Shown here piece after piece: positions 1-64,000 of a DNA stretch of 64,000 nucleotides. Each line of letters opens with the position of its first letter. The stretch's first letter is position 1. The position numbers were made by a program, and so were the translations under genes. Source of the stretch: Caldicellulosiruptor changbaiensis (GTDB taxonomy: Bacteria; Bacillota; Thermoanaerobacteria; Caldicellulosiruptorales; Caldicellulosiruptoraceae). The stretch is taken from assembly GCF_003999255.1 (NCBI RefSeq), contig NZ_CP034791.1, forward strand, positions 1,404,501-1,468,500. Direction: 5' to 3'. The notes beneath the pieces were generated by a model. It saw nothing but the letters and a program-made list of their open reading frames with translations. It did no database searches and was not told where the DNA came from.

Positions 1-537
<537 letters not shown>

Positions 538-636
538 TCAGCCCTTCTATTTAAAATTTTGAAAGTTGCTTTGAGTTTTATATTTTTTCAATACAATCAA
601 AATTTTATTAAAGCTTAAAAGCAAAGTCAACAAAAT

Positions 637-1692
637 TTATTTCTTATCTTCCGGATTTACTCTTCTGAGTATATTTATAAAAATTATCTTTATCACTGCA
701 GCTAATGGTATAGCAAAGAACATAGAAATAAAGCCAAATAGCTTATTTGATATTATTAACACAATTATAATAGTCAAAGGATGCAAACCTAATCTTGAAC
801 CAATTATTCTTGGCGAAATCAAAAAACTGTCTATCTGCTGAAGTACTATCAAGAATACAACTACAACTATGGCCTTTATGTAAGAGTCAGAAAGTGCAAT
901 TACCACTGCAGGTATACTGCTAAATATCGGTCCAAAATAAGGTATAAGATTGCCAATACCAGTAATTATACCCAGAAGAGCTGCATATCTGACAGACAAA
1001 ATAGAAAATCCTAAAAAGCTTAAAATTCCGATTATTATGGCATCCAAAAGCTGGGCTCTTATATACTGGTGCAATACTTTATTGATATCGTTGAAAATAG
1101 AAATGCCTTCTTTTCTGTATTTCTCAGGCAATATCCACTTAATCCATTTTACAATCTTTGACCAGTCTTTCAAGATATAAAATGAAATAATTGGTATTAA
1201 AAGATAGTACAGAATATTTGAATAAAGACTTTTGAGAATATTTAAAAGAGTAGTTAGTACTTGTTTTGAGATGGCTTCAAAGTTTATTGAATTTGATCTT
1301 AGAATTTCCTGCAAGTCAATATTTAGTTTATTAGAAAGTTTTGAATCTACATCTTTGAACCACTTGTTAAATACATTTATATACTCAGGGATGTTCTGTG
1401 TGAGCTGTTTCATCTCTGTGATAAATAGCGGAATAAAATAGACAAATATCAAAATCGCTACGCTAAAGGCGAAAATAAATGAAAGTAAAATTGAAATATC
1501 ACGTGATTTTATTTTGACCTCTAAAAAGTCAACAACCGGTTTAAGTAAATACGACAAAAAAAGAGCAATTATAAATGGAAGCAAAATAGGCCAAAAAGTT
1601 TTGATATTAATAAAGAAGTATATGACAAACGCGATAAAAATCAAAAGTATAATGTCACAAAAATACTTTTTTAAAAACTTGCTTATTATCAA
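637..1692 (-). CDS. AI-2E family transporter (YtvI/PerM-like membrane protein)
   Basis: A 351-residue polytopic membrane protein with about seven or eight hydrophobic segments. An N-terminal pair of helices is followed by a loop of about 80 polar residues (near 90-155), then helices in the C-terminal half. The pattern, and the motif GNLIPYFGPIFSSIPA near residue 245, are typical of the AI-2E/PerM family. Members of this family have been linked to autoinducer-2 export, sodium-proton exchange or sporulation, so substrate cannot be assigned. The start is TTG, preceded by GAGGTG seven bases upstream. It lies between a 53-residue small gene and alaS in the same direction. Confidence 0.85.
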   Translation of the reverse strand: MIISKFLKKYFCDIILLIFIAFVIYFFINIKTFWPILLPFIIALFLSYLLKPVVDFLEVKIKSRDISILLSFIFAFSVAILIFVYFIPLFITEMKQLTQNIPEYINVFNKWFKDVDSKLSNKLNIDLQEILRSNSINFEAISKQVLTTLLNILKSLYSNILYYLLIPIISFYILKDWSKIVKWIKWILPEKYRKEGISIFNDINKVLHQYIRAQLLDAIIIGILSFLGFSILSVRYAALLGIITGIGNLIPYFGPIFSSIPAVVIALSDSYIKAIVVVVFLIVLQQIDSFLISPRIIGSRLGLHPLTIIIVLIISNKLFGFISMFFAIPLAAVIKIIFINILRRVNPEDKK

Positions 1693-1740
1693 TTACAACA
1701 CCTCAAAACAAAATATTTTTGTTTTATAAACAAGGTATAT

Positions 1741-1765
1741 AAAAAAGGAGGGAAGAGCTCTTCCC
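1741..1765 (-). terminator. Rho-independent terminator after the 53-residue gene
   Basis: A perfect 16-base palindrome (GGGAAGAGCTCTTCCC, 1750-1765) is followed on the minus strand by TCC and six T residues. It overlaps the stop codon of the upstream small gene and would end that transcript before the permease gene, perhaps incompletely. Confidence 0.75.
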
Positions 1766-1926
1766 TATCCCAAAAGCTTGCTAATCATTGAAGTCAATTT
1801 TCTTGCAACCATTTTCTTGACAAGTATATTTTTCATGTTCTTTGAAGAAGACTTACTCAGAGCCATTCCAATCAGGGCACCGATGATACTACCTGTAATA
1901 ACATGCTTTGCAGAAATTAGTTTCAA
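1765..1926 (-). CDS. Small protein with N-terminal hydrophobic segment (YtxH-like character)
   Basis: A 53-codon gene with a TTG start at 1926 and a GAGGTG ribosome-binding site seven bases upstream. The product begins MKLISAKHVITGSIIGALIG, a short glycine-rich hydrophobic segment. A serine- and lysine-rich basic tail ends in KLLG. The layout resembles short YtxH-type membrane-associated proteins, but I see no diagnostic motif and assign no function. The stop codon sits on the edge of a strong terminator hairpin, which supports a real gene end. It follows the PRC-barrel gene by 11 bases. Confidence 0.6.
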   Translation of the reverse strand: MKLISAKHVITGSIIGALIGMALSKSSSKNMKNILVKKMVARKLTSMISKLLG

Positions 1927-1937
1927 AAATTAACACC

Positions 1938-2384
1938 TCAGCTTAATATTTTGTTCTCTTTTAATATTATTTCCTCAGGACTCAATATTATTTTTTTATT
2001 TTTGATATAGCTCCAAATACTTTCCACAACCTCATAACCAGTTATTTTAAGACTTTCAGAGTCAAACAATATGTCATCTACTATTCCAATTAAATTACCC
2101 CCCTCACCAATAACCTCTTTTGAAAGTATCTCATCTGCTTTGACTAGATAAGATTGCTCTATATACAAAACAGACCTTGAAACAATTAAAAGTTCATTAT
2201 TTACTGATTCAACATCATTTGCCAGAATGTAAATATTAGATGGTATTCTAAATATTGCATTTTTCTGTATCTGAAAACCATAAATATTGCTATCTAAAAA
2301 AAACATATTGCAAATATTTCCCAAAAATCTTCCATCTACTAAAACTGCTGTTCTGCCCTTTAATCTTTTGAAAGAGACTTGCAT
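1938..2384 (-). CDS. PRC-barrel domain protein
   Basis: A 148-residue soluble protein with two repeats of the PRC-barrel type. The first (about 1-70) contains FKRLKGRTAVLVDGRFLGN; the second (about 80-145) contains the family-typical stretch EVIGEGGNLIGIVDDILFDS followed by LKITGYEVVES. PRC barrels occur in RimM and photosynthetic reaction-centre H subunits, and as stand-alone proteins in Firmicutes (YlmC/YrrD types), where their roles are poorly known. The ATG start lacks a strong ribosome-binding site. It starts 24 bases after ispH-rpsA and may be translated from the same message. Confidence 0.75.
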   Translation of the reverse strand: MQVSFKRLKGRTAVLVDGRFLGNICNMFFLDSNIYGFQIQKNAIFRIPSNIYILANDVESVNNELLIVSRSVLYIEQSYLVKADEILSKEVIGEGGNLIGIVDDILFDSESLKITGYEVVESIWSYIKNKKIILSPEEIILKENKILS

Positions 2385-2408
2385 TTTATTTTTTAAATCT
2401 ATCCTTAT

Positions 2409-4397
2409 TTAGCTGTCTAACTTTATATTATTCACAATATCAGCGATAGTTATAACAAAATCTTCTTTGTGCTCAGCAATTTTTTCCTCCTCTTCATATA
2501 AATCCTTGAGAGAAAGACCTATTCTTCGCCTTTGCTCATCAATTTCAATTATCTTTGCTTTTATTTTATCTCCAACTTTGTATAAATTGTGCAGTCTTTG
2601 GTTATAACCAAGTGGAATATTAGACACATGCACAAACCCATCCAGTTCACAGTCTAAAATCCAAACAACAAGTCCAAATGAAAGTACCTTTGTTACCTCT
2701 ACATCCACAAGCATGCCTAAGTATAAGTTTTTTACCTTTTTTATCCATTCATCTTCTTGGGTCTTTTTTATACTTAAGTAAATCTGCTTTTTTTGTTTGT
2801 CTATATCAATTACTCTTACCTTAACCTGTTCACCTACCTTAAATAATCTTTTCACATCCTCAATTCTTTTAGAATAACTAATCTCACTTGCTGGTACAAA
2901 ACCACGTAAACCTTCAAAGTTAACCACAATTCCTTTTTGTCTTATCTCGGCTATTACTCCATCATAGTCCTTATTAAAATCAAGACTTTCTATAGCCTGC
3001 TGTATTTTTTCCTCTTGAGCTTGTCGCAACAGAGATTTTCTACTGCCAAAAGCTATCTTCTTATTGGTATCAATATCCACAATCTCAACTTCAAAAACTT
3101 TACCTATGACAGAAGATGACACCTCTTCTGCCCATTGGGAAATGGGAACAAACACACTAATTCCTCTGAACTCACCTACAATACTCTTTTCTCTAATCTG
3201 TTTTACAACAATCTTAATCGGTGTTTTGCTCTCAAACTTTGCCATAAGTTCTTTAAATCCGTAAATACTGTCAGCTTTCAGTTTTGACAGTACAACATTT
3301 CCCTCTTCATCAGACTCTTTAATGACCACAGCTTCAATTATTTCATTTTCTTTAAATATGTTTTTTAGGTTTACATTGGCATTTTTGAAAATTTCATTTT
3401 TGTAAATTATTCCTTCTGCCTTATATCCAATATCAACAAGTAGGTAGTCTTGTTCAACCTTTATTATTTTTCCTTTTACTATCTCACCTCTTTTTATTTC
3501 TGCAAAACCTTTGTCAATAAGCTTTGCAAAGTCTTGATTATCTATCTGATTAAATCTCTTTTCAAGTATTTCTACTATTTCATTTATCTGCTCTTGTGAA
3601 GTAGAAGCTCCAGCTGTTATCCCAATCTTTTTTACCATAGTAAAATCAATACCCTCTAAATCTTGGGGTCTCTCTATAAAAAAAGTTGGCTTAATGTCTT
3701 TAATTGCCTGATACAATTTGTTAGTATTAGAGCTCTTTTTATCTCCTATAACAAGCATCACGTCAACGTCGCGTGCAAGAGTTTTTGCCTCTTCTTGTCT
3801 GGTTATGGTAGCTTTGCAAACTGTGTCAAACACATTGTAGTCTGTATTGTTTTCAATATACTCTTTTATCTCATGCCATTTTGCATTGTCAAAGGTGGTC
3901 TGGCATACAACAACAGCATTTCTACCTAATTGGCTTATGGCGTCCTTGGCTTTTTCTAAACTATCTATAACTATGCACTTTCTGCCTTTTTCAACATGAC
4001 CTATTATGCCCTTGACTTCTGGATGGTTTATATCACCAACAACTATCACATCCAAGCCATTTTCAGAGTTTTCTCTTACAATCTCATGAATTTTCTTGAC
4101 ATATGGGCATGTAAAATCATAGACCTTAGAGGCTCTCTTTTCAATCTCAGAAAATTCATCCATCGAAACACCATGTGAACGAATAAATACAATGTCACCT
4201 TTTTCAATTTCATTTATATTTTCAATTACCTTGACATTCAATTCTTTAAGTTTTTCAATAACATAACTATTATGTATAAGCATCCCATAGACCTTTACAC
4301 TTTTGTCTTTGTTTGCTTTAGCCCAAGCAATAACCCCATTTACTGCTCTTTCAACCCCGAAACAAAAACCTGCATTTTTTGCCACTTTAATAATCAT
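2409..4397 (-). CDS. ispH: 4-hydroxy-3-methylbut-2-enyl diphosphate reductase fused to ribosomal protein S1-like domains
   Basis: A 662-residue bifunctional protein. Residues 1 to about 280 are IspH, the last step of the MEP isoprenoid pathway, which reduces HMBPP to IPP and DMAPP. The three [4Fe-4S] cysteines are visible as C12 (GFCFG), C97 (FTCPYV) and C194 (CKATITR), with H42, H125 and E127 also in place. From about residue 300 there are four S1/OB-fold RNA-binding repeats, the last two being the most regular. IspH-S1 fusions are known in Clostridia. The gene follows plsC by six bases in a cmk-plsC-ispH/S1 run. In other bacteria cmk and rpsA are neighbours, which fits the fused S1 part. 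Confidence 0.93.
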   Translation of the reverse strand: MIIKVAKNAGFCFGVERAVNGVIAWAKANKDKSVKVYGMLIHNSYVIEKLKELNVKVIENINEIEKGDIVFIRSHGVSMDEFSEIEKRASKVYDFTCPYVKKIHEIVRENSENGLDVIVVGDINHPEVKGIIGHVEKGRKCIVIDSLEKAKDAISQLGRNAVVVCQTTFDNAKWHEIKEYIENNTDYNVFDTVCKATITRQEEAKTLARDVDVMLVIGDKKSSNTNKLYQAIKDIKPTFFIERPQDLEGIDFTMVKKIGITAGASTSQEQINEIVEILEKRFNQIDNQDFAKLIDKGFAEIKRGEIVKGKIIKVEQDYLLVDIGYKAEGIIYKNEIFKNANVNLKNIFKENEIIEAVVIKESDEEGNVVLSKLKADSIYGFKELMAKFESKTPIKIVVKQIREKSIVGEFRGISVFVPISQWAEEVSSSVIGKVFEVEIVDIDTNKKIAFGSRKSLLRQAQEEKIQQAIESLDFNKDYDGVIAEIRQKGIVVNFEGLRGFVPASEISYSKRIEDVKRLFKVGEQVKVRVIDIDKQKKQIYLSIKKTQEDEWIKKVKNLYLGMLVDVEVTKVLSFGLVVWILDCELDGFVHVSNIPLGYNQRLHNLYKVGDKIKAKIIEIDEQRRRIGLSLKDLYEEEEKIAEHKEDFVITIADIVNNIKLDS

Positions 4398-4403
4398 CTT
4401 GAC

Positions 4404-5003
4404 CTACTTCTCCTTTTTCTTATTGTTTGTTTTTAAAATGAGCTCTTTAACATTTTGCATAATTGTATCAACTATCTTCTGATTGTCTTCATCTTTATTT
4501 GTAAACTCAAGAGGTTTACCAATTCTAACCGTTATCTTGCCGAACAGTCTTACCTTGCCACAAATTGCAACTGGTAACACTTTTGCTCCAGTTGCTTTTA
4601 TGACTGTAGCAACTCCTTTTTCCCCTCTTAAAACTATCTCATTTGTTCTATTTCTTTTACCTTCGGGGAATATTCCCAAGATGTTATTGCTCCTTATAAC
4701 TTCTATTGCTTTCCTAATTGCACCAATATCACTCTTTCCTCTTTTGACAGGAAAAGCTCCAAAAGCTCTTATAATGGGTGAAAGCCACCATATTTTAAAA
4801 AGTTCACTTTTTGCCATAAAATAAACACGCTCATCAAATATCAGAATAATTAACACGGGATCAAGGTAACTTCTATGATTTGCACAAATAATATATGGAG
4901 CATTTGGAATATTTTCTCTACCTTCAACCCTTATCAAGAAAATACATTTTAAAATACCATATGCCACCTTTCGAATAATATTGACAAGGAAGTTATACTT
5001 CAT
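4404..5003 (-). CDS. plsC: 1-acyl-sn-glycerol-3-phosphate acyltransferase
   Basis: A 199-residue membrane-associated acyltransferase that acylates lysophosphatidic acid to phosphatidic acid. The catalytic HX4D motif is H43-RSYL-D48, and the FPEGKRNR glycerophosphate-binding motif follows near residue 115. A hydrophobic N-terminus (about 7-25) fits membrane attachment. The ATG start overlaps the last 11 bases of cmk, so the two are translationally coupled. The length is usual for short bacterial PlsC proteins. Confidence 0.93.
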   Translation of the reverse strand: MKYNFLVNIIRKVAYGILKCIFLIRVEGRENIPNAPYIICANHRSYLDPVLIILIFDERVYFMAKSELFKIWWLSPIIRAFGAFPVKRGKSDIGAIRKAIEVIRSNNILGIFPEGKRNRTNEIVLRGEKGVATVIKATGAKVLPVAICGKVRLFGKITVRIGKPLEFTNKDEDNQKIVDTIMQNVKELILKTNNKKKEK

Positions 5004-5673
5004 TTCCTATCACCTTATAAAATAGCTCTAAAACCTTTTGTAAAACTTCTTCAATTGTCAGATTAGTAGAGTCAATTACAATAGCATCTTCTGCAACTCT
5101 AAGCGGTGCAAGCTCTCGTGTCATATCATTAAGGTCTCTTTGCTTTATCTCATCAAGAAGTTGATAATAATCAACTTCATAGCCTTTTTCTTTTAATTCT
5201 AAAAATCTTCTCTTTGCTCTTTCCTCTGCCGTTGCTGTCAAGAATATCTTTAGCTCAGCATCAGGCAAAACATATGTGCCAATGTCTCTTCCGTCCATTA
5301 TAACGCCTTTTTGTTTTGCCAAATCCTGTTGAATTTTGACAAGCCTCTCTCTTACCTCTTTTATTTTGGATACATCAGATGCATACATCGAAACAGTTGG
5401 CTGTCTTATTTTTTCTGTAACATCTTCTCCATCTAAAAACACAAGCTGATTTCCATCAATAAGTCTAACTTGGATATCTGTGTTGTTTAAAACCTCAAGT
5501 ATTCTCTCTACCTCATTTGATTTTATATTACTATTTAGAACCTTCAATCCTATCGCTCTGTACATTGCACCAGTGTCGATGTGAATGTATCCAAGTTTTT
5601 TAGCTAAAAGCTTTGAAATGGTACTCTTTCCAGCCCCAGCAGGACCATCAATGGCTATGTTGATTTTTTTCAT
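4993..5673 (-). CDS. cmk: Cytidylate kinase
   Basis: A 226-residue P-loop kinase that phosphorylates CMP and dCMP. The Walker A sequence GPAGAGKST is at residues 10-18, the nucleotide-monophosphate site includes IDTGAMYRA, and MDGRDIGT and FLTATAEERAKRR are also typical. It begins with ATG, 15 bases after aroH, and its end overlaps plsC, so aroH-cmk-plsC-ispH/S1 looks like one transcription unit. Confidence 0.95.
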   Translation of the reverse strand: MKKINIAIDGPAGAGKSTISKLLAKKLGYIHIDTGAMYRAIGLKVLNSNIKSNEVERILEVLNNTDIQVRLIDGNQLVFLDGEDVTEKIRQPTVSMYASDVSKIKEVRERLVKIQQDLAKQKGVIMDGRDIGTYVLPDAELKIFLTATAEERAKRRFLELKEKGYEVDYYQLLDEIKQRDLNDMTRELAPLRVAEDAIVIDSTNLTIEEVLQKVLELFYKVIGNEV

Positions 5674-5688
5674 CTACTTCCCCCTCTG

Positions 5689-6042
5689 TCAATTCAAATC
5701 TTCTCTCAAAGACCTTGCTCTTTTCAAATAAACATGTTTGGGTTTGAAAACTGAATCTTTCTGGATAAGTACAAGGACTCTTATACACTTTTCAAGCGCA
5801 CCTTCAATGTCAAGTTCTTGAGCGCATATCAATGGCACATCTGTAAAACCCATTAGTCTTGCTGCATATGCAGGAAATGTTGATTTTAAATCCTTTGTCA
5901 TTGTAAATAAAATAAAAACAATATCATCTTTTTTGATCTGATTTTTTTCAATAATCTCATTTAAAAGCTCTTGTGTTGATTGAATTATATCCTCTTTTGA
6001 ATCTGTATCAACTGTAGTTGCTCCTCTGATTGCAAAAACCAA
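5689..6042 (-). CDS. aroH: Chorismate mutase, AroH type
   Basis: A 117-residue monofunctional chorismate mutase of the Bacillus subtilis AroH trimer type. It converts chorismate to prephenate for phenylalanine and tyrosine synthesis. The N-terminal AIRGATTV carries the active-site arginine (R6). LICAQELDIEGALEKCIRV carries the cysteine, glutamate and second arginine of the site, and HVYLKRARSLREDL holds the tyrosine and the C-terminal arginines. The ATG start is 27 bases downstream of hutP. A second shikimate-pathway gene, aroC, lies far away at 47.5 kb. Confidence 0.93.
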   Translation of the reverse strand: MVFAIRGATTVDTDSKEDIIQSTQELLNEIIEKNQIKKDDIVFILFTMTKDLKSTFPAYAARLMGFTDVPLICAQELDIEGALEKCIRVLVLIQKDSVFKPKHVYLKRARSLREDLN

Positions 6043-6069
6043 TTTCCTTTCCCCCTACAAAAACTTTTT

Positions 6070-6489
6070 TTATATAACCCTGTGGCCAAGCCCAATAGCA
6101 ACTTCATTAAGATGTAAAAGCCCTATTCCAAAAAAAATTGCAACTGCAACATGCTCATTATACCTTGCAATGCCAATCTTTCCTCCCACGTTTAGACCTA
6201 TTGCTTTTTGCATAATCTGAGATATTGCCTCCCTTGTTGCCCCAGCTACTGCCCCCTCTTCCTGATGCACTTCCGCTATTACCCCTTCTCTTTTAGCTGC
6301 AACAACCGCCCTTTCAATTATCTTCATCACCGATGTGATAAATTCTCCACCGAAGTCAACTGCTGCACATCTAATTCCAATTTTTCCAAAATCATCTTGA
6401 ATCTTTTTTTCTTCTTGTCTGCTTTGGCTCAAGGCTATCAAAATAGCTGCTCTTGAAACCTCCCTGCTACCAAACTCCTTTTTGTCCAT
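6070..6489 (-). CDS. HutP family RNA-binding regulator
   Basis: A 139-residue homologue of HutP, the histidine- and metal-dependent RNA-binding antiterminator of Bacillus hut operons. It shows the family features SREVSRAAILIALS at the N-terminus, a central IGIRCAAVDFGGEFITSVMKIIERA, the substrate loop EVHQEEGAVAGATREAI, and a C-terminal NEHVAVAIFFGIGLLHLNE. No hut gene is present in the window. It sits between a phosphatase gene and aroH, so its target RNA here is unknown. I give no gene symbol because the target is not shown. Confidence 0.88.
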   Translation of the reverse strand: MDKKEFGSREVSRAAILIALSQSRQEEKKIQDDFGKIGIRCAAVDFGGEFITSVMKIIERAVVAAKREGVIAEVHQEEGAVAGATREAISQIMQKAIGLNVGGKIGIARYNEHVAVAIFFGIGLLHLNEVAIGLGHRVI

Positions 6490-6516
6490 ACTCTCTGTAC
6501 CCCACTTTTTAAAAAA

Positions 6517-7146
6517 TTATATCACTGGATATCTTTGAATAGTTTGCAAATGAGACATATCATTTAAAAGACTAAGCATTCTTCTATTCTCCTTTATATC
6601 TACAATGCTCAGGCTGGCATTGCCAAACCAACATTTTTTATAAAAATCTAACGATAACTCTAAAAGGTAAATAATAGAAAGTTTTATTATTCCTCCATGT
6701 GTAACTATGACAACGTTTTTATAAGGTTTATTCAAAACATCTTCAAAAAAGCTCTTTACTCTTTCCATAACATTATATAAGCTACCTTCACCAGGAAAAG
6801 TAGCTTTTTCAGGGGCATCTTTCCATAATTTGTATTGCTCAGAATACCTTTCTTCAAGTTCTTCAAAATTCAAACCTTCCCACTCACCAAAGTTTATTTC
6901 GTTCAGTTTGTCTGTAAGTTTTAATGGGATATTCGGGTGAAAACTTTTAATTTGGTTTGCTGTCATATACGCTCTTTTTAATGTGCTTGAGAAAATAATG
7001 TCAATCTTTTCACTCTTTAGGCGTTCAGCAACCTTTTTTGCCTGCTCAATCCCTGTTTGATTTAAATCTGTATCAATACAGCCCTGGACCATATTATACT
7101 TATTCCAATCTGTTTCACCATGTCTAACAAGATAGAACCTTTTCAA
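6517..7146 (-). CDS. Histidine phosphatase family protein (phosphoglycerate mutase-like)
   Basis: A 209-residue member of the RHG phosphatase superfamily. The phosphoacceptor motif LVRHGETDWN lies at residues 6-15 (H9 is the phosphohistidine), with the second histidine in VIVTHGGIIKL near residue 150 and the acid in NEINFGEWEG. Such proteins include cofactor-dependent phosphoglycerate mutases, alpha-ribazole phosphatase (CobC) and broad phosphatases. No cobalamin genes are nearby, so the substrate is left open. It starts with ATG 10 bases after the RpiR regulator gene. Confidence 0.88.
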   Translation of the reverse strand: MKRFYLVRHGETDWNKYNMVQGCIDTDLNQTGIEQAKKVAERLKSEKIDIIFSSTLKRAYMTANQIKSFHPNIPLKLTDKLNEINFGEWEGLNFEELEERYSEQYKLWKDAPEKATFPGEGSLYNVMERVKSFFEDVLNKPYKNVVIVTHGGIIKLSIIYLLELSLDFYKKCWFGNASLSIVDIKENRRMLSLLNDMSHLQTIQRYPVI

Positions 7147-7156
7147 GTTGCATCAC

Positions 7157-8017
7157 CTATTTTTCCTTTTCATATACCTGAAATTCATCCCAAATCTCTT
7201 CTAATTTTTCAAGTGTTTTGGCAACCTCATCCTTTTTCCTAAGTCCTGTGGCAACAATCAATGCATTGATTACACTCAAAGGTGCAACCAGTGAATCAGC
7301 AAATGAAACCATGTCACTCCTGCATATCAAAACATAATCACTATATTTGCAAAGCGGTGAAATTCTACTATCTGTAAGTGATACAATTCTTGCACCTTGC
7401 CTTTTTGCATACTGTAAAACCTTCAGTGTGCGTTTAGAATACCTTGGAAAACTAATACCTATAATGAGGTCATCACTTGTAATTCTGAAAACCTGTTCAA
7501 ATATGTCGCTTATACCACTTGTTGTTATTACCTTTACATTATCTAAAATCATGTTTAAATAGAATCCTAAAAAATCAGCAAGCGCAGCTGAACTTCGAAT
7601 TCCAATGATGTATATTCTTTTCGCACCCACAATCTCGTCAACAACCTTATTGAATGTGTGCTCATCAATCTGCTCTAATGTTTGTTTAATCTTGTCCATG
7701 TCCGAAAGAAGAACACTTTTTAAAACCTCGTTTTCGTTTATCCTACTTGCAGAAAGCTCTATCCTTTGCACCGATGTCAGTTTGCTCTTCATAAGTTCTT
7801 GCAATGCACGTTGAAACTCTGGATAGCCATCAAACCCCAATCTCTCAGCAAATCTGACAACAGTTGACTCACTCACACCTACACAGTTGCCGAGGGCAAG
7901 CGCTGTCATATAAGCAGCTTTTTCTCCGTGCTCTAAAATAAACTGGGCAATCTTTTTCTGCCCTTTACTAAACTCTGGCATAAGTTCAATAATCCTCGAT
8001 TCTAAATCTTGACTCAT
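7157..8017 (-). CDS. MurR/RpiR family transcriptional regulator
   Basis: A 286-residue regulator with an N-terminal helix-turn-helix domain (about 1-77, including LALGNCVGVSESTVVRFAERLG) and a C-terminal SIS sugar-phosphate-binding domain (about 125-260, including IGIRSSAALADF and GISFPRYSKRTLKVL). Proteins of this family sense phosphosugars and control sugar-catabolic operons. No sugar operon lies next to it, and the adjacent genes are a YpmA-like protein (upstream) and a phosphatase (downstream). It starts with ATG, 14 bases after the YpmA-like gene. Confidence 0.9.
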   Translation of the reverse strand: MSQDLESRIIELMPEFSKGQKKIAQFILEHGEKAAYMTALALGNCVGVSESTVVRFAERLGFDGYPEFQRALQELMKSKLTSVQRIELSASRINENEVLKSVLLSDMDKIKQTLEQIDEHTFNKVVDEIVGAKRIYIIGIRSSAALADFLGFYLNMILDNVKVITTSGISDIFEQVFRITSDDLIIGISFPRYSKRTLKVLQYAKRQGARIVSLTDSRISPLCKYSDYVLICRSDMVSFADSLVAPLSVINALIVATGLRKKDEVAKTLEKLEEIWDEFQVYEKEK

Positions 8018-8031
8018 CTCTGCATTTCTCC

Positions 8032-8196
8032 TTACGTTTGGTAAATACTGATGACAATCTTATTGTGGTTTTTTGAAAGTCCCACAATGATATTCTTGTC
8101 TTTGAGACTCTTGTTCATAAAATCTATTATCTTATAAAGTGGTGCATCTTCTTCAAACTCCATTGATGATATTAGTTCAAGTTTTTCATTTTCCAT
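8032..8196 (-). CDS. DUF4264/YpmA-like small protein
   Basis: A 54-residue soluble protein starting at the ATG at 8194-8196 and ending in SIYQT. The sequence begins MENEKLELISSMEFEEDAP and continues with LYKIIDFMNKSLKDKNIIVG. I recognise this layout from Bacillus YpmA (DUF4264), a short protein of unknown function. A GAAGGAAGGG motif lies about 11 bases upstream. It is the first gene of a likely unit with the RpiR regulator, 14 bases downstream. Confidence 0.7.
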   Translation of the reverse strand: MENEKLELISSMEFEEDAPLYKIIDFMNKSLKDKNIIVGLSKNHNKIVISIYQT

Positions 8197-8242
8197 GGTT
8201 ATTTTAGCCCTTCCTTCTTATTTGTTTTTGTCTTTGTTAATA

Positions 8243-8251
8243 ATTATATCA
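8243..8251 (-). promoter_or_regulatory. Putative extended -10 promoter for the YpmA-like/RpiR unit
   Basis: On the minus strand TGATATAAT (8243-8251) matches the extended -10 consensus. It lies 46 bases upstream of the first start codon and just after the terminator of the preceding operon. No convincing -35 box is present. Confidence 0.4.
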
Positions 8252-8280
8252 TAATGCCACTTTTGTTATAAGAGAATTTT

Positions 8281-8323
8281 AAAAAAGAAGAGGAAAGCAC
8301 TTAAAAAGTTTGCACTTTCCTCT
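8281..8323 (-). terminator. Rho-independent terminator of the carboxyltransferase operon
   Basis: AGAGGAAAG (8289-8297) pairs with CTTTCCTCT (8315-8323), and the minus strand continues into TCTTTTTT. The hairpin overlaps the stop codon of the 5S-type subunit gene and ends the 12S-1.3S-5S operon. Confidence 0.8.
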
Positions 8324-9713
8324 ATATCGGATAGACCTTGTTTTCTTGTACAAGCCCAAAGTCAATTTTGTACTTTTTTGCAGCTCTTAACTTAAAATAG
8401 TTTTCAGCGAGTTGCGGAAATAAACAATATGTGACAACATCTGTGTCATTTTCAATATACTCTTTTATTCTCTCTCTGGCATTTTCAAGTTCAGGCGGTA
8501 GCAAATCTGCTGGCCTTACTTCAATTTCTTTCTCGTTCCCCAAAATCTTTTTCTTAACCTCTTCGTTAACCTTAGCAGGCGGTCGGCCATATTCACCTTT
8601 GAAATACGCTTTTGTCTCCTTTGTAACAAGTTTATATCTCTCGCCAGCTATGACATTTAAAACAGCTTGAGTTCCAACAATCTGGCTTGTTGGTGTAACA
8701 AGAGGAGGGAACCCAAAGTCTTCTCTGACCCGTGGCACCTCTTTTAAAACCTCATCAAGTTTGTCTTCATGGCCTTGTTCTTTTAGCTGAGATATAAGGT
8801 TAGAAAGCATTCCACCAGGAATTTGATAATGCAAAGCATTTATGTCAACACTCAATACTTTTGGGTCAAGAAGTCCTTTTTTCAAATACTCTTCTCTGAG
8901 AGTTTTAAAATATTCACTTGCCTGATTAATTCTATCAAAGTTAAGTTCAGGGTCAAACTTTGTGCCTTTGAGAGCATATACAATTGTCTCAGTGGGTGGC
9001 TGAGACGTACCTAAGGCAAGGGGAGAAAGTGCTGTGTCTATACCATCCACCCCTGCTTCTATTGCTTTAAGATACGTCATTGAACCAAAACCTGTTGTGT
9101 AATGTGTATGAATGTGTACAGGGATATCAATCTCCTCTTTTAAAGCTTTCACAAGATTATACGCTTCAAACGGCGAAAGTAGTCCTGCCATATCCTTAAT
9201 ACAAAGTGAGTCTGCACCTAAACTTTCTATGTCTTTCGCAAGCCCTACATAATTTTCGATTGTATGATAGGGTGATATTGTGTATGAAATTGCAACCTGA
9301 GCATGGGCACCTTCCTTTTTTGTTGTTTTCAAAGCTACTTCAATATTTCTAAGGTCGTTAAGGGCATCAAATATTCTAATAATGTCAATCCCATAGAATA
9401 TAGCCTTTTTTACAAACTCAACTACAACATCATCAGGATAATGCCTATATCCTACAAGGTTCTGGCCTCTCAGAAGCATCTGTAGCTTTGTCTTTTTAAA
9501 TGAAAGTTTTAATCTTTTTAACCTTTCCCAAGGGTCTTCTTTGAAAAATCTCAAACATGCATCAAAGGTAGCACCGCCCCAGCACTCAATTGAGTAATAT
9601 CCAGTCTCATCAAGTATAGGGGCAATCTCTAACATCTGGTCTGTTGTCATCCTGGTTGCAATAAGTGACTGGTGGGCATCTCTCAAAATTGTCTCTGTTA
9701 TTTTAATTCCCAT
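8322..9713 (-). CDS. Pyruvate/oxaloacetate carboxyltransferase subunit (transcarboxylase 5S / OadA N-terminal type)
   Basis: A 463-residue biotin-dependent carboxyltransferase that moves CO2 between carboxybiotin and pyruvate or oxaloacetate. Residues 1 to about 300 form a TIM barrel: ITETILRDAHQSLIATR at the start, IECWGGATFDACLRFF, the metal-site CIKDMAGLL, and HIHTHYTTG. The rest is the conserved PYC_OADA domain. The C-terminal biotin domain of full OadA is absent and is supplied by the gene just upstream. The ATG at 9713 is preferred because GGAGG lies nine bases before it; an upstream in-frame TTG at 9731 would add six residues. No OadB sodium-pump gene is present. Confidence 0.88.
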   Translation of the reverse strand: MGIKITETILRDAHQSLIATRMTTDQMLEIAPILDETGYYSIECWGGATFDACLRFFKEDPWERLKRLKLSFKKTKLQMLLRGQNLVGYRHYPDDVVVEFVKKAIFYGIDIIRIFDALNDLRNIEVALKTTKKEGAHAQVAISYTISPYHTIENYVGLAKDIESLGADSLCIKDMAGLLSPFEAYNLVKALKEEIDIPVHIHTHYTTGFGSMTYLKAIEAGVDGIDTALSPLALGTSQPPTETIVYALKGTKFDPELNFDRINQASEYFKTLREEYLKKGLLDPKVLSVDINALHYQIPGGMLSNLISQLKEQGHEDKLDEVLKEVPRVREDFGFPPLVTPTSQIVGTQAVLNVIAGERYKLVTKETKAYFKGEYGRPPAKVNEEVKKKILGNEKEIEVRPADLLPPELENARERIKEYIENDTDVVTYCLFPQLAENYFKLRAAKKYKIDFGLVQENKVYPI

Positions 9714-9733
9714 AACAATAAACCTCCGCAAAG

Positions 9734-10123
9734 TTAATCAATTTCAAATAACAAATCACCTTTTGAAACTTTTTGCCCTTCTTTGACATATATCTTTTTT
9801 ATCCTACCTTCTGTTGTTGGCAATATTTCGTTTTCCATTTTCATAGCTTCAAGGACTAAAACAGGGTCTTTAAGAGAAACCACTTCACCTTCATTTTTAA
9901 GAATTTTTACAATTGTACCAGGAAGCTGGGCATGCACAGCATTTTTGTTTGAAGACAAATTATGGGTATTTTCTTGACTATGCTCTTTTTTTGGTACCTC
10001 AGCTGGTTTTTCCATCTGAAACTTGGGTCTTGAAAAGCTTAAGCTATCTTTTTGAGAATGTGTAATTTCTTCTACTTCAACTAAAAACTCTTGGTCATTT
10101 ATCCTGACTTTAAATTTTCTCAT
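9734..10123 (-). CDS. Biotin carboxyl carrier protein (1.3S type)
   Basis: A 129-residue carrier. The C-terminal 70 residues are a biotinyl domain with the biotinylation motif EAMKMENE, the target lysine being K95, and the expected hairpin residues PGTIVKILKNEGE. The N-terminal part (about 1-25) is a short beta segment, joined by a serine-, lysine- and proline-rich linker (about 26-60). It would shuttle carboxyl groups between the acyl-CoA carboxyltransferase and the pyruvate carboxyltransferase encoded on either side. Confidence 0.92.
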   Translation of the reverse strand: MRKFKVRINDQEFLVEVEEITHSQKDSLSFSRPKFQMEKPAEVPKKEHSQENTHNLSSNKNAVHAQLPGTIVKILKNEGEVVSLKDPVLVLEAMKMENEILPTTEGRIKKIYVKEGQKVSKGDLLFEID

Positions 10124-10130
10124 ATGTCCT

Positions 10131-10328
10131 TTACCTCCATTTAGACAACATTTGACTTTGTTCGAGCATCATCTGTCTCGAGATTTTTTTCCATTTACTC
10201 TCCTTCTTTGTTACATTAGTAATTCTAAAGTTGCCGTCCTCTAAAATCATGGCAAGGCATGCACAGATGCATGCAAGCTCTTCTCTTGTAACAGTAGCTG
10301 TGCCACTTCGCGAAATAGACATATACAA
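10131..10328 (-). CDS. Small protein of unknown function in the carboxyltransferase operon
   Basis: A 65-residue product between the acyl-CoA carboxyltransferase and biotin-carrier genes, with gaps of 32 and 7 bases. It has a short cysteine-containing segment (ELACICACLAMIL, about 17-29) and a basic, methionine- and glutamine-rich tail. The segment is too short and polar for a clear membrane anchor. Its position is where decarboxylase pumps carry their small gamma or delta subunit, but the similarity is positional only. I do not recognise it. Confidence 0.6.
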   Translation of the reverse strand: MYMSISRSGTATVTREELACICACLAMILEDGNFRITNVTKKESKWKKISRQMMLEQSQMLSKWR

Positions 10329-10360
10329 ACACTCCTTTTTTGTTATTCTAAACAGCTGTT

Positions 10361-11905
10361 TTAAAGTGGAATATTGCCATGCTTTTTAGGTGGTCTTGAC
10401 TCTCTTTTTGTCGCTGATATATTTAAAGCTTCAATAATCTTATTTCGCGTAAACTTAGGTTCAATAACATCGTCAACATATCCCCTTGCAGCAGCAATGT
10501 AAGGGTTTGCAAATTTCTGTGTGTACTCTAAAATTCGTTTTCGTCTTTCCTCTTCAGGATTTGAAGCCGCTTGAATCTCTTTTCTGAAGATTATATTCGC
10601 CGCACCATCTGGACCCATTACAGCTATTTCTGCCGTTGGCCAAGCAAACACAAAATCTGCTCCGATATGTTTGCTGCTCATCGCTATATAAGCCCCACCA
10701 TATGCCTTTCGTAAAATAACATTAATTTTGGGAACTGTTGCTTCTGAGTAGGCATACAAAACCTTTGCTCCATGACGAATTATTCCATTGTGTTCTTGGT
10801 TAACACCTGGTAAAAAACCAGGTACATCCGTAAATGTCACAATTGGAATGTTAAATGCATCACAGAATCTAACAAATCTTGCTACCTTGTCTGATGAGTC
10901 ATAATCTAAAACACCTGCATTTACTTTTGGCTGGTTTGCAACAATTCCAACGCTAAAACCACCTATCCTACCAAAACCCACAACTGCGTTTTGAGCAAAG
11001 TATGGTTGTACTTCTAAAAACTCTTCATTGTCAACAACTTTGTATATAACGTCTTTCACGTCATATGCCTTGTTTGGTTCATTAGGAATGAGATTTTCAA
11101 GCTCTGGTATCACTCTTTTCTCTGAATCTGAAGATATTACATATGGCGGGTCATCCATGTTATTTGAGGGTAAGAATGATAAAAGATATTTAATCATATC
11201 AAGTAATGTGTACTCATCTTCTGCTATAAAATGAGCAACACCACTTTTTGAATTGTGAGTAAAAGCACCTCCAAGCTCTTCCAAGGATATCTCTTCGCCT
11301 GTCACTGCTTTTATTACCTGAGGTCCTGTAACAAACATCTGGCTTGTCTTGTCAACCATAAAAATAAAGTCCATAATCGCAGGAGAGTACACAGCCCCAC
11401 CTGCACAAGGGCCCATTATAGCTGCAATTTGGGGAATTACACCAGAAGCCATAGTATTTCTGAAAAATATCTCGCCATAGCCGGCCAGTGCATCTACCCC
11501 TTCTTGAATTCTTGCACCGCCAGAGTCGTTAATGCCAATTACAGGACATCCATACTTCATAGCCAAATCTAAAACCTTACATATTTTCTTTGCATGCATC
11601 TCGCCAAGTGAACCGCCTATAGATGTAAAATCTTGTGCATATACAAATACCTTTCTGCCGTTTATGGTTCCATACCCTGTAACAACTCCATCTGATGGTA
11701 CATATGTTTCTTTCATATCAAACTCCTGGCATCTATGTTCAACAAACATGTCAATTTCGCTAAAACTTCCTTGGTCGAGTAGATACTCAATCCTCTCTCT
11801 GCAGGTGAGTTTTTTGTTTTCGTGTTGTTTTTTTACTTTATCTTCTCCACCAAGCTTTAGTATCCTCTCGCGTCTTTGCCTGAGTTCTTTTAGCTTGTCT
11901 GTCAT
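10361..11905 (-). CDS. Acyl-CoA carboxyltransferase (12S / MmdA type)
   Basis: A 514-residue member of the biotin-dependent acyl-CoA carboxyltransferase family (methylmalonyl- or propionyl-CoA type). Both crotonase-fold halves are present: the N-terminal half with INDSGGARIQEGVDALAGYG and GPCAGGAVYSPA, and the C-terminal half with TFTDVPGFLPGVNQEHNGII and KAYGGAYIAMSSKH. The ATG at 11905 is chosen because AAGGAGG lies close upstream; an in-frame ATG at 11935 would add ten residues that include the ribosome-binding site. It is the first gene of the unit with the 65-residue protein, biotin carrier and 5S-type subunit. Confidence 0.92.
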   Translation of the reverse strand: MTDKLKELRQRRERILKLGGEDKVKKQHENKKLTCRERIEYLLDQGSFSEIDMFVEHRCQEFDMKETYVPSDGVVTGYGTINGRKVFVYAQDFTSIGGSLGEMHAKKICKVLDLAMKYGCPVIGINDSGGARIQEGVDALAGYGEIFFRNTMASGVIPQIAAIMGPCAGGAVYSPAIMDFIFMVDKTSQMFVTGPQVIKAVTGEEISLEELGGAFTHNSKSGVAHFIAEDEYTLLDMIKYLLSFLPSNNMDDPPYVISSDSEKRVIPELENLIPNEPNKAYDVKDVIYKVVDNEEFLEVQPYFAQNAVVGFGRIGGFSVGIVANQPKVNAGVLDYDSSDKVARFVRFCDAFNIPIVTFTDVPGFLPGVNQEHNGIIRHGAKVLYAYSEATVPKINVILRKAYGGAYIAMSSKHIGADFVFAWPTAEIAVMGPDGAANIIFRKEIQAASNPEEERRKRILEYTQKFANPYIAAARGYVDDVIEPKFTRNKIIEALNISATKRESRPPKKHGNIPL

Positions 11906-11938
11906 CAAAAATCCTCCTTGAAAATAGTTTATCATGTA

Positions 11939-11961
11939 GTATTAATATCTGGTATTAATAT
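11939..11961. repeat. Direct repeat GTATTAATAT, possible operator
   Basis: Two identical copies of GTATTAATAT, at 11939-11948 and 11952-11961, with a 13-base period. They sit between the putative -10 box at 11978-11983 and the start of the carboxyltransferase operon. Each copy contains the palindrome ATTAAT, so a dimeric regulator could bind. The region is AT-rich, so chance cannot be excluded. Confidence 0.35.
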
Positions 11962-11977
11962 ATTATGCTAATTTCTA

Positions 11978-11986
11978 TTTTATAAC
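11978..11986 (-). promoter_or_regulatory. Putative promoter of the carboxyltransferase operon
   Basis: On the minus strand TGTTATAAA (11978-11986) is an extended -10 match (TATAAA with TG one base upstream). It lies about 73 bases before the ATG at 11905. The -35 region is weak (TTGCTA at a short spacing). Confidence 0.4.
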
Positions 11987-12024
11987 ACAAAGAAGCTTTT
12001 AGCAAGAAATTTTTGTATAAAAAC

Positions 12025-12079
12025 GCAAAAAGGGCGTGACTAAATTCCTCTTTTAAGGTGAGCAAACTTAGTCACACCC
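12025..12079 (-). terminator. Rho-independent terminator of speE-speB
   Basis: TTAGTCACACCC (12068-12079) and GGGCGTGACTAA (12032-12043) pair with one G-T mismatch. The minus strand continues into TTTTTGCGTTTTTAT. The hairpin lies 28 bases after the speB stop. Confidence 0.8.
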
Positions 12080-12106
12080 GTATTCTGTTCACATTTTTTT
12101 ATTTTT

Positions 12107-12961
12107 TCACTCGATTAAAAGGATAAGTTCTCTCACAATCTTTGCAGCAAGAAGAGATGTCCTGTCTGAGATATCATAATAGGGAGACACTTCTACAACG
12201 TCAACACCCACAACGCTTAGGTCTTTCATCTTCAAGATTATTTCCAAAAACTGCGATGAGGTCAAACCCCCTGGCTCAGGTGTTCCAGTACCAGGCGCAA
12301 ATGCCGGGTCAACAACATCTATGTCAATTGATAAATATACTTTTTTGTTTTTTAATTTTTTAACTATCTCAAAAAGGTTTTCTATTTCATAAACAAAAAA
12401 TATATTGCTGTTTTCTCTTGCAAATGATATCTCATCCTCAGAGCCAGACCTTATGCCAAATTGGTATAGATTATTAAACCCAACAACCTCTCCAGCCCTT
12501 CTCATCACTGTCGCATGAGAAAGCTTTTCACCCAGGTAGTCGTCTCTCATATCAGCATGAGCGTCAAAGTGTAAAACAACAAGGTCGCCATATATCTCTT
12601 TTGCTGCCTTTATCAGTGGAAAACTGATAAGATGCTCTCCACCCAAAAAAATAGGAGTTTTGCCATCATTAAATACCTTCTTTGCAAACTCATATATTAT
12701 ATCAATACACTTCCCCACATTTCCAAATGGAAGCTCCAAATCTCCCATATCACAAAAGACTTTATTAAATAAATTTTTATCTTGGTATACTGAATACTCC
12801 TCAAGTCCAACTGAAACTTCCCTTATTTTGCTCGGTCCAAAACGCGAACCAGGCTTAAAACTCACAGTAAAATCCATGGGTATTCCAGCAAGTACAACCT
12901 TACTGTTTTCATAATCATTCGATGAGCACAGAAAAGAGTTCTTATAAAGATTAAAACTCAT
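12107..12961 (-). CDS. speB: Agmatinase-family ureohydrolase
   Basis: A 284-residue manganese ureohydrolase that releases urea from agmatine or a related guanidino substrate. The binuclear metal ligands are visible in GGEHL (H110), HFDAHAD (D133, H135, D137) and SIDIDVVDPAFAPGTGTPEP. The length is normal. It follows speE by 11 bases and ends before a strong terminator, so the two form a polyamine operon. Arginine decarboxylase and SAM decarboxylase are not in the window. In thermophiles this enzyme may act on N1-aminopropylagmatine instead of agmatine. Confidence 0.92.
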   Translation of the reverse strand: MSFNLYKNSFLCSSNDYENSKVVLAGIPMDFTVSFKPGSRFGPSKIREVSVGLEEYSVYQDKNLFNKVFCDMGDLELPFGNVGKCIDIIYEFAKKVFNDGKTPIFLGGEHLISFPLIKAAKEIYGDLVVLHFDAHADMRDDYLGEKLSHATVMRRAGEVVGFNNLYQFGIRSGSEDEISFARENSNIFFVYEIENLFEIVKKLKNKKVYLSIDIDVVDPAFAPGTGTPEPGGLTSSQFLEIILKMKDLSVVGVDVVEVSPYYDISDRTSLLAAKIVRELILLIE

Positions 12962-12972
12962 TCATTTCCCCT

Positions 12973-13809
12973 CTACTCAATGATTTTCTGAACAAATGTA
13001 GGCAATGCAAAAAGTGCCTTGTGAAGTTCAGGGTTGTAATATCTCGTATCAATTCTCTTTATCTTTGAGACGTCAATCTCAAGGGGGTCATATTTTTTAG
13101 AACCCATTGTAAAGCTCCAAAGTCCACTTGGATATGTTGGAATAAAACCAAGATATAGTCTTGTTATTGGGAAGATAGATTTTATTGAATGAAATACATT
13201 TCTAATTAAATCTTGATCATAAAATGGAGACTCTGTTTGTGCAACAAAAAGTCCATCTTCTTTTAGACACTCATATACTGCTTGGTAAAAGTTGCTTTCA
13301 AATAATCCCACTGCTGGTCCAACAGGATCAGTTGAATCTACTATTATGACATCGAACATATTTTTGTTTTCAGAAACAAACTTTATTCCATCTGTGATTA
13401 TAACCTCTGCCCTCTTGTCATCAAGTGCACAGCTTATCTCAGGAAGATATTTCTTGCTCGCTTCAATTACCTCTTGGTCAATCTCTATCAAATATGCTTT
13501 TTCAACCTCTTCATGTTTTAATATCTCTCTTATGACTCCACCATCCCCTCCACCAATAACTGCAACCTTTTTGGGATTAGGATGAGTAAACAATGGAACA
13601 TGTGCTATCAACTCATGATAACAAAACTCATCAACAATTGTTGTCTGCACAGCCCCGTCCAAAACAAGCATTTTGCCAAATTGTTTTGTCTCAAGTATTG
13701 CTAAATCTTGATACTTTGTCTTTGCTGTGTATATGGTCTTAGTTATCTTACATGTAAACCCTAAATCCGGTGTTTGTTGCTCGGTAAACCACAATTCCAT
13801 CTCAGCCAA
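12973..13809 (-). CDS. speE: Polyamine aminopropyltransferase (spermidine synthase)
   Basis: A 278-residue aminopropyltransferase that uses decarboxylated SAM. It has the N-terminal beta-strand tetramerisation region ([20 protein letters not shown]), the substrate segment ETDEFCYHE-like [15 protein letters not shown], the Rossmann glycine motif [14 protein letters not shown], and the [14 protein letters not shown] catalytic aspartates. The TTG start at 13809 has GAGGAGG nine bases upstream; an ATG three codons later is too far from it. It is the first gene of speE-speB. Confidence 0.94.
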
Positions 13810-13851
13810 TTTTTATAACCTCCTCACCTTAAACTTTAAACAACAGTGAAT

Positions 13852-13880
13852 ATATTACAATATCCTTATTCAGAATTCAA
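13852..13880 (-). promoter_or_regulatory. Putative promoter of speE-speB
   Basis: On the minus strand TTGAAT (13875-13880) and TAATAT (13852-13857) are separated by 17 bases. The element lies in the 75-base gap after the glycosyltransferase-4 gene and 43 bases before the speE start codon. Both boxes match the consensus at four of six positions. Confidence 0.4.
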
Positions 13881-13884
13881 GTTA

Positions 13885-14700
13885 TTAATTTTTTCTTCCA
13901 AGTCCATCAATATACTTTAATATCTTATTTTTTTCAATGACCTCTGAAAATGAAATATACTCAGAAGCCAAATTTAAAGCTGCTACAACAAATAATGCTA
14001 TCCATATCACAACATTGTTTACGCTTATATTATAAAGCTTGCTTATAATTACAAAAAATATATATCCTATCAAATTTGAGCCTGCATCGCCTAACATATA
14101 CACTTCTTTTATATCACCAATAAAAATAGGCACCAATAAAATCAAAAGTGAAATGTAAAAAGGACTCCAATTAATAAAAAATCCAAAGAGTACTAAGAAA
14201 ACAAACAGTGCCTTTATACACCTGCCAGGTCGCAAATCAAACAGATTAAACAGGTTCACAGAAAGTGATCCAAAGACTGTGTACAGAACTGTTTTAAGAA
14301 TATCCTCCGTAAGATATAAACTTCCTGCAAAAAGCACAAAAGGAATCACTATCATCTTTAAAAGTCCTGTTGAAAGTTCATGCTCTTTCAAAAGCCTTTT
14401 GATATGTCCTTTAAATCCTTTGCTTTTATTATCACCAAATATGTCATCAATAAAACCTACTGCTGAGATAGCCAAAAAGCTCAACCCAATAACTAAAAAA
14501 TTTATTTTGGAGACATAACAGTATATGAAAAAGGTATAAAAAGTCAATACAAATCCTAAAACAATACCAATACCGCATGGAATTTTTTTACCTTTATAAT
14601 TTTGTTTGAGTAACCTCTCTTTTTTCTTAAAATACACCACCGAAACATACAGAAACAAAATCTCAGTCAGAATTGACAATGCAAGTATATATGCATAAAT
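13885..14700 (-). CDS. MraY/WecA-like glycosyltransferase 4 family membrane protein
   Basis: A polytopic membrane protein of about 270 residues with roughly eight to nine hydrophobic helices. Motifs of the polyprenyl-phosphate sugar-phosphate transferase family are partly visible: VGFIDDIFGD (the aspartate pair), NLFNLFDLRPGR, and YMLGDAGSNLIGY. Its lipid and sugar substrates are unknown. The start is unclear. GGTGGAGGT upstream fits best with an in-frame ATT at 14700, giving a first helix YAYILALSILTEILFLYVSV; the first in-frame TTG at 14679 lies about 28 bases from that site. It follows a family-2 glycosyltransferase and the steA-steB pair. Confidence 0.75.
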   Translation of the reverse strand: MYAYILALSILTEILFLYVSVVYFKKKERLLKQNYKGKKIPCGIGIVLGFVLTFYTFFIYCYVSKINFLVIGLSFLAISAVGFIDDIFGDNKSKGFKGHIKRLLKEHELSTGLLKMIVIPFVLFAGSLYLTEDILKTVLYTVFGSLSVNLFNLFDLRPGRCIKALFVFLVLFGFFINWSPFYISLLILLVPIFIGDIKEVYMLGDAGSNLIGYIFFVIISKLYNISVNNVVIWIALFVVAALNLASEYISFSEVIEKNKILKYIDGLGRKN

Positions 14701-14704
14701 TTTT

Positions 14705-15373
14705 TTACAACCTCCACCATTTAGTAATAAAAACTATAAATATATCCTTTAGCTGATGCAATTTATGTAAAAGATCTCGTACACTTTTCCCTTTTTCATC
14801 ATGAGTAAAGTCAAATGGAACTTCTACCATCTCATAACCTTTTTTCAGAAAATCTATCAAAGTTGAAACTTCTACACCATATCTTTTAGGAATATACTTT
14901 ATTTCATCAATTGCAGAAAATGGGATTATTCTCTGACCACTCAAAGAATATTCAACAGTTCTGCCAGTATAAAACTTGACAACAAACTTTGCGAATGCCT
15001 TGACAACTCCAAAACCTCTCTTTTTTACATTTATAGGATAACCAATAACAATCTTATTTCCATTGAGAAATACATTTTTTAAAAACTTCTCCACACTCTT
15101 TTTATCAACTTTCAAATCACTATCCAAAAGAACTACCTTGTCACATTTTTCATTTTTGAGATAATCAAAAGCAGTCTTCAAAGCTGCACCCTTTCCCTTG
15201 TTTTTCCCATGCCTCAATAAAATACACTTCTCATTTGAAATGTTTACCTTTTCTTTTGAACCATCATCAACCACAATTAACCTATCTACAAAAGAAAAAC
15301 TACCTACCATTTCAATTAATTCATAAAAAGATATAGGCGGATTGTAGGTTGGTATTACAACAGCCACTTTCAA
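14705..15373 (-). CDS. Glycosyltransferase family 2 protein
   Basis: A 222-residue GT-A fold transferase with VAVVIPTYNPP at the N-terminus, LIVVDDGSKEK, GKGAALKTAFDYL and the metal-binding DSDLKVD. GYPINVKKRGFGVVKAF and EVSTLIDFLKKGY resemble dolichyl- or undecaprenyl-phosphate sugar transferases, but it lacks a C-terminal membrane domain. It starts with TTG and ends four bases before the membrane glycosyltransferase gene, so the two may act together on a cell-surface glycan precursor. Confidence 0.85.
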   Translation of the reverse strand: MKVAVVIPTYNPPISFYELIEMVGSFSFVDRLIVVDDGSKEKVNISNEKCILLRHGKNKGKGAALKTAFDYLKNEKCDKVVLLDSDLKVDKKSVEKFLKNVFLNGNKIVIGYPINVKKRGFGVVKAFAKFVVKFYTGRTVEYSLSGQRIIPFSAIDEIKYIPKRYGVEVSTLIDFLKKGYEMVEVPFDFTHDEKGKSVRDLLHKLHQLKDIFIVFITKWWRL

Positions 15374-15412
15374 GACTTTTTTCTTCCTCTCTTAGATTGT
15401 AAATGAAAATCT

Positions 15413-16369
15413 CTATTGAGTTGGCAATGTAGTATTTTGATATTTCTCAAGCTCAACAAGCAAACTTGTCCTTCGTTTTTCTAAAGCCTTCTTTGCATCT
15501 TCAACATTTATAAAATTGGTAGGTATTATAGAAGTTGCCCCCTTTTTGGTACCATAATTGCCACTATTCCCTCTGATTAGCTCAATTAAAGAAACCCTGC
15601 CACTTATCTCATCCACATTGTCAACCGTGCTAAGCCCCATACTTTTATAGTATTCACAATAATTTATCTCGCTGTATGACTGCTGAAGTCCTATTACATT
15701 TAAACTGTCTATATCATTTAAAAATTCGACTATCTTTCTATCAAGTTTATTAAAATTATTGTTTTGAACTGTATTGCCCCCAGCTAAAATGATGGTATCT
15801 GATATTCCTGACAAAAGCCTGTTCTCTTCTATATATCTCTTTTCAACAAGTTTTTTTACCAAATCACTCTTTATATCAAAGACAGAATATATAGCAATAT
15901 CTTTTATGGCATCATCAGGGAATTTATAACCGCTGAAATCAACTGACAATTCCTTCTCGGTGTTTTCAATATTTAAAAATGAACTTTTGATTTTTATGAC
16001 CTTGTTTATTTTAATTCCATTTTTCCTCAAAAAATCTATCAAATCATTATAAGAATAATCTGTAGATGTGATTATCAAGCTCACAGTTGACTCAGCCTTT
16101 CCTATTTTAAGATAAGCACTCACAAGTGCGTTATTTATCTTATCCTTCTGTGCAATTTGGTTTTTGTACTCATCAATCTCTTTGCTAAGTCTGTCGTTTT
16201 CTTTTTTTAAAGCTACAAGATTTTTATCTATTATATTCAGCTGCTGCTGAAACTGTTTTTGAACAAATTTTTCACTGTTCAAGGAAAAACCAATTACAAT
16301 CCCAATACCCAAGGCAAGAAAGATAGAAGCAATAGTTATTATAAAGTATTTTACTCCTATTCCATTCAT
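15413..16369 (-). CDS. SteB/MctB-like membrane-anchored protein (copper-transporter family label)
   Basis: A 318-residue protein with one N-terminal membrane helix (about 8-28, FIITIASIFLALGIGIVIG). A coiled coil (about 35-80) and a globular extracytoplasmic domain follow. This matches the family named after mycobacterial MctB, called SteB where paired with SteA. In Corynebacterium the SteA-SteB pair takes part in cytokinesis. Here it starts five bases after steA. The older copper-transport name is probably misleading in this context. Confidence 0.78.
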   Translation of the reverse strand: MNGIGVKYFIITIASIFLALGIGIVIGFSLNSEKFVQKQFQQQLNIIDKNLVALKKENDRLSKEIDEYKNQIAQKDKINNALVSAYLKIGKAESTVSLIITSTDYSYNDLIDFLRKNGIKINKVIKIKSSFLNIENTEKELSVDFSGYKFPDDAIKDIAIYSVFDIKSDLVKKLVEKRYIEENRLLSGISDTIILAGGNTVQNNNFNKLDRKIVEFLNDIDSLNVIGLQQSYSEINYCEYYKSMGLSTVDNVDEISGRVSLIELIRGNSGNYGTKKGATSIIPTNFINVEDAKKALEKRRTSLLVELEKYQNTTLPTQ

Positions 16370-16374
16370 TGTTC

Positions 16375-17490
16375 TTACCTCAAGATTACTCTTAGTTTTA
16401 ACTGAATCAAATAAAAGAAATACTGAAAAGGAGGAGTTACCATTAAAATTGCCAATATTGGAATTAAAGCAGAAAGTATCAAAACTCCTATATACTTTAG
16501 ACTTACCCTTTCTGTGTAGAGTTTCGACACACCCCGCGCATCAACAAGCTTTGAACCAATTTTGAGCCTAACCAAAAAGGTACTGGACATACCTTTCCTT
16601 CCCTTTTCTAAAAAGTCAAGCATGCTGCTATGTGAACCAACTGAGACTATCAGCTCAGCACCTTTTTCATACGCCAAAAGTAAAGCTACATCTTCACTTG
16701 TTCCAGGACATGCAACAACCTTTGCTTGAAGCCCTAAGGACTCAATGCGCTTTAATCCTGGTGCGTATCCGTTTGGATATGAGTGGACAACAATCTCATC
16801 GCACATAAATAGACTCTCTTCTGAAACGCTATCCATATCTCCAATTATTATATGAGGTTTAATTTTCTCTTGCAGCAAGGCATCTGCAGCACCATCCACT
16901 GCTATTATTACAGGTTTTACTTCCGTAATATAACTTTTTATGGCTTTTATATCCTTTTTAAAACTACTACCACGTGTAACAACGAGAACATGTCTTCCAG
17001 CAATCTTGGTCTTGAGCTCAGGCATTTCAAACTGTCCTAATATGAATCCTTTTTCCTTTTTTGCATATTCAAAAGTATTTTCTATAAAATCTTCTAATAG
17101 ATTTTCCATTTCTTTGAAACTCTTTTGGTAAAAATATTCAAATTCATCTTTTTTCAAGTATTTTGCCACACATAAATATTTACCATTTAGATATATCTTA
17201 TCTTCTTTAATTTCCAAAAGATCGCCTTCCTTAATTTGGTTAAATATATCTTCACCTAAATCGTCAATAATTGTCACACCATTAGAAAGAAGAATCCTTG
17301 CTCCAAGGGCAGGAAATCTTCCTGTAAAGGATTTAGCACAGTTTACTATAATCTTTACTTTCTTTTCTAAAAGTGAATAAGCAGCAACCTCATCAATATC
17401 CTCATGCAATATTACTGGAATATCATCTGGTCTGAGTCGCTTAACCAAATTTTTCGTCTTTCTGTCAATCTTAACCTTTCCTTTTACCAT
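16375..17490 (-). CDS. steA: SteA-like putative cytokinetic ring protein
   Basis: A 371-residue protein with a thiamine-pyrophosphokinase-like catalytic fold in the middle (about 170-300). Motifs include VDGAADALLQEKIKPHIIIGDMDSVSEE, VHSYPNGYAPGLKR and a glycine-rich GTSEDVALLLAYEKGA. An N-terminal domain of about 150 residues precedes it, and a single C-terminal membrane helix (about 335-355) follows, as in SteA. The ATG overlaps the mgsA stop as TAATG, so translation is coupled. The downstream partner is the SteB-like gene. Confidence 0.82.
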   Translation of the reverse strand: MVKGKVKIDRKTKNLVKRLRPDDIPVILHEDIDEVAAYSLLEKKVKIIVNCAKSFTGRFPALGARILLSNGVTIIDDLGEDIFNQIKEGDLLEIKEDKIYLNGKYLCVAKYLKKDEFEYFYQKSFKEMENLLEDFIENTFEYAKKEKGFILGQFEMPELKTKIAGRHVLVVTRGSSFKKDIKAIKSYITEVKPVIIAVDGAADALLQEKIKPHIIIGDMDSVSEESLFMCDEIVVHSYPNGYAPGLKRIESLGLQAKVVACPGTSEDVALLLAYEKGAELIVSVGSHSSMLDFLEKGRKGMSSTFLVRLKIGSKLVDARGVSKLYTERVSLKYIGVLILSALIPILAILMVTPPFQYFFYLIQLKLRVILR

Positions 17491-17924
17491 TATTTATCAC
17501 TCTTATTTTTTTGAAGTTTGGGATTAACAATCTCACGCCATGACAAGTCTCCCCTGTCAAGTGCTTTTATCAAAAGTTCTGCTGTTGCTATATTTGTTGC
17601 AAGTGGAATGTTGTGAACGTCGCAAAGTCTCAAAAGAGCATTCACATCTGGCTCATGAGGCTGTGCTGTCAGAGGATCTCTTAAAAATATCACCATGTCT
17701 ATCTGGTTGTACGCAATCAAAGAGCCTATTTGCTGGTCACCACCAAGTGGTCCTGGTAAAAATCTGTGGACCTCAAGTCCAGTTGCTTCTTGAATTAGTC
17801 TTCCTGTTGTACCTGTTGCGTATAAAGTGTGTTTCGAAAGTATGAATTTATACGCTATAGCAAACTGAACCATGAGTTCTTTCTTTTTGTCGTGCGCAAT
17901 AAGTGCTATATTCATCTTCTTCAC
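17490..17924 (-). CDS. mgsA: Methylglyoxal synthase
   Basis: A 144-residue enzyme that converts dihydroxyacetone phosphate to methylglyoxal and phosphate, a bypass used under phosphate limitation. It shows [18 protein letters not shown], the phosphate-binding [10 protein letters not shown], the catalytic [23 protein letters not shown] and NIPLATN. It is placed oddly among cell-shape and division genes, one base before rodA in order and coupled to steA by a one-base overlap. Confidence 0.95.
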
Positions 17925-17925
17925 C

Positions 17926-19035
17926 TCAAAACATAGTTTTTATATTTTCTCTGTAGATATTCTGAACTATCCCAAGCGATGCCATGGAGGTAAGCATAGA
18001 ACTTCCTCCATAGCTTATAAAAGGTAGCGGAATTCCTGTTACAGGCATAATACCAAGTGTCATAGCGATATTTACAAACATTTGGAAACCGAACATTCCA
18101 GCAATTCCTGCTACAATGTATGAACCGATCTTATCTTTACAATCAGATGCTATCTTGATTAAATTTATAATTAACAAAGAATAAAGTACTATTATTACTA
18201 TGCATCCAACAAATCCTATCTCCTCACCTGCTACCCCAAATATAAAGTCTGATTCCTTGACAGGTAGATAATTTAACCTATTTATAGTACCCATAAAAAG
18301 CCCTTTTCCAAATAGTTTACCAGAGCCTATTGCAATTTTTGAATACATGACTTGCCAACCTTTACCTAATGGATCAAGCTCTGGGTTAAACAAAATTCTC
18401 ACTCTATCCTTTTGATAATCAAGAAGTATAAACTCCCACGCAATGGGTATGAACACAGCAAGTGCCCCCATTGCTATATAAAAGTACCGAAGGCTTAAAC
18501 CTGCTACAAACAGAATTGTCACAATTATTGCAACAAAGACCGAAGCTGTTCCTAAGTCAGGTTGTTTGAGAACAAATACTATAGGTATGATAGCAAAAAA
18601 CAAAACTTTTGCAAGATTTTTAAAAGTATTAATGTTTTCTTGCATTGAAACAGCCTTTGCAAAAAATATTACTATTAAAAGCTTAGAAATCTCAGATGGC
18701 TGGAACGATAAAGGTCCAATTTTAATCCACCTTTGGCCGCCCAACACATTTATTCCGTTGATATCAACATAAAGAAGTAGTCCTATCATTATCAAATAAA
18801 TAATAACATAAAAGTTGGTCAGAATTCTATAGTCAATTATTGAAAATACAAAAAATAGAACAAAACCTAAACAAAACCAAATAACTTGGGATACTACCAG
18901 CTTATACTTACCTGTGTCAAGTATATTGCTTGCACTTGCAATCAACACAAAACCTATGACACACAGCAAAATCATCAATACTATTAAAAAAACATTATAC
19001 CTTTTTTTTATTGTTTCCTCATTCTGAACAATCAT
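17926..19035 (-). CDS. rodA: RodA-type SEDS peptidoglycan glycosyltransferase
   Basis: A 369-residue polytopic membrane protein of the FtsW/RodA/SpoVE family with about ten helices. SEDS motifs include [62 protein letters not shown] and the C-terminal [13 protein letters not shown]. RodA polymerises lipid II with its partner class B PBP, here mrdA, encoded a few genes upstream. The ATG at 19035 overlaps the minE stop (TGATG); an in-frame TTG one codon earlier is also possible. Confidence 0.93.
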
Positions 19036-19337
19036 CAATTTTCAGCCTCATCATTCATAATTTCTGATTTTTTTACAGACTTTATTGGTATATTTGCAAT
19101 CAAAGCAGGTACAAATTCACCTTTTTGCTCAGAGGGAGTTCTTGTTATCTGAATCTCCAATAGTTTATCATCAATTACTATATATTTTTGTATCGCATTC
19201 AGTATTTCATTTTTGATAAGCTCTAATAGCTCAGGCGAGACATTTGCCCTGTCATGGATTAAAACAAGTTTTAACCTTTCCTTTGCGATGTCTTTTGAAG
19301 ATTGCTTGTTAAAAAACTTGTTAAAAAATTCAAACAT
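19035..19337 (-). CDS. minE: Cell division topological specificity factor MinE
   Basis: A 100-residue protein with the MinD-binding N-terminal helix (MFEFFNKFF), the anti-MinCD region AKERLKLVLIHDRANVSPELLELIKNEIL, and a C-terminal topological domain ending in ALIANIPI. MinE makes the MinCD division inhibitor oscillate and frees midcell for FtsZ. The ATG at 19337 has AGGAGG eight bases upstream and is preferred over two in-frame TTG codons just before it. It lies 12 bases after minD. Confidence 0.93.
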   Translation of the reverse strand: MFEFFNKFFNKQSSKDIAKERLKLVLIHDRANVSPELLELIKNEILNAIQKYIVIDDKLLEIQITRTPSEQKGEFVPALIANIPIKSVKKSEIMNDEAEN

Positions 19338-19349
19338 CAACAATTCCTC

Positions 19350-20150
19350 CTATGAGTTATTTAAACCAAACAATCTCTTTATTTTGCCAAAAAAACCTAA
19401 GTTTTCTTCATTGCTCACAATAGGAATATCCTCACCTAATATTCTTCGTGCTATATTCCTATACTCCTGTCCTGCTCTTGATTTTTCGTCTGTCACAATT
19501 GGTTCTCCTTTGTTTGTAGAGATAATGATCTTCTCATCGTCTGGAATAATCCCTAAAAGGCTAATTGACAATATCTCTAAAATGTCATCAATGTCCATCA
19601 TATCCCCTCGTTTTACCATGTCAAATCTAATCCTGTTAATGATAAGCTTTGGGTTATGTAATTCATAAGCCTCTAAAAGACCAATTATTCTATCAGCATC
19701 TCTGACAGCTGAAACCTCAGGAGTTGTTACAACAATTGCCTTATCTGCACCAGCAATTGCATTTTTGAAACCTTGTTCAATCCCCGCTGGACAGTCAATT
19801 AAAATAAAATCAAAATCTTTTCTAAGTTCATTACACAGATTTTTCATCTGTTCAGGTGAAACAGCAGTCTTATCCTTTGACTGAGCAGCTGGCAGAAGAT
19901 AAAGTCCTTCAAACCTTTTGTCTTTGACCAAGGCTTGTTTTGGCTTGCATCGTCCTTCCACAACATCAACTATGTCAAAGACTATTCGATTTTCAAGCCC
20001 CATCACAACATCTAAGTTTCTAAGACCAATGTCTGCATCAATTAAAAGAACCTTTTTACCAAGTATACTCAAGTAAGTTCCCACATTGGCAGTGGTTGTT
20101 GTTTTACCAACACCACCTTTACCAGATGTAATTACATATACCTCTCCCAT
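19350..20150 (-). CDS. minD: Septum site-determining ATPase MinD
   Basis: A 266-residue deviant Walker A ATPase with SGKGGVGKTTTTANVG near residue 10, LLIDADIGLRNLD, FILIDCPAGIEQGF and VVTTPEVSAVRDADR. The C-terminal tail (FFGKIKRLFGLN) is the amphipathic membrane-targeting helix. MinD recruits MinC to the membrane. The gene stands 29 bases after minC. Confidence 0.96.
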   Translation of the reverse strand: MGEVYVITSGKGGVGKTTTTANVGTYLSILGKKVLLIDADIGLRNLDVVMGLENRIVFDIVDVVEGRCKPKQALVKDKRFEGLYLLPAAQSKDKTAVSPEQMKNLCNELRKDFDFILIDCPAGIEQGFKNAIAGADKAIVVTTPEVSAVRDADRIIGLLEAYELHNPKLIINRIRFDMVKRGDMMDIDDILEILSISLLGIIPDDEKIIISTNKGEPIVTDEKSRAGQEYRNIARRILGEDIPIVSNEENLGFFGKIKRLFGLNNS

Positions 20151-20179
20151 TCTTTAAAACTCTCCTTTTTATTAAGTTT

Positions 20180-20836
20180 TTAAAATTGACTTACAGGCTT
20201 TATTACAATTGTGTCATCTTCAATGTATGCAACTTCTGGGACTCTTTCTTGCTCTTGATTCTGTTCGTCAGGTGCTCTGGCAATTATATTTGCAATTCTA
20301 ATTTGAACAGGATTCATCTCAATGGCGAACACAACTGCATCTTTGTTGCCTGATGCTCCTGCATGCGCCACACCTCTCAAAGCTCCTAATACAATAATGT
20401 TATTTGCTGATATGACTTCAGCCCCTGGGTTTACATCCCCAATTATTATTATATCTGTATCTGATTTTACAACCTGCCCTGACCGTAACGTACCTTTGTA
20501 TATTTTTGCATCTTTAGAGCTGGTTGAAAATAACATCTTCTTCTCATCTGACTCATTTGACATTGGCACAAGGTGATGAAAGTTAATTTCGTCCCACGGG
20601 AATATTATATCATGTACTCCTCCAAATGTCTTCATGATATCTATCAATTTTTGCAATTCATAACTATTTAGTCTTCTTCCTATAAATTGAATTGGAATTT
20701 CATAACCTGAAAAGAAGTTTTTACCATTAACAATCTTCTGCTTAAAGTAATCACAAATGGTATCAAAATCACAGCTATTGTCCAAAATAACAGCTATTCC
20801 TTTTCCAAAACCTTTCAATACAACTGGTTCACTCAA
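20180..20836 (-). CDS. minC: Septum site-determining protein MinC
   Basis: A 218-residue inhibitor of FtsZ assembly. The N-terminal domain (about 1-100) is followed by a beta-helix C-terminal domain (about 110-210) with TLRSGQVVKSDTDIIIIGDVNPGAEVISANNIIVLGALRGVAHAG arranged as short repeats, and AIEMNPVQIRIANIIAR. It begins with ATG, 15 bases after mrdA. Confidence 0.93.
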   Translation of the reverse strand: MSEPVVLKGFGKGIAVILDNSCDFDTICDYFKQKIVNGKNFFSGYEIPIQFIGRRLNSYELQKLIDIMKTFGGVHDIIFPWDEINFHHLVPMSNESDEKKMLFSTSSKDAKIYKGTLRSGQVVKSDTDIIIIGDVNPGAEVISANNIIVLGALRGVAHAGASGNKDAVVFAIEMNPVQIRIANIIARAPDEQNQEQERVPEVAYIEDDTIVIKPVSQF

Positions 20837-20851
20837 ACCTGTTTCCCCCTT

Positions 20852-22957
20852 TTAATGCGATGTAGCGCCTTGCCCATTTTGCAAGTCAAAATAGCTATCA
20901 ATTATATCCCTTGCAACATATGCAGCATAAGAACCATGTCCACCATTTTCTAACACAACAGCAAAGGCAATTTGCGGATCATCGTAGGGAGCAAAACCGA
21001 CAAACCAACCATGTGCATCCGAAGAGGTAGAATACTGTGAAGTACCTGTCTTTCCTGCAACAGTAAAAGGCAAATCTTTAAACGCTTGTCTTGCCGTACC
21101 TCCTTCTTCACTTGTGACACTCTTCATCCCTTCAAAAACTGCTTGTTTTGCAGCAAGCGACATATTGACCCTACTCAAAACCTTTGGTTTTGAATTGTAA
21201 ATAACCTTTCCATTTGCATCAACAATTTTATCTATTAGATTTACCTGATACCTTGTTCCGCCATTTGCAACAGTTGCAATAAAGCTTGCCATCTGAACGG
21301 GAGTAAATGCATTTATAGACTGACCAATTGCTGCTAAAACTGTGTCACCAGGATACCATGGCTGGTTGAATATCTTCTTCTTGTTTTCCTCATTTGCAAG
21401 AATACCATTAGACTCCCCATCAAGTTGGATATTTGTTTTTCCGCCCAGTCCAAACAAATTGGCATACTTGTCAATCCTATCAATCCCAAGCCTTCTACCA
21501 GTTTCATAAAAAAACACATTGCATGAAACCTTCAACGCATCGACAACATCTACCCATCCGTGTGTTCTGCGGTATCTATTCCATAGCCAACAAGCTGGCA
21601 TAAAACCAGATTTTGCATAGTACATGTATCGGCCCGTATCTAATATTTTTTCGTTGGGTTTTATCACACCTTCTTGCAAGCCTGCTATTGCCGTCAAAAT
21701 CTTAAAAGTTGAACCAGGTGGATAAACACCTGCAATAGCCCTATTAAACATTGGCCTGTTAGGGTCATTTATTAGTTTATTCCACTCATTTATTGTAATT
21801 CCTTTTATAAATATGTTTGGGTCATAAGAAGGATAGCTTGTGAGTGCAAGGACATTTCCTGTTTTTACATCAATCACAACAGCTGCTCCTGCTGTTGCCT
21901 TTGGGAATCTTTCACCAAACTCTCCGTTTCTTATTTTTTCTAACACCTTTTTGAGCGAGTTATAAGTAACCTTCTGCAATTTGTTATCAATTGTGAGGTA
22001 AATATTTGCTCCTTTTATTGGCTCTTTCTCAACCTTGACATTATTTATTCTCCCAAACTTGTCAACTTCAATAAGCTGTATTCCATCTTTGCCACGCAAA
22101 TAATCTTCATATTTCTTTTCTATTCCCTCAACTCCAATGAGACTGTCTACCGAATATCCTTTGTCTTTTAACTCTTCATACTGCTGTTGTGTAATTTTCC
22201 CTACTCTTCCTACAACAAAAGCATTATAAATTGCATCTTTATACACCCTTACCGCCTTTACATCTATGTTGACAAAAGAAAATTCTTTTCGTCTTTCCTC
22301 TATTTGTGCAATAGTTTTCATTGAAATATCTATTGCTATTGTAATAGGTTGGTACATCTGATAATAATTGTAAAATAACATATCCTCAATTGCCATAACC
22401 TGAAGGGTTAAATTCAAATCAAGATTGTCTGGGATGTAAAACCTTTTTCTAAGAAGATTAAATGCTTGCTCAGCGGTATAATTTAAAGGTATATTTCTGT
22501 CCTTTTTCCATTGGTGTTCAACCTTTTTGGCAAGTTTTTTGTCATTTATACCAAAGTCAAATCTTATAGGATTTATAGCAATTTTGAACTGATTTAATAT
22601 CTTGTCATTATTTTTATTTAAAATCTTAACTATTTCAATTATCTTTCTTGTAAACTCCTTCTTCTCCTCTTCTGTTCTAAGCTGCTGAGTTTTTAAAATC
22701 TGCAGGACATATGCTGGTCTATTGTCAGCAAGAGGCCTTCCGTTTCTATCAAAGATGATTCCCCTTGGCGCCTCTAAATTTGCTTTTTGCATAATTCTTC
22801 TCTCTGAAACCTCATAATAATAGTCGCCCTTGATTATCTGAAGATAACCAAGGCGAACAATTAATATAGTTGTCATGCATATAAAAAGTATGTATAAAAA
22901 TGTCCACCTATTGAAAACTTTCTTTTCTCTTAATTTTTCAATAAATAATATCTTCAT
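20852..22957 (-). CDS. mrdA: Penicillin-binding protein 2 (class B transpeptidase)
   Basis: A 701-residue elongasome transpeptidase with one N-terminal membrane helix (about 23-43) and a dimerisation domain with DRNGRPLADNRPAYVL. The penicillin-binding domain carries the SxxK motif in PPGSTFKIL, SxN in SCNVFFYE and KTG in AGKTGTSQYS. It cross-links peptidoglycan made by RodA. The start ATG overlaps mreD by four bases. Placement between mreD and minC, ahead of rodA, makes one elongation and division transcription unit. Confidence 0.95.
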   Translation of the reverse strand: MKILFIEKLREKKVFNRWTFLYILFICMTTILIVRLGYLQIIKGDYYYEVSERRIMQKANLEAPRGIIFDRNGRPLADNRPAYVLQILKTQQLRTEEEKKEFTRKIIEIVKILNKNNDKILNQFKIAINPIRFDFGINDKKLAKKVEHQWKKDRNIPLNYTAEQAFNLLRKRFYIPDNLDLNLTLQVMAIEDMLFYNYYQMYQPITIAIDISMKTIAQIEERRKEFSFVNIDVKAVRVYKDAIYNAFVVGRVGKITQQQYEELKDKGYSVDSLIGVEGIEKKYEDYLRGKDGIQLIEVDKFGRINNVKVEKEPIKGANIYLTIDNKLQKVTYNSLKKVLEKIRNGEFGERFPKATAGAAVVIDVKTGNVLALTSYPSYDPNIFIKGITINEWNKLINDPNRPMFNRAIAGVYPPGSTFKILTAIAGLQEGVIKPNEKILDTGRYMYYAKSGFMPACWLWNRYRRTHGWVDVVDALKVSCNVFFYETGRRLGIDRIDKYANLFGLGGKTNIQLDGESNGILANEENKKKIFNQPWYPGDTVLAAIGQSINAFTPVQMASFIATVANGGTRYQVNLIDKIVDANGKVIYNSKPKVLSRVNMSLAAKQAVFEGMKSVTSEEGGTARQAFKDLPFTVAGKTGTSQYSTSSDAHGWFVGFAPYDDPQIAFAVVLENGGHGSYAAYVARDIIDSYFDLQNGQGATSH

Positions 22958-23490
22958 TCTTCTTTTAAATTTCTCCCCTTTTTAAGTCTGAGAAGATATT
23001 TACTCTCTTTTGATATAACAAAGTAAATAAATATTCCAGATATTGAGTCTAAAATGAACTGAATCACTGAGGTACTTAAAATCAAAGACACATTAGGTAC
23101 GGTTTTGTTTACATAGCTCTCTATTAAATAATGTAAAAGATTTTTAGACAGCAAAAAGCCAAAAAGATAGATTAAAAAGATTTCTATTCTCTCTAAATAG
23201 ATCCTCTCTTTTAATCGTTTGTTTACAAATAGGAGCACAACCATCAGGAAGACATTTATAAAAAAGCTGTTGGTAAATAGGGAACAAAATATAAAAATTA
23301 AAACCACATTTGCAATTAGAGCATCAGTAAACTCAAAAAAAATTACATTACACACAAGAAGTGGAATGTACAATAATATTGAATTTCCCTTTATATACAC
23401 AATTTCTTGTAAAACCGTCTGCAGCACAGTCGCTCCAATTATATTTGCACCGTATAACATCACCTTATTTTTAAACAATTCACCTAACAC
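22954..23490 (-). CDS. mreD: Rod shape-determining protein MreD
   Basis: A 178-residue hydrophobic protein with about five membrane helices and no catalytic motif, as usual for MreD. Identification rests on size, topology and its place between mreC and mrdA. It overlaps mreC by 11 bases and mrdA by 4 bases, which implies coupled translation. Confidence 0.88.
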   Translation of the reverse strand: MLGELFKNKVMLYGANIIGATVLQTVLQEIVYIKGNSILLYIPLLVCNVIFFEFTDALIANVVLIFIFCSLFTNSFFINVFLMVVLLFVNKRLKERIYLERIEIFLIYLFGFLLSKNLLHYLIESYVNKTVPNVSLILSTSVIQFILDSISGIFIYFVISKESKYLLRLKKGRNLKEE

Positions 23491-24331
23491 CTACCGAAAA
23501 ATTGATACCTTTTACTTTTTTTAGTACCATGACATACTCTATATTTTCGATATCTACCGCAGGCTTTATCAGTATGTTCTTCGTAAGTTCAAACTTGTCA
23601 TTTTTTATTTGGACAATCTTTCCTATTACAATGCCTTTTGGAAATATCTCACCCATTCCAGATGTAATGACAACATCATTTACTTTGACCTTCGAATCTT
23701 TTGAAACATATTTAAGTTCACAAAGCCCTTTTCCCATAAGGTTAAGATTTCCCCTTACAACTCCAATATCCCTTGTTCTTACAACCATGGCAGATGCCGA
23801 GAAATCTGCGTCTAATAAAGTCTCAACCTTTGCCCAATTCAGGCCACAGTCAACAATACTACCAACTAAGCCTTGGTTGTTAACAACCACCATATTCTTT
23901 CTAATTCCATCTTTCAAACCTTTGTCTATAATAAAATAACTTAACCACCCCTCAGACGACCTGAGTGTGACCCGCGCCACTTCATAATCAGCAGCTGTCT
24001 CAATTTGATTTTTAAGCCCAAGAAGTTCTTTTAGCTTTTTGTTTTCACTTTTTATTTCTTCAATTGTTACTCTATCAGTGCTTAGTTTGTCAAGCTGTTC
24101 TTTTAGATGTTTATTTTCGGCAATAATCTGATTCAAATGTGTAATACCATTTATATATTCCTTTATACTTCTAATTATTTTAACAACCTTAGAATTGACA
24201 GGAACATAGCCATCTTTCATCTTTTTCGAAATTATATTAGAGTCATAGTTTTGGATAGAAATTATAGTTGCAATAATGCTAAACAAAAAAGACACTATAA
24301 TAATTATTGCAATGAAAACGTTCTTTTTCAA
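23480..24331 (-). CDS. mreC: Rod shape-determining protein MreC
   Basis: A 283-residue protein with one N-terminal membrane helix (about 5-25), a coiled coil (about 65-105, including LKEQLDKLSTDRVTIEEIK) and a C-terminal beta-barrel domain with GWLSYFIIDKGLKDGIRKNM and VGSIVDCGLNWAKVETLLD. MreC links MreB filaments to the PBP2-RodA synthase on the outer face of the membrane. The start is 16 bases after mreB. Confidence 0.94.
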   Translation of the reverse strand: MKKNVFIAIIIIVSFLFSIIATIISIQNYDSNIISKKMKDGYVPVNSKVVKIIRSIKEYINGITHLNQIIAENKHLKEQLDKLSTDRVTIEEIKSENKKLKELLGLKNQIETAADYEVARVTLRSSEGWLSYFIIDKGLKDGIRKNMVVVNNQGLVGSIVDCGLNWAKVETLLDADFSASAMVVRTRDIGVVRGNLNLMGKGLCELKYVSKDSKVKVNDVVITSGMGEIFPKGIVIGKIVQIKNDKFELTKNILIKPAVDIENIEYVMVLKKVKGINFSVGVR

Positions 24332-24347
24332 AACATTTCATCCTCCA

Positions 24348-25382
24348 CTATCTTGAGCTCCTATTAATCATAACCTTCTGCAATGTTTCAAGCTCTTCTA
24401 ACGCCTTTCCTGCTCCAAGCGCAACACAGTCAAGTGGTCTTTCTGCTATGTGAACAGGCAAACCTGTCTCTTGCTTAATTAGCTTATCAAGCCCTTTTAA
24501 AAGTGCTCCTCCACCTGTTAACATTATCCCCCTTTCCATAATGTCTGCTGCAAGCTCAGGAGGAGTCTTCTCAAGGGTCTGTTTAATTGCATCAACTATT
24601 GCCATAACAGGCTCTCTTAAGGCATCCCGTATCTCAGATGAAGAAACCTTTATTGTTTTTGGAAGGCCAGTTATTAAGTCTCTCCCTTTAATTTCATACC
24701 ATTCTTCTTTTTCCAATGGATATGCTGAGCCAATTTTTATTTTTATTTCTTCTGCTGTTCTATCACCAATCATAAGATTGTATTCTTTCTTTATATAATT
24801 TGAAATAGCTTCATCAAACTCATCCCCAGCAATTCTCAAAGATTTGCTGGTCACAATACCACCAAGCGAGATTACTGCAACTTCAGAGGTCCCACCGCCA
24901 ATATCAACCACCATACTCCCTGCTGGCTCGTCAATCGGAAGACCAGCACCAATTGCTGCTGCCATTGGCTCTTCCATTATATAAACCTCTTTTGCACCTG
25001 CTTTATATGCTGATTCCTCTACTGCTCTTCTTTCAACTTCAGTGACCCCTGATGGAACGCAAATAACCACTCTCGGCTTAAGACCCAACAGAGATTTTTT
25101 GTATGCTTTTTCTATAAAGTATTTTAGCATAACCTGAGTAGTATAAAAATCTGCAATAACTCCATCTTTTAGCGGTCTGATAGCTACAATATTTCCAGGT
25201 GTTCTTCCAATCATTTCTTTTGCTTCATTGCCAACCGCTAAAATTTTTCCTGTATCCTTTTGAACAGCAACAACAGAAGGCTCGTTTACAACAATGCCTT
25301 TGCCACGTAAATGAACCAATGTATTTGCTGTGCCCAAGTCAATTCCTAAATCTCTATAAAGCGACTTTAATAGCCCCATCAT
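24348..25382 (-). CDS. mreB: Rod shape-determining actin homologue MreB
   Basis: A 344-residue actin-fold ATPase. It shows [14 protein letters not shown] (phosphate 1), [32 protein letters not shown] and [18 protein letters not shown] (phosphate 2), and [14 protein letters not shown] (adenosine site). MreB directs lateral wall synthesis. The first ATG overlaps the maf stop by four bases; the next codon, at 25379, is also ATG and has better spacing to AAAGGAG, so the true product may be one residue shorter. Confidence 0.96.
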
Positions 25383-26041
25383 AACTCTCCTTTCATCAAG
25401 TCATATCCTAATTTTTGTAGCATGGTGTTTAGCTTGTACAGGGGAAGACCAACAACATTGTAAAAACAACCTTCTACCTTCTCAACTATCAAACTTCCAA
25501 AACCCTGAATCGCGTATGCTCCTGCCTTGTCAAAAGGTTCACCAGTTTTTATATATCTTAATATCTCTTCGTCACTCATCTGTTTTATATAAACATAACT
25601 TTTTTCAAAGTCAACTAAAATTTGGCGACAACTATCATCAATTATGCAGACACCTGTAAAAACTGTATGGCGTTTGGCGCTTATCTTTTTTAACATGTAA
25701 AAAGCTTCCTCTTCATTTGATGGTTTGCCAAGAATAGTGCCTTCTATGAAAACAATTGTATCGGCTGAGATTATTAAAGAATCTTTTGCGCTCTCACCAA
25801 GCCTCCTGAAAACCTCTTCACCTTTTTTCTTAGCCAAATTCATCACATTTTCCTCAGGTGGTAAATCATGGTCAACAATTTCATCTACATTTGAAGGAAC
25901 TATATCAAACTTTATTCCAAATTGTTTTAAAAGTTCTATTCGCCGTGGAGAAGAAGATGCAAGTACCACTTTTTTCAATTTTGAAATATAACCCCTTTCG
26001 CTTTTTTTTGAAATTATAACCTCACTTTTAGTTTGTGGCAA
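25379..26041 (-). CDS. maf: Maf family nucleotide pyrophosphatase
   Basis: A 220-residue Maf/HAM1-superfamily protein that hydrolyses non-canonical or standard dTTP/UTP-type nucleotides. It shows [51 protein letters not shown] and VVGLPLYKL. The longest reading frame starts at TTG 26041 with AGAGGT close upstream and carries about 20 residues before the usual family start. A TTG at 25978 ([11 protein letters not shown]) with AAAGGGG upstream would give a standard-length Maf. It heads the mreBCD cluster, as in many Firmicutes. Confidence 0.92.
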
Positions 26042-26062
26042 AATTGAGACCTCTGATATTTT

Positions 26063-26071
26063 ATTATATCA
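26063..26071 (-). promoter_or_regulatory. Putative extended -10 promoter of the maf-mre cluster
   Basis: On the minus strand TGATATAAT (26063-26071) matches the extended -10 consensus. The expected transcription start lies about 15 bases before the TTG at 26041. A poor T-rich -35 region precedes it. This could drive the whole maf-mreBCD-mrdA-minCDE-rodA run, which has no clear internal gaps until steB. Confidence 0.5.
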
Positions 26072-26100
26072 TTTAAATGTTGCAAAAAAAATAACTTTTG

Positions 26101-26144
26101 ATAAAAAAAGAAGCTGGCAAATGAGCAAACCAGCTTCTTTTAAA
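26101..26144 (-). terminator. Rho-independent terminator of the hydrogenase operon
   Basis: AAAGAAGCTGG and CCAGCTTCTTT (arms near 26107-26117 and 26130-26140) form a perfect 11-bp stem with a 12-base loop. The minus strand then runs into seven T residues. It lies 30 bases after the hydA stop. Confidence 0.85.
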
Positions 26145-26173
26145 AAATTGTAAGATATTTTTATGGCTCCTTT

Positions 26174-27913
26174 TTAATACAATGGTCTCCTCTTATAATG
26201 TGTATGAAGTATATGATGCGCCTTTTCACTATTTGGATGTCCTAAGAATTCTTCATATAGCTTTTTGATTGTTGGATTTTCATGAGACTTTCTTATTGGC
26301 AGTGACCTATCCTCGTCATATATAGCACTTGCTCTGAGCTTTGCAACATCTACTTTTTCTCTTACCTTTGCTGGGACAATTGGCTGGCCACCGCCCATTA
26401 TACAACCACCAGGACATGCCATGATTTCAATAAAGTGATATTCCTTTTCACCATTCTTAACCATCTCAAGCAGTTTCTTTGCATTAGCAAGCCCATGTGC
26501 AACTGCAGCCTTTATCTTCATTGTACCAACATCAATTTCTGCCTCTCTTATTCCTTCTAAACCACGAACCTGTGTAATTTCTACATTTTCAAGTGGCTTC
26601 CCTGTCAAAATCTCGTATACTGTTCTAAGTGCTGCTTCCATTACACCACCTGTTGTGCCAAAAATGACACCTGCACCTGTTGCATCACCCATTGGGTCGT
26701 CAAAATGATTGTCTGGCAGGTTAACAAAATCTATTCCTGCTTCCTTTATCATCCGGGCAAGTTCTCTTGTTGTCAGCACAGCATCTACATCAGGATATCC
26801 ACTTGCTGCAAGCTCTTCTCTTTGCGCTTCAAACTTTTTGGCTGTGCATGGCATTATGGAGACTACAAACATGTTAGCAGGATCAATTCCCATCTTCTGC
26901 GCATAGTATGTCTTCAAAATTGCTCCAAACATCTCATGTGGAGATTTGCAAGTTGATAAATTGTCTAAGAATTCTGGGAAGTAGTGTTCACAGAATTTTA
27001 TCCATCCGGGTGAGCATGAAGTAATAAGCGGAAGCTTCCCACCATTTTTGATTCTATTTATAAGCTCTGAGCCTTCTTCCATGATTGTAAGGTCTGCACC
27101 TGTGTCTGTGTCAAATACCTTGTCAAATCCAAGCATCTTAAGAGCTGTTACCATCTTACCTGTCACACGGGTCCCAATCGGAAGACCAAATTCCTCACCA
27201 AGCGCAACTCTTACAGCTGGTGCTGTTTGAACAACAACATATTTGTTCTTATCAGCCAAAGCCTTCCATACAATATCAGTAGAATCCTTTTCACGAAGTG
27301 CCCCGACAGGGCATGCTTGAATACACTGACCACACATTGTACATGCAACATCATTCAAACTTCTATCAAATGCTGTTGAGACAACTGTTCTAAAACCTCT
27401 ATAGTTTGCATTTATAACACCAACTTCTTGGACATTTCTACATACATTAATACATCTTTTGCAAAGTACACACTTGTTCGGGTCTCTAACAATTGAAGGA
27501 GAAAAGTCATCAAGAGGCCGTCTTATATTTTCACCTTCATATCTTATCTGCTTGACATTCAAATCTTCAGCAAGTTTTTGAAGTTCACAATTACCACTTC
27601 TGACGCATGTTAAGCAGTTTCTGTCGTGGTTGGACAAAATCAGCTCAAGGTTAACCTTTCTTGCTCTTCTTACTCTTTCACTGTTTGTGATAACTTCCAT
27701 ACCTTCTGACACAGGATAAACACAAGCTGCTTGCAAGCTCCTTGCACCTTTTACTTCAACAACACACATCCTACAAGCGCCAATCTCATTTATACCTTTT
27801 AAGTAACAAAGGGTTGGAATTTCAACTCCTGCTTCACGTGCTGCCTGCAGAACAGTGTAGTCCTTTGGTACCTGAAGTTTCTTGCCATCTATTGTTATAT
27901 TCACCATCTCCAT
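26174..27913 (-). CDS. hydA: NAD-linked [FeFe] hydrogenase, catalytic subunit (HydA/HndD type)
   Basis: A 579-residue cytoplasmic hydrogenase subunit. In order it has a [2Fe-2S] domain (CYLKGINEIGACRMCVVEV), a His-ligated cluster region (HDRNCLTCVRSGNCELQ), two [4Fe-4S] motifs (CVLCKRCINVCR, CTMCGQCIQACP), then the H-cluster domain. The three H-cluster signatures read TSCSPGW, MPCTAKK and MACPGGCIMGGG. A short C-terminal small-subunit segment ends the chain. With nuoF and nuoE products it forms a bifurcating or NAD(P)H-dependent trimeric hydrogenase. The ATG at 27913 has AAGGAGGG eight bases upstream. Confidence 0.95.
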   Translation of the reverse strand: MEMVNITIDGKKLQVPKDYTVLQAAREAGVEIPTLCYLKGINEIGACRMCVVEVKGARSLQAACVYPVSEGMEVITNSERVRRARKVNLELILSNHDRNCLTCVRSGNCELQKLAEDLNVKQIRYEGENIRRPLDDFSPSIVRDPNKCVLCKRCINVCRNVQEVGVINANYRGFRTVVSTAFDRSLNDVACTMCGQCIQACPVGALREKDSTDIVWKALADKNKYVVVQTAPAVRVALGEEFGLPIGTRVTGKMVTALKMLGFDKVFDTDTGADLTIMEEGSELINRIKNGGKLPLITSCSPGWIKFCEHYFPEFLDNLSTCKSPHEMFGAILKTYYAQKMGIDPANMFVVSIMPCTAKKFEAQREELAASGYPDVDAVLTTRELARMIKEAGIDFVNLPDNHFDDPMGDATGAGVIFGTTGGVMEAALRTVYEILTGKPLENVEITQVRGLEGIREAEIDVGTMKIKAAVAHGLANAKKLLEMVKNGEKEYHFIEIMACPGGCIMGGGQPIVPAKVREKVDVAKLRASAIYDEDRSLPIRKSHENPTIKKLYEEFLGHPNSEKAHHILHTHYKRRPLY

Positions 27914-27930
27914 TTGTTGTACCCTCCTTC

Positions 27931-29727
27931 TTAAGCCTTCTTAGAGATTGCTTTGAATGGACATTTTTCTATACATACTCCACACTTAATACATTTTGTC
28001 TGGTCAATCTCAAACGGCTTCTTAATTTGACCAGTTATAGCATTTGCAGGACAGTTCTTAGCACAGATACCACAGCCTTTGCAAAGATCTTTGTCAATTA
28101 CAATTCTCAAAAGTGCCTTACATGCCCCTGCCGGACATCTCTTTTCTTTGACATGTGCTTCATATTCATCTCTGAAGTATCTTAGTGTACTCAAAACTGG
28201 GTTTGGCGCTGTCTGACCAAGTCCACAAAGAGCGCTGTCCTTAATTGAATATGCAAGCTCTTCTAACTTCTCTAAATCCTCTTCTGTCCCGTTTCCACTT
28301 GTAATCTTTTGCAGTATCTCAAGCATTCTTCTTGTTCCTATTCTACATGGCGGACACTTTCCACATGACTCATCAACTGTGAACTCTAAGAAGAACTTTG
28401 CTATATCAACCATACATGTATCTTCATCCATTACAATCATGCCACCAGAACCCATCATTGTCCCAAGCGCTGTGAGTGAGTCAAAGTCAATAGGCGTGTC
28501 CATTAAAGATGCAGGAATACATCCACCAGATGGTCCACCTGTCTGAACAGCTTTGAACTTCTTACCACCTGGTATTCCACCGCCAATGTCTTCGACTATC
28601 TCTCTTACAGTTGTCCCCATTGGAACTTCAATAAGCCCTGTGTTGTTAACCTTTCCAACAAGTGCAAATACTTTGGTACCCTTGCTCTTTTCTGTTCCGA
28701 TTGATGCAAACCACTCTGGTCCTTTGAGGATTATAACAGGAATATTTGCATACGTCTCAACATTGTTCAAAAGTGTTGGTTTGCTCCAAAGTCCCTTTAC
28801 TGCTGGGAATGGTGGTCTTGGTCTTGGCTCTCCACGATGACCTTCAATTGATGTCATTAAAGCTGTCTCCTCACCGCAAACAAATGCACCAGCACCAAGT
28901 CTTATCTCTATATCAAATTCAAAGTCTGTTCCCAAAATATTCTTGCCCAGAAGCCCATACTCTCTTGCCTGGTTTATCGCAATCTCAAGTCTCTTGACAG
29001 CCAGCGGATACTCAGCCCTGACGTAAACATAGCCTTGTTTTGAGCCAATTGCATAACCAGCAATTGCCATAGCCTCAATAACAGAATGTGGGTCACCCTC
29101 TAAGATGCTTCTATCCATGTACGCACCAGGGTCACCTTCGTCAGCATTGCAGACAACATACTTGACATCACCTGGTGCTTTTGCTGCAAATTCCCATTTC
29201 AAACCTGTTGGGAATCCACCGCCACCTCTTCCTCTCAAGCCCGACCTTTTTACCCAGTCAATTACCTGCTCTGGAGTCATCTCTGTCAAGACCTTTGCTA
29301 AAGCTTTGTATCCGTCGTATGCTATATACTCTTCAATGTTTTCTGGATTTATAACACCGCAGTTTCTAAGAGCAATTCGCATCTGTTTTTTGTAGAACTT
29401 GACTTCATTTAAGGACTTTATCTGGCCTTCTTCAAGTGACTCTTTATACAAAAGCCTTTTTACTATTCTTCCTTTTAAAAGATGTTCTTCCACAATCTCT
29501 TTTACATCAGAGTCTGCAACCTTACTATAGAATGCACCTTCGGGATAGACAATGACAATCGGACCTTCTGCACAAAGTCCAAAACATCCTGTACGAATTA
29601 CTTGAACCTCGTCTTTTAAATTGAAGTTTTCTATCTCTTTCAAAAAAGCGTCATATATCTTGTCTGACCCGCCTGATGTACAACCTGTCCCACCACATAC
29701 AAGAACATGTGCTCTATATAATGGCAT
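27931..29727 (-). CDS. NADH-binding hydrogenase subunit (HydB/HndC, NuoF-like)
   Basis: A 598-residue protein in four parts. An N-terminal thioredoxin-like [2Fe-2S] domain (about 1-90; GGTGCTSGG, TGCFGLCAEGP) is followed by the NuoF flavin and NADH domain (RGRGGGGFPTGLKWEF, CNADEGDPGAYMDR, GAGAYVCGEE-like GAGAFVCGEETAL). A [4Fe-4S] domain (CGKCPPCRIGTRRM) and two C-terminal ferredoxin-type clusters (CKGCGICAKNCP, CIKCGVCIEKCP) complete it. It transfers electrons between NADH, flavin and the hydrogenase. It ends 18 bases before hydA. Confidence 0.95.
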   Translation of the reverse strand: MPLYRAHVLVCGGTGCTSGGSDKIYDAFLKEIENFNLKDEVQVIRTGCFGLCAEGPIVIVYPEGAFYSKVADSDVKEIVEEHLLKGRIVKRLLYKESLEEGQIKSLNEVKFYKKQMRIALRNCGVINPENIEEYIAYDGYKALAKVLTEMTPEQVIDWVKRSGLRGRGGGGFPTGLKWEFAAKAPGDVKYVVCNADEGDPGAYMDRSILEGDPHSVIEAMAIAGYAIGSKQGYVYVRAEYPLAVKRLEIAINQAREYGLLGKNILGTDFEFDIEIRLGAGAFVCGEETALMTSIEGHRGEPRPRPPFPAVKGLWSKPTLLNNVETYANIPVIILKGPEWFASIGTEKSKGTKVFALVGKVNNTGLIEVPMGTTVREIVEDIGGGIPGGKKFKAVQTGGPSGGCIPASLMDTPIDFDSLTALGTMMGSGGMIVMDEDTCMVDIAKFFLEFTVDESCGKCPPCRIGTRRMLEILQKITSGNGTEEDLEKLEELAYSIKDSALCGLGQTAPNPVLSTLRYFRDEYEAHVKEKRCPAGACKALLRIVIDKDLCKGCGICAKNCPANAITGQIKKPFEIDQTKCIKCGVCIEKCPFKAISKKA

Positions 29728-29744
29728 TATAGCTTACCTCCCTT

Positions 29745-30134
29745 TTATTTGTTTGCTTCTTTATTTTCTTCATAGCCAATTGTGTATTCATATACTGGCT
29801 TTCCATTCACAATATGCTCAGCAACAACTTTTGAAACTTTTTCAGGTGTCATTTTTACATATGTTACCTTCTCTTTGTTTGGCTCATATACTTCTACAAT
29901 TGGCTCATATTTGCAAAGACCTATACAGCCCGTCTGAACAACTGTTACATTCTTAAGATTTCTTTTTTGAATCTCCTCAACAAACTTTAGCATAACAGGT
30001 CTTGCACCTGCTGCTATCCCACATGTTGCCATACCAACTACTATTCTGATTCCCTCTCCTTGCTGTTTTCTAAATTCGAGCTCTTCCAATGCCTTTTTTC
30101 TTATCTCTTCAAGCTCCTGAATAGACTTAATCAT
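29745..30134 (-). CDS. HndB-like thioredoxin-fold iron-sulfur protein
   Basis: A 129-residue protein beginning MIKSIQELEEIRKKALEEL. A thioredoxin-like [2Fe-2S] ferredoxin fold follows, with VVGMATCGIAAGARPV and TGCIGLCKYEPIVEV. Only three cysteines are visible (C38, C70, C74). A fourth ligand expected for a NuoE-type cluster is a glycine or alanine here. The ATG at 30134 has GGAGGTG upstream and overlaps the preceding gene by eight bases; the longer reading frame back to 30239 is an artefact of overlap. Desulfovibrio-type HndB proteins sit in the same operon position. Confidence 0.88.
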   Translation of the reverse strand: MIKSIQELEEIRKKALEELEFRKQQGEGIRIVVGMATCGIAAGARPVMLKFVEEIQKRNLKNVTVVQTGCIGLCKYEPIVEVYEPNKEKVTYVKMTPEKVSKVVAEHIVNGKPVYEYTIGYEENKEANK

Positions 30135-30687
30135 TGAAATTCGCACCTCCAAATAAATTTGATAACCCTCTTGAAAGCTCTTCCTTAATAAACTCTTGTA
30201 CACTTGGCAAATTGAGAGGTACACCTTCCCCAAGAGCACTTTTTAGCTTATTTGTATCAAAAACAAACTCTTTTTTGTCGATTCTGTGCACATAAACAAA
30301 ATCCACATCCGGTGTACCACATACTAAAAGGAGTAGTGTATCAACAATATTCCCAATCGGTGGCCTGTCAATATGCGAATGCTGCAGCTTAATTTTTACC
30401 TTTGTGCCATTTTCAGATGAGTCAATAATAAGCTTTCCATTACAGTCTTTTGCAAGCTGTGAGGCAAGTGCCAAACCAAGTCCTACCTTTCTTGTTTTCC
30501 TTGTAGTATAAAAAGGATTTGTCACCTCATTTATTAACTCTTTTGGTATACCTCTCCCATTGTCCTCAATTGAGATTAAAAATATGTCATTTTCTAAATC
30601 TTCAACAATCTCAATCTTGACAAACGTTGCCCCAGCCTCAATTGAATTTTGCACAAGGTCAAGGATATAAAGTGAAAGTTCGTTCAA
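30127..30687 (-). CDS. GHKL-type ATP-binding protein (histidine-kinase-like ATPase domain)
   Basis: A 186-residue protein with a GHKL ATPase domain and no histidine-phosphotransfer helix or sensor. The N box is LVQNSIEAGA, the G1 box DNGRGIP, and the F/G2 region is NPFYTTRKTRKVGLGLALA. A C-terminal extension of about 80 residues, with VDTLLLLVCGTPDVDFVYVH, follows. The TTG at 30687 gives the family-typical MNELSLYILDLVQNS start, with AGGGTGA just upstream; a GTG three codons earlier is an alternative. It is an unexplained but recurring part of hydrogenase operons. Confidence 0.87.
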   Translation of the reverse strand: MNELSLYILDLVQNSIEAGATFVKIEIVEDLENDIFLISIEDNGRGIPKELINEVTNPFYTTRKTRKVGLGLALASQLAKDCNGKLIIDSSENGTKVKIKLQHSHIDRPPIGNIVDTLLLLVCGTPDVDFVYVHRIDKKEFVFDTNKLKSALGEGVPLNLPSVQEFIKEELSRGLSNLFGGANFND

Positions 30688-30732
30688 CCAAATCACCCTA
30701 TTTTATTCTTATCACACAGACAGTTTGTTAAG

Positions 30733-31215
30733 TTAATATCTTGACAAGATATTTTCAATATCTTCAGGTGCTAATTTTCCATAGACAGTGTTATCAATTA
30801 CAACAACAGGTGCAAGTCCACAAGCTCCTAAGCATCTTGTTGCTTCAATAGAGAATTTCCCATCTTCAGTTGTGCCACCAACGTCAATCTTTAAAAGCTC
30901 TTTTAATTTATCCAAAATTTTATCTGCACCTTTTACATAGCAAGCAGTTCCCATGCACACACTAATCTTGTGGTCACCTGTTGGTTTTAATGTAAACCTG
31001 GTATAAAATGTTGCAACCCCATAAACCTCTGCCATTGGAATGTTCAGACCCTCTGCAATTCTCTTTTGTACCTCGTATGGCAAGTATCCAAATAGTTCTT
31101 GTGCCTCATGCAAAACAGGAATTAGAGCACCTCTTCTTGATTTGTTTTTTTCAATAATCTCATCAAGTTTTTTGAAGTTTTCCTCGGTCAGATTTTTGCC
31201 TTGGCAACAAGACAT
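30733..31215 (-). CDS. NuoE-like hydrogenase subunit (HydC/HndA type)
   Basis: A 160-residue [2Fe-2S] protein of the 24-kDa NADH dehydrogenase type. The helical N-terminus reads RGALIPVLHEAQELFGYLP, with VYGVATFYTRF in the middle. Cluster cysteines are in SVCMGTACYVKGA and ATRCLGACGLAPV. It is the first gene of the catalytic operon, behind a leader with a Rex-type palindrome. It works with the NuoF-like and HydA subunits in reversible H2 production from NADH and ferredoxin. Confidence 0.94.
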   Translation of the reverse strand: MSCCQGKNLTEENFKKLDEIIEKNKSRRGALIPVLHEAQELFGYLPYEVQKRIAEGLNIPMAEVYGVATFYTRFTLKPTGDHKISVCMGTACYVKGADKILDKLKELLKIDVGGTTEDGKFSIEATRCLGACGLAPVVVIDNTVYGKLAPEDIENILSRY

Positions 31216-31235
31216 TAAATCGCATCCCCCTTCTA

Positions 31236-31253
31236 TTGTTAGAAATTTAACAT
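31236..31253. promoter_or_regulatory. Rex-type operator upstream of the hydrogenase operon
   Basis: The 18-base sequence TTGTTAGAAATTTAACAT has half-sites TTGTTA and TAACAT with a six-base spacer. It differs at one position from the Rex redox-sensor consensus TTGTTA-N6-TAACAA. It lies 21 bases upstream of the nuoE start codon and downstream of a likely promoter. Rex releases DNA when the NADH/NAD ratio rises, so this fits control of an NADH-oxidising hydrogenase. Assignment is by motif only; the rex gene is not in the window. Confidence 0.7.
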
Positions 31254-31276
31254 ATTCAATTACACCTACTTTCTCT

Positions 31277-31282
31277 ATTGTA
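31277..31282 (-). promoter_or_regulatory. Putative -10 element of the hydrogenase operon
   Basis: On the minus strand TACAAT (31277-31282) matches the -10 consensus at five of six positions and lies 62 bases before the nuoE start. The -35 region is poor (TTCATT at 17 bases). The Rex-type palindrome would fall just downstream of the transcription start, a usual place for a repressor block. Confidence 0.35.
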
Positions 31283-31323
31283 ACATATAATAGGGTATAA
31301 ATGAAGTATAAATTTTGGAGAAT

Positions 31324-32019
31324 TTACTTGAAAAATATTGTATACAGTATATCACTTTCAATAAAAAACTCCTTTTCGTTAATATCCCATAGATGATGTG
31401 CATCAGAAGAGTGTAAAAAAATGTACCTGCTATCTTTGGGCAAAAGATTTGTAAATTCAAATTCATTGACTTTTGAAACTTCTAAAAGAGAAACATCTTT
31501 TAGTTCATCTGGTAATGTTCCCAGCCTTCCAATTATTCCATAGGATTGTCTATTGATATGAGCTGGAACAAAAATCATATTGTAAAACTTTGAAATTTCA
31601 TAAACTTGAAATATACTTAAATTCAGTGGTTGGAGCAGAAGTTTTTTATAGCTTCCGACAATATTGTCTTCCTTGTCCACTAAGAACTGATTTCCATATA
31701 TATCCTCTCTCAAGGCTATGTTTGGAAGGTTTTCTTCAATAATCTCTTGAAACTCTTCCACTACAGAGAAATCTTTGAAATATAAAAGAACATGGACTTC
31801 TTCACAAGTTTCTATCTCAACACCTGGGATAAATAAAATCCCAAGATGTTTTGCAACCTCTAAGAACTCTTTCAAATTCAATGTAGAATTATGGTCTGTT
31901 ATGGAAATTACATTTAGTCCCTTTATCTTTGCCATGTTTATTATATTATTTGGGGTCATGTCATTGTCAGCACAAGGTGAGAGCGCAGAGTGAATGTGCA
32001 GGTCATAATAGAGTTTCAT
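31324..32019 (-). CDS. PHP-domain metal-dependent hydrolase-like protein
   Basis: A 231-residue PHP (polymerase and histidinol phosphatase) family protein. The metal-site motifs are visible: YYDLHIHSALSPCADND, SITDHNSTLN, FIPGVEIETCEEVHVLLYF, and near the end FLHSSDAHHLWDI. Related proteins include phosphatases and phosphodiesterases. Its 5' end overlaps the DRTGG gene by 17 bases. It lies just upstream of the catalytic hydrogenase operon, so a role in that system is suggested but not shown. Confidence 0.87.
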   Translation of the reverse strand: MKLYYDLHIHSALSPCADNDMTPNNIINMAKIKGLNVISITDHNSTLNLKEFLEVAKHLGILFIPGVEIETCEEVHVLLYFKDFSVVEEFQEIIEENLPNIALREDIYGNQFLVDKEDNIVGSYKKLLLQPLNLSIFQVYEISKFYNMIFVPAHINRQSYGIIGRLGTLPDELKDVSLLEVSKVNEFEFTNLLPKDSRYIFLHSSDAHHLWDINEKEFFIESDILYTIFFK

Positions 32020-32356
32020 TTTGACCTTCCTTCTCTTGAAGAATCAGTAATTTTGCGGTCTCAAAATGAGAAAGCTCGGTTGTGAAAATAGGAATATTTT
32101 CCTGTTTAGATTTTTGAAGCATATTGGCATCTGGCTTTACACCTTCTGTTAATATGATAGCCTTCACATCTCTCAAAGTTGCCACTGCAATGACATTTAT
32201 GTTGTTCTGAATTGTTATCCAGATACTGCGATCTTTGATATGTGAAATTGCAAAGCTCAAAACATCTCCAATATACACATTTTCGTACACATCATCATCT
32301 CTAATAACATCATTCACAAGGTTAAAATATTTTCTTAGGTGCGCAACTCTTGGCAT
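32003..32356 (-). CDS. DRTGG-domain protein (second copy)
   Basis: A 117-residue protein consistent with a stand-alone DRTGG domain: VYIGDVLSFAISHIKDRSIWITIQ, AVATLRDVKAIILTEGVKPDANMLQKS and IPIFTTELSHFETAKLL. DRTGG domains are found as regulatory modules in phosphotransacetylases and CBS proteins. The ATG follows the stop codon of the H-cluster gene directly (TAAATG), which implies coupled translation, and its 3' end overlaps the PHP gene. Confidence 0.82.
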   Translation of the reverse strand: MPRVAHLRKYFNLVNDVIRDDDVYENVYIGDVLSFAISHIKDRSIWITIQNNINVIAVATLRDVKAIILTEGVKPDANMLQKSKQENIPIFTTELSHFETAKLLILQEKEGQNETLL

Positions 32357-33691
32357 TTATTCTTCATCCCTTTCAAGTGATGGTGGTAGTTTATTTGAAA
32401 GCTCAACCATTTTATTTGCAAGCTCTTTAATATTTTCACGAAGGATAAAGATACAATCTGTATCGTTTGCCAAACCTCTGACTATGTCCTCTGCGAGGGT
32501 TTTGCATGTTGGAGAACCACAGGCACCACAATCCAAACCAGGCAAAATCTTTAATATCTCATTTACCCTCTCATACTTTTTCATAGCCTCTTCTATATCA
32601 GAATCAAGCTCTAATACAGGGTTTGCCTCCAATTCTTTTCTAAACAAAAGGTCTTCCATCTTTATTCCAAGGTCATTGACAATTTTTCGAGTATTTTCTT
32701 CTAATATTTGGGCTTTGTCTGCAAGTTTAGAAGACCACTTTTTGATTCTATTCTTAGCAACATACGGATTTTCTACCGTCAACGGTCCACCCACACAACC
32801 CCCACTGCATGCAAGTCCTTCAAAGTAAACAATATTATTCAGCCTTCCATTCTCAATCTCTTCCAAAACCTTTATAACATTATGAATCCCATCCACATTT
32901 ACATACTCATCAATTCCCAAGGCTAAACTCTCTCCACCAGATGCTGCCCATCCAATCCCTTTGCCGGATGAAATAGAAATAGGTTCTACATCATTCATAC
33001 TTTTCAACTTACTTCTAACAAGCCCATAAATATCCTTGATAGCAATTACTCCATCTACATATGACCTTTCAAACCCAAGTGGCAAGTTTACGTAAGTCAT
33101 CTTTGCTGCACAAGGTGAGATGAAAAAAGCACCTATTCTGTCTATCTCAATGCCTTTTTGCCTGTTTATTCTCTTTTTTGCGAGGTGGGCAGCAACCTCC
33201 ATTGGAGAAGCAAGTGGGAGGATATTATCAATCAAATCTGGGAATTTTGTCTGGATAAGCCTTACCACTGCTGGGCAGGCAGAAGAAATTATGGGTCTTT
33301 TATCTCTCTTTTTTGAAATAAACTCCTTTGTGAACTCTGTCACAATCTCTGCTGCTTTTGCCACTTCAAATATGTCGTCAAATCCTATTTCTAACAATGC
33401 ATGTAATAGTTTATTGATATCATCTGTTTCAAATTGAGCATAAAATGAGGGTGCTGGTAGAGCAACTTTATATTCGTATTTTTTTATATCATCTAAACTA
33501 TTTGTTACAGCATATTTTGCGTGATACGGGCATGTTCGTATACACTCACCACAGTCTATACATCTTTGATCGATAATTCTGGCTTTTGAACTTCTCACTC
33601 TTATTGCTTCTGTTGGACACTTTTTAATACAATTTGTACACCCTCTGCACTTCTCTCTGTCAAGCATTATCGAATGCAGATTAAAAGGCAT
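32357..33691 (-). CDS. H-cluster iron-sulfur protein, putative sensory [FeFe] hydrogenase
   Basis: A 444-residue protein. It begins with two [4Fe-4S] ferredoxin motifs (CRGCTNCIKKCP, CIDCGECIRTCP). A hydrogenase large-domain region with degenerate H-cluster signatures follows (SSACPAVVRL, SPCAAKM, LACSGGCVGGP), then a C-terminal four-cysteine domain (DCGACGSPTC and a later C). The proton-relay position of the first motif is alanine, as reported for the putative sensory hydrogenase HydS of Thermotoga. The ATG at 33691 with AGGAAG upstream is preferred over a GTG four codons earlier. It sits between an anti-sigma-type ATPase and a DRTGG gene. Confidence 0.87.
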   Translation of the reverse strand: MPFNLHSIMLDREKCRGCTNCIKKCPTEAIRVRSSKARIIDQRCIDCGECIRTCPYHAKYAVTNSLDDIKKYEYKVALPAPSFYAQFETDDINKLLHALLEIGFDDIFEVAKAAEIVTEFTKEFISKKRDKRPIISSACPAVVRLIQTKFPDLIDNILPLASPMEVAAHLAKKRINRQKGIEIDRIGAFFISPCAAKMTYVNLPLGFERSYVDGVIAIKDIYGLVRSKLKSMNDVEPISISSGKGIGWAASGGESLALGIDEYVNVDGIHNVIKVLEEIENGRLNNIVYFEGLACSGGCVGGPLTVENPYVAKNRIKKWSSKLADKAQILEENTRKIVNDLGIKMEDLLFRKELEANPVLELDSDIEEAMKKYERVNEILKILPGLDCGACGSPTCKTLAEDIVRGLANDTDCIFILRENIKELANKMVELSNKLPPSLERDEE

Positions 33692-33733
33692 TTTAAAATT
33701 CACTTCCTTAAAAGAATATTAAGATAATTTAAA

Positions 33734-34153
33734 TTATTTGTTGAACACGACCATATACACCCTTGTTCCAGTGCCTTTTTGGGACTCAATCTCAAAATGA
33801 TCAGAATATTTTTTCATATTAGGAAGACCCATACCCGCGCCAAATCCTAAGTTTCTTATTTCTTCAGGAGCTGTCGAGTACCCTTCCATCATTGCAAGTT
33901 CAATATTCTCTATTCCAGGGCCTCTGTCTTCAGCAATTATTTCAATCTTGTCTTTTGAGATGATGGCTTTCAAAACTCCACCTACAGAATGTATAACAAT
34001 ATTCATCTCTGCTTCGTATGAAATAATGGCAACCTTTTTCAAAATTTCAGGCTTAACTCCCAACTTTTTTAAAGCATCCTTAATCTTGCTTGAGGCCTCT
34101 CCAGCTAATACAAAATCTCCAGCTTTGATGTCAAATTCCATTGAAAGCAGCAT
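33734..34153 (-). CDS. Anti-sigma-factor-like GHKL ATPase (RsbW/SpoIIAB type)
   Basis: A 139-residue protein with a complete GHKL ATP-binding fold and little else. The N box is SYEAEMNIVIHS, the G1 region AEDRGPGIENIELAMMEGYS and the G2 region GFGAGMGLPNMKKYSD. Such proteins act as serine kinases of anti-anti-sigma factors or as partner switches. The ATG at 34153 follows the DRTGG stop codon by four bases and has AAAGGTG upstream; reading frames further upstream overlap the DRTGG gene. No sigma factor or STAS partner is encoded in the window. Confidence 0.87.
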   Translation of the reverse strand: MLLSMEFDIKAGDFVLAGEASSKIKDALKKLGVKPEILKKVAIISYEAEMNIVIHSVGGVLKAIISKDKIEIIAEDRGPGIENIELAMMEGYSTAPEEIRNLGFGAGMGLPNMKKYSDHFEIESQKGTGTRVYMVVFNK

Positions 34154-34157
34154 CTTT

Positions 34158-34508
34158 TCAGCACCTTTCTTTTCCCAACCCATTTTCATAGAGTATTCCA
34201 CATGCCTGAAACATTGGAAAGTCTGTAGAGTAAAGAGCTATGCATTTCTCTTTTGCCAACTTCAACATCTCTTCTGAGGGTTGCTTTCCACGAACAATTA
34301 TAACAGCCTTTATATCCATCATTTCAGCTGTACGAATAACCTGAGGATTGACAAGACCCGTAAGGAGAATTACCTTTTCCTTTACAAAGGCTAAAACATC
34401 ACTCATCAAATCAGAACCACAAGCATTCAAAAATTCTTCTTCAGAAAGCTCTTGAGGCTCAAAAAAAACCTTACATTTCAAGAGATCTTTTATTTTTGAT
34501 AATTTCAT
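34158..34508 (-). CDS. DRTGG-domain protein (first copy)
   Basis: A stand-alone DRTGG domain of 116 residues from the ATG at 34508 (MKLSKIKDLLKCKVFF); an ATG at 34526 would add six residues. Features are CGSDLMSDVLAFVKEKVILLTG, VIRTAEMMDIKAVIIVRGKQP and CIALYSTDFPMFQACGILY. It is the first gene of the accessory set, 24 bases after tlyA, and its end is four bases from the ATPase start. The pair of a DRTGG domain next to a GHKL ATPase is seen twice in spirit along this region. Confidence 0.82.
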   Translation of the reverse strand: MKLSKIKDLLKCKVFFEPQELSEEEFLNACGSDLMSDVLAFVKEKVILLTGLVNPQVIRTAEMMDIKAVIIVRGKQPSEEMLKLAKEKCIALYSTDFPMFQACGILYENGLGKERC

Positions 34509-34532
34509 AACTTTAAAAACCCCCATCCAACT

Positions 34533-35345
34533 TCATATTCTTTTTCCTCCCAAAGATTCAAAAGCTTCACTGACAACCTCTTGTACCTTACTTTCTGTTA
34601 ATACATTTTGCGGTAAATCTTCTTGTTTGAGGTAAAGTAAATATTCAATGTTTCCTTCTGGACCTTTAATAGGAGAGTACGTCAAGCCTTTTATGCTAAT
34701 ACCTAAGGAGAAATAACAATCAATCACCTTTTTAATAACACGAACATGTGTTTGACTTGACCTCACAACTCCTTTTTTCCCAACCTCCTCCCTTCCTGCT
34801 TCAAATTGAGGCTTTATTAGCAAAATGCCTTCAGTACCTTTTTCCATAAACTCCTTTATTTTATGTGCTATAAGCGTCAATGAGATGAATGAAACATCAC
34901 ATACAACTATATCAATTCTATCAGGTATCTTTTCTCTCTCAAAATACCTAAAATTTGTTTTCTCAAAATTGATAACTCTTTGATCTTCTCTTAGCTTCCA
35001 TGCAAGCTGGCCATAGCCAACATCAACACAGTAGACCTTCTTTGCACCATGCTGCAAAAGGCAGTCTGTAAACCCACCTGTGGATGCTCCAATATCTAAG
35101 GCAATTTTTCCTGAGACCTCTACATTAAAAAAATTCAATGCCTTTTCCAGTTTAAGTCCGCCTCTGCTTACAAATTTCAGCTGTTCTTTTACTACAATCT
35201 GAGCATCGCAATCAACCAACTCCCCTGCCTTTTCAATCTTTTGATTGTTTACATAGACATTTCCGCTCAAGATAAGTGCCTTTGCTTTTTCACGAGACTC
35301 TGCAAAACCTTTTTCAACAAGTAAAATATCTGCCCTCTTTTTCAA
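34533..35345 (-). CDS. tlyA: TlyA family rRNA methyltransferase/haemolysin-like protein
   Basis: A 270-residue protein with an N-terminal S4 RNA-binding domain (ADILLVEKGFAESREKAKALILSGNVYVN) and an FtsJ-like Rossmann methyltransferase domain with ALDIGASTGGFTDCLLQHGA, VVCDVSFISLTLI and LIKPQFEAGREEVGKKGVV. Family members 2'-O-methylate rRNA; haemolysin is a historic name. It overlaps dxs by four bases, an arrangement common in Firmicutes. Confidence 0.92.
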   Translation of the reverse strand: MKKRADILLVEKGFAESREKAKALILSGNVYVNNQKIEKAGELVDCDAQIVVKEQLKFVSRGGLKLEKALNFFNVEVSGKIALDIGASTGGFTDCLLQHGAKKVYCVDVGYGQLAWKLREDQRVINFEKTNFRYFEREKIPDRIDIVVCDVSFISLTLIAHKIKEFMEKGTEGILLIKPQFEAGREEVGKKGVVRSSQTHVRVIKKVIDCYFSLGISIKGLTYSPIKGPEGNIEYLLYLKQEDLPQNVLTESKVQEVVSEAFESLGGKRI

Positions 35346-37195
35346 TCTGCTATCAACTCCATAATGACATTTTTTAAATTCTCTTTGTCCAAACCAAGTA
35401 AAGAATAAAGCTCACTAATTGATCCGTGCTGAATGAACTTATCTAGAAGTCCAATATGTTTTACCAAATTCAGGCTATTGATTTCAGCAATAATACCTTT
35501 TATCTTTTCACCAAGACCACCAATTACAGTATTGTCCTCAACAATTAGTATTTTTTTATGAGTCTTTGTTATTTTTTCTACAAGTTCAACATCTAAAGGT
35601 TTTAAAAATCTTACATTTATTAATGTTACATTCAAATTGTTTTCTTTAATAATATCATACAACATTGAAACATGTCTTCCAACTGTAAAAATAGCCAAAT
35701 TACTGCCTTCTACTAATATTTCAGACTTGCCAAATAAAATTGGTTCATAAACCCCAACAATCTTGGTTGTTCCTCTTGGATACCTTATTGCAATAGGTCC
35801 ATCATGGTATGCTGCGGCAAAGTCTAACATCATTTCAAACTCTTTTGTATCCTTTGGAGCCATCACTGTTAAGTTTGGTATTAATGTCAAATACGATATA
35901 TCAAAGCTGCCGTGATGTGTCTCGCCATCTTCACCAACAAGTCCTGCCCGGTCTATACAAAATACAACATTTAGGTTTTGAAGACATACATCGTGAATAA
36001 TTTGGTCAAATGCTCGTTGTAGAAATGTAGAATATATTGCCACAAACGGTTTGAAACCTTCTTTTGCAAGGGCTGCTGCAAATGTCACAGCATGTTCTTC
36101 AGCAATCCCAACATCAAAAAATCGCTCTGGATACATCTTCGCAAACTTAGTAAGCCCTGTTCCATCGGGCATAGCAGCCGTTATTCCCACAATCTTTTGA
36201 TTTTCCTTTGCAAGTTCGCATAACTTGTCTCCTAATACTTCTGAAAAACTTTTGGAATTTGTATCTGTTAAATGATTGCCTGTCTCTATGTCAAATGGTG
36301 GAACACCATGATACTTTTCAGGGAACCTTTCAGCGTGTTCATATCCTTTTCCTTTCTGTGTGACAATATGAACCAAAACAGGTTTTGTCAAATTTTTAAC
36401 ATTTTCAAAAACTTCACACATCTTCTTTATGTCATGCCCATCAATCGGCCCATAATACTCAAAACCCAAAGCTTCAAAAAGCATGCCCGGAAAAAGTATA
36501 TATTTAAGACCACCTTTTAGCTTTCTTACTAACTGATTAAGCTTTTCTCCTATAAATGGAATATTTGCAACCAATTCATCGGTAGCTTTTTTTAGTTTAA
36601 AATATCTGGGCTGTGTTCTAACCTTAGACAAATACTTAGCAATCGCGCCTACATTTTTTGAGATTGACATTTGATTGTCATTTAATATTACAAGAAGCTT
36701 TCCATTATACCTTCCTGCATTGTTAAGCCCCTCATATGCAAGCCCACCTGTCAACGCTCCATCTCCTATTACAGCAATCACATTATAATCTTTGTGATTT
36801 AGGTCACGAGCAATAGCAAATCCTAACGCAACTGAAATAGAAGTTGAACTGTGTCCTGTGTCAAATGAGTCATAGATACTTTCTTTTGACTTTGGAAAAC
36901 CACTCAAACCTCCTAATTTTCGCAAAGTAGCAAACCTTTCTTTCCTTCCTGTCAAAATCTTATACACATAGCATTGGTGACCTACATCCCATACAATTTT
37001 GTCCTCAGGCGGATTAAATGTATAGAGAAGTGCCAGTGTAAGCTCCACAACACCTAAATTTGCTGCTAAATGTCCACCTGTATTTGCAATGTTATATAAT
37101 AAAAATTCTCTTATCTCTTCAGATAAAGTATATAACTCTGATATGCTGAGCTTTTTTATGTCCTCAGGATAGTTTACTTTTTCTAATATACTCAA
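35342..37195 (-). CDS. dxs: 1-deoxy-D-xylulose-5-phosphate synthase
   Basis: A 617-residue thiamine-diphosphate enzyme, the first step of the MEP isoprenoid pathway. The ThDP-binding motif is GDGALTGGLAYEGLNNAG, with KILTGRKERFATLRKLGGLSGF, the YYGPIDGHD segment, VGIAEEHAVTFAAALA and the C-terminal transketolase domain. ispH at 2.4-4.4 kb is the last step of the same pathway. The start is TTG. It lies 19 bases after oapA, so it may share the OLE-oapA transcript. Confidence 0.95.
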   Translation of the reverse strand: MSILEKVNYPEDIKKLSISELYTLSEEIREFLLYNIANTGGHLAANLGVVELTLALLYTFNPPEDKIVWDVGHQCYVYKILTGRKERFATLRKLGGLSGFPKSKESIYDSFDTGHSSTSISVALGFAIARDLNHKDYNVIAVIGDGALTGGLAYEGLNNAGRYNGKLLVILNDNQMSISKNVGAIAKYLSKVRTQPRYFKLKKATDELVANIPFIGEKLNQLVRKLKGGLKYILFPGMLFEALGFEYYGPIDGHDIKKMCEVFENVKNLTKPVLVHIVTQKGKGYEHAERFPEKYHGVPPFDIETGNHLTDTNSKSFSEVLGDKLCELAKENQKIVGITAAMPDGTGLTKFAKMYPERFFDVGIAEEHAVTFAAALAKEGFKPFVAIYSTFLQRAFDQIIHDVCLQNLNVVFCIDRAGLVGEDGETHHGSFDISYLTLIPNLTVMAPKDTKEFEMMLDFAAAYHDGPIAIRYPRGTTKIVGVYEPILFGKSEILVEGSNLAIFTVGRHVSMLYDIIKENNLNVTLINVRFLKPLDVELVEKITKTHKKILIVEDNTVIGGLGEKIKGIIAEINSLNLVKHIGLLDKFIQHGSISELYSLLGLDKENLKNVIMELIAD

Positions 37196-37214
37196 ATCAT
37201 CTCACTTCCTACTT

Positions 37215-37763
37215 CTATGTCTTTATAAATATGCTAAGAATTTTTCCACTTATTTTCACTATATCATAACTTTTTTTGATTGCAAAATACTTGCCAATTG
37301 CTTTACCTGAAATTGTAAGAGCAGCAACAGTTGCTGTTAAAATCAGTGAAAGAAACACAATATCAGCGTTACTATTCTTTGAAATGTAGAAAACAATACT
37401 TGCAGAGAGCGAACCGCTCAATATCCCACAGATGTCTCCTATTACATCATTGCAAATTGAAGAAACTTTACTTGCATTTTTAATGAGCCAAATACTGTTT
37501 TTTGCTCCTTTAACTTTTTTTGCAGCCATGGCATGAAAAGGAACTTCATCAGCAGCAGTAGTTGCTATACCTATTATATCAAATAAAATTCCCAAAAGAA
37601 TTATTATAAACAATAGTACAAATGATATAGTAATTGGTAATTTTTCAGACACAATACTCGAGATGTAATTTAGAGAAGCAGACAATAAAAAGGACAATAC
37701 AAATAAAAACACCACCCATTTAAAATACTCTGACTTTTTGGTTTGTGTCTTCTTACTCCCCAT
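37215..37763 (-). CDS. oapA: OapA-like OLE RNA-associated membrane protein
   Basis: A 182-residue membrane protein with about four hydrophobic segments (near 15-37, 45-67, 110-128 and 135-152) and a basic N-terminus. A DxxxD motif lies at D106-VIG-D110 (NDVIGDICG), a feature reported for OapA. The N-terminal half recalls the membrane part of CorB/CorC magnesium transporters. Identification rests mainly on the adjacent OLE RNA, ending 58 bases upstream, and on the downstream dxs gene. OapA is the protein that holds OLE RNA at the membrane. The ATG has GGGGAGG four bases upstream. Confidence 0.85.
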   Translation of the reverse strand: MGSKKTQTKKSEYFKWVVFLFVLSFLLSASLNYISSIVSEKLPITISFVLLFIIILLGILFDIIGIATTAADEVPFHAMAAKKVKGAKNSIWLIKNASKVSSICNDVIGDICGILSGSLSASIVFYISKNSNADIVFLSLILTATVAALTISGKAIGKYFAIKKSYDIVKISGKILSIFIKT

Positions 37764-37821
37764 TTTTCCTCCCCAATATATAAAAAAACTTTTTTATCTT
37801 ACATTGAAAGTATACAAATTT

Positions 37822-38441
37822 ATGGGATAGGGTGATTTTACGAAGGGTAAATTTTGCGGCTTGAGGTCTGGTAGGATTTCCCCCAAACTTACCTCCCGTC
37901 GCCAGGAGGCGGTTTCCCTTTAAAAGTTTGGGTGTGCGGTTGCCCAACACACAACCAGATCGCCACTAAGTCCGCACTTTAATCCCCTTCGTAAAGCCGA
38001 AAATCGGCACAGCCTAGGAGCTTTCCTCGACAGAGGGCATGCTTTCTAGCCTCTTTTGCGAAATAGATTTCAGGCCTCAAGACTCCTCTAAAAACGGGCC
38101 CTATTTTTAGAGGAGCCATAAATTCGGCCATCCGTCTATCTCGCTCAAGGCAGGCTACACTACCCCAAGCACATCTACTTAATTATAGATGCACCTGGCG
38201 GTAGGTTTTACTAACGCACAAAAAGAATTTAACCTTCCTTTTGTGCGTTAGCCTCCACGGGAAAAGGGTTCCATCCTGCATGCCATTGCAGGACTCCCTT
38301 ATCCCTTACTCCCAGCTTCAACCCCTGACTGGGCGTCAGAAGCCAAAACCAGGAACTTCATCGGTGTGCCCTTTGGCGGATTTTTAGGCCCGCCTTCGAA
38401 AGCAGCCACTCTGACTAGGATACTGCATCACCCTATCCCAT
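37822..38441 (-). ncRNA. ole: OLE RNA (ornate large extremophilic RNA)
   Basis: A 620-nt region without a credible protein gene and much richer in G and C than its surroundings. Its two ends, at 37822-37836 and 38427-38441, are perfect 15-base complements and would close the RNA. Internal hairpins include 13 bp at 38211-38223/38239-38251, 12 bp at 38083-38094/38104-38115 and 7 bp at 38274-38280/38287-38293. Length, strong structure, and position directly upstream of oapA and dxs match OLE RNA of anaerobic and extremophilic Firmicutes. OLE forms a membrane RNP linked to Mg2+, alcohol and cold responses. It has its own promoter. Confidence 0.9.
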
Positions 38442-38476
38442 ATTGCAGACATTTCTTATTTAGTTTTCAGAATAAT

Positions 38477-38505
38477 ATTATACCATAGCCTCTTTTTAGC
38501 TTCAA
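38477..38505 (-). promoter_or_regulatory. Promoter of the OLE RNA gene
   Basis: On the minus strand TTGAAG (38500-38505), a 17-base spacer and TATAAT (38477-38482) form a strong sigma-A promoter, with TGG making an extended -10. Transcription would begin near 38470, about 29 bases before the terminal helix. The -35 box overlaps the stop codon of the divergent PAP2 gene. Confidence 0.75.
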
Positions 38506-38948
38506 ATCATTATAGTTGCTATTAAAATGCCAAGAAGTGCTCCAACAAACACCTCTGTAGGTTTGTGCCCTATAAGCTCTTTCAACTTGTGCTGGGGCTT
38601 GTAATGTGGTGAGAAGTACATTTCTATGAGCTCATTTAGTGTCTGTGCTTGTTTGCCAGCTTCTCTTCTCACACCTGCTGCGTCATACATCACAATCAAT
38701 GTAAATGTCAATGAAATAGCAAAACTTGTTGAGCTAAAACCATCTATAAACCCCACCGCAGTTGAAAGCCCGCAGGCAAATGCTGAATGAGAACTTGGCA
38801 TCCCGCCTGAGCTTATGAACTTTTTAAAGTCTATCTGGTGTGTCACGAAGAAGGTTATTATTATCTTTAAACATTGGGCAATAAACCAGCTAACAAAGCC
38901 AACTTGCAGAGCCCTGTTTGTAAATATCTCATATATGACCTGTTTCAT
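38502..38948 (-). CDS. Divergent PAP2 family protein
   Basis: A 148-residue membrane protein of the YuiD-like divergent PAP2 family (about four helices). The phosphatase-like motifs are GGMPSSHSAFACGL and YDAAGVRREAGKQAQTLN, with no classical SRx5HxxxD motif. Family members may act on membrane phospholipids or may be inactive. The ATG at 38948 begins eight bases after the pcrA stop; a TTG at 38963 that overlaps pcrA is an alternative. OLE RNA and its promoter follow immediately. Confidence 0.88.
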   Translation of the reverse strand: MKQVIYEIFTNRALQVGFVSWFIAQCLKIIITFFVTHQIDFKKFISSGGMPSSHSAFACGLSTAVGFIDGFSSTSFAISLTFTLIVMYDAAGVRREAGKQAQTLNELIEMYFSPHYKPQHKLKELIGHKPTEVFVGALLGILIATIMI

Positions 38949-38955
38949 CTTCCCA

Positions 38956-41100
38956 TCAACCAATCTTTATGAGATTTGCATATGATAAAAGTAATCTTTT
39001 CTGTCCAAACTTCTCAAAGTCTATCAACACCTCATTCATATCCTCTGAAACAGATAATACTTTCCCAATACCAAATTTCTTGTGCTGTATTATATCACCA
39101 ACAGCCAAAGCCTTTTTGGTACTGCTTTCTGTATTACCACTGATTTGTGTACCTGAAGATTTTATAATCATAAGTGGTGTATATATCTGCTGGATATATT
39201 TTGTTGGAATCTCGTCAATAAAACATGATCTTTGCCTTGATGAAAATCGCCCAAAAACTCTTCTGTTGTTTGCATATGTTAGAACCAATAACCTCTTTGC
39301 TCTTGTAATTGCCACATAACAAAGCCTTCTTTCTTCTTCAAGTTCATTTTGCAACTCAATTTCATTTTCTGACCTCATAAGAGGAAATAACCCTTCTTCA
39401 AGACCAGTCAAAAATACCACTTCAAATTCTAAACCTTTTGCAGCATGGACTGTCATTAACATGACTTTATCTTCTTTTTGACTGTCATCTTCTTCAAAGT
39501 TCAGGGTAATTGAGTTTAAAAAGTTTTGTAAGCTTTTATCTTCATTTTCTTCTTCAAACATAGCTGCTGCACTGATTAGCTGTTCTATATTCTTTGCTCT
39601 TTGGAAATCTTCCTCATTTTTACTTGAAAGCAAGCTCTCCATATACTTTGTCTTATCAAGCACAAGCTCAATTACCTCAACCACTGACTTTGACTCAGCC
39701 TCAGTTCTTATGCGTTCTAAAAGTAAAATAAAGTCATATAACTTTGCATAGGTTCTTCTGTCAAACTCAAAGTTTCCTTTTTCTTTTAACAACCTATAAG
39801 CAGAAATTCCATACTCATCACTCAAAACCTTTATCTTTTCTACTGTGCTTGGCCCAATTCCCCTTTTTGGTACATTTATAACTCTAAACAAACTTAAGTT
39901 GTCATCAGGATTGGTTATGAGTCTTAAATATGCAATAATATCCTTTATCTCTTTTCTTTCGTAAAATCGCAAACTTCCTACAACCTTATAAGGGATTGAA
40001 TGAGAAGAAAGAGAATTTTCAAAGTTTAGCGACTGCGCATTTGTCCTATATAGGATTCCTATTTCAGAAGGCTTAATTCCACTTTGTATAAGATTCTTTA
40101 TTGACATTGAGACAAAATTTGCTTCGTCTATCTCATCAAATGCTGAATAAAGATAAATCTTTTCGCCTCCGTTATTATCTGTCCAAAGACTTTTTGACTT
40201 TCTATATTTGTTGTTCTTTATAACCTCATTTGCAGCAGACAAGATTATCTTTGTAGATCGATAATTTTTTTCAAGCTTTATCACCTTCGTATCTGGAAAA
40301 ACATTTTCAAATTCTAATATGTTCCTTACATCTGCGCCCCTGAAGCTGTAAATACTCTGATCGTCATCGCCTACAACACAGATATTTCTGTGTTTTTGTG
40401 AAAGTAGATAAATCAAATAAAACTGTGCATGGTTTGTATCTTGATATTCATCTACTAAAATATATTTAAACTTATGCTGATACTTTTCTAAGATGTCTGG
40501 GTTTGTTTTAAAGAGCATTATTGTATAGTACAAAAGGTCGTCAAAGTCAAAAGCATTATACTCTTTTAAGAGTTTATTATAAAGCCTGTAAACCTCAACA
40601 ACACGTGGGTCTACATTTCCTTCTTTATAAACATCAGAAGGGTCTATTAACATATTCTTGAAATTGCTGATCAGTCTTGAAACAAACTTAAGCTCAAGTC
40701 TCTCTTCATCTATATTTAGCTTTGTAAAACACTCTTTTAAAAGCTGATTTTTATCTTGCATGTCAAATATGACAAAGTTATTAGAAAATCCTATATTATG
40801 TGCTTCCATTCTAAGTATCTTAGCACATGCAGAGTGAAATGTAGAAACCCACATCTCCGAAAAAGACTCCACACTTACAAGCTTTTTTATGCGCTCTTTC
40901 ATCTCATCCGCTGCTTTATTAGTAAATGTTATAGCCAGTATATTGCTTGGTTTTGCTAACCCCATATTCAATATATATGCAATTCTGTATGTGATTACTT
41001 TTGTTTTGCCAGAACCAGCCCCGGCCAATACTAAAAGCGGTCCTTCTGTTGAAAGAACCGCCTCTAATTGTTCTTTATTTAACTCTTTCAACCACTCCAT
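38956..41100 (-). CDS. pcrA: ATP-dependent DNA helicase PcrA/UvrD
   Basis: A 714-residue superfamily 1A helicase that unwinds DNA 3' to 5' in repair and replication. Motifs in order: LNKEQLEAVLST (Q motif), LAGAGSGKTKVITYR (Walker A), ITFTNKAADEMKERI, DEYQDTNHAQF (Walker B), GDDDQSIYSFRGADV, LEKNYRST, MTVHAAKGLEFEVVFL, and YVAITRAKRLL. The C-terminus (FGIGKVLSVSEDMNEVLI) is the PcrA-type Tudor-like tail. GAGGAAA precedes the ATG. It lies ten bases after pheT. Confidence 0.95.
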   Translation of the reverse strand: MEWLKELNKEQLEAVLSTEGPLLVLAGAGSGKTKVITYRIAYILNMGLAKPSNILAITFTNKAADEMKERIKKLVSVESFSEMWVSTFHSACAKILRMEAHNIGFSNNFVIFDMQDKNQLLKECFTKLNIDEERLELKFVSRLISNFKNMLIDPSDVYKEGNVDPRVVEVYRLYNKLLKEYNAFDFDDLLYYTIMLFKTNPDILEKYQHKFKYILVDEYQDTNHAQFYLIYLLSQKHRNICVVGDDDQSIYSFRGADVRNILEFENVFPDTKVIKLEKNYRSTKIILSAANEVIKNNKYRKSKSLWTDNNGGEKIYLYSAFDEIDEANFVSMSIKNLIQSGIKPSEIGILYRTNAQSLNFENSLSSHSIPYKVVGSLRFYERKEIKDIIAYLRLITNPDDNLSLFRVINVPKRGIGPSTVEKIKVLSDEYGISAYRLLKEKGNFEFDRRTYAKLYDFILLLERIRTEAESKSVVEVIELVLDKTKYMESLLSSKNEEDFQRAKNIEQLISAAAMFEEENEDKSLQNFLNSITLNFEEDDSQKEDKVMLMTVHAAKGLEFEVVFLTGLEEGLFPLMRSENEIELQNELEEERRLCYVAITRAKRLLVLTYANNRRVFGRFSSRQRSCFIDEIPTKYIQQIYTPLMIIKSSGTQISGNTESSTKKALAVGDIIQHKKFGIGKVLSVSEDMNEVLIDFEKFGQKRLLLSYANLIKIG

Positions 41101-41109
41101 TTTCCTCTA

Positions 41110-43482
41110 CTACTCCCTAAGACCAATATTGTAGTTTTTTAGCTCACTTAATATTTTTTCTTGTAGTGGCAAGATGTCGCCGTCTGACAATGTCTTTTCT
41201 TTTGACCTGAAAACTGCTTTGTATGCATAGCTTTTAAATCCTTCTTTTATCTGCTGTCCTTTGTAGACATCAAATAAATAAAACTCTTCTAAAATCTCTG
41301 ACGCATATTTTTTAAATACATCTTCAATTACTTTGCTTTCAACCTCGTCAGGTACCAAAAATGCATAGTCTCTTTCAATAGCTGGGTACCTGGGGAGTGG
41401 TGCATATTTCTTTTCCTTTTTCTCAAGCTCTAAAAGCTTGTCAATGTAAACTTCAGCATATATTGCCCTTCCTTGAATGTCAAAACCACTTAAAACATCT
41501 GGATGGACCTCACCAATATACCCTATTATTTTATCTTTTGATGTAATTTTCGCAGACCTCGTTGGATGCAGATTTAAATTAGTGTGGTCAGAAGAAAATT
41601 TTACATCTTCAATTCCCAGCATATCAAAAAGGTTTTCTAAAATTCCTTTTACAAAGTAGAAGTCCTGCCCAACATTTCCTAATGCCAATACAAGCTTTTC
41701 ATCCGGCAACTTCTCGTTTGATTTTTTGAACACAGGTGCAAGTTCAAATATCTTAATATCTTTGATATTTCGTGAAAGATTAAGATTGATAGCTTTGAGG
41801 ATTGAACTTAAAAGTTGCATTCTCATAATCGAAAAATCTTCTCCAAGCGGATTTAAAATTTTAACAGCATCATCTAAGCTGTACCCTTTCAAAATCTCAT
41901 AAACCTTCGGGGATTCAAAAGAATACGAATAAATCTCATAGTAACCACTATTTGCAAGAAAACTTTTGATTTCATTTACCATCTTTTGTTTTTGAGTAAG
42001 TCCTGAGGAGATTGCATTTCCCATATAAACTCTTGAGGGTATTTTGTCATAACCGTAGATTCTTATTACTTCTTCAGATATATCTGCCATATCAGTAATA
42101 TCAACCCTAAATGGTGGAACAATAAAAACATTTTTTTGGCTGTCATACAAAATTTCAAGCCTTTCTAAGATTTCAATTACATTATCATGTGGTACACTTA
42201 CTCCAAGCAACTTTTCTATATACGAAAAATCAGCTTTGACTGTGACCTGCTGCTGAGGAACTAAATAAGTGTCTATTGTGCCTTTTACAACCTCACCAGC
42301 ACCTATTTCTTCAATAAGTGCACATGCTCGTTGTATTGCAACCTCCGCAAAGTAAGGGCTAAGACCTTTTTCAAACCTGTTTGATGCTTCTGTTCTAAGA
42401 CCTAAATACCTTGAAGTTCTTCGCACCATTGCAGGGTTGAATGTAGCAGACTCAAGAAGCACCGTTTTAGTATTTTCGTCAACCTCTGTTTCCAAGCCAC
42501 CCATCACACCAGCTACTGCAATTGCCCTATCTTCATCCGCAATAACTATATCTACAGGCCTCAAAGTTCTTTTTACACCATCAAGAGTAATAATCTCTTC
42601 ACCATCATTTGCAAGTCTCACAAAGATATTTCTGCCGTGAATTTTTCTCAAATCAAATGCATGAAGAGGCTGACCTATTTCAAGCATAACATAGTTTGTA
42701 ACATCTACAATATTATTTATTGGACGAACACCACAGGCTATAAGTCTTTTTCTAAGCCATTCAGGTGATGGTCCAATTTTTACATTTTTTATCACCTTGC
42801 CAATATATCTTCTACAAATATTCCCATCTTGAATCTCAATTTTATCAAGATAATTTTCTATTTTGTCATCAGCTTCTATATAGCTTAAGTTCGGAAATTT
42901 TAATTTTTTCTTCAAAACAGCTGCAATCTCTCTCGCTAAACCAACAACACTCAAACAGTCTGGCCTATTAGATGTTATCTCAAAGTCTACAATTATATCG
43001 TCTATCTTTAAAGCCTCTCTTATATCAATTCCAAGTTTGTCATCATCTATACCCTCAAGAATGAAAATCCCATTCTCATCAGCATAAGGAAACTCAGCGC
43101 TTGTCAGTCCAAGTTCATCTAAGGAACAAAGCATGCCTTCTGATACAACACCTTTGAATTCTAATTTGTCAATCACCTTGCCGTTTGCCAGACTTGCACC
43201 AGGTTTTGCAACAGGCACAAAAGCACCTTTATAAATATTTTTAGCAGCTGTGATTATTGTCAATACACATTCTTTTACATCAACCTTGCAAACAAACAAA
43301 TTAGGATTCTCTGGATGCAAAAATACATCCAATATCTTGCCAACAACTACATTCCTGACAGAATCAAGTCTTTTCTCATACCCTTCAACTTTCGTTCCAC
43401 TCATTGTGAGCTTCTCAGCAAGTTCATCAACAGGACAGTCTATATCTACAAGGCTTTTTAGCCACTCAAGAGATACCTTCAA
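41110..43482 (-). CDS. pheT: Phenylalanine--tRNA ligase beta subunit
   Basis: A 790-residue subunit in the usual order: EMAP-like tRNA-binding domain (about 40-150), B3/4 editing domain (about 200-390, with NIVDVTNYVMLEIGQPLHAFD), B5 domain, pseudo-catalytic core with YEIYSYSFESP, and C-terminal FDX-ACB anticodon-binding domain (about 700-790). The editing domain hydrolyses Tyr-tRNA-Phe. It lies 34 bases after pheS, and no T-box is present. Confidence 0.96.
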   Translation of the reverse strand: MKVSLEWLKSLVDIDCPVDELAEKLTMSGTKVEGYEKRLDSVRNVVVGKILDVFLHPENPNLFVCKVDVKECVLTIITAAKNIYKGAFVPVAKPGASLANGKVIDKLEFKGVVSEGMLCSLDELGLTSAEFPYADENGIFILEGIDDDKLGIDIREALKIDDIIVDFEITSNRPDCLSVVGLAREIAAVLKKKLKFPNLSYIEADDKIENYLDKIEIQDGNICRRYIGKVIKNVKIGPSPEWLRKRLIACGVRPINNIVDVTNYVMLEIGQPLHAFDLRKIHGRNIFVRLANDGEEIITLDGVKRTLRPVDIVIADEDRAIAVAGVMGGLETEVDENTKTVLLESATFNPAMVRRTSRYLGLRTEASNRFEKGLSPYFAEVAIQRACALIEEIGAGEVVKGTIDTYLVPQQQVTVKADFSYIEKLLGVSVPHDNVIEILERLEILYDSQKNVFIVPPFRVDITDMADISEEVIRIYGYDKIPSRVYMGNAISSGLTQKQKMVNEIKSFLANSGYYEIYSYSFESPKVYEILKGYSLDDAVKILNPLGEDFSIMRMQLLSSILKAINLNLSRNIKDIKIFELAPVFKKSNEKLPDEKLVLALGNVGQDFYFVKGILENLFDMLGIEDVKFSSDHTNLNLHPTRSAKITSKDKIIGYIGEVHPDVLSGFDIQGRAIYAEVYIDKLLELEKKEKKYAPLPRYPAIERDYAFLVPDEVESKVIEDVFKKYASEILEEFYLFDVYKGQQIKEGFKSYAYKAVFRSKEKTLSDGDILPLQEKILSELKNYNIGLRE

Positions 43483-43516
43483 AACCCTTCACTCCTTTTG
43501 TAACTTAAATTCAATT

Positions 43517-44551
43517 TTATCTAAATTGTTTCAAAAATCTCAGGTCATTTTCATAAAAAAGTCTAATGTCCTCAATTCCATATTTCAACAGTGCTATCCT
43601 TTCAACACCCATACCAAATGCAAACCCTGTGTATTCATCTGGGTCAATACCACAATTTGCTAAAACCTTTCTGTGTACCATTCCTGCACCTAAGATTTCA
43701 ATCCATCCTTCTCCTTTGCAAGTTTTACATCCTTTCCCTCCACAAAAGATACATGAGATATCAACCTCAGCAGATGGTTCGGTAAACGGAAAATGGTGAG
43801 GTCTGAACCTTACTCTTGTTTCTTCACCAAAAAACCTCTTCGCAAAAACCTCAAGCGTTCCTTTCAAATCAGCCATTGTAACCCCTTTGTCCACAAAAAG
43901 CCCTTCTATCTGGTGGAAAATAGGCGAATGTGTGGCATCAACCTCATCAGACCTGTAAACCCTTCCAGGTGAAATTATTTTAATTGGGGGCTTTTTGCTC
44001 TTCATAACTCGAATCTGAACTGGTGAGGTATGTGTTCTTAGCAAAACATCATCTGAGATATAAAAAGTGTCCTGAGTGTCACGCGCTGGATGGTCCGCAG
44101 GAATATTCAAAGCTTCAAAGTTATAATAGTCAAGCTCTACCTCAGGTCCCTCAGCAATCTCGTAGCCCATGCTTAAAAATATCTCACTAATCTCTTTTTG
44201 TACTTGCGATAGTATATGGATTGCCCCTACTTCCACTCTTTTTCCGGGTATTGTAACATCAATTCTCTCATTTTGTATTCTTTTTTGTTTTTCCTCTTCT
44301 TCAAATTTTTTACGCAACTCATTTATTTGTCCTTCAATAAAGTCTTTTAGTTCATTCAATTCTCTTCCAGCTTGTGCTCTCTTGTCCGAAGGAAGGGTGG
44401 AGAGTTCTTTTAGCATATTTTTAACAATACCCTTTTTCCCTAAATACTTTATTTGAAACTCTTCAAGTTCTTTTAAACTTTTAACATTTGCTATTTCACT
44501 CATACACTGAACTTTTAAATTTGAGATGTCAATGTTCAAACCAAACACCAC
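43517..44551 (-). CDS. pheS: Phenylalanine--tRNA ligase alpha subunit
   Basis: A 344-residue class II synthetase subunit that, with pheT, charges tRNA-Phe. The N-terminal coiled coil (about 1-85) contacts the tRNA. Catalytic motifs are HPARDTQDTFYI, LLRTHTSPVQIRVM, RVYRSDEVDATHSPIFHQIEG and FRPHHFPFTEPSAEVD, and the C-terminus has GFAFGMGVERIALLKYGI. Four cysteines in CIFCGGKGCKTCKGEGW form a loop not needed for the family core. The gene begins five bases after mtaB. Confidence 0.95.
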   Translation of the reverse strand: MVFGLNIDISNLKVQCMSEIANVKSLKELEEFQIKYLGKKGIVKNMLKELSTLPSDKRAQAGRELNELKDFIEGQINELRKKFEEEEKQKRIQNERIDVTIPGKRVEVGAIHILSQVQKEISEIFLSMGYEIAEGPEVELDYYNFEALNIPADHPARDTQDTFYISDDVLLRTHTSPVQIRVMKSKKPPIKIISPGRVYRSDEVDATHSPIFHQIEGLFVDKGVTMADLKGTLEVFAKRFFGEETRVRFRPHHFPFTEPSAEVDISCIFCGGKGCKTCKGEGWIEILGAGMVHRKVLANCGIDPDEYTGFAFGMGVERIALLKYGIEDIRLFYENDLRFLKQFR

Positions 44552-44556
44552 CTTTT

Positions 44557-45861
44557 TTAAAATATTATATCACCAATAACATACTGCTCAAAAGCTTCCT
44601 TTACTTTGACCTTGTAAATTTCGCCAACTTTAATTGACTCTGTTTTTGGAACAAGTGTGCGAATGTAATTTCCTGAGTATCCTTCAAAATATCCTACAAA
44701 GCTTGAGTTTTCTTCTATTAAAACATCTACTATTTTTCCTTCAAACTTTTTGTGAAAACCAAATGAAAGTTTTCTTGCTACACTTTTTAAAATCTCGCTT
44801 CTCTTTTCTTTCTCTGCGCTACTTACTTGATTTGGCATGTCATATGCCTTTGTACCTTTTTTAGGTGAGAACCTGAAAACATGAATTCTTGAAAATCCTA
44901 TCTCCTTTACAAACTCTACAGTCCTTTCAAAATCCTCATCACTCTCCCCTGGAAAACCCACGATAATATCTGTTGTAAAAGCAACATCATCCCAATAACC
45001 TTTTACTATTTCTACAATTTGTCTGTACTCCTCAGTTGTATAGTGCCTATTCATAAGTTTCAAAATCTTGTCACTTCCACTTTGAAGTGACAGATGTAAA
45101 TGATGACAGAGCTTTTCCATTCTTACTAATCTTTTTATAAAATCTTCTTTCATGACAATTGGCTCAAGAGAACTCAATCTAATTCGTCTTACCTTTTCAA
45201 TCTTGCTAATTTCTTCTATTACATCAAGAAGTGTAACCTTATAATCCAAATCTTTGCCATATGCTGAGATATTAATACCTGTAATTACAAACTCTTTGTA
45301 CCCATTTGAAGCAAGTCTTTCCACCTCGTCTAAAATGGAACTCAAGCTTCTGCTCACCACAGAACCTCTTGCATATGGAATTATACAGTAAGAACAAAAC
45401 TGTTCGCAACCTTCTTCTATTTTTATAAAAGCCCTCGTCCTTTCATTAAAGCTTGAGATTTTCAACTCTTCAAAACTATCCCTTTTATATTCATCATTAA
45501 CAGCTAAAATCTTCTTTTTTTGTTTTAAATATTCAGTTACATACTCTACAATTTTTTCTCTATCTCTTGTACCAACAATTATATCAACTCCCTCAATCTT
45601 TTGAACCTCTTGCGGGTAAACCTGCGGATAGCACCCCATTACAACAACTATACTATTTGGTGATGTTTTTTTGGCTCGTTTTATTGCCTGTCTTGACTTT
45701 CTGTCACTTACATTTGTAACTGTGCATGTGTTTATAACGTATATATCTGCTTCTTGGTCAAAGTCTACTATCTCATAACCCAATCTTTCAAAAGTTTCAG
45801 CAATAGCCTGTGTTTCGTACTGATTTACCTTGCACCCAAGTGTATAAAAAGCAATTTTCAA
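44557..45861 (-). CDS. mtaB: tRNA (N6-threonylcarbamoyladenosine37-C2)-methylthiotransferase
   Basis: A 434-residue radical-SAM methylthiotransferase that modifies t6A37 to ms2t6A. It has the N-terminal MTTase domain (FYTLGCKVNQYETQAI, INTCTVTNVSDRKSRQAI, GCYPQVYP), the radical-SAM CxxxCxxC motif (CEQFCSYCIIPYARG) and a C-terminal TRAM domain. The absence of a MiaB-type long N-terminus and the LGCKVNQ sequence favour MtaB. The start is TTG with GGAGGTG 11 bases upstream. It heads the mtaB-pheS-pheT-pcrA run. Confidence 0.93.
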   Translation of the reverse strand: MKIAFYTLGCKVNQYETQAIAETFERLGYEIVDFDQEADIYVINTCTVTNVSDRKSRQAIKRAKKTSPNSIVVVMGCYPQVYPQEVQKIEGVDIIVGTRDREKIVEYVTEYLKQKKKILAVNDEYKRDSFEELKISSFNERTRAFIKIEEGCEQFCSYCIIPYARGSVVSRSLSSILDEVERLASNGYKEFVITGINISAYGKDLDYKVTLLDVIEEISKIEKVRRIRLSSLEPIVMKEDFIKRLVRMEKLCHHLHLSLQSGSDKILKLMNRHYTTEEYRQIVEIVKGYWDDVAFTTDIIVGFPGESDEDFERTVEFVKEIGFSRIHVFRFSPKKGTKAYDMPNQVSSAEKEKRSEILKSVARKLSFGFHKKFEGKIVDVLIEENSSFVGYFEGYSGNYIRTLVPKTESIKVGEIYKVKVKEAFEQYVIGDIIF

Positions 45862-45893
45862 CGTATAACATTCACCTCCATGTTTAAGTTATA

Positions 45894-45899
45894 TTATAA
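45894..45899 (-). promoter_or_regulatory. Putative -10 element of the mtaB-pheST unit
   Basis: On the minus strand TATAAT lies about 33 bases upstream of the mtaB start, in the 227-base gap between the divergent mtaB and HPr-like genes. The best -35 match (TTTATT) is weak. The rest of the gap is AT-rich with no other clear signal besides the plus-strand promoter. Confidence 0.35.
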
Positions 45900-46015
45900 T
45901 ATTTAGCTTACAATAAATAAAGAGTCATAATTGCTTTTCAGCCTTTTTCATGAAAATTAAAATGGATTGTTATTTTTTAATGAAAAAAGGGTATAGAAAA
46001 TGTGTAAGAGGTTAA

Positions 46016-46044
46016 TTGATTTAAGTCTTAAAAATATGTATGAT
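46016..46044 (+). promoter_or_regulatory. Promoter of the HPr-like gene
   Basis: TTGATT (46016-46021), a 17-base spacer and TATGAT (46039-46044) fit a sigma-A promoter. The start codon lies 45 bases downstream, and GGGAGG at 46076-46081 is the ribosome-binding site. Confidence 0.6.
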
Positions 46045-46088
46045 AATAAATGTGAGTATTATTTTAGTTGTGAAGGGAGGAATTTAAA

Positions 46089-46319
46089 ATGAAAACAGTA
46101 ACAGTAAGACTAAACACAATTGATTCAGTTAAGAACTTTGTCAACATTGTTAGTAAGTATCCATTTGACATTGACCTAACATCTGGCAGGTATGTAGTTG
46201 ATGCAAAGTCAATCATGGGCATATTCAGTCTTGACCTCAGCAAGCCTATTAAGGTAGAGATTCATTCAGACAACTGCGAAGACCTGTTAAAAGAGCTTGA
46301 GCCGTTCATAGAAAAGTAA
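46089..46319 (+). CDS. HPr-like protein without the catalytic histidine
   Basis: A 76-residue protein with the HPr fold pattern. The C-terminal segment AKSIMGIFSLDLSKPIKVEIHS matches the region around regulatory Ser46 of HPr (S41 here). The phosphoacceptor motif GIHARPA of PTS HPr is replaced by LNTIDSVK, so it cannot carry phosphate through His15. It therefore resembles Crh-like regulators rather than a PTS carrier. It is one of only two plus-strand genes and stands alone between a promoter and a bidirectional terminator. Confidence 0.82.
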   Translation: MKTVTVRLNTIDSVKNFVNIVSKYPFDIDLTSGRYVVDAKSIMGIFSLDLSKPIKVEIHSDNCEDLLKELEPFIEK

Positions 46320-46356
46320 ATAAATTTAGCGTGGCTAAAGCCCACGCTAAATTTAT
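46320..46356. terminator. Bidirectional terminator between the HPr-like gene and dacF
   Basis: ATAAATTTAGCGTGG and CCACGCTAAATTTAT form a long stem with a loop of about 7 bases, flanked by T-rich sequence on both sides. It can end the plus-strand HPr-like gene and the minus-strand carboxypeptidase gene, whose stop lies inside it. Confidence 0.85.
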
Positions 46357-47486
46357 TTTTGAGAGGCTTTCTGCCTGAAAAACCTCTCTTTTAACTTGTC
46401 CCAAAAGGTTTTTCTCTGACATCCTTGAAGAGTCGCAATAGGAACTGAGTAGGTTTGATGGTCATATTTTATCTCAAGCTTCCCCACCTCTGTATACTTT
46501 TTAACTGGTGCTGAAACCTTCTTTGAAATCACAACATTGAGACCTGGATACTGGTCCTTTGTCAAAACAAAAATATTTTGTTCTGTTATTCCCAATTTTA
46601 CCCAATTCTCCTTTGAATCTTTTACTCTCAAATAACCAATCTCTCCTCTGGCAATTTTGAGAATTTTATAATTTTGATATGCAAAATCAAGAATTTTTCT
46701 GGTATCATTCCACATATCAGGTGCGTTGAGCACAACACAAATAACCCTAAAATCATCTCGGCAAGCAGAGGTGACAAGGCACCTACCAGCTCTTTTAGTA
46801 AAACCTGTCTTAACACCCTCTGCACCTTGGTAAGATTTTAGCATCTTGTTTTTGTTTTTTAAAATTCTACTATATGATCTTGTTGTCCATCTTATTTCCT
46901 TTTGAGTCGTTTTTACTATCTCTCTAAATGTTTGATTTTTCATAGCATAAGCAGTAAGGCGTGCTAAATCATACGCGGTAGTGTAATGCTGTCCTTCTTC
47001 AAGTCCATGTGGTGAGGAAAACACAGTATTCTTAAGTCCAAGCTCTTTTGCTTTTTTGTTCATTAAATTAACAAACTTTTTAACATCTCCACAAACGCTA
47101 ATTGACAAGGCAACTGCAGCGTCGTTGCCAGAGGCAAGCATAAGTCCATATAAAAGCTCAATTATTTTAAGCCTTTCACCTTTTTCTAAATAAATCGACG
47201 AGCCAGGAACACCAATAGCTTGAGCAGGAATTTCAATCTCCTTGTTGAGGTCACAATTTTCTATCGCCAGTATCGCTGTCATCATTTTAGTAGTACTTGC
47301 CATAGGGAGCTTTAAATCTTTGTTTTTCTCAAATAAAATTTTGCCTGTGGTCCATTCTATTGCTATTGCCGATTTTGCAGTGATTTGAATGTCACACTTT
47401 AAACCTGCATAACATTCATTAGAATAGCTTAGAATCCTTAAACTTACTATAACCAATAGAACAGAGAACTTGATTTTCTTGGGCAT
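46353..47486 (-). CDS. D-alanyl-D-alanine carboxypeptidase (DacF/PBP5 type)
   Basis: A 377-residue low-molecular-weight penicillin-binding protein that trims the pentapeptide of peptidoglycan. A secretion signal (about 1-28) precedes the S11 peptidase domain, with SxxK in MASTTKMM (S64, K67 from the chosen start), SGN in LASGNDAAVA and KTG in GVKTGFTKRAGR. A C-terminal beta domain follows. The ATG at 47486 has AGGGGGT ten bases upstream, a sequence that lies inside the hairpin that ends aroC; a GTG at 47498 would add four residues from within the hairpin. Confidence 0.9.
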   Translation of the reverse strand: MPKKIKFSVLLVIVSLRILSYSNECYAGLKCDIQITAKSAIAIEWTTGKILFEKNKDLKLPMASTTKMMTAILAIENCDLNKEIEIPAQAIGVPGSSIYLEKGERLKIIELLYGLMLASGNDAAVALSISVCGDVKKFVNLMNKKAKELGLKNTVFSSPHGLEEGQHYTTAYDLARLTAYAMKNQTFREIVKTTQKEIRWTTRSYSRILKNKNKMLKSYQGAEGVKTGFTKRAGRCLVTSACRDDFRVICVVLNAPDMWNDTRKILDFAYQNYKILKIARGEIGYLRVKDSKENWVKLGITEQNIFVLTKDQYPGLNVVISKKVSAPVKKYTEVGKLEIKYDHQTYSVPIATLQGCQRKTFWDKLKERFFRQKASQK

Positions 47487-47490
47487 ATAC

Positions 47491-47535
47491 AAAAACACCC
47501 CCTACACCTTATTTTGAGTTTTTAGTGTAGGGGGT
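47491..47535 (-). terminator. aroC terminator hairpin that also contains the dacF ribosome-binding site
   Basis: GTGTAGGGGGT and ACCCCCTACAC (arms 47525-47535 and 47497-47507) pair perfectly over 11 bp with a 17-base loop. The minus strand runs into TGTTTTTG. The 3' arm holds AGGGGGT, the only good ribosome-binding site for the carboxypeptidase start at 47486. Confidence 0.8.
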
Positions 47536-47548
47536 ATGTATCCATCTT

Positions 47549-48694
47549 TTACTTCTGATATAATCTTTTGTAATTATCTATCATGATATCTAAAGAATCG
47601 CCTGACAGGCGGTCAATCAAACTATTTGCTAATACATAAGCCACAGCCGCCCTCATTACAACACTTCCTGCTGGTACAGCACAAGTATCTGATCTTTCAA
47701 CTGCTGCTTCTTTTTCCTTTAAACCTTGTAAATCTACACTTCTGAGTGGCTTGTACAATGTCGGAATTGGCTTGAAAGCAGCCCTTATTACAATATCCAT
47801 ACCATTTGAAATTCCACCTTCAATGCCACCTGCATTGTTTGTCTTTCTATAAAAGCCTTTTTGATCATCGTAAAAAATCTCATCATGCACTTCACTACCA
47901 AACCTTCTTGATACTTCAAATCCCATTCCAATTTCAACGCCTTTAACAGACTGGATACTCATAACAGCCTGAGCAAGAAGTCCGTCAAGTTTTCTATCCC
48001 AGTGTACATGACTTCCAAGGCCAAAAGGTACATTTTTACAAATTACCTCAGCAACACCACCAACGCTATCTCCCGTTTCTTTTGCTCTATCTATTACCTG
48101 CTTCATATCATTTTCAGCTTCTTTGTCAATACAAAAAAGGTCAGAGTTTTGCGCCTCCTCGAATAAATTTACATCGTCAGTACTATACTCTTTTTTGATT
48201 CTAACCCCGCCTATTTCAACCACGTGATTGTAGAGTTTTATACCAAAAACACTCAAAAGCTCTTCACACAAAGCCCCTATTGCAACACGCATAGCCGTCT
48301 CACGCGCACTTGCCCTCTCCAGCACAGGTCTTGCATCATCAAATCCATATTTAAGACATCCGGGCAAGTCAGCATGCCCAGGACGTGGTACAGTAACCTT
48401 TTTAGTCGTAGTGTCGCACGAAATTGGATCCATATACTTTTGCCAATTTACATAATCCCTGTTCTCAATCATTATTGTAATAGGCGCTCCTGTTGTATAT
48501 GAGTTTCTCACACCCGACAAAATTATAGCTTTGTCTTTTTCTATTTCCATTCTCTTGCCTCTACCATAACCTCTTTGGCGAAGTTCTAAAAGTCTATTAA
48601 TATTTTCAACATTAATCTTTACATTTGCTGGAAATCCTTCAACAATTCCTACTAAGCATCTGCCGTGTGTTTCACCTGCGTCTAAGAATCTCAT
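47549..48694 (-). CDS. aroC: Chorismate synthase
   Basis: A 381-residue FMN-dependent lyase that makes chorismate from EPSP, the last common step of aromatic amino acid synthesis. It shows GETHGRCLVGIVEGFPA, RQRGYGRGKRMEIE, RPGHADLPGCLKYGFDD, RASARETAMRVAIGAL, HVHWDRKLDGLL-type and SNGMDIVIRAAFKPIPTL. The ATG at 48694 with GGGGTGAAAAG upstream is chosen; the reading frame is open ten codons further. It is divergent from the plus-strand gene at 48764. Confidence 0.95.
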   Translation of the reverse strand: MRFLDAGETHGRCLVGIVEGFPANVKINVENINRLLELRQRGYGRGKRMEIEKDKAIILSGVRNSYTTGAPITIMIENRDYVNWQKYMDPISCDTTTKKVTVPRPGHADLPGCLKYGFDDARPVLERASARETAMRVAIGALCEELLSVFGIKLYNHVVEIGGVRIKKEYSTDDVNLFEEAQNSDLFCIDKEAENDMKQVIDRAKETGDSVGGVAEVICKNVPFGLGSHVHWDRKLDGLLAQAVMSIQSVKGVEIGMGFEVSRRFGSEVHDEIFYDDQKGFYRKTNNAGGIEGGISNGMDIVIRAAFKPIPTLYKPLRSVDLQGLKEKEAAVERSDTCAVPAGSVVMRAAVAYVLANSLIDRLSGDSLDIMIDNYKRLYQK

Positions 48695-48763
48695 CTTTTC
48701 ACCCCAAACAAAAAATAATTTCATTCACTTGCAAAAAAAGAAGTCGCAAAAAATATAATATAA

Positions 48764-49306
48764 ATGAACATGTTTAAGCATATTAAAGAGATGAAGACAA
48801 AGCTTGTGAGTATACTCTGTGTCATCTTAATTGTATACATTATCCTCAGTATTTTCATTATGAAAAGTTCAAATCAGCATGTATACGTGTACCATGAACC
48901 TTCAATGGTAAAATTAAGTTTTGGCGAGTCTAAATATTTCTCAACAATAGGACTGCTTAAAGTAAGCTTTGAAAAAATAACAAAGGAGAAGTATTTTATA
49001 ACCTATTCCCAGATTACAGGCAACCAAAGCTATTTTGGTCTGACACTTATTATCGAAGATTTAGCAAGAAAAAATATTGATAAATCAGCATTTGAATACA
49101 TCTACATCGAAGATACAACTACAAAACAAAAATTCTACCCCATTCCGTACTATGAAATAGAAAACTTCCCTACAGATAGACCTCTTAGGTATAAAGTAAA
49201 ATTCTATGCCAAATTTCTGCCTCTACCTTACCAGACCTCATCTATAAATATCTATTTCAAATTTTCCGACAAACTTTTTGTATTAAAGAATGTAGACATA
49301 AGATGA
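48764..49306 (+). CDS. Membrane-anchored protein of unknown function
   Basis: A 180-residue protein with one N-terminal membrane helix (about 13-33, LVSILCVILIVYIILSIFI). A soluble part of about 145 residues follows, with aromatic-rich strands such as YFSTIGLLKVSFEKI and FYAKFLPLPYQTSSINIYF. I do not recognise the family. TATAAT (48754-48759) is only four bases before the ATG and no ribosome-binding site is seen, so it may be leaderless or start at an ATG further in (48770 or 48791). It is the second plus-strand gene, ending five bases before the minus-strand nuclease gene. Confidence 0.7.
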   Translation: MNMFKHIKEMKTKLVSILCVILIVYIILSIFIMKSSNQHVYVYHEPSMVKLSFGESKYFSTIGLLKVSFEKITKEKYFITYSQITGNQSYFGLTLIIEDLARKNIDKSAFEYIYIEDTTTKQKFYPIPYYEIENFPTDRPLRYKVKFYAKFLPLPYQTSSINIYFKFSDKLFVLKNVDIR

Positions 49307-49311
49307 AAATA

Positions 49312-50934
49312 TCAATAATCATTGAGTGCTAAGCTAATAAGGTACCGGAGCTCTTCAAGATTACTGTTTATATCATTCAATCTCTCTGGTGAGACAGAAG
49401 CACTTTTTATATGTTCTTTTAGTCTATTTAAATCATCTTCAATATCTTCAATCTGAGCCAAAATAGAGAGATTGACAAATGAAGGCGACTCTGAAAATAG
49501 TCTGTCTTTTGTCACAATCTGCTCCGGACCTATTACGTAAAATTCGCCACGTGCAGGGATATGAACATCAAAACCAAAGTTTCTTTTAAGCTCCTGTGCA
49601 AATTCAACTTGTGATTCTTTCTCACCATGTACAACAAAGACTTGTTGGGGCTTGTTTTTCATACTATCAATCCACTTGATAAGTCCGTTTTTATCAGCAT
49701 GTCCTGAATATGCTTCAATATACTCTATCTTTGCTTTAACTTCAATTTCTTCACCAAAGATTTTGACCTTTTTCTTGCCATCTAAAAGTTTTCTTCCAAG
49801 GGTGTTTGGCGCTTGATAACCTACAAATAGGATGGTGTTGTTTTCTTTCCAAAGGTTGTGTTTTAAGTGATGCCTTATTCGCCCAGCTTCGCACATTCCG
49901 CTTGATGAGATTATTATACAGCTTCCTTCATAGTTATTTAGCATCTTTGATTCGTCAGCTGTGCGGACAAACTTCAAATTCTTAGGTTCAAGCGGGTAAA
50001 TTCCCTTTTTTATAAACTCTGCAGCTTCTTCATCAAAGTAATTTATATGTTTTTTGTACACACCACTTGCTGAGGTAGCCAATGGACTGTCAACAAAAAT
50101 CTCAACACTTTGAATAAGCTTTGCCTCATCAGAACCTGTAGTAAGCTCCTTTGCTATCTCATATAAAATCTCTTGAGTTCTTCCCACTGCAAATGAAGGA
50201 ATTATAACTTTACCACCATTTGAAATGGTATCATAAATTACCTTTATTAGCCTTTTAGATTTGTTTTCCACATCTTCATGCAGTCGATCACCGTACGTGC
50301 TCTCGATAAAAAGATAATCACAGCCATCTATTGTTGATGGGTCTTTTAAGATTGGCACATTTCTGTTTCCTAAATCGCCAGAAAACACTAACTTATACTC
50401 TTTCCTATCTTCAGTTATATAAAGCTCAACTATTGCTGAGCCAAGCATATGACCTGCATCTTTCAATACAAACCGAAGATTACTATCTATCTCAACTACC
50501 TGTTCATATTTCACACCACTGAAAAGTTCTAAACACGCATAGGCATCGTCAATGGTGTAAAGGGGTTTTAGCTCTTCTTTGCCTTCTCTCTTCCTCTTTT
50601 TATTCTTCCATTCCACATCACTTTCTTGAATATGCGCACTGTCTGGAAGCATAATGGAACACAAATCAACAGTTGCATCAGTTGTATAGATTATTCCTCT
50701 AAACCCATCTTTGTAAAGTTTAGGAATTCTTCCGCTGTGGTCAATGTGAGCATGGGATAAAATCATAAAGTCAATCTCTGATGGATTGAACGGGAATACC
50801 TCAAAATTTAGCTCATCCTCTGCATGCCCACCTTGAAACATACCACAGTCAATCAAAAATTTTTTACCTTCACATTCAAAATAGTAACACGAACCTGTCA
50901 CAGTTTGAGCAGCACCTAAAAAGGTTACCTTCAA
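49312..50934 (-). CDS. Beta-CASP metallo-beta-lactamase-fold ribonuclease
   Basis: A 540-residue RNA-processing nuclease of the MBL/beta-CASP family. It has the zinc-site motifs FLIDCGMFQGG and LSHAHIDHSGRIP, and further ligands in DAGHMLGSA and FSGDLGNR. The beta-CASP domain contains IPSFAVGRTQEILYEI and IISSSGMCEAGRIRHHL. A C-terminal RMMBL segment has GHADKNGLIKWID and VVHGEKESQ. The TTG at 50934 is preferred (MKVTFLGAAQTVTGSCYYF) because AGGAG lies eight bases upstream; an ATG at 50952 overlaps the DUF3048 stop. Confidence 0.9.
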   Translation of the reverse strand: MKVTFLGAAQTVTGSCYYFECEGKKFLIDCGMFQGGHAEDELNFEVFPFNPSEIDFMILSHAHIDHSGRIPKLYKDGFRGIIYTTDATVDLCSIMLPDSAHIQESDVEWKNKKRKREGKEELKPLYTIDDAYACLELFSGVKYEQVVEIDSNLRFVLKDAGHMLGSAIVELYITEDRKEYKLVFSGDLGNRNVPILKDPSTIDGCDYLFIESTYGDRLHEDVENKSKRLIKVIYDTISNGGKVIIPSFAVGRTQEILYEIAKELTTGSDEAKLIQSVEIFVDSPLATSASGVYKKHINYFDEEAAEFIKKGIYPLEPKNLKFVRTADESKMLNNYEGSCIIISSSGMCEAGRIRHHLKHNLWKENNTILFVGYQAPNTLGRKLLDGKKKVKIFGEEIEVKAKIEYIEAYSGHADKNGLIKWIDSMKNKPQQVFVVHGEKESQVEFAQELKRNFGFDVHIPARGEFYVIGPEQIVTKDRLFSESPSFVNLSILAQIEDIEDDLNRLKEHIKSASVSPERLNDINSNLEELRYLISLALNDY

Positions 50935-50948
50935 AATCCTCTCTCCTC

Positions 50949-52025
50949 TCATTCAATCTTAATTTCCCCATATTGAGGAACTATTTCAAACCATGTCTTA
51001 CCTTTTAAAAGCTTAATCTCTTTGCCGTCATAATCTTTCATTGTGAATGAGTTTTTTATATCAAATGTATAGGTTATTGGGATGGTCTTTCCTTCTTGAA
51101 GTAAGTATCCTTTCCCTTCAGAAAAATCTACTTCTTGTCGTCCTTTGTCGTCATTCTTTATTGTATCATATTTAGCAACTAGTATAATCAAATTTTTCGC
51201 AAAAAGCTCAACACCTGTTTCTTTGTCAATATGTGGCTTTTCTTTCACAAACCTTTTATAAGCCTTCTTCACAGGGTCATACTCGTACTTAACATAATAC
51301 CAACCAGAAAATCGTATTTTAACTTTTGAGTTTTCTGAAGAATATTTATTGACCACACTATCTGTTAAAGGATAAAACTTATAACCTTGCTGTTTTTTGT
51401 ACCCTTTTTTATCAAAGTATTTTATCAGGCCTTCCATTGTTAAGTACAAATTATGTGGTGCCTTTCTATCAAGTGTTCTATAAAAAATTCCTCCACCTGT
51501 GTAGATTGCGTCAATATGAGGGATATAATTTTGTTTAAAGAGCCTGTAGGATTGAGGACTTCCTCCACAGTGAACATAATATGCATTTAGTGACTTTGCT
51601 ATCTGCATAAAGTAAGGTCTTGCACTTCTGATTGGCCCCACTTTTTTTGGATATGTATGGTGGTAGATTGCCATTATACGTGTTGCTCCACCTTCTATTA
51701 GTGCTTCATAAAGATATTCTGCTTGATTTAAAGAAGATTGAGGGATTGCGCCAGGTTCATTGTTTATCATCACCGCAATTACCTGGTGCTCGTCCTTTTG
51801 ATATATGACCTCACCTGTGAGCTTGCATATGTAATTATCTGAACTAAAATTTCTTACATTATTTTGTTCTTCTTTTTCAGTCTGCTTCACTTTATTGATT
51901 TCAGGATTGCTGTGAACAGAAACCTTCTTCTTTCCACAACCTGCTAACAACGATAAAAGCAAAATTATCACACTTGCAATTATACAAATATTAAATACCA
52001 ACCTTTTTGAGAAAATCCTTTTCAT
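50949..52025 (-). CDS. DUF3048 (YerB-like) lipoprotein
   Basis: A 358-residue secreted protein with a lipoprotein signal (hydrophobic 12-30, lipobox LLAGC at about 26-30). A DUF3048/YerB region follows, with VIAVMINNEPGAIPQSSL, QAEYLYEALIEGGATRIMAIYH and VGPIRSARPYFMQIA, and it resembles Bacillus YerB. The biochemical role of this family is not established. It lies 13 bases after the dgkA/PAP2 gene and overlaps the nuclease reading frame by four bases. Confidence 0.88.
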   Translation of the reverse strand: MKRIFSKRLVFNICIIASVIILLLSLLAGCGKKKVSVHSNPEINKVKQTEKEEQNNVRNFSSDNYICKLTGEVIYQKDEHQVIAVMINNEPGAIPQSSLNQAEYLYEALIEGGATRIMAIYHHTYPKKVGPIRSARPYFMQIAKSLNAYYVHCGGSPQSYRLFKQNYIPHIDAIYTGGGIFYRTLDRKAPHNLYLTMEGLIKYFDKKGYKKQQGYKFYPLTDSVVNKYSSENSKVKIRFSGWYYVKYEYDPVKKAYKRFVKEKPHIDKETGVELFAKNLIILVAKYDTIKNDDKGRQEVDFSEGKGYLLQEGKTIPITYTFDIKNSFTMKDYDGKEIKLLKGKTWFEIVPQYGEIKIE

Positions 52026-52038
52026 GGTTGTCCCTCTC

Positions 52039-52737
52039 TCATTTAATCTTGAATATCAAAAGTGTCACAAGCACACCAATAATTGCCCCTACAACTGCTT
52101 CCCAAATTGTATGAATCCTTGCCTCTAATCTGCTCTCCAAAACTAAAAATGCCATAAAGACTGCCAAAGAAACTATTATCAGATTATTTGTAAGCATAAT
52201 AATGGCAGTTGCTGCTGCAAAGGCCAGAGCTGTGTGACCGCTTGGCATTCCGCCTTGCATAAATTTTGTCCTCTTGTTGATAGCTTTCACGACAACTATT
52301 ACCATTGCCACGATTATAAGCGACAAAAAAACTACGTGAAAAGAAATTCCTCTAATATGCTTTAAGGTAATCTCTAAGGGTAGTTTCATCTTGTCATAAA
52401 ATAGAAAGTAGCCAATTGTCAAGGCCAAAAGAGCAGTCACTAAAACAGCACCTGCTGCTACATCTTTTGCAATTTTTGCTTTGGGTTCAAAATCTTTGGC
52501 CATAAGGTCAATAGCATTTTCTATTGCAGTGTTTATAAGCTCTGCAGATATAACAAATCCAATACAAATCAAAATTATTACTGTTTCAATTTTGTTTAGC
52601 TTAAATACTATCGTAAAAAACAATACTAAAAAAGCTATTAAAAAATGTATCTTCATATTCCTTTGTGACTTGAACGCAACAATTATCCCATTTATTGCAT
52701 TGTCAAAACTTTCAAGAAGTGTTCTTTTTCTTTTCAT
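52039..52737 (-). CDS. Diacylglycerol/undecaprenol kinase fused to a PAP2 phosphatase
   Basis: A 232-residue membrane protein of two parts. Residues 1 to about 115 are the DgkA-type lipid kinase, with ESFDNAINGI, SAELINTAIENAIDLM and AKDVAAGAVL. Residues about 130-232 are a PAP2 phosphatase, with GGMPSGHTALAFAAATA and SRLEARIHTIWE. In Gram-positive bacteria the kinase usually acts on undecaprenol. The fusion puts a lipid kinase and a lipid phosphatase on one chain. It overlaps ybeY by four bases. Confidence 0.9.
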   Translation of the reverse strand: MKRKRTLLESFDNAINGIIVAFKSQRNMKIHFLIAFLVLFFTIVFKLNKIETVIILICIGFVISAELINTAIENAIDLMAKDFEPKAKIAKDVAAGAVLVTALLALTIGYFLFYDKMKLPLEITLKHIRGISFHVVFLSLIIVAMVIVVVKAINKRTKFMQGGMPSGHTALAFAAATAIIMLTNNLIIVSLAVFMAFLVLESRLEARIHTIWEAVVGAIIGVLVTLLIFKIK

Positions 52738-53210
52738 CTTGTCAACCCCATACCCTCTAAAACCATTTCTTCATATTTTCTCATAAGCCTTTTATCATCT
52801 TCTTCTATGTGGTCAAAGCCCAATAAGTGCAATACCGAGTGAACAGTCAAATATGCGATCTCTCTTTCAACAGAGTGTCCAAACTCTTTTGCTTGTTCAT
52901 AAGCCTTTTCAATTGAGATCACAATATCTCCAAGTGGAATTTCCTCTTCTACAATTGCTATATCTTCTTGAAGCTCTCCATTTTTAAACTCAAAAATAGG
53001 GAATGATAACACATCAGTTTCTCTGTCTATACTCCTATAGTGTTTGTTTAATTCTTTTATAAATTGATTATCAACAATCATTACACTAATTTCATAGTTG
53101 TCATCATCCATAAAAACCTTCAATGTATTTAATACCGAATCTTCTATTATCTTGGAAATACTCTCATCTATCTGATACTTATCCTGCTGATTTTGAATGT
53201 AAATTTTCAC
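52734..53210 (-). CDS. ybeY: Endoribonuclease YbeY
   Basis: A 158-residue metal-dependent RNase for 16S rRNA maturation and ribosome quality control. The zinc-binding motif HSVLHLLGFDH fits H3xH5xH, with RETDVLSFP and GDIVISIEKAYEQA upstream. It begins with GTG inside the 3' end of the HD phosphohydrolase gene (32-base overlap). The neighbours phoH and dgkA are its usual partners. Confidence 0.94.
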   Translation of the reverse strand: MKIYIQNQQDKYQIDESISKIIEDSVLNTLKVFMDDDNYEISVMIVDNQFIKELNKHYRSIDRETDVLSFPIFEFKNGELQEDIAIVEEEIPLGDIVISIEKAYEQAKEFGHSVEREIAYLTVHSVLHLLGFDHIEEDDKRLMRKYEEMVLEGMGLTR

Positions 53211-54693
53211 TTCTGCTTACCACCTCTTCCATTTTGTTTGTAGTGTCATCAACTAAATTATGACTGACTCTTTTATGGAAAACACCCGTCAACACCTTAA
53301 TAAAACTCTCACAGATAGTCTCTAACTCTTTAAATGTCAAATTGCTTGAATTTAACTGGCCATCCATAAGTTTTTCATAAATTATACCTCTTATAGTAGT
53401 TTCAATCAGCTGCGGAGTTGGCGAGGACAGTGCTCTTACTGCCGCCTCAACAGAGTCTGCAAGCATAACTATTGCTGCTTCTTTGCTCTGTGGGACAGGA
53501 CCTTCATACCTAAACTTTTGTTCACTTACTTGCTGATTTTGTATCAAAGCCTTGCCATAGAAAAAAGCCACCTTTGTAGTTCCATGGTGCTGCCTTATTA
53601 TATCCAATACCTGCTTAGGCAATTTATATTCCTTGCCAATTTCAACACCGTCTTTTGTGTGAGATGTTATAATGAGCGCAGAAAGTGTTGGCGTTATTTT
53701 GTTGTGAGGATCTTCCTCTACAATCTGATTTTCCTTAAAATAAAATGGTCTTTTCAATTTTCCAATATCATGATAATAAGCACCTATTCGTGCTAAGAGG
53801 TAATTTCCACCAACAGCTTCACAAGCAACTTCTGCCAAATTTCCTACTATTAAACTGTGATGATATGTTCCAGGAGCTTCTAATAGTAACCTTTTTAACA
53901 ATGGATGGTTAGGGTTTGAAAGTTCCATAAGTCTAATTGGTGTTGCATAGTCAAAGATATATTCCCATATAGGGAGAGTACCATACGCAAGCACAAATGA
54001 AAGCGCTGTTCCAACAAAGGAGTTTATTGGATTATATAAAACCATTTCTTCGTCAGTTTGATAAACAAGTTCAATTGCCAGAACAAAAAGGGCAGAGATT
54101 AAGCTTGCTAAAAAACCATGGCTTATAAACTGCATCCTGCTTTGAATTTTGTGCGAAACAATTGAACTAAGGCTCCCACCTATAAAAAGGTAAAGGGCAA
54201 AATCAAGATTCTTGTCTCCTACAATCAACAATGTAATGATTGATACAACAATGTTAAATACAATTGCAATCCTTACATCGATCAAGAGAGAAATCAAAAC
54301 AATCCCCATACAAGCTGGGATTGCAAAAGTAGGAATTGGAGTAAGAAACTTTATCAAAAATAGGTTTAAAATTAAAATTGTACTTACTGCTATCATATCC
54401 TTGCAGCTGTTTATAAATTCTCTTTCAAAAAGATAAAAGTACACACTCAAAAATAGAACTAAAATTAGAAGTAGTAATAATATTCCTATAAAATCTTTGG
54501 TAACTTGCATATTGTTATAATTATTTGTTTTAATATCTGTAAATGGTAAAATTTTACTAAATAGAAAACTCTGATATCCCTTGTTTGAAATTAGTATTAA
54601 AATCATGGAAATAATAAAAAAAGAGCCAAGTAGCAACATGCGGCAAAGATAAATTTTTCTTTTGTTATGCCATTTTTGGGAGTTTTGTAACAT
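53179..54693 (-). CDS. HD-domain phosphohydrolase (PgpH/YqfF-like), short form
   Basis: A 504-residue protein with a 7TM-like membrane region (about 14-280) and a cytoplasmic HD domain with TYHHSLIVGNLAE, YYHDIGKLKRPFYF and RQHHGTTKVAFFY. This fits cyclic di-AMP phosphodiesterases such as PgpH. The large extracytoplasmic HDED domain present in full-length PgpH is missing; only about 50 residues lie between the first two helices. The ATG at 54693 follows the phoH stop by one base (TAAGATG). Confidence 0.88.
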   Translation of the reverse strand: MLQNSQKWHNKRKIYLCRMLLLGSFFIISMILILISNKGYQSFLFSKILPFTDIKTNNYNNMQVTKDFIGILLLLLILVLFLSVYFYLFEREFINSCKDMIAVSTILILNLFLIKFLTPIPTFAIPACMGIVLISLLIDVRIAIVFNIVVSIITLLIVGDKNLDFALYLFIGGSLSSIVSHKIQSRMQFISHGFLASLISALFVLAIELVYQTDEEMVLYNPINSFVGTALSFVLAYGTLPIWEYIFDYATPIRLMELSNPNHPLLKRLLLEAPGTYHHSLIVGNLAEVACEAVGGNYLLARIGAYYHDIGKLKRPFYFKENQIVEEDPHNKITPTLSALIITSHTKDGVEIGKEYKLPKQVLDIIRQHHGTTKVAFFYGKALIQNQQVSEQKFRYEGPVPQSKEAAIVMLADSVEAAVRALSSPTPQLIETTIRGIIYEKLMDGQLNSSNLTFKELETICESFIKVLTGVFHKRVSHNLVDDTTNKMEEVVSRSENLHSKSAG

Positions 54694-54694
54694 C

Positions 54695-55675
54695 TTAAGC
54701 CTTTTGTTTCTCCTTTCGTTTTTCTTCATACCTATTGTATGCATTTATAATCTTCTGAACAAGTTGATGTCTCACAACATCTTGATATGTCAAAAACACA
54801 AACTCAATTCCCTCAATGTCTCTTAATATCTTTGTCACCTGAACAAGTCCTGATTCAACACCGCTTGGCAGGTCAATCTGTGTTATATCACCTGTTACAA
54901 CCGCCTTTGAACCAAATCCAAGACGTGTCAAAAACATCTTCATCTGCTCAGAAGTTGTATTTTGAGCCTCATCTAAAATAATAAATGCATCGTCCAAGGT
55001 TCTACCGCGCATATATGCAAGTGGAGCAACCTCTATAATTCCCCTTTCCATATACCTCTGATAGACTTCTGTGCCAATCAAATCATGCAGTGCATCATAA
55101 ATTGGTCGCAAATAAGGGTCAACCTTTGTTTGCAAATCGCCTGGTAAAAATCCTAACTTTTCACCTGCTTCAACAGCTGGCCTTGTTAGGATAATCTTGC
55201 TTATCTCTTTCTTTTTAAGATAATAAACAGCCATGGCCATAGCTAAATATGTCTTTCCTGTTCCTGCAGGTCCAATTCCAAACACAATTGTGTTGTTCAT
55301 TATAGCATCAATATATCTTTTTTGCCCTAATGTCTTTGGCTTTACTTGTTTTCCCCTGTGTGTGATAAATATAACCTCATCTTCTAATTTTCTTATCTCT
55401 TCGTCTTCTAATGTCTCAATAACATACCTTATTGTGTGCTCATCAATGTCTATTTTTTTCTTTTCCATATCATGTAAGATCTTTATTGTCTTCTCTGCCT
55501 TTTTGATATTCTCTGGACTGTTTCCAATAATCTTTATTGCGTTGTCGCGAAAAACTATACTTACATTTAAAAGCTCTTCTAATGTTTTGACCTTAGAGTC
55601 AAACTCACCAAAGATATTCCAAAAATCCTTTGTGTCCTCAATACTGACAGTTGAGATTAATCTTTCTTCCAACAA
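54695..55675 (-). CDS. phoH: PhoH family ATPase
   Basis: A 326-residue protein with an N-terminal KH-like region (about 20-70) and the PhoH ATPase domain. Motifs are GPAGTGKTYLAMAMAVYYL (Walker A), RPAVEAGEKLGFLPGDL, FIILDEAQNTTSEQMKMFLTR (Walker B) and GDITQIDLPSG. It is cytoplasmic and thought to act in RNA metabolism beside YbeY. AGGAGGG precedes two tandem TTG codons at 55675 and 55672; either may be used. Confidence 0.92.
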   Translation of the reverse strand: MLEERLISTVSIEDTKDFWNIFGEFDSKVKTLEELLNVSIVFRDNAIKIIGNSPENIKKAEKTIKILHDMEKKKIDIDEHTIRYVIETLEDEEIRKLEDEVIFITHRGKQVKPKTLGQKRYIDAIMNNTIVFGIGPAGTGKTYLAMAMAVYYLKKKEISKIILTRPAVEAGEKLGFLPGDLQTKVDPYLRPIYDALHDLIGTEVYQRYMERGIIEVAPLAYMRGRTLDDAFIILDEAQNTTSEQMKMFLTRLGFGSKAVVTGDITQIDLPSGVESGLVQVTKILRDIEGIEFVFLTYQDVVRHQLVQKIINAYNRYEEKRKEKQKA

Positions 55676-55694
55676 GCTTACCCTCCTACGTTTC

Positions 55695-56837
55695 TTATTT
55701 TTTCAAAGTAATATCCTCTAAACACTCATAATCTCTTATACATTTTATTTCCTTTACTTCATTTTTCACCTTTTTAATCTTAAAATATGTCTTCACTTTA
55801 ACAATACTCTGAATTTTTTTACCCAAAGTAATCTTTTTAAAATCATCATTACACCTTTTTATTAACTCCCTCTTTATCTCCTCCAAATTAATTATATATT
55901 TTTTTAACTCATATCTTTTTATTTCATATATACCTACTCGAATTGGAACAATAAAAAGTTTATACTCTCTTATTTTAATTTTATCACAATTCTCATTATT
56001 AGTAACTACAATTTTTGGTATAAACTCATGTTTACCAATTACAATAAATGGAACCTTCTTTTGTGACGTATAGACCTTTTGATATGCAGGCAAAGAAAAT
56101 TCTCGAGATACTGAATAAAAAGTTGTTGCAATTATCTCTGCTATTGCATCTTCATAGTATTCATTCCCGTCTTTTGTCACAACCTTGTTATCAATAAGAA
56201 GCTGACCAGCAATTACTGTATCACCTTCCTTGACAAGAGCATTTCCTGACTTTAGTATCAATTTTTGTATAACTCCACTACTTTTTGCAAAAATTTTGCC
56301 CCATTTGTTTTTTAAATCTCCTTTTTCTCTTTTTACATACTCTACTACCAATAGTCCCCCTTCTTTTTTAATCTTTACCCACATTAGCTCTTCTAAATCG
56401 GTAAGAAGTTTCTTTGAAAGTTTTTCTTGGTCAACTTTTACTTTTAATGTAAATGGCTTTATATTGTAGTTTTTTAGTGTTTGTACTATTTTATCATCTA
56501 TTAGTCTATTAGAGTCCTGAGATTTTATCTTTACATCAAATATAAAAAGGCTGAACAAAAAGAGTAATAAGATACAAAACAAAATAGAAATAAGCTTGAA
56601 AGTAGTTATTTCTCTTATCAAAAAATAAATTCCTCTTTTTTCTAAGATGTGAATTCTTGATTTTGTTCTCTTGGCAATATTTACTACTTTCTTGAAATCG
56701 GCTAAATGCACTATAATAATCAATGAATTCTGTCCTTTTTCCCTAATATCCAGCAAAACTTTATTGAATACAAGCATGTTTAAAAACTTGTTTAGATTCT
56801 CACCTTCTACTTTTAAGATTAGCTGATTTGCAAACAT
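55695..56837 (-). CDS. yqfD: Sporulation protein YqfD
   Basis: A 380-residue membrane protein. A soluble N-terminal region (about 1-80, with MFANQLILKVEGENLNKF) is followed by one membrane helix (about 85-105) and a long extracytoplasmic domain. Motifs such as GVIQKLILKSGNALVKEGDTV and GQLLID in that domain are YqfD-typical. YqfD is needed late in sporulation in Bacillus. The ATG at 56837 follows the yqfC stop as TAGGATG; the frame is open seven codons further, within yqfC. Confidence 0.87.
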   Translation of the reverse strand: MFANQLILKVEGENLNKFLNMLVFNKVLLDIREKGQNSLIIIVHLADFKKVVNIAKRTKSRIHILEKRGIYFLIREITTFKLISILFCILLLFLFSLFIFDVKIKSQDSNRLIDDKIVQTLKNYNIKPFTLKVKVDQEKLSKKLLTDLEELMWVKIKKEGGLLVVEYVKREKGDLKNKWGKIFAKSSGVIQKLILKSGNALVKEGDTVIAGQLLIDNKVVTKDGNEYYEDAIAEIIATTFYSVSREFSLPAYQKVYTSQKKVPFIVIGKHEFIPKIVVTNNENCDKIKIREYKLFIVPIRVGIYEIKRYELKKYIINLEEIKRELIKRCNDDFKKITLGKKIQSIVKVKTYFKIKKVKNEVKEIKCIRDYECLEDITLKK

Positions 56838-56838
56838 C

Positions 56839-57132
56839 CTACTTTTCCTTCTCCTCATTTAAGCTTATATACTCAATTAATCTTATTCTTCCACTAATCA
56901 CCATTACTTCTTCATCCATTTTTTTGATTAGAAGACCACTTCCTTTAATATAAAGCGGATGCCTTATCGTATTTATCTTAACTAAACCTTCTTCATACAA
57001 TATAAGTCCTTTGTGATTCTCTACTACTACCTCATCTTCTCCAATAAGTGTGATTCTCGGCTCATTTGTGATTATTTCTCTTGGAACCTGAGAGGCTTGT
57101 ATTACCTCTTTTAAGGTCTTTGACTTCTTCAT
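56839..57132 (-). CDS. yqfC: Sporulation protein YqfC
   Basis: A 97-residue protein with NEPRITLIGEDEVVVENHKGLILYEEGLVKI and LYIKGSGLLIKKM, the pattern of the YqfC family (a YabP relative). It precedes yqfD as in Bacillus. The ATG at 57132 has GTGG seven bases upstream; an in-frame TTG at 57138 adds two residues. Confidence 0.85.
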   Translation of the reverse strand: MKKSKTLKEVIQASQVPREIITNEPRITLIGEDEVVVENHKGLILYEEGLVKINTIRHPLYIKGSGLLIKKMDEEVMVISGRIRLIEYISLNEEKEK

Positions 57133-57203
57133 TGACAAACCACTTTCACTTGAAAATAAACATCTTCACCTTTATTTTATTTATACTCATATCTTTTTAT
57201 AAC

Positions 57204-57242
57204 AAAAAAGTGGCCCCCTTTTCTCAAAGAGAACCACTTTTT
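57204..57242 (-). terminator. Rho-independent terminator after yqeY
   Basis: AAAAAAGTGG (57204-57213) and CCACTTTTT (57234-57242) pair, with TCTC/GAGA also able to pair inside. The minus strand ends in six T residues. The hairpin starts ten bases after the yqeY stop. Confidence 0.8.
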
Positions 57243-57251
57243 CATGCTTTT

Positions 57252-57701
57252 TTATAGTTTTGACAAATGCTTTTTTACAATTTCACTAACAATCTTACCT
57301 TCTGCCCTGCCACTTACTTTCTGCATTACCTCTTGCATAACCTTACCCATATCCTTCATCCCAGAAGGTTTTACTTTTTCTATCACATCAAGCACTATCT
57401 TTTCTAACTCTTCTTGGCTGAGCATAGGCGGAAGATAAGATTGCAATATCTCAATTTCTCTATTTAGATCATCAATCAAGTCTTGTCTTCCACTTTTTAT
57501 ATATTCAGGCAAGCTGTCTTTTCTCTTTTTAATTTCTTTTGCAATGACATTCAACACGCCACTGTCGTCAAGTATAACTTTGTTATCTTTTTCAAACTGC
57601 AATATTGCAGCTCTTACCATACCAACTACATTTTTTCTCACGACGTCCTTATCTTTCATAGCAGACTTATAATCTTCCAATAGCTTTTCTTTAAGGCTCA
57701 A
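57252..57701 (-). CDS. yqeY: GatB/YqeY domain protein
   Basis: A 149-residue YqeY family protein. It begins SLKEKLLEDYKSAMKDKDVVRKNVVGMVRAAI. The C-terminal half has LPPMLSQEELEKIVLDVI and GMKDMGKVMQEVMQKVSGRAEGKIV, which is the tRNA-binding tail also found in GatB. No enzyme activity is known for stand-alone YqeY. It follows rpsU by 17 bases, the usual arrangement. Confidence 0.92.
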   Translation of the reverse strand: MSLKEKLLEDYKSAMKDKDVVRKNVVGMVRAAILQFEKDNKVILDDSGVLNVIAKEIKKRKDSLPEYIKSGRQDLIDDLNREIEILQSYLPPMLSQEELEKIVLDVIEKVKPSGMKDMGKVMQEVMQKVSGRAEGKIVSEIVKKHLSKL

Positions 57702-57718
57702 TTACAACGCCTCCTAAA

Positions 57719-57895
57719 TTATCTGCGTTTTCTCCTGCGTGCCGCTTCTGATTTCTTTTTTCTCCTTACGCTTGGGCTTTCATAGTGCTCTCTTTTCCTG
57801 AGCTCTGCTAATACCCCAGCCTCTGCACATTTCTTTTTAAATCTCCTGAGGGCACTATCGAGTGATTCATTTTCACCCACTCTTACTTCTGACAT
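57719..57895 (-). CDS. rpsU: 30S ribosomal protein S21
   Basis: A 58-residue basic protein, [19 protein letters not shown] and on to a lysine- and arginine-rich tail ([17 protein letters not shown]). It binds near the 3' end of 16S rRNA. The ATG at 57895 has GAGGGGAGGG upstream; the reading frame is open six codons further but those codons include the ribosome-binding site. Confidence 0.95.
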
Positions 57896-57950
57896 CAATT
57901 TCCCTCCCCTCAAACCAGGCTCTAAAACACAACCTTGGGATTATGGTATT

Positions 57951-57980
57951 ATTATAACTCAGCTATTTGAGGTATGTCAA
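57951..57980 (-). promoter_or_regulatory. Promoter of rpsU-yqeY
   Basis: On the minus strand TTGACA (57975-57980) is a perfect -35 box and TATAAT (57951-57956) a perfect -10 box, with an 18-base spacer. Transcription would begin near 57944, about 49 bases before the rpsU start. It is the best promoter match in the window. Confidence 0.85.
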
Positions 57981-57993
57981 ATAATTTTAAATA

Positions 57994-58410
57994 TTACATA
58001 TCTTCTTCCAATAAGGTCTTGAACAAATTGAAAAGTTCTTTGTTCTTCTTCTCAAGATTTATAGGTCGAAAGTTTTTGTCAACAAAGGCATGTTCAGTAT
58101 ATCCTGTTGCACACACAACATGGTCTTTTACAACTTCATAATAGAATTTTATTCGAACAGGGGTCAAATTATTAACCTTTGCATTAACTTTCAACCTATC
58201 TTCATAAAAACAAGGTTTTTTGAACTCGCACCCGCAGCTTATTAAAGGCAAATACACACCTAAGCTATTTTCAATCTCAGAATATGAAATACCCACCTTT
58301 TTTATAAGCTCGGTTCTTGCAACCTCAAACCATACAAAATAGTTTGAGTGATGGACAATCCCCATTTTGTCTGTTTCGGCATACCTTACAACAAGGTCTG
58401 TCTCTATCAT
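57994..58410 (-). CDS. Acyl-CoA thioesterase (YbgC/4HBT family)
   Basis: A 138-residue hot-dog fold thioesterase. The N-terminal YAETDKMGIVHHSNYFVWFEVARTELIKKVG carries the catalytic aspartate region of the 4-hydroxybenzoyl-CoA thioesterase type, and LPLISCGCEFKKPCFYEDRL follows. The acyl substrate is unknown. It follows pyk by 27 bases and ends the mtrB-pfkA-pyk run. Confidence 0.88.
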   Translation of the reverse strand: MIETDLVVRYAETDKMGIVHHSNYFVWFEVARTELIKKVGISYSEIENSLGVYLPLISCGCEFKKPCFYEDRLKVNAKVNNLTPVRIKFYYEVVKDHVVCATGYTEHAFVDKNFRPINLEKKNKELFNLFKTLLEEDM

Positions 58411-58437
58411 CTTTTCTTACCCCAATAAATATTTTTT

Positions 58438-60189
58438 TTAATTTTTAATCTCTCCACTAAAGACAAGTCCTTTTTGTGCATCCATCGTAACAACAATACC
58501 ATTTTTAAGTATCTCTAAAGCGTTTTTAGCATCGGTTATAACAGGAATGTCCAAAGCTGCCCCAACAATTACTGCATGAGAATTTTGCCCGCCTTCTTCT
58601 GTTATTATTCCAGCTGCTCTTTTCATATAAGGAATAAACTCATTAGTTGTCTGCGTTGTGACAATAATATCCCCATCTTCAAAGTTTTGCTTTAGCTCAT
58701 TAAGATTTTTTGCAACACATACTCTTGCTGTCACTTTACCACTTCCCCAACCTCTTCCTTCAACCAACACATGACCAACAACGTGAACTTTGAGAATATT
58801 TGTAGTGCCACTTACACCAACTGGCACACCTGCTGTTATTACAACCAAATCACCATTTTTAACAATCTTTGATTTAACAGCAATCTCCACCGAATGGTCA
58901 AAGATATCGTCTGTAGAGTCTTTATACTCTGCCAAAAAAGGATAAACACCCCATGAAAGATTGAGCTGTCTTCTTACCTTCTCGCACGGTGTTGTTGCTA
59001 TAATTGGGCAGGCAGGTCTGAATTTTGACACCATTCTCGCTGTGTTGCCTGACTTTGTCACAGTGATGATTGCCTTTGCTCCAAGATCATGCGCAGTTGT
59101 ACAGGTAGCATGAGATATTGCATTTGTAACATTTACTGGCATGTCAAATACTTGGGATTGAAATCTCTTGATATAGTCTATCTGACTTTCTACCCTTTCA
59201 GCAATCTTTGACATTGTAGCAACACTTTCAACAGGATACTTGCCCATAGCTGTCTCACCAGAAAGCATTATTGCAGATGTTCCATCAAAGATTGCATTTG
59301 CAATATCGCTGACTTCTGCTCTTGTTGGGCGTGGGTTCCTTATCATTGACTCTAACATTTGGGTTGCAGTTATTACAGGCTTTCCTGCTTTATAACATTT
59401 TTCAATGAGCATCTTTTGCACAAGCGGCACTTCCTCAAATGGAAGTTCAACTCCCAAATCTCCTCTCGCAACCATAATTCCGTCAGCAACTCTTATTATC
59501 TCATCACAGTTTGCAACACCTTCTTGAGTTTCTATCTTTGCTATTATCAAAATGTCTTTGCCATTGTGTTTATTTAAAAATTCTCTTATTTCAACTACAT
59601 CACTTGCTTTTCTTATAAAAGAAGCTGCCACAAAGTCAACATCGTTTTCAATTCCAAAGAGGATGTCTTCCTTGTCTTTTTGGGTCAGTGCAGGTAGTCT
59701 TATTGGTATCCCTGGTACGTTTACTCCCTTTTGATTTGTCAAAACCCCACCGTTTTTTACCTTGCAGATTATATTTTTATCTGTCTTGTCCTCAACAATA
59801 AGCTCAATCAGTCCATCGTCAATTAATATTTTATCACCCGGCTTAACATCTTCAACAAGTTCTTTGTAAGTTATGCTCACAATCTCTTCATTTCCTAATA
59901 TTTCTTCGGTTGTGAGTGTGAATCTCTGTCCTTCTTTTAGCTCAACCTTACCGTCTTTGAAAAAACCAATCCTAATCTCTGGACCTTTTGTATCAAGCAG
60001 AATTGGAATTGGCTTATCAAGCTCTTCTCGTATCTTTTTTATCATATCAATCTTCTTTTTATGTTCTTCGTGGGTGCCATGTGAAAAATTAAGCCTTGCA
60101 ACATCCATTCCATTTTCAATGAGCTTTCTTATAATCTCTTCTGAATCGGTTGCTGGCCCTAATGTACATATTATCTTTGTCTTTCTCAA
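58438..60189 (-). CDS. pyk: Pyruvate kinase with extra C-terminal PEP-utiliser-like domain
   Basis: A 583-residue glycolytic enzyme that transfers phosphate from PEP to ADP. It has KTKIICTLGPATDS, DTKGPEIRIGFF, MVARGDLGVELPFEEVPLVQK and ATQMLESMIRNPRPTRAEVSDIANAIFDG. Residues from about 480 form the added domain with TEEGGQNSHAVIVGAALDIP, known from Bacillus-type pyruvate kinases. The TTG at 60189 has GGAGG eight bases upstream. pfkA ends 21 bases upstream, so both irreversible steps are co-transcribed. Confidence 0.95.
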   Translation of the reverse strand: MRKTKIICTLGPATDSEEIIRKLIENGMDVARLNFSHGTHEEHKKKIDMIKKIREELDKPIPILLDTKGPEIRIGFFKDGKVELKEGQRFTLTTEEILGNEEIVSITYKELVEDVKPGDKILIDDGLIELIVEDKTDKNIICKVKNGGVLTNQKGVNVPGIPIRLPALTQKDKEDILFGIENDVDFVAASFIRKASDVVEIREFLNKHNGKDILIIAKIETQEGVANCDEIIRVADGIMVARGDLGVELPFEEVPLVQKMLIEKCYKAGKPVITATQMLESMIRNPRPTRAEVSDIANAIFDGTSAIMLSGETAMGKYPVESVATMSKIAERVESQIDYIKRFQSQVFDMPVNVTNAISHATCTTAHDLGAKAIITVTKSGNTARMVSKFRPACPIIATTPCEKVRRQLNLSWGVYPFLAEYKDSTDDIFDHSVEIAVKSKIVKNGDLVVITAGVPVGVSGTTNILKVHVVGHVLVEGRGWGSGKVTARVCVAKNLNELKQNFEDGDIIVTTQTTNEFIPYMKRAAGIITEEGGQNSHAVIVGAALDIPVITDAKNALEILKNGIVVTMDAQKGLVFSGEIKN

Positions 60190-60210
60190 CTTTAAAACCT
60201 CCACAACTTC

Positions 60211-61179
60211 TTATAAAGACAAGATTGTAGCCAAGTCATACATGTACTCGTCAATGCTCTTTTGCATAGAAAGCGCCTCGTCAATATCATAGTCAACAAT
60301 CTTTCCATCTTTTAGGGCAATTATCCTGTTCTTCTTTCCTTCTTTTATTACTTCAACAGCTCTTGCACCCATAAGGCTTGCCATGACCCTATCATATGCA
60401 GTTGGTGAGCCACCCCTTTGTATATAACCCAAAATTGTTGCTCTTGTTTCAATTCCTGTTGCCTCTTCAATCTCTTTTGCAAGTTCTGTTGCTCCACCAA
60501 TTCCTTCTGCTAAGATAATTAAATTGTGAAGCTTTCCCTTGTTCTTACCATCAATAATTCTTCTTATTATCTCATCTTTATCTAAACCCTTTTCAGGTAT
60601 TACAATGGATTCGGCCCCACCTGCAATACCACTATAAAGTGCAATGTAGCCTGCATGTCTTCCCATTACTTCTAATATGCTAACTCTCTCGTGAGAGGTT
60701 GCTGTGTCTCTAATCTTATTGATTGCGTCTTGTACAGTATTTAAAGCAGTGTCAAAACCAATTGTATAATCTGTACATGCAATGTCATTGTCAATTGTAC
60801 CAGGAATACCAACTACATTTATTCCAAATTTGCTCAAATCTCTTGCTCCTCTAAAAGACCCATCTCCACCAATTACCACAAGAGCATCAATCTTGAATAT
60901 TTTGCACATAGAGGCTGCTTTTTTCAGTCCGTTTTCTGTCATAAACTCTGGAGACCTCGCAGTCAAAAGTATTGTTCCACCACGCTGAATTATGTCAGAC
61001 ACTGATCTTAAATTCATCTCAAATATATCGCCTTCTATTAGCCCATTATATCCGCGCCTTATACCCATCACTCTAAAACCATAGTAAATCCCTGTCCTCA
61101 CAACAGCTCTTATAGCTGCATTCATTCCAGGTGCGTCTCCGCCACTTGTAAGCACTCCTATTGTCTTCACTTCTGGCAT
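60211..61179 (-). CDS. pfkA: ATP-dependent 6-phosphofructokinase
   Basis: A 322-residue allosteric phosphofructokinase that forms fructose 1,6-bisphosphate. It shows [46 protein letters not shown], the catalytic [32 protein letters not shown] and [23 protein letters not shown] (not GGDDT) indicates ATP as donor. The ATG at 61179 has AAAGGGG eight bases upstream. Confidence 0.96.
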
Positions 61180-61203
61180 ATACAATACCCCTTTCCGTAA
61201 AAT

Positions 61204-61395
61204 TTAAAATCCTTTTTCAATAATTATGTTATGTGCTTCATTGACATCTGTCTCAGGAACAATAATCTCAAAATACCCTTCTTGCCCCTCTTGCGAAATT
61301 GCTTTAACCTTTGCAAGTATTCCCACCTTTTCTAATTCTTCTTTTATTTTGTTGGCTATTTCACTGTTGGAGGTTATATATACAACTTCCCACAT
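61204..61395 (-). CDS. Small protein, possible DUF2007-like
   Basis: A 63-residue soluble protein, MWEVVYITSNSEIANKIKEE, then LEKVGILAKVKAISQEGQEG and YFEIIVPETDVNEAHNIIIEKGF. The layout (a strand, a helix that follows NSEIANKIKEELEK, then strands and a final helix) is like the DUF2007 putative signal-transducing domain, but I am not certain. It lies 17 bases from mtrB and 25 bases from pfkA in the same run. Confidence 0.7.
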   Translation of the reverse strand: MWEVVYITSNSEIANKIKEELEKVGILAKVKAISQEGQEGYFEIIVPETDVNEAHNIIIEKGF

Positions 61396-61411
61396 AAAAA
61401 CACCTTCTAAA

Positions 61412-61657
61412 TCATTTATTTTGGGATTCTGAAATCACAACCCCAAACTTGGTATAAATCTCTGCCTTGCCTCTTACCTTTATTGCTGAGGTCACCTCAG
61501 TAAACTGGGCAAGCAATACCTCACCACTGTCCAATTTTTCAGTATGGTGAAGTTTTGTGTCTTTTCCCCTTGTGAGACCTATTACATTTACTCCGTTCTC
61601 CAACGCTTTTACTACTATATAGTCACCATTCTTGTACTCGTATAAATTTTCGTTCAT
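61412..61657 (-). CDS. mtrB: Trp RNA-binding attenuation protein (TRAP)
   Basis: An 81-residue homologue of Bacillus TRAP, the 11-mer ring that binds tryptophan and (G/U)AG repeats in RNA. Conserved segments are [42 protein letters not shown] and [12 protein letters not shown], which carry the tryptophan-contact threonine and serine and the RNA-contact lysine and arginine. GAGGTG precedes the ATG. No trp gene is in the window; it heads the pfkA-pyk transcription unit. Confidence 0.93.
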
Positions 61658-61682
61658 TATTGTTTCTCACCTCTTTTCAAAT

Positions 61683-61691
61683 ATTATAACA
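61683..61691 (-). promoter_or_regulatory. Putative extended -10 promoter of the mtrB-pfkA-pyk unit
   Basis: On the minus strand TGTTATAAT (61683-61691) is an extended -10 match in the 48-base gap after dnaE, 26 bases before the mtrB start. CTTGAT lies 16 bases upstream of the -10 as a weak -35. Confidence 0.5.
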
Positions 61692-61705
61692 AAAATACCT
61701 AAAAA

Positions 61706-64000
61706 TCAAGAATCTAAATCTTCAAGCCACACATTTTCTTCACCGAACCACTCTTTGAGCTGCTGTATTACAGTAGGATTTATATCTATGCACATGTTTG
61801 ATTTTGAAACAAGTCTTTTTTGCTTGTAATAAAGAATGATTTTTGAACTGCCAGTAAAGAATCTGACAAATGAGGTAAACTTTTTAGATTTTAAAATAGA
61901 GTCCTCATCTGTTTTTATTGCAATTGCTTTATTGGAATTCTTTTGAGAAGATGATGTTTGTGCTTTTTCGCCCAGTCTGTCTATTTTTTGTGCAACAATT
62001 TTAACACCCTCGTCCTCTCTAAATGTAGCTTTGGCTTCAATCAAGACAATCGCATTCTCTTTAATCAAATGCGAATACTTCTCATAAACACTTGGAAAGA
62101 ACAAAACCTCTAAAGTATCTGTCAAATCCTCAATTTTAGCAAACGCCATTGTTTGATTATTTTTGGTCAGCTTAATTTTCACTTCTTTTAATATCCCACA
62201 GACAAGTATTTGCTGGTACTTATATTCATCATCTTCTGTCATGTTAGAAAGTTCAGCTAAACTTACAACATTGTATTTTGAAATCAAATCTCCATACTTT
62301 TCTAGTGGATGACCACTTATGTAAATTCCTATTGTGTCCTTTTCCATTTGCAAAAGTTCTTCAGCTGTCGGTTCAGGAAGGTTTTTATAAGAAAACATCT
62401 CTGTTTTGTCCTCTGAAATCTCAAAAAACGTAACCTGATTTGCATTTTTCTTTTGAGATTGTTTAATTGTCAGAATATCTTCTACAGAAGCTAATAATGA
62501 ATTTCTATTTATTTTAGTAAAATCGAAAGCACCACTTTTTATTAAGTTCTCAATAATTCTTTTGTTCACTGTATTATTATCTACCCTCATTACAAAATCA
62601 TACAAATCTTTAAATTCTCCATTTTGTTCACGTTCTTTCAAAATATGAGAAATCACATTTTCACCCAAGCTTTTAATTGCCCTCAAGCCAAACCTGATAC
62701 TATTTCCTTCAATTGTAAAATCATAACTACTTTTATTTATATCAGGTGGTAAAATTGAGATTCCAAACCTTCTGCACTCCTCAATATACATCCCAACCTT
62801 TTCATTTGAGTTCATCACACTGGTTATTAAACTTGTCATAAACTCAATTGTAAAGTATTTTTTTAGGTAAGCTGTCTGATATGCTAAAATAGCATATGCT
62901 GCTGCGTGAGATTTATTAAATGCATAGCTCGCGAAGTCTTCGATTATTTCAAATATCTTCTCAGCTGTCTGTCTATCAACACCATTTGCCACAGCTCCAT
63001 CAATAAACCTGTCCTTCTCCTCCATCAAAATGTCAGCCTTTTTCTTTGCCATTGCACGTCTTACCAAGTCAGCTCTCCCAAGTGAATAACCTGCAAGTTC
63101 TCTAAATATTTGCATAACCTGTTCTTGGTAAACGATACACCCATATGTGACATTCAAAATTGGCTCAAGTTTGGGATGTAAATATTCTATTTTCTCTTTA
63201 TTGTTTTTATTTTGGATATACACTGGGATCTGGTCCATGGGGCCCGGTCTAAAAAGGGATATACCTGCTATTACATCCTCTAAGTTCTCTGGTTTTAACT
63301 CTTTCATAAATTGTTTCATACCGCTGCTTTCAAGCTGGAACACTCCATTTGTATTTCCTTCAGAAATGAATTGGTAGACACTCCTGTCATTGTAGTCAAT
63401 CTTGTCTAAGTCAATTTCAATCTTGCGATGTTTTTTTATAAGCTCTAAGGTATTTTGAATAACAGTAAGAGTCCTCAAACCCAAAAAGTCCATCTTTAAA
63501 AGTCCAAGCTCTTCTAAAGTGGTCATTGGGAATTGAGTAACTACGGCATCTTCTGTCCTTGCCAAAGGTACTAAATCAGTTATAGGACAACTTGATATAA
63601 CAACTCCTGCTGCATGAACAGAAGTGTGGCGTGGCATTCCTTCAAGACTTCTTGCAGTGTCAATTATTCTTTTGACAGTCTCATTTTGCTCATAAATCTT
63701 TTTAAGGTCATGATTTACTTCAAGCGCCTTATCAATTGTCATACCTGGTGAAAAAGGTACCATCTTAGCAATTTCGTCCACTTGTGCATATGGTACACCA
63801 AGTACCCTTCCAACATCTCTTATTGAGGCTCTTGCCGCCATTGTACCAAATGTTATAATTTGGCTTACTCTGTCTTTTCCATACTTATTAGTGACATAGT
63901 CTATGACTTCTTGCCTTCGCTGATAACAAAAGTCAATGTCAATATCAGGCATAGACACTCTCTCGGGGTTTAAAAATCTTTCAAAAAGTAGGTTATACTT
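61706..64000 (-). CDS. dnaE: DNA polymerase III alpha subunit, C-terminal part (cut by window end)
   Basis: The last 764 residues of a DnaE-type polymerase, open to the window edge. Visible features are PDIDIDFCYQRRQEVIDYV (catalytic aspartates), SVHAAGVVIS, KMDFLGLRTLTVI, FNKSHAAAYAILAYQTAYLK, a helix-hairpin-helix region and a C-terminal OB-fold domain with VCGILKEVKIKLTKNNQTMAF. The N-terminal PHP domain lies outside the window. An internal ATG at 63958 is not the start, since the frame continues unbroken to 64000. Confidence 0.95.
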   Translation of the reverse strand, partial: KYNLLFERFLNPERVSMPDIDIDFCYQRRQEVIDYVTNKYGKDRVSQIITFGTMAARASIRDVGRVLGVPYAQVDEIAKMVPFSPGMTIDKALEVNHDLKKIYEQNETVKRIIDTARSLEGMPRHTSVHAAGVVISSCPITDLVPLARTEDAVVTQFPMTTLEELGLLKMDFLGLRTLTVIQNTLELIKKHRKIEIDLDKIDYNDRSVYQFISEGNTNGVFQLESSGMKQFMKELKPENLEDVIAGISLFRPGPMDQIPVYIQNKNNKEKIEYLHPKLEPILNVTYGCIVYQEQVMQIFRELAGYSLGRADLVRRAMAKKKADILMEEKDRFIDGAVANGVDRQTAEKIFEIIEDFASYAFNKSHAAAYAILAYQTAYLKKYFTIEFMTSLITSVMNSNEKVGMYIEECRRFGISILPPDINKSSYDFTIEGNSIRFGLRAIKSLGENVISHILKEREQNGEFKDLYDFVMRVDNNTVNKRIIENLIKSGAFDFTKINRNSLLASVEDILTIKQSQKKNANQVTFFEISEDKTEMFSYKNLPEPTAEELLQMEKDTIGIYISGHPLEKYGDLISKYNVVSLAELSNMTEDDEYKYQQILVCGILKEVKIKLTKNNQTMAFAKIEDLTDTLEVLFFPSVYEKYSHLIKENAIVLIEAKATFREDEGVKIVAQKIDRLGEKAQTSSSQKNSNKAIAIKTDEDSILKSKKFTSFVRFFTGSSKIILYYKQKRLVSKSNMCIDINPTVIQQLKEWFGEENVWLEDLDS

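Follow-up and report, generated by a model that had tools for sequence, protein, structure and literature searches.

Upstream of a bifurcating hydrogenase operon in Caldicellulosiruptor changbaiensis, five touching genes encode two DRTGG proteins, a kinase-like ATPase, a hydrogenase-like protein (HydS) and a PHP protein, which raises the question whether these genes form one regulatory module and, if so, what it would act upon. In the preliminary description of the 64,000-nt stretch of DNA analyzed here (the window), the five genes overlap or nearly touch and a second ATPase gene lies within the hydrogenase operon; all were located as claimed, on the minus strand.

Organization of the locus

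DRTGG1 (D1), 34158..34526, minus strand: small DRTGG-fold protein; an alignment of the family supports 34508, the start already given in the preliminary description
ATPase1 (A1), 33734..34201, minus strand: RsbT/SpoIIAB-type, GHKL kinase-like protein (HATPase_c, 7e-8; HATPase_c_2)
HydS, 32357..33703, minus strand: putative sensory [FeFe]-hydrogenase-like protein, group D (M2e), PAS-less (Fe_hyd_lg_C, 1.3e-37; FeS PF04060, 6e-12)
DRTGG2 (D2), 32003..32356, minus strand: DRTGG protein (Pfam DRTGG, 4.9e-9)
PHP, 31324..32019, minus strand: PHP-domain metallo-phosphoesterase (Pfam PHP, 6.7e-11)
Rex-like operator, candidate, 31236..31253, plus strand: 2 mismatches to TTGTTAA-N4-TTAACAA
NuoE, 30733..31215, minus strand: NuoE/HydC-like [2Fe-2S] subunit (2Fe-2S_thioredx, 2.8e-54); opens the bifurcating hydrogenase operon
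ATPase2 (A2), 30127..30696, minus strand: histidine-kinase-type CA domain (HATPase_c, 1.8e-17)
Fd2, 29745..30239, minus strand: small thioredoxin-like [2Fe-2S]-type protein in a HydD-like position
NuoF, 27931..29727, minus strand: NuoF/HydB-like flavin subunit (Complex1_51K, 1.3e-46)
HydA, 26177..27913, minus strand: catalytic group A-type [FeFe]-hydrogenase subunit (TSCSPGW and EIMACPGGC motifs)

The five-gene block (D1-A1-HydS-D2-PHP; 31324-34526) is compact, as the D1 and A1 reading frames overlap, HydS and D2 abut with a gap of 0 nt, and D2 and PHP overlap by about 17 bp; A2 lies downstream of this block. A later ATG near 34153 represents a possible A1 start with a better family fit. Fd2 probably starts at an internal ATG (yielding a 129 aa product), and its relatives mostly have 118-134 aa.

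Conservation, gene order and fusions

Co-occurrence of five families was assessed among 299 Bacillota genomes, in which HydS was found in 119, A1 in 127, DRTGG in 131, A2 in 125 and PHP in 116 genomes; all five were present together in 109 genomes and none in 166. Every pair of families was associated (P < 1e-60, Fisher's exact test), although these P values are descriptive only because the genomes are related. Overall, about 36-40% of the Bacillota genomes sampled carry the module, among them those of thermophilic producers of H2 and ethanol and of anaerobes from the gut.

The order D1-A1-HydS-D2-PHP was kept in most of 154 loci. Among non-redundant HydS loci with enough flanking sequence to show the respective neighbour, D1 and A1 were located upstream of HydS in 127/144, while D2 and PHP were located downstream in 131/143 and 128/143, respectively; this placement around HydS is far above chance. 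Association with hydrogenase operons in other genomes, on which the preliminary description had staked its reading, was also observed, as NuoE/NuoF genes of a hydrogenase lie within about 8 kb in 91/112 HydS loci. Moreover, natural fusions occur in five combinations, i.e., D1-A1 (10 cases), HydS-D2 (2), A1-HydS (1), PHP-A2 (3) and A2-Fd2 (1), and four of these five kinds were confirmed by Pfam. Since the six families (D1, A1, HydS, D2, PHP and A2) co-occur in a conserved order and are joined in pairwise fusions, a joint action is very probable.

Characteristics of the encoded proteins

HydS carries two N-terminal [4Fe-4S] motifs and an H-domain with four H-cluster cysteines, and its SSACP, FISPCAAK and LACSGGC motifs match the signature given for group D in PMC8163306. 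The proton-transfer cysteine (C299, CpI numbering) is replaced and M353 is changed to Ser/Thr, as expected for group D; among HydS relatives, the C299 site is Ala or Ser in 138/142 and the M353 site Ser or Thr in 122/124 matched sequences. A C-terminal Cx2Cx4Cx16C motif was found in 154/154 HydS proteins, with a median of 34 residues beyond it. Pfam detected no PAS domain, the mark of group C (M2f), in the HydS of the window; PAS-bearing relatives were placed outside the HydS clade, and the HydA proteins formed a clade apart from HydS (support 100/100). HydS relatives in genome contigs were found with an alignment query, a single-protein query giving no match, and none were found in viral contigs. 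A role of HydS as an H2 sensor is putative, here as in the literature. PMC8163306 describes group D HydS, once matured, as a functional hydrogenase and TamHydS as having sensor-like properties.

For structural comparison, models were built only for the D1-A1 fusion and for A2, because domains were misplaced when MAFFT aligned fusions together with numerous proteins of a single domain. The closest solved structure to A1 was SpoIIAB (Z 18.6), and the A1 N-box (E63/E65/N67), G1 (DxGPGI) and G2 (GFGAGMGL) motifs are invariant or nearly so among 126 sequences. By fold and motifs, A1 is classed as a GHKL Ser/Thr kinase of the RsbW/RsbT/SpoIIAB type with predicted activity. The label of histidine-kinase "sensor" was rejected for A1 as it has no phosphoacceptor domain, and "anti-sigma factor" was likewise unsupported, since the cassette holds no sigma partner. 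A2 (model pLDDT 90) has a C-terminal domain of about 75 residues and no phosphoacceptor domain; its D13/N17, DNGxG and GLG motifs are invariant or nearly so among 89 sequences. Neither a phospho-accepting His nor a receiver domain, as found in two-component systems, was detected by Pfam in A1 or A2. A histidine kinase and a response regulator are encoded nearby in a minority of loci only (e.g., L040, L057, L059, L060).

The two DRTGG proteins represent separate families by profile (108 vs 48 bits). D2 scored above the Pfam cut-off of 25.2 bits (36.4 bits), while D1 scored below it (22.0 bits; 1.4e-4); for D1, the model of an orthologue nevertheless confirmed the DRTGG fold (Z 17.7 to 2ioj, a DRTGG structure, 14.1 to 3l2b and 10.7 to 1ko7). 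Residues D39, S42, T56 and G57 of D1 (112 sequences) and D31, S34, T48 and N54 of D2 (126 sequences) are invariant. DRTGG domains elsewhere are not known to act as phospho-acceptors; the invariant Ser and Thr residues may have a structural role. Many PHP proteins act as nucleases or as phosphatases of small molecules; the expected metal ligands (H8, H10, D42-H43, E68, H76, H154, D206 and H208) are 99-100% conserved among 114 sequences.

Variant modules

In three loci (L194, L195, L197) a CBS pair is fused to A1 in place of HydS, and a fourth (L196) also carries CBS-A1 with no HydS adjacent; Rnf complex genes adjoin the module in L194 and L196. Partial modules follow the same pairing, with a lone DRTGG beside A2 belonging to D2 (L205-L207) and one beside A1 to D1 (L200). 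The five-gene block is conserved even where the hydrogenase genes lie elsewhere, and for stand-alone modules (e.g., L114, L123, L134) no hydrogenase gene was recognised within 8 kb. In L209, the RadC and MreB genes adjoining the module are apparently ordinary neighbours. The earlier proposal of a hydrogenase-linked cassette held as to conserved adjacency, but the link is not exclusive, as Rnf genes can also be its neighbours, some modules stand alone, and HydS can give way to a CBS pair.

Proposed function and alternative explanations

We consider it probable that the six families form a regulatory complex for hydrogenase- or Rnf-type enzymes. That they constitute a single module through which enzymes of ferredoxin, NAD(H) and H2 balance are informed of H2 or redox state stands at about even chances. 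The preliminary description had proposed an H2 or redox sensor coupled to a GHKL or phosphoryl module and tied to the hydrogenase; gene order, co-occurrence, fusions and the proximity of NuoE/NuoF are all consistent with this core, whereas the classical partner switch and a hydrogenase-only link were given up. Among the conserved cassette genes, Pfam and a survey of nearby genes revealed neither a STAS antagonist nor a PP2C phosphatase nor a sigma factor, which speaks against a partner switch of the classical kind.

One specific form of this module, to which we give rather less than even odds, is a kinase/DRTGG/PHP phospho-switch. Here, the HydS H-cluster would bind H2, and the resulting conformational change would be relayed via the C-terminal Fe-S region (the site of PAS in group C and of the D2 fusion in two genomes) to alter the Ser/Thr-kinase-like A1. 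A1 would then modify the DRTGG protein fused to it or encoded next to it, at an invariant Ser/Thr, with the PHP protein removing the mark, and the D2/PHP/A2 arm would set the activity or assembly of the hydrogenase whose operon holds A2. The targets would be the bifurcating hydrogenase HydABC here and Rnf elsewhere. Where HydS is missing, the CBS pair on A1 would serve as the input, which would imply adenine-nucleotide sensing. Weighing against the proposed function are the stand-alone modules, the fact that DRTGG domains elsewhere are not known to accept phosphate, and the other activities common among PHP proteins. Such a design, with a DRTGG partner in place of STAS for a GHKL kinase, reversal by PHP, exchangeable H-cluster and CBS inputs and post-translational tuning of bifurcating hydrogenase or Rnf, would be new, and we advance it just as tentatively.

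Unlikely, but the strongest of the alternatives, is that an adenine nucleotide is the ligand of the DRTGG and CBS domains and that PHP hydrolyses this nucleotide or a related metabolite, the two ATPases being ATP-gated conformational switches rather than protein kinases and control of HydABC or Rnf being allosteric. The CBS pairs fused to A1, the pyrophosphatase CBS-DRTGG regulatory region among the closest solved DRTGG structures, and the nucleotide phosphatases among the PHP profile matches are consistent with this; conversely, A1 retains SpoIIAB-type kinase motifs, most modules have no CBS domain, and the DRTGG ligand is only putative.

Slightly less probable is transcriptional control, in which A1 would hold or phosphorylate a distant STAS, sigma or DNA-binding partner, or the module would modulate Rex, so that hydABC expression follows H2. 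A Rex-like operator lies about 20 nt ahead of the NuoE start, where the match in the window by itself is weak evidence; across loci, such sites (≤2 mismatches) are enriched upstream of NuoE (13 in 94 loci vs 0.85 in shuffles), and in several loci a rex gene lies directly upstream of a D1-A1 fusion. STAS genes are also present in the source genome of the window; STAS co-occurrence is uninformative, as 269/299 genomes have STAS. Against this explanation, the cassette has no constant gene for a DNA-binding, receiver, STAS, PP2C or sigma protein, three A1-bearing genomes (G024, G036, G241) gave no STAS match, although these are drafts and the evidence is incomplete, and in one genome A2 is fused to Fd2, a protein of the hydrogenase operon.

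The two ATPases, the DRTGG proteins and PHP could also help to build or repair H-cluster or Fe-S enzymes, HydS serving as a decoy or as a scaffold for insertion. The module accompanies large Fe-S complexes, and HydE of Acetobacterium woodii, which shares the position of A2, is missing from the enzyme as purified, and a role in assembly or signalling has been suggested for it (PMC3315566). We regard this as still more doubtful, as the module is absent from 166/299 genomes (counted regardless of HydABC or Rnf presence), group D HydS is itself a functional hydrogenase after maturation according to PMC8163306, and the exchange of CBS for HydS fits sensing better than assembly. Finally, while valS- and folC-like housekeeping genes are also often located upstream of the module, mere co-inheritance of neighbours without common function is hardly credible given the five fusion combinations, the five-family co-occurrence and the block retained where hydrogenase genes lie elsewhere.

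How group D "sensory" hydrogenases relay their signal is treated as an open question in the TamHydS papers. A regulatory module as favoured here offers a list of partners for HydS signalling (D1, A1, D2, PHP and A2), and the five fusion kinds indicate which of them probably touch. Given its presence in over a third of the sampled Bacillota, the module may widely set H2 output and electron balance, and the exchange of HydS for CBS and of hydrogenase for Rnf neighbours suggests a general redox-balance controller.

Comparison with known systems

The system had been put forward as a candidate for an undescribed one, which held only in part. HydS, encoded ahead of bifurcating hydrogenases and next to a kinase-like gene, is already described in PMC8163306, PMC3561251 and PMC3608648. 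HydS in the window resembles the group D protein TamHydS (PMC8163306, PMC13104023, PMC3561251) in domain layout, active-site substitutions, the Cx2Cx4Cx16C motif and the absence of PAS, as well as in its locus upstream of a heterotrimeric bifurcating hydrogenase with an adjacent kinase-like ATPase. In the consulted passages of these papers, only a kinase-like gene and, in T. mathranii, an AraC gene are named as neighbours, with no mention there of D1, D2, PHP, A2, the fusions, the exchange of HydS for a CBS pair or the link to Rnf.

We found no description of the DRTGG/PHP/CBS module, and no joint report of DRTGG with FeFe hydrogenase, in the open-access literature; an earlier mention is possible in Calusinska et al. 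2010, which reportedly classifies these [FeFe]-hydrogenases and their gene clusters.

Group C (M2f) proteins (Thermotoga TM1420-1422, R. albus HydS) also combine an H-cluster with a C-terminal Fe-S domain and a proposed role in H2 sensing, but carry PAS and sometimes HisKA/HATPase on the same chain (e.g., L046:11472-13772), whereas here the ATPase is separate and D2 is fused at that site in two genomes. As to the similar genes noted earlier in Thermotoga, the H-cluster relative there is of the PAS-type group C, not group D, according to PMC3561251. A2 can be likened, by position and description, to A. woodii HydE, a histidine-kinase-type ATPase encoded in a hydC-first hydrogenase operon whose order is similar to NuoE-A2-Fd2-NuoF-HydA (PMC3315566).

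A1 shares the SpoIIAB fold and intact kinase motifs with SpoIIAB, RsbW, RsbT and SiaB, but differs from these in that its fused partner is a DRTGG domain. The DRTGG fold of D1 in turn resembles the CBS-DRTGG region of family II pyrophosphatases (3l2b) and the N-domain of HprK (1ko7), and CBS pairs join the module in some genomes as in the former; however, in those proteins DRTGG and CBS are parts of a single enzyme chain, whereas here they stand alone or are fused to a GHKL ATPase.

Organization and conservation of the cassette

The preliminary description placed five closely packed genes upstream of the hydrogenase operon. This cassette is real and tightly packed, with Pfam support for each gene, and the DRTGG1 start proposed there (34508) fits relatives more closely than does that of the longest ORF.

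31324-34526, minus strand: cassette in the order DRTGG1, ATPase1, HydS, DRTGG2, PHP (ORFs and Pfam)
31236-31253: candidate Rex-like operator (sequence match)

PHP is separated by 108 bp from NuoE, which is followed by ATPase2, Fd2, NuoF and HydA, a bifurcating-type [FeFe]-hydrogenase. The Pfam score of DRTGG1 was slightly below the cut-off; the predicted model (pLDDT 92) of an orthologue fused to ATPase1 (locus L043) matches the solved DRTGG protein 2ioj (Z 17.7, 112 residues).

A full-length OLE RNA (RF01071; 37816-38447, minus strand, 552 bits) shares the orientation of the cassette and precedes a gene for an OapA-like membrane protein (182 aa, 37215-37763), dxs and tlyA. In about 20-30 loci, folC-like and valS-like genes and one encoding about 200 aa often precede the cassette, probably reflecting old synteny.

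HydS, an H-cluster protein, carries two [4Fe-4S] motifs at its N terminus, the cysteines of the H-cluster, the substitutions SSACP, FISPC and LAC, and a C-terminal Cx2Cx4Cx16C; a Pfam search of the window protein found no PAS domain. PMC8163306 describes the same features for TamHydS and other group D/M2e enzymes. The C-terminal motif was kept in 154/154 non-redundant cassette HydS proteins, and those sampled form one clade that excludes catalytic HydA and the PAS-bearing sensory proteins; tree rows labelled "other" inside it are HydS proteins of duplicate cassette loci.

Active-site residues were kept in ATPase1 (N-box E63, E65 and N67, G1 and G2 boxes; 126 sequences), PHP (metal ligands; 114 sequences) and ATPase2 (D13, N17 and G boxes; 89 sequences). 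Both DRTGG proteins have an invariant Asp with Ser at +3 and Thr at +17 residues (D39/S42/T56 in DRTGG1, D31/S34/T48 in DRTGG2). ATPase1 most closely resembles SpoIIAB. ATPase2 lacks a phosphoacceptor domain; its similarities are to the catalytic domains of histidine kinases and to ATPases of the MutL/TopoVI type. PHP (31324-32019) and 113 relatives share an invariant Cys (C16, LSPC motif) directly after the metal-binding HxH, a possible redox-sensitive site.

Co-occurrence and gene order

A set of 299 genomes from the phylum, searched first with HydS and then with the other families, yielded 119 genomes positive for HydS, 127 for ATPase1, 131 for DRTGG, 125 for ATPase2 and 116 for PHP. The five families occurred all together in 109 genomes and were all missing from 166; ATPase1 and DRTGG were each found in 118 of the 119 HydS genomes. 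As the genomes are related to one another, co-occurrence P values describe strength only.

Gene order was counted in 154 loci gathered by HydS match alone. ATPase1 lay upstream of HydS in 140/144 loci (together with DRTGG1 in 127/144), DRTGG2 and PHP lay downstream in 131/143 and 128/143, respectively, and NuoE or NuoF was nearby in 91/112.

Other arrangements were also observed. In one family the module is split over two places, and its halves can therefore separate: ATPase1-HydS lies near a histidine kinase and a response regulator (L040, L057, L059, L060), with DRTGG1-DRTGG2-PHP-ATPase2 elsewhere (L209, L212), as observed for genomes G156 and G256. Three hydrogenase operons (L052, L056, L066) read ATPase2, an unidentified 141-179-aa gene, Fd2, NuoE, NuoF, HydA. 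A decaying module (L204:6165-7924), with HydS and PHP fragments, ATPase1 gone and both DRTGG genes still open, adjoins an intact hydrogenase operon with ATPase2.

Fusions and exchange of parts

Single reading frames joined DRTGG1-ATPase1 (10 loci), HydS-DRTGG2 (L046, L049), ATPase1-HydS (L104), PHP-ATPase2 (L081, L093, L101) and, by a profile built here, ATPase2-Fd2 (L042); for the first four kinds, one example each was confirmed by Pfam. In the HydS-DRTGG2 fusion, DRTGG comes after the C-terminal Fe-S domain, a position occupied by PAS in a group C-like protein that the L046 genome also encodes (L046:11472-13772; Fe_hyd-FeS-PAS-HisKA-HATPase). Both fusion genomes encode such an H-cluster-FeS-PAS-HisKA-HATPase protein a few kb away (also L049:11646-13979; domains checked for L046).

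Four loci without HydS (L194-L197; L195 and L196 are one genome) encode ATPase1 with an N-terminal CBS-domain pair. L194 and L196 adjoin Rnf genes (both have RnfC, L196 also RnfD and RnfB), and L197 adjoins hydABC and Rex. L205-L207 have, among DRTGG proteins, only the DRTGG2 type, paired with ATPase2 (within the hydrogenase operon in L205 and L206), while L200 pairs DRTGG1 with ATPase1; these pairings suggest two arms, DRTGG1/ATPase1 and DRTGG2/ATPase2.

Regulation and proposed mechanism

Rex-like operators were enriched upstream of NuoE (94 loci), with 13 at ≤2 mismatches vs 0.85 in shuffles and 34 at 3 mismatches vs 5.2; inside HydS, matches at 2 mismatches numbered 1/154. A Rex gene also precedes the DRTGG1-ATPase1 fusion in several loci. 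Taken together, Rex probably controls the hydrogenase operon in at least a subset of these genomes, which would leave the cassette as an additional layer of control directed by H2.

HydS (or CBS) would provide the input, ATPase1 would act as a kinase or ATP-gated switch, the DRTGG proteins would carry the state, PHP would reverse it and ATPase2 would link it to the hydrogenase. The data support only module membership and the contacts suggested by fusion; signal direction, phosphorylation and output we infer. As the C-terminal cluster of TamHydS keeps its redox state with H2, according to PMC13104023, a conformational signal is argued for.

Comparison with known systems

Group D HydS, its location near bifurcating hydrogenases and its kinase-like neighbour were already known (PMC8163306, PMC3561251, PMC3608648), as was HydE in A. 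woodii (PMC3315566). Caldicellulosiruptor, Thermoanaerobacter relatives and C. thermocellum are listed in PMC3561251 as having a HydS gene of this type ahead of the bifurcating hydrogenase, frequently with a histidine/serine kinase gene in between. For the DRTGG and PHP partners, fusions, CBS exchange and Rnf link, no description was found in the open-access literature searched. For C. aceticum, a gene for a kinase-like ATP-binding protein is reported immediately upstream of the Rnf genes (PMC7911925) and may represent a further case.

Follow-up and report, generated by a model that had tools for sequence, protein, structure and literature searches.

We find that the open reading frame at positions 32357–33691 on the minus strand of the window, by which we mean the whole stretch of 64,000 nucleotides of Caldicellulosiruptor changbaiensis DNA analyzed here, probably encodes a typical group D (M2e) [FeFe]-hydrogenase (HydS), intact by its sequence and probably slow in activating H2. 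The gene stands in a conserved cassette with two DRTGG-domain proteins, a SpoIIAB/RsbW-like ATPase and a PHP-domain phosphoesterase, and natural fusions join the cassette's four-gene core (DRTGG1, HATP1, HydS and DRTGG2) pair by pair in related genomes. We think it reasonably likely that HydS feeds H2 (or ferredoxin-redox) information into a signaling complex formed with these neighbors and set beside genes of the bifurcating hydrogenase HydABC or of Rnf. Genes are transcribed in the order DRTGG1, HATP1, HydS, DRTGG2 and PHP, then the NuoE-HATP2-2Fe2S-HydB-HydA operon. The features of the cassette are as follows.

34158–34526, minus strand: DRTGG1, a stand-alone DRTGG-domain protein of 122 aa whose gene overlaps that of HATP1 (Pfam DRTGG 22.0 bits against a cut-off of 25.2 bits; assigned with the matches of its relatives and hhalign)
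33734–34201, minus strand: HATP1, a SpoIIAB/RsbW-like GHKL ATPase of 155 aa and putative protein kinase (assigned from Pfam, motifs and the fold of a relative)
32357–33691, minus strand: HydS, a probable group D (M2e) [FeFe]-hydrogenase of 444 aa from an ATG, or 448 aa from a GTG at 33703
33275–33283, minus strand: codons S141-A142-C143 of HydS (GTG numbering); A142 occupies the proton-relay position of group A, and C143 is the first cysteine ligand of the H-cluster
32003–32356, minus strand: DRTGG2, a stand-alone DRTGG-domain protein of 117 aa that begins right after the HydS stop codon (Pfam DRTGG 36.4 bits)
31324–32019, minus strand: PHP, a PHP-domain phosphoesterase of 231 aa whose start overlaps the end of DRTGG2 (Pfam PHP 43.2 bits)

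The ATG at 33691, codon 5 of the GTG form, has an AAGGA-like stretch upstream at a plausible distance and is the likelier start of HydS than the GTG at 33703. Residue numbers below nevertheless count from the GTG; those of the ATG form are lower by 4. A Pfam scan resolves HydS into two N-terminal 4Fe-4S motifs, the Fe-hydrogenase large domain (130 bits to Fe_hyd_lg_C) and a C-terminal FeS domain with the cluster motif Cx2Cx4Cx16C. The three H-cluster motifs read SSA(142)C(143)PAV, SPC(198)AAKM and LAC(299)SGGC(303)VGG. An AlphaFold model built from 28 aligned sequences (mean pLDDT 91.0, pTM 0.88) matched [FeFe]-hydrogenases in the PDB with probability 1.00 and a best E of 2.6e-20; among the matches listed in a PDB sequence search, no solved chain is named group C or D. 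Six genomes of the same genus encode HydS at 80 to 82% identity.

Several features place HydS in group D: four ligand cysteines, two N-terminal 4Fe-4S motifs, the Cx2Cx4Cx16C motif, and a chain that stops 31 residues past the last cluster cysteine with no PAS domain found in the Pfam scan. Genes for a bifurcating hydrogenase (26174–31215) and a kinase-like protein (33734–34201) adjoin it. A group C (M2f) enzyme would carry PAS after the C-terminal cluster, and a group A enzyme would have the relay cysteine with the Glu279/Ser319 path, where HydS has Ala, Phe and Leu. In a tree, 106 group D sequences, the full set defined below, fell into a single clade apart from group A and three others, with a node support of 0.44 and with named group B and C references absent from the tree. 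A preliminary description of this DNA had compared the protein with HydS of Thermotoga, a group C enzyme; the closest match is group D. Its reading that PAS is missing agrees with our scan and with the way group D is set apart in print (PMC8163306).

The same description reported alanine at the relay position, a reading that the minus-strand ORF bears out in all three motifs, and called the motifs degenerate. To place this alanine, we collected ORFs scoring >150 bits to the A1 profile from loci L001–L113 and the window; of 107 distinct sequences, L089|3370 was dropped as not group D, leaving 106. Loci L034–L113 are the best 80 of 545 confirmed places and were located with two peptide patterns from the N-terminal ferredoxin region, so that conservation of the N-terminal cysteines is partly by construction while the H-cluster columns are unaffected. 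In the 106 sequences, the relay column holds Ala 93 times, Ser 13 times and Cys never, and the ligands C143, C198, C299 and C303, like the four cysteines of the C-terminal cluster, are invariant (106/106). In 49 HydA (group A) proteins from the same loci, counted after removal of 31 HydS sequences that the HydA profile had also picked up, this column is Cys. Alanine also occupies the relay place (A131) in TmHydS of Thermotoga maritima (PMC10055695, 2023, excerpt), as the preliminary description had stated for Thermotoga HydS, and the sensory sequences of HydDB carry about 43% Ala and 17% Cys there (PMC10055695, excerpt). The A/S-only column, the invariant ligands and these published residues together indicate that the alanine is real and group-typical and is no sign of decay. 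"Degenerate" is therefore the wrong word: all four ligand cysteines are kept and the motif is the consensus of the group. The alanine-bearing H-cluster motif is already known, and HydS is a further group D member.

The proton path of HydS, as far as its residues tell, is replaced rather than lost, running via Glu258 and Glu295 with no cysteine. The path proposed for TamHydS of Thermoanaerobacter mathranii consists of E252, E289, S249 and D265; variants of E252 and E289 lost activity in both directions, and only group D is described as having the E252-type relay (PMC10407848, excerpt). The HydS of Thermoanaerobacter wiegelii (L035) has the expected residue at every TamHydS number checked, including A137, S191, S249, E252, D265, E289, L291, C379 and C404, so the TamHydS numbering is firmly mapped. 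At the corresponding places, the window HydS has A142, S196, S255, E258, D271, E295, L297 and C392. It thus combines a non-cysteine relay with the E252/E289/D265 path and a Ser at Met353 (S196), where group D has S/T. Of the 106 sequences, all have E295 and D271, 105 have E258, and 82 have S/T at 255. The alanine does not signify a broken path, as all four alternative relay residues (E258, E295, S255 and D271) are present; a relay cysteine elsewhere in the pocket was looked for and none was seen, the alternative relay being Glu. Cysteine put at the Ala position lowered TmHydS activity (40% for oxidation, 20% for production; PMC10055695, excerpt) and strongly cut the catalytic currents of TamHydS (PMC11803613, excerpt). 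Alanine alone therefore does not explain slowness.

Group D enzymes have been described as lacking PAS, as slow and, by hypothesis, as sensory, and TamHydS turns H2 over reversibly at low rates (PMC8163306). The low-turnover sensor role put forward in the preliminary description matches this published proposal. TamHydS and the window HydS are alike in domain order, absence of PAS, relay Ala, Ser at Met353, Leu at Met497, relay residues and Cx2Cx4Cx16C. TmHydS (group C, M2f), which is also slow, shares the relay Ala and a C-terminal 4Fe-4S cluster, but differs in having PAS and other residues at Met353 and Met497 (PMC8163306). The window HydS is 56% identical to its T. wiegelii orthologue, which is adjoined by DRTGG, HATPase, DRTGG and PHP genes (L035, 9218–12351). 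No AraC domain appears among the Pfam matches of those four proteins, so what the TamHydS paper (Land et al.) calls an "AraC regulator" is probably a DRTGG protein. A 2012 account (PMC3561251, excerpt) assigns Athe_1292 (C. bescii) and Csac_1857 (C. saccharolyticus) to D M2e and classes them as sensory because protein kinases and bifurcating hydrogenases lie near them. Both agree with the window HydS in class and in preceding the bifurcating operon, and they are very probably orthologues; the DRTGG/PHP cassette and the fusions are not described in the excerpt of that account.

The neighbors of HydS carry intact motifs. Although DRTGG1 itself scores below the Pfam cut-off, 24 of its 25 aligned relatives match DRTGG (PF07085) at E<=0.001, 17 of the 20 aligned relatives of DRTGG2 match the family, and hhalign relates the two proteins to each other (99.5%). 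Each has invariant Ser/Thr positions, S42 and T56 in DRTGG1 and S34 and T48 in DRTGG2. HATP1 exceeds the Pfam cut-offs for GHKL ATPases (PF13581/PF02518) and has the Glu/Asn box and the glycine boxes; its motifs E63-x3-N67, D92-x-G94-x-G96 and G119FGAGMG125 are almost invariant in 79 sequences including that of the window. No histidine phosphoacceptor domain was found in its 155 aa. Its best NCBIfam match is TIGR01925 (SpoIIAB, anti-sigma F), at 57.6 bits against a cut-off of 135 bits, and its best PDB sequence match is likewise SpoIIAB. In PHP, residues H8, H10, D42, H43, E68, H76, H154, D206 and H208, which we take to be a metal-ligand-type set, are 100% conserved in 70 sequences including that of the window.

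This arrangement is widely kept. Profiles made from the window proteins were run over the best 80 of the 545 loci (L034–L113) and recovered HATP1 at 78, the upstream DRTGG at 73, the downstream DRTGG at 73, PHP at 69 and all five genes at 67; HydB lies within the fetched stretch at 49 of these 80. Among the 13 incomplete cassettes, six touch contig ends (L036, L038, L056, L067, L093 and L112), and L081 was counted among those with no upstream DRTGG even though DRTGG1 and HATP1 are present. At three further loci (L042, L058 and L066), HATP1-HydS stands with neither DRTGG nor PHP, and at L106 HydS lacks all four partners; from these reduced cassettes, the full partner set is not obligatory. In L042 (9484–13308, plus strand), the HATP1-HydS pair is followed by a group C-like hydrogenase of 638 aa with a relay Pro and, by eye, an MCP-like tail. 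Separately, L146 and L147 contain DRTGG-DRTGG-PHP-HATP2 clusters without HATP1 or HydS.

Natural fusions are the strongest evidence that HydS and its partners may form a physical complex. DRTGG1 and HATP1 share one ORF in 9 of 132 distinct HATP1 domains (L022, L023, L024, L025, L027, L077, L108, L158 and L163). HATP1 and HydS do so in two, L150 (601 aa) and L151 (635 aa); both loci were fetched for their long open frames, so this 2/132 is not a random estimate. Of 125 distinct HydS ORFs, two also encode DRTGG2, one in L026 (579 aa) and one in L030 (574 aa). Between them, the three fusion types cover all neighboring pairs of the four-gene core. Pfam domains were run for the fusions of L026, L077 and L150. 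The fusions are few, and the HydS-containing types each come from one family-level group (L026/L030 from f36, L150/L151 from f108), with two genera represented in either case. In the HydS+DRTGG2 fusion, DRTGG2 follows the C-terminal cluster, the spot where group C enzymes bear PAS. Folds in a model of a DRTGG1+HATP1 fusion match SpoIIAB/RsbW and DRTGG structures; with a pTM of 0.53 and a pLDDT <50 at residues 210–258, the single folds are usable and the relative placement of the domains is uncertain. The earlier suggestion that the signal may pass to the ATPase or DRTGG partners gains substantial support from all three fusion types.

HATP1 modules also occur without HydS. Loci L130–L149 and L159–L161 were chosen mainly because no HydS lies near HATP1 or PHP and are no random draw. 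A CBS pair is fused before the HATP1 ATPase in 8 of 14 cases without HydS nearby (L130–L135, L138 and L143) versus 2 of 118 beside HydS (L019 and L020), a Fisher comparison that ignores the relatedness of the sequences; Pfam CBS domains were found on four of the eight proteins, and the contig of L148, one of the 14, stops where HydS would lie, so that HydS may be off contig. Strict exclusivity of CBS and HydS was considered and dropped, as HATP1 of L019 and L020 carries CBS material beside HydS. CBS domains usually read nucleotides. In L131 and L132, the DRTGG-HATPase module directly precedes Rnf-like genes, with an RnfC Pfam match on L132, and in L154 HATP1-HydS-DRTGG2 stands before RnfC. Just upstream of the module in L143 is a Rex-like gene, whose domain pair we take to be that of Rex. 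These loci suggest one kinase-like module with exchangeable inputs that may be attached to different redox complexes. As a separate observation, HATP2 comes after PHP in the HydS-less modules of L130, L133–L135 and L138. CBS and DRTGG also occur together in the regulatory region of family II pyrophosphatase, whose structure 3l2b the DRTGG fold matches, but as parts of a single enzyme, unlike the separate subunits grouped around a GHKL ATPase here.

Downstream of the cassette lies the hydrogenase operon.

31236–31253, plus strand: Rex-like palindrome just upstream of the operon start (NuoE gene), the only match with 1 mismatch in the window
30733–31215, minus strand: NuoE/HydC-like thioredoxin-like [2Fe-2S] subunit, at the operon start (Pfam-type scan)
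30127–30696, minus strand: HATP2, a second stand-alone GHKL ATPase, within the operon
29745–30239, minus strand: small 2Fe-2S thioredoxin-like ferredoxin
27931–29727, minus strand: HydB (NuoF-like) subunit of the electron-bifurcating hydrogenase
26174–27913, minus strand: HydA, the catalytic group A hydrogenase, with motif TSCSPGW and the relay Cys present

The Rex-like pattern is not enriched across the window (15 found versus 11.5 expected), and only the site at the operon start was used; in C. bescii, a Rex site lies 39 bp upstream of the hyd operon at Athe_1295 (PMC6391272, excerpt). Promoter and terminator matches were no commoner than in shuffled sequence and were left aside. The HydA motif TSCSPGW has Ser where CpI has Cys next to proline, presumably the cluster ligand Cys300; since this Ser is found in 49/49 HydA of these loci and in the solved HydA1 chain 7q4v, it is a known feature. 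The genome also encodes a third [FeFe]-hydrogenase of 626 aa (G000:C1, about 2430948; L003, 514–2394, minus strand) with a relay Pro (QPCPAV) and a C-terminal FeS motif; it carries a Pfam MCPsignal chemotaxis domain, which fits the HydDB class C2 "chemotactic."

Taken with the published behavior of TamHydS, the cassette is consistent with the following scheme. H2 or reduced ferredoxin would reduce the H-cluster and an N-terminal cluster, and reduction would change the conformation of HydS; in TamHydS, exposure to H2 alters the secondary structure, as restated in the excerpt of PMC13104023. From HydS the change would pass to HATP1 and DRTGG2, which would sit on its surface, and HATP1 would in turn contact DRTGG1. 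HATP1, a SpoIIAB/RsbW-type kinase by fold and motifs, may then phosphorylate a Ser/Thr of a partner, most simply DRTGG. DRTGG is our first guess for the substrate because no STAS or sigma gene is linked to the cassette, the genome's own STAS-HATPase pair is separate and the DRTGG Ser/Thr positions are invariant. PHP would hydrolyze a phosphoester and is a candidate output or reset enzyme, and the module as a whole may tune the expression or activity of the adjoining HydABC, or of Rnf in some relatives.

Other readings fit parts of these data. HydS might use its N-terminal clusters to sense ferredoxin redox poise instead of H2, with the H-cluster merely equilibrating. This is possible but unlikely; under H2, an N-terminal cluster of TamHydS is reduced while the C-terminal cluster stays oxidized (PMC13104023, excerpt), and the sibling modules with CBS, some of them beside Rnf, point to a general redox/energy module, but the H-cluster site and relay are clearly constrained and a pure ferredoxin sensor would not need them.

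We regard as improbable the view that HydS is a slow auxiliary catalyst, for H2 uptake or as a valve, of the bifurcating hydrogenase, its neighbors being unrelated or acting on the operon on their own. The reversible turnover of TamHydS and the presence of HydB at 49 of the best 80 loci would suit such a role, but the low published rates (PMC8163306) speak against it, and fusion of HydS to a kinase-like ATPase and to DRTGG2 is hard to explain on that account.

About equally doubtful is a classical partner switch, in which HATP1 would be an anti-sigma/anti-anti-sigma kinase and HydS would free a sigma factor at high H2. HATP1 resembles SpoIIAB/RsbW in its GHKL fold (that of a relative matches both), its Glu-x3-Asn box and its glycine boxes, besides the anti-sigma F and PDB matches given above. 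Its score nevertheless falls well short of the SpoIIAB cut-off, STAS and sigma partners are missing from the cassette, and HATP1 relatives are fused to DRTGG, CBS or HydS. A search of the genome for STAS, SpoIIE, DRTGG and HATPase_c_2 found sigma partner-switch genes not linked to the cassette: the genome has two STAS genes, neither of them close to the window, with a separate STAS-HATPase pair at 1629203–1629957. That HydS is a degenerate, dying hydrogenase, as the replaced group A residues (Cys, Glu279 and Ser319) might suggest, is scarcely credible and was rejected on conservation across the 106 group D sequences, with the ligand cysteines invariant and E258, E295 and D271 kept in 105 to 106 of them, TamHydS active (PMC8163306) and cysteine restoration no help in TmHydS or TamHydS.

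The reading of HydS as the input of a signaling complex also bears on the wider literature. The excerpt of a 2026 study of TamHydS calls the identification of interaction partners critical and still needed (PMC13104023). Our search of the open-access PubMed Central literature, a scope outside which most subscription papers lie, found no description of the DRTGG1-HATPase-HydS-DRTGG2-PHP cassette among the matches listed; one paper there, a Desulfovibrio mutant study, mentions both DRTGG and hydrogenase. The relay motif itself is known, and it is the partners and their natural fusions that go beyond the searched literature. Three candidate partners of group D HydS emerge from these fusions, and the single-chain forms (HATPase-HydS of about 600 aa, HydS-DRTGG of about 575 aa) suit direct measurement of H2-dependent ATP binding or phosphotransfer. 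More tentatively, and with somewhat less than even confidence, we propose that group D hydrogenases in general are the H2-reading subunit of a distinct DRTGG1-HATPase-HydS-DRTGG2 complex with PHP, in which the H-cluster would directly gate a SpoIIAB-type kinase, and that the same module, with a CBS input or beside Rnf, may serve anaerobic Firmicutes generally as a plug-in redox/energy switch. If true, a metal-hydride enzyme would here reach a kinase with neither a PAS domain nor a two-component system in between.
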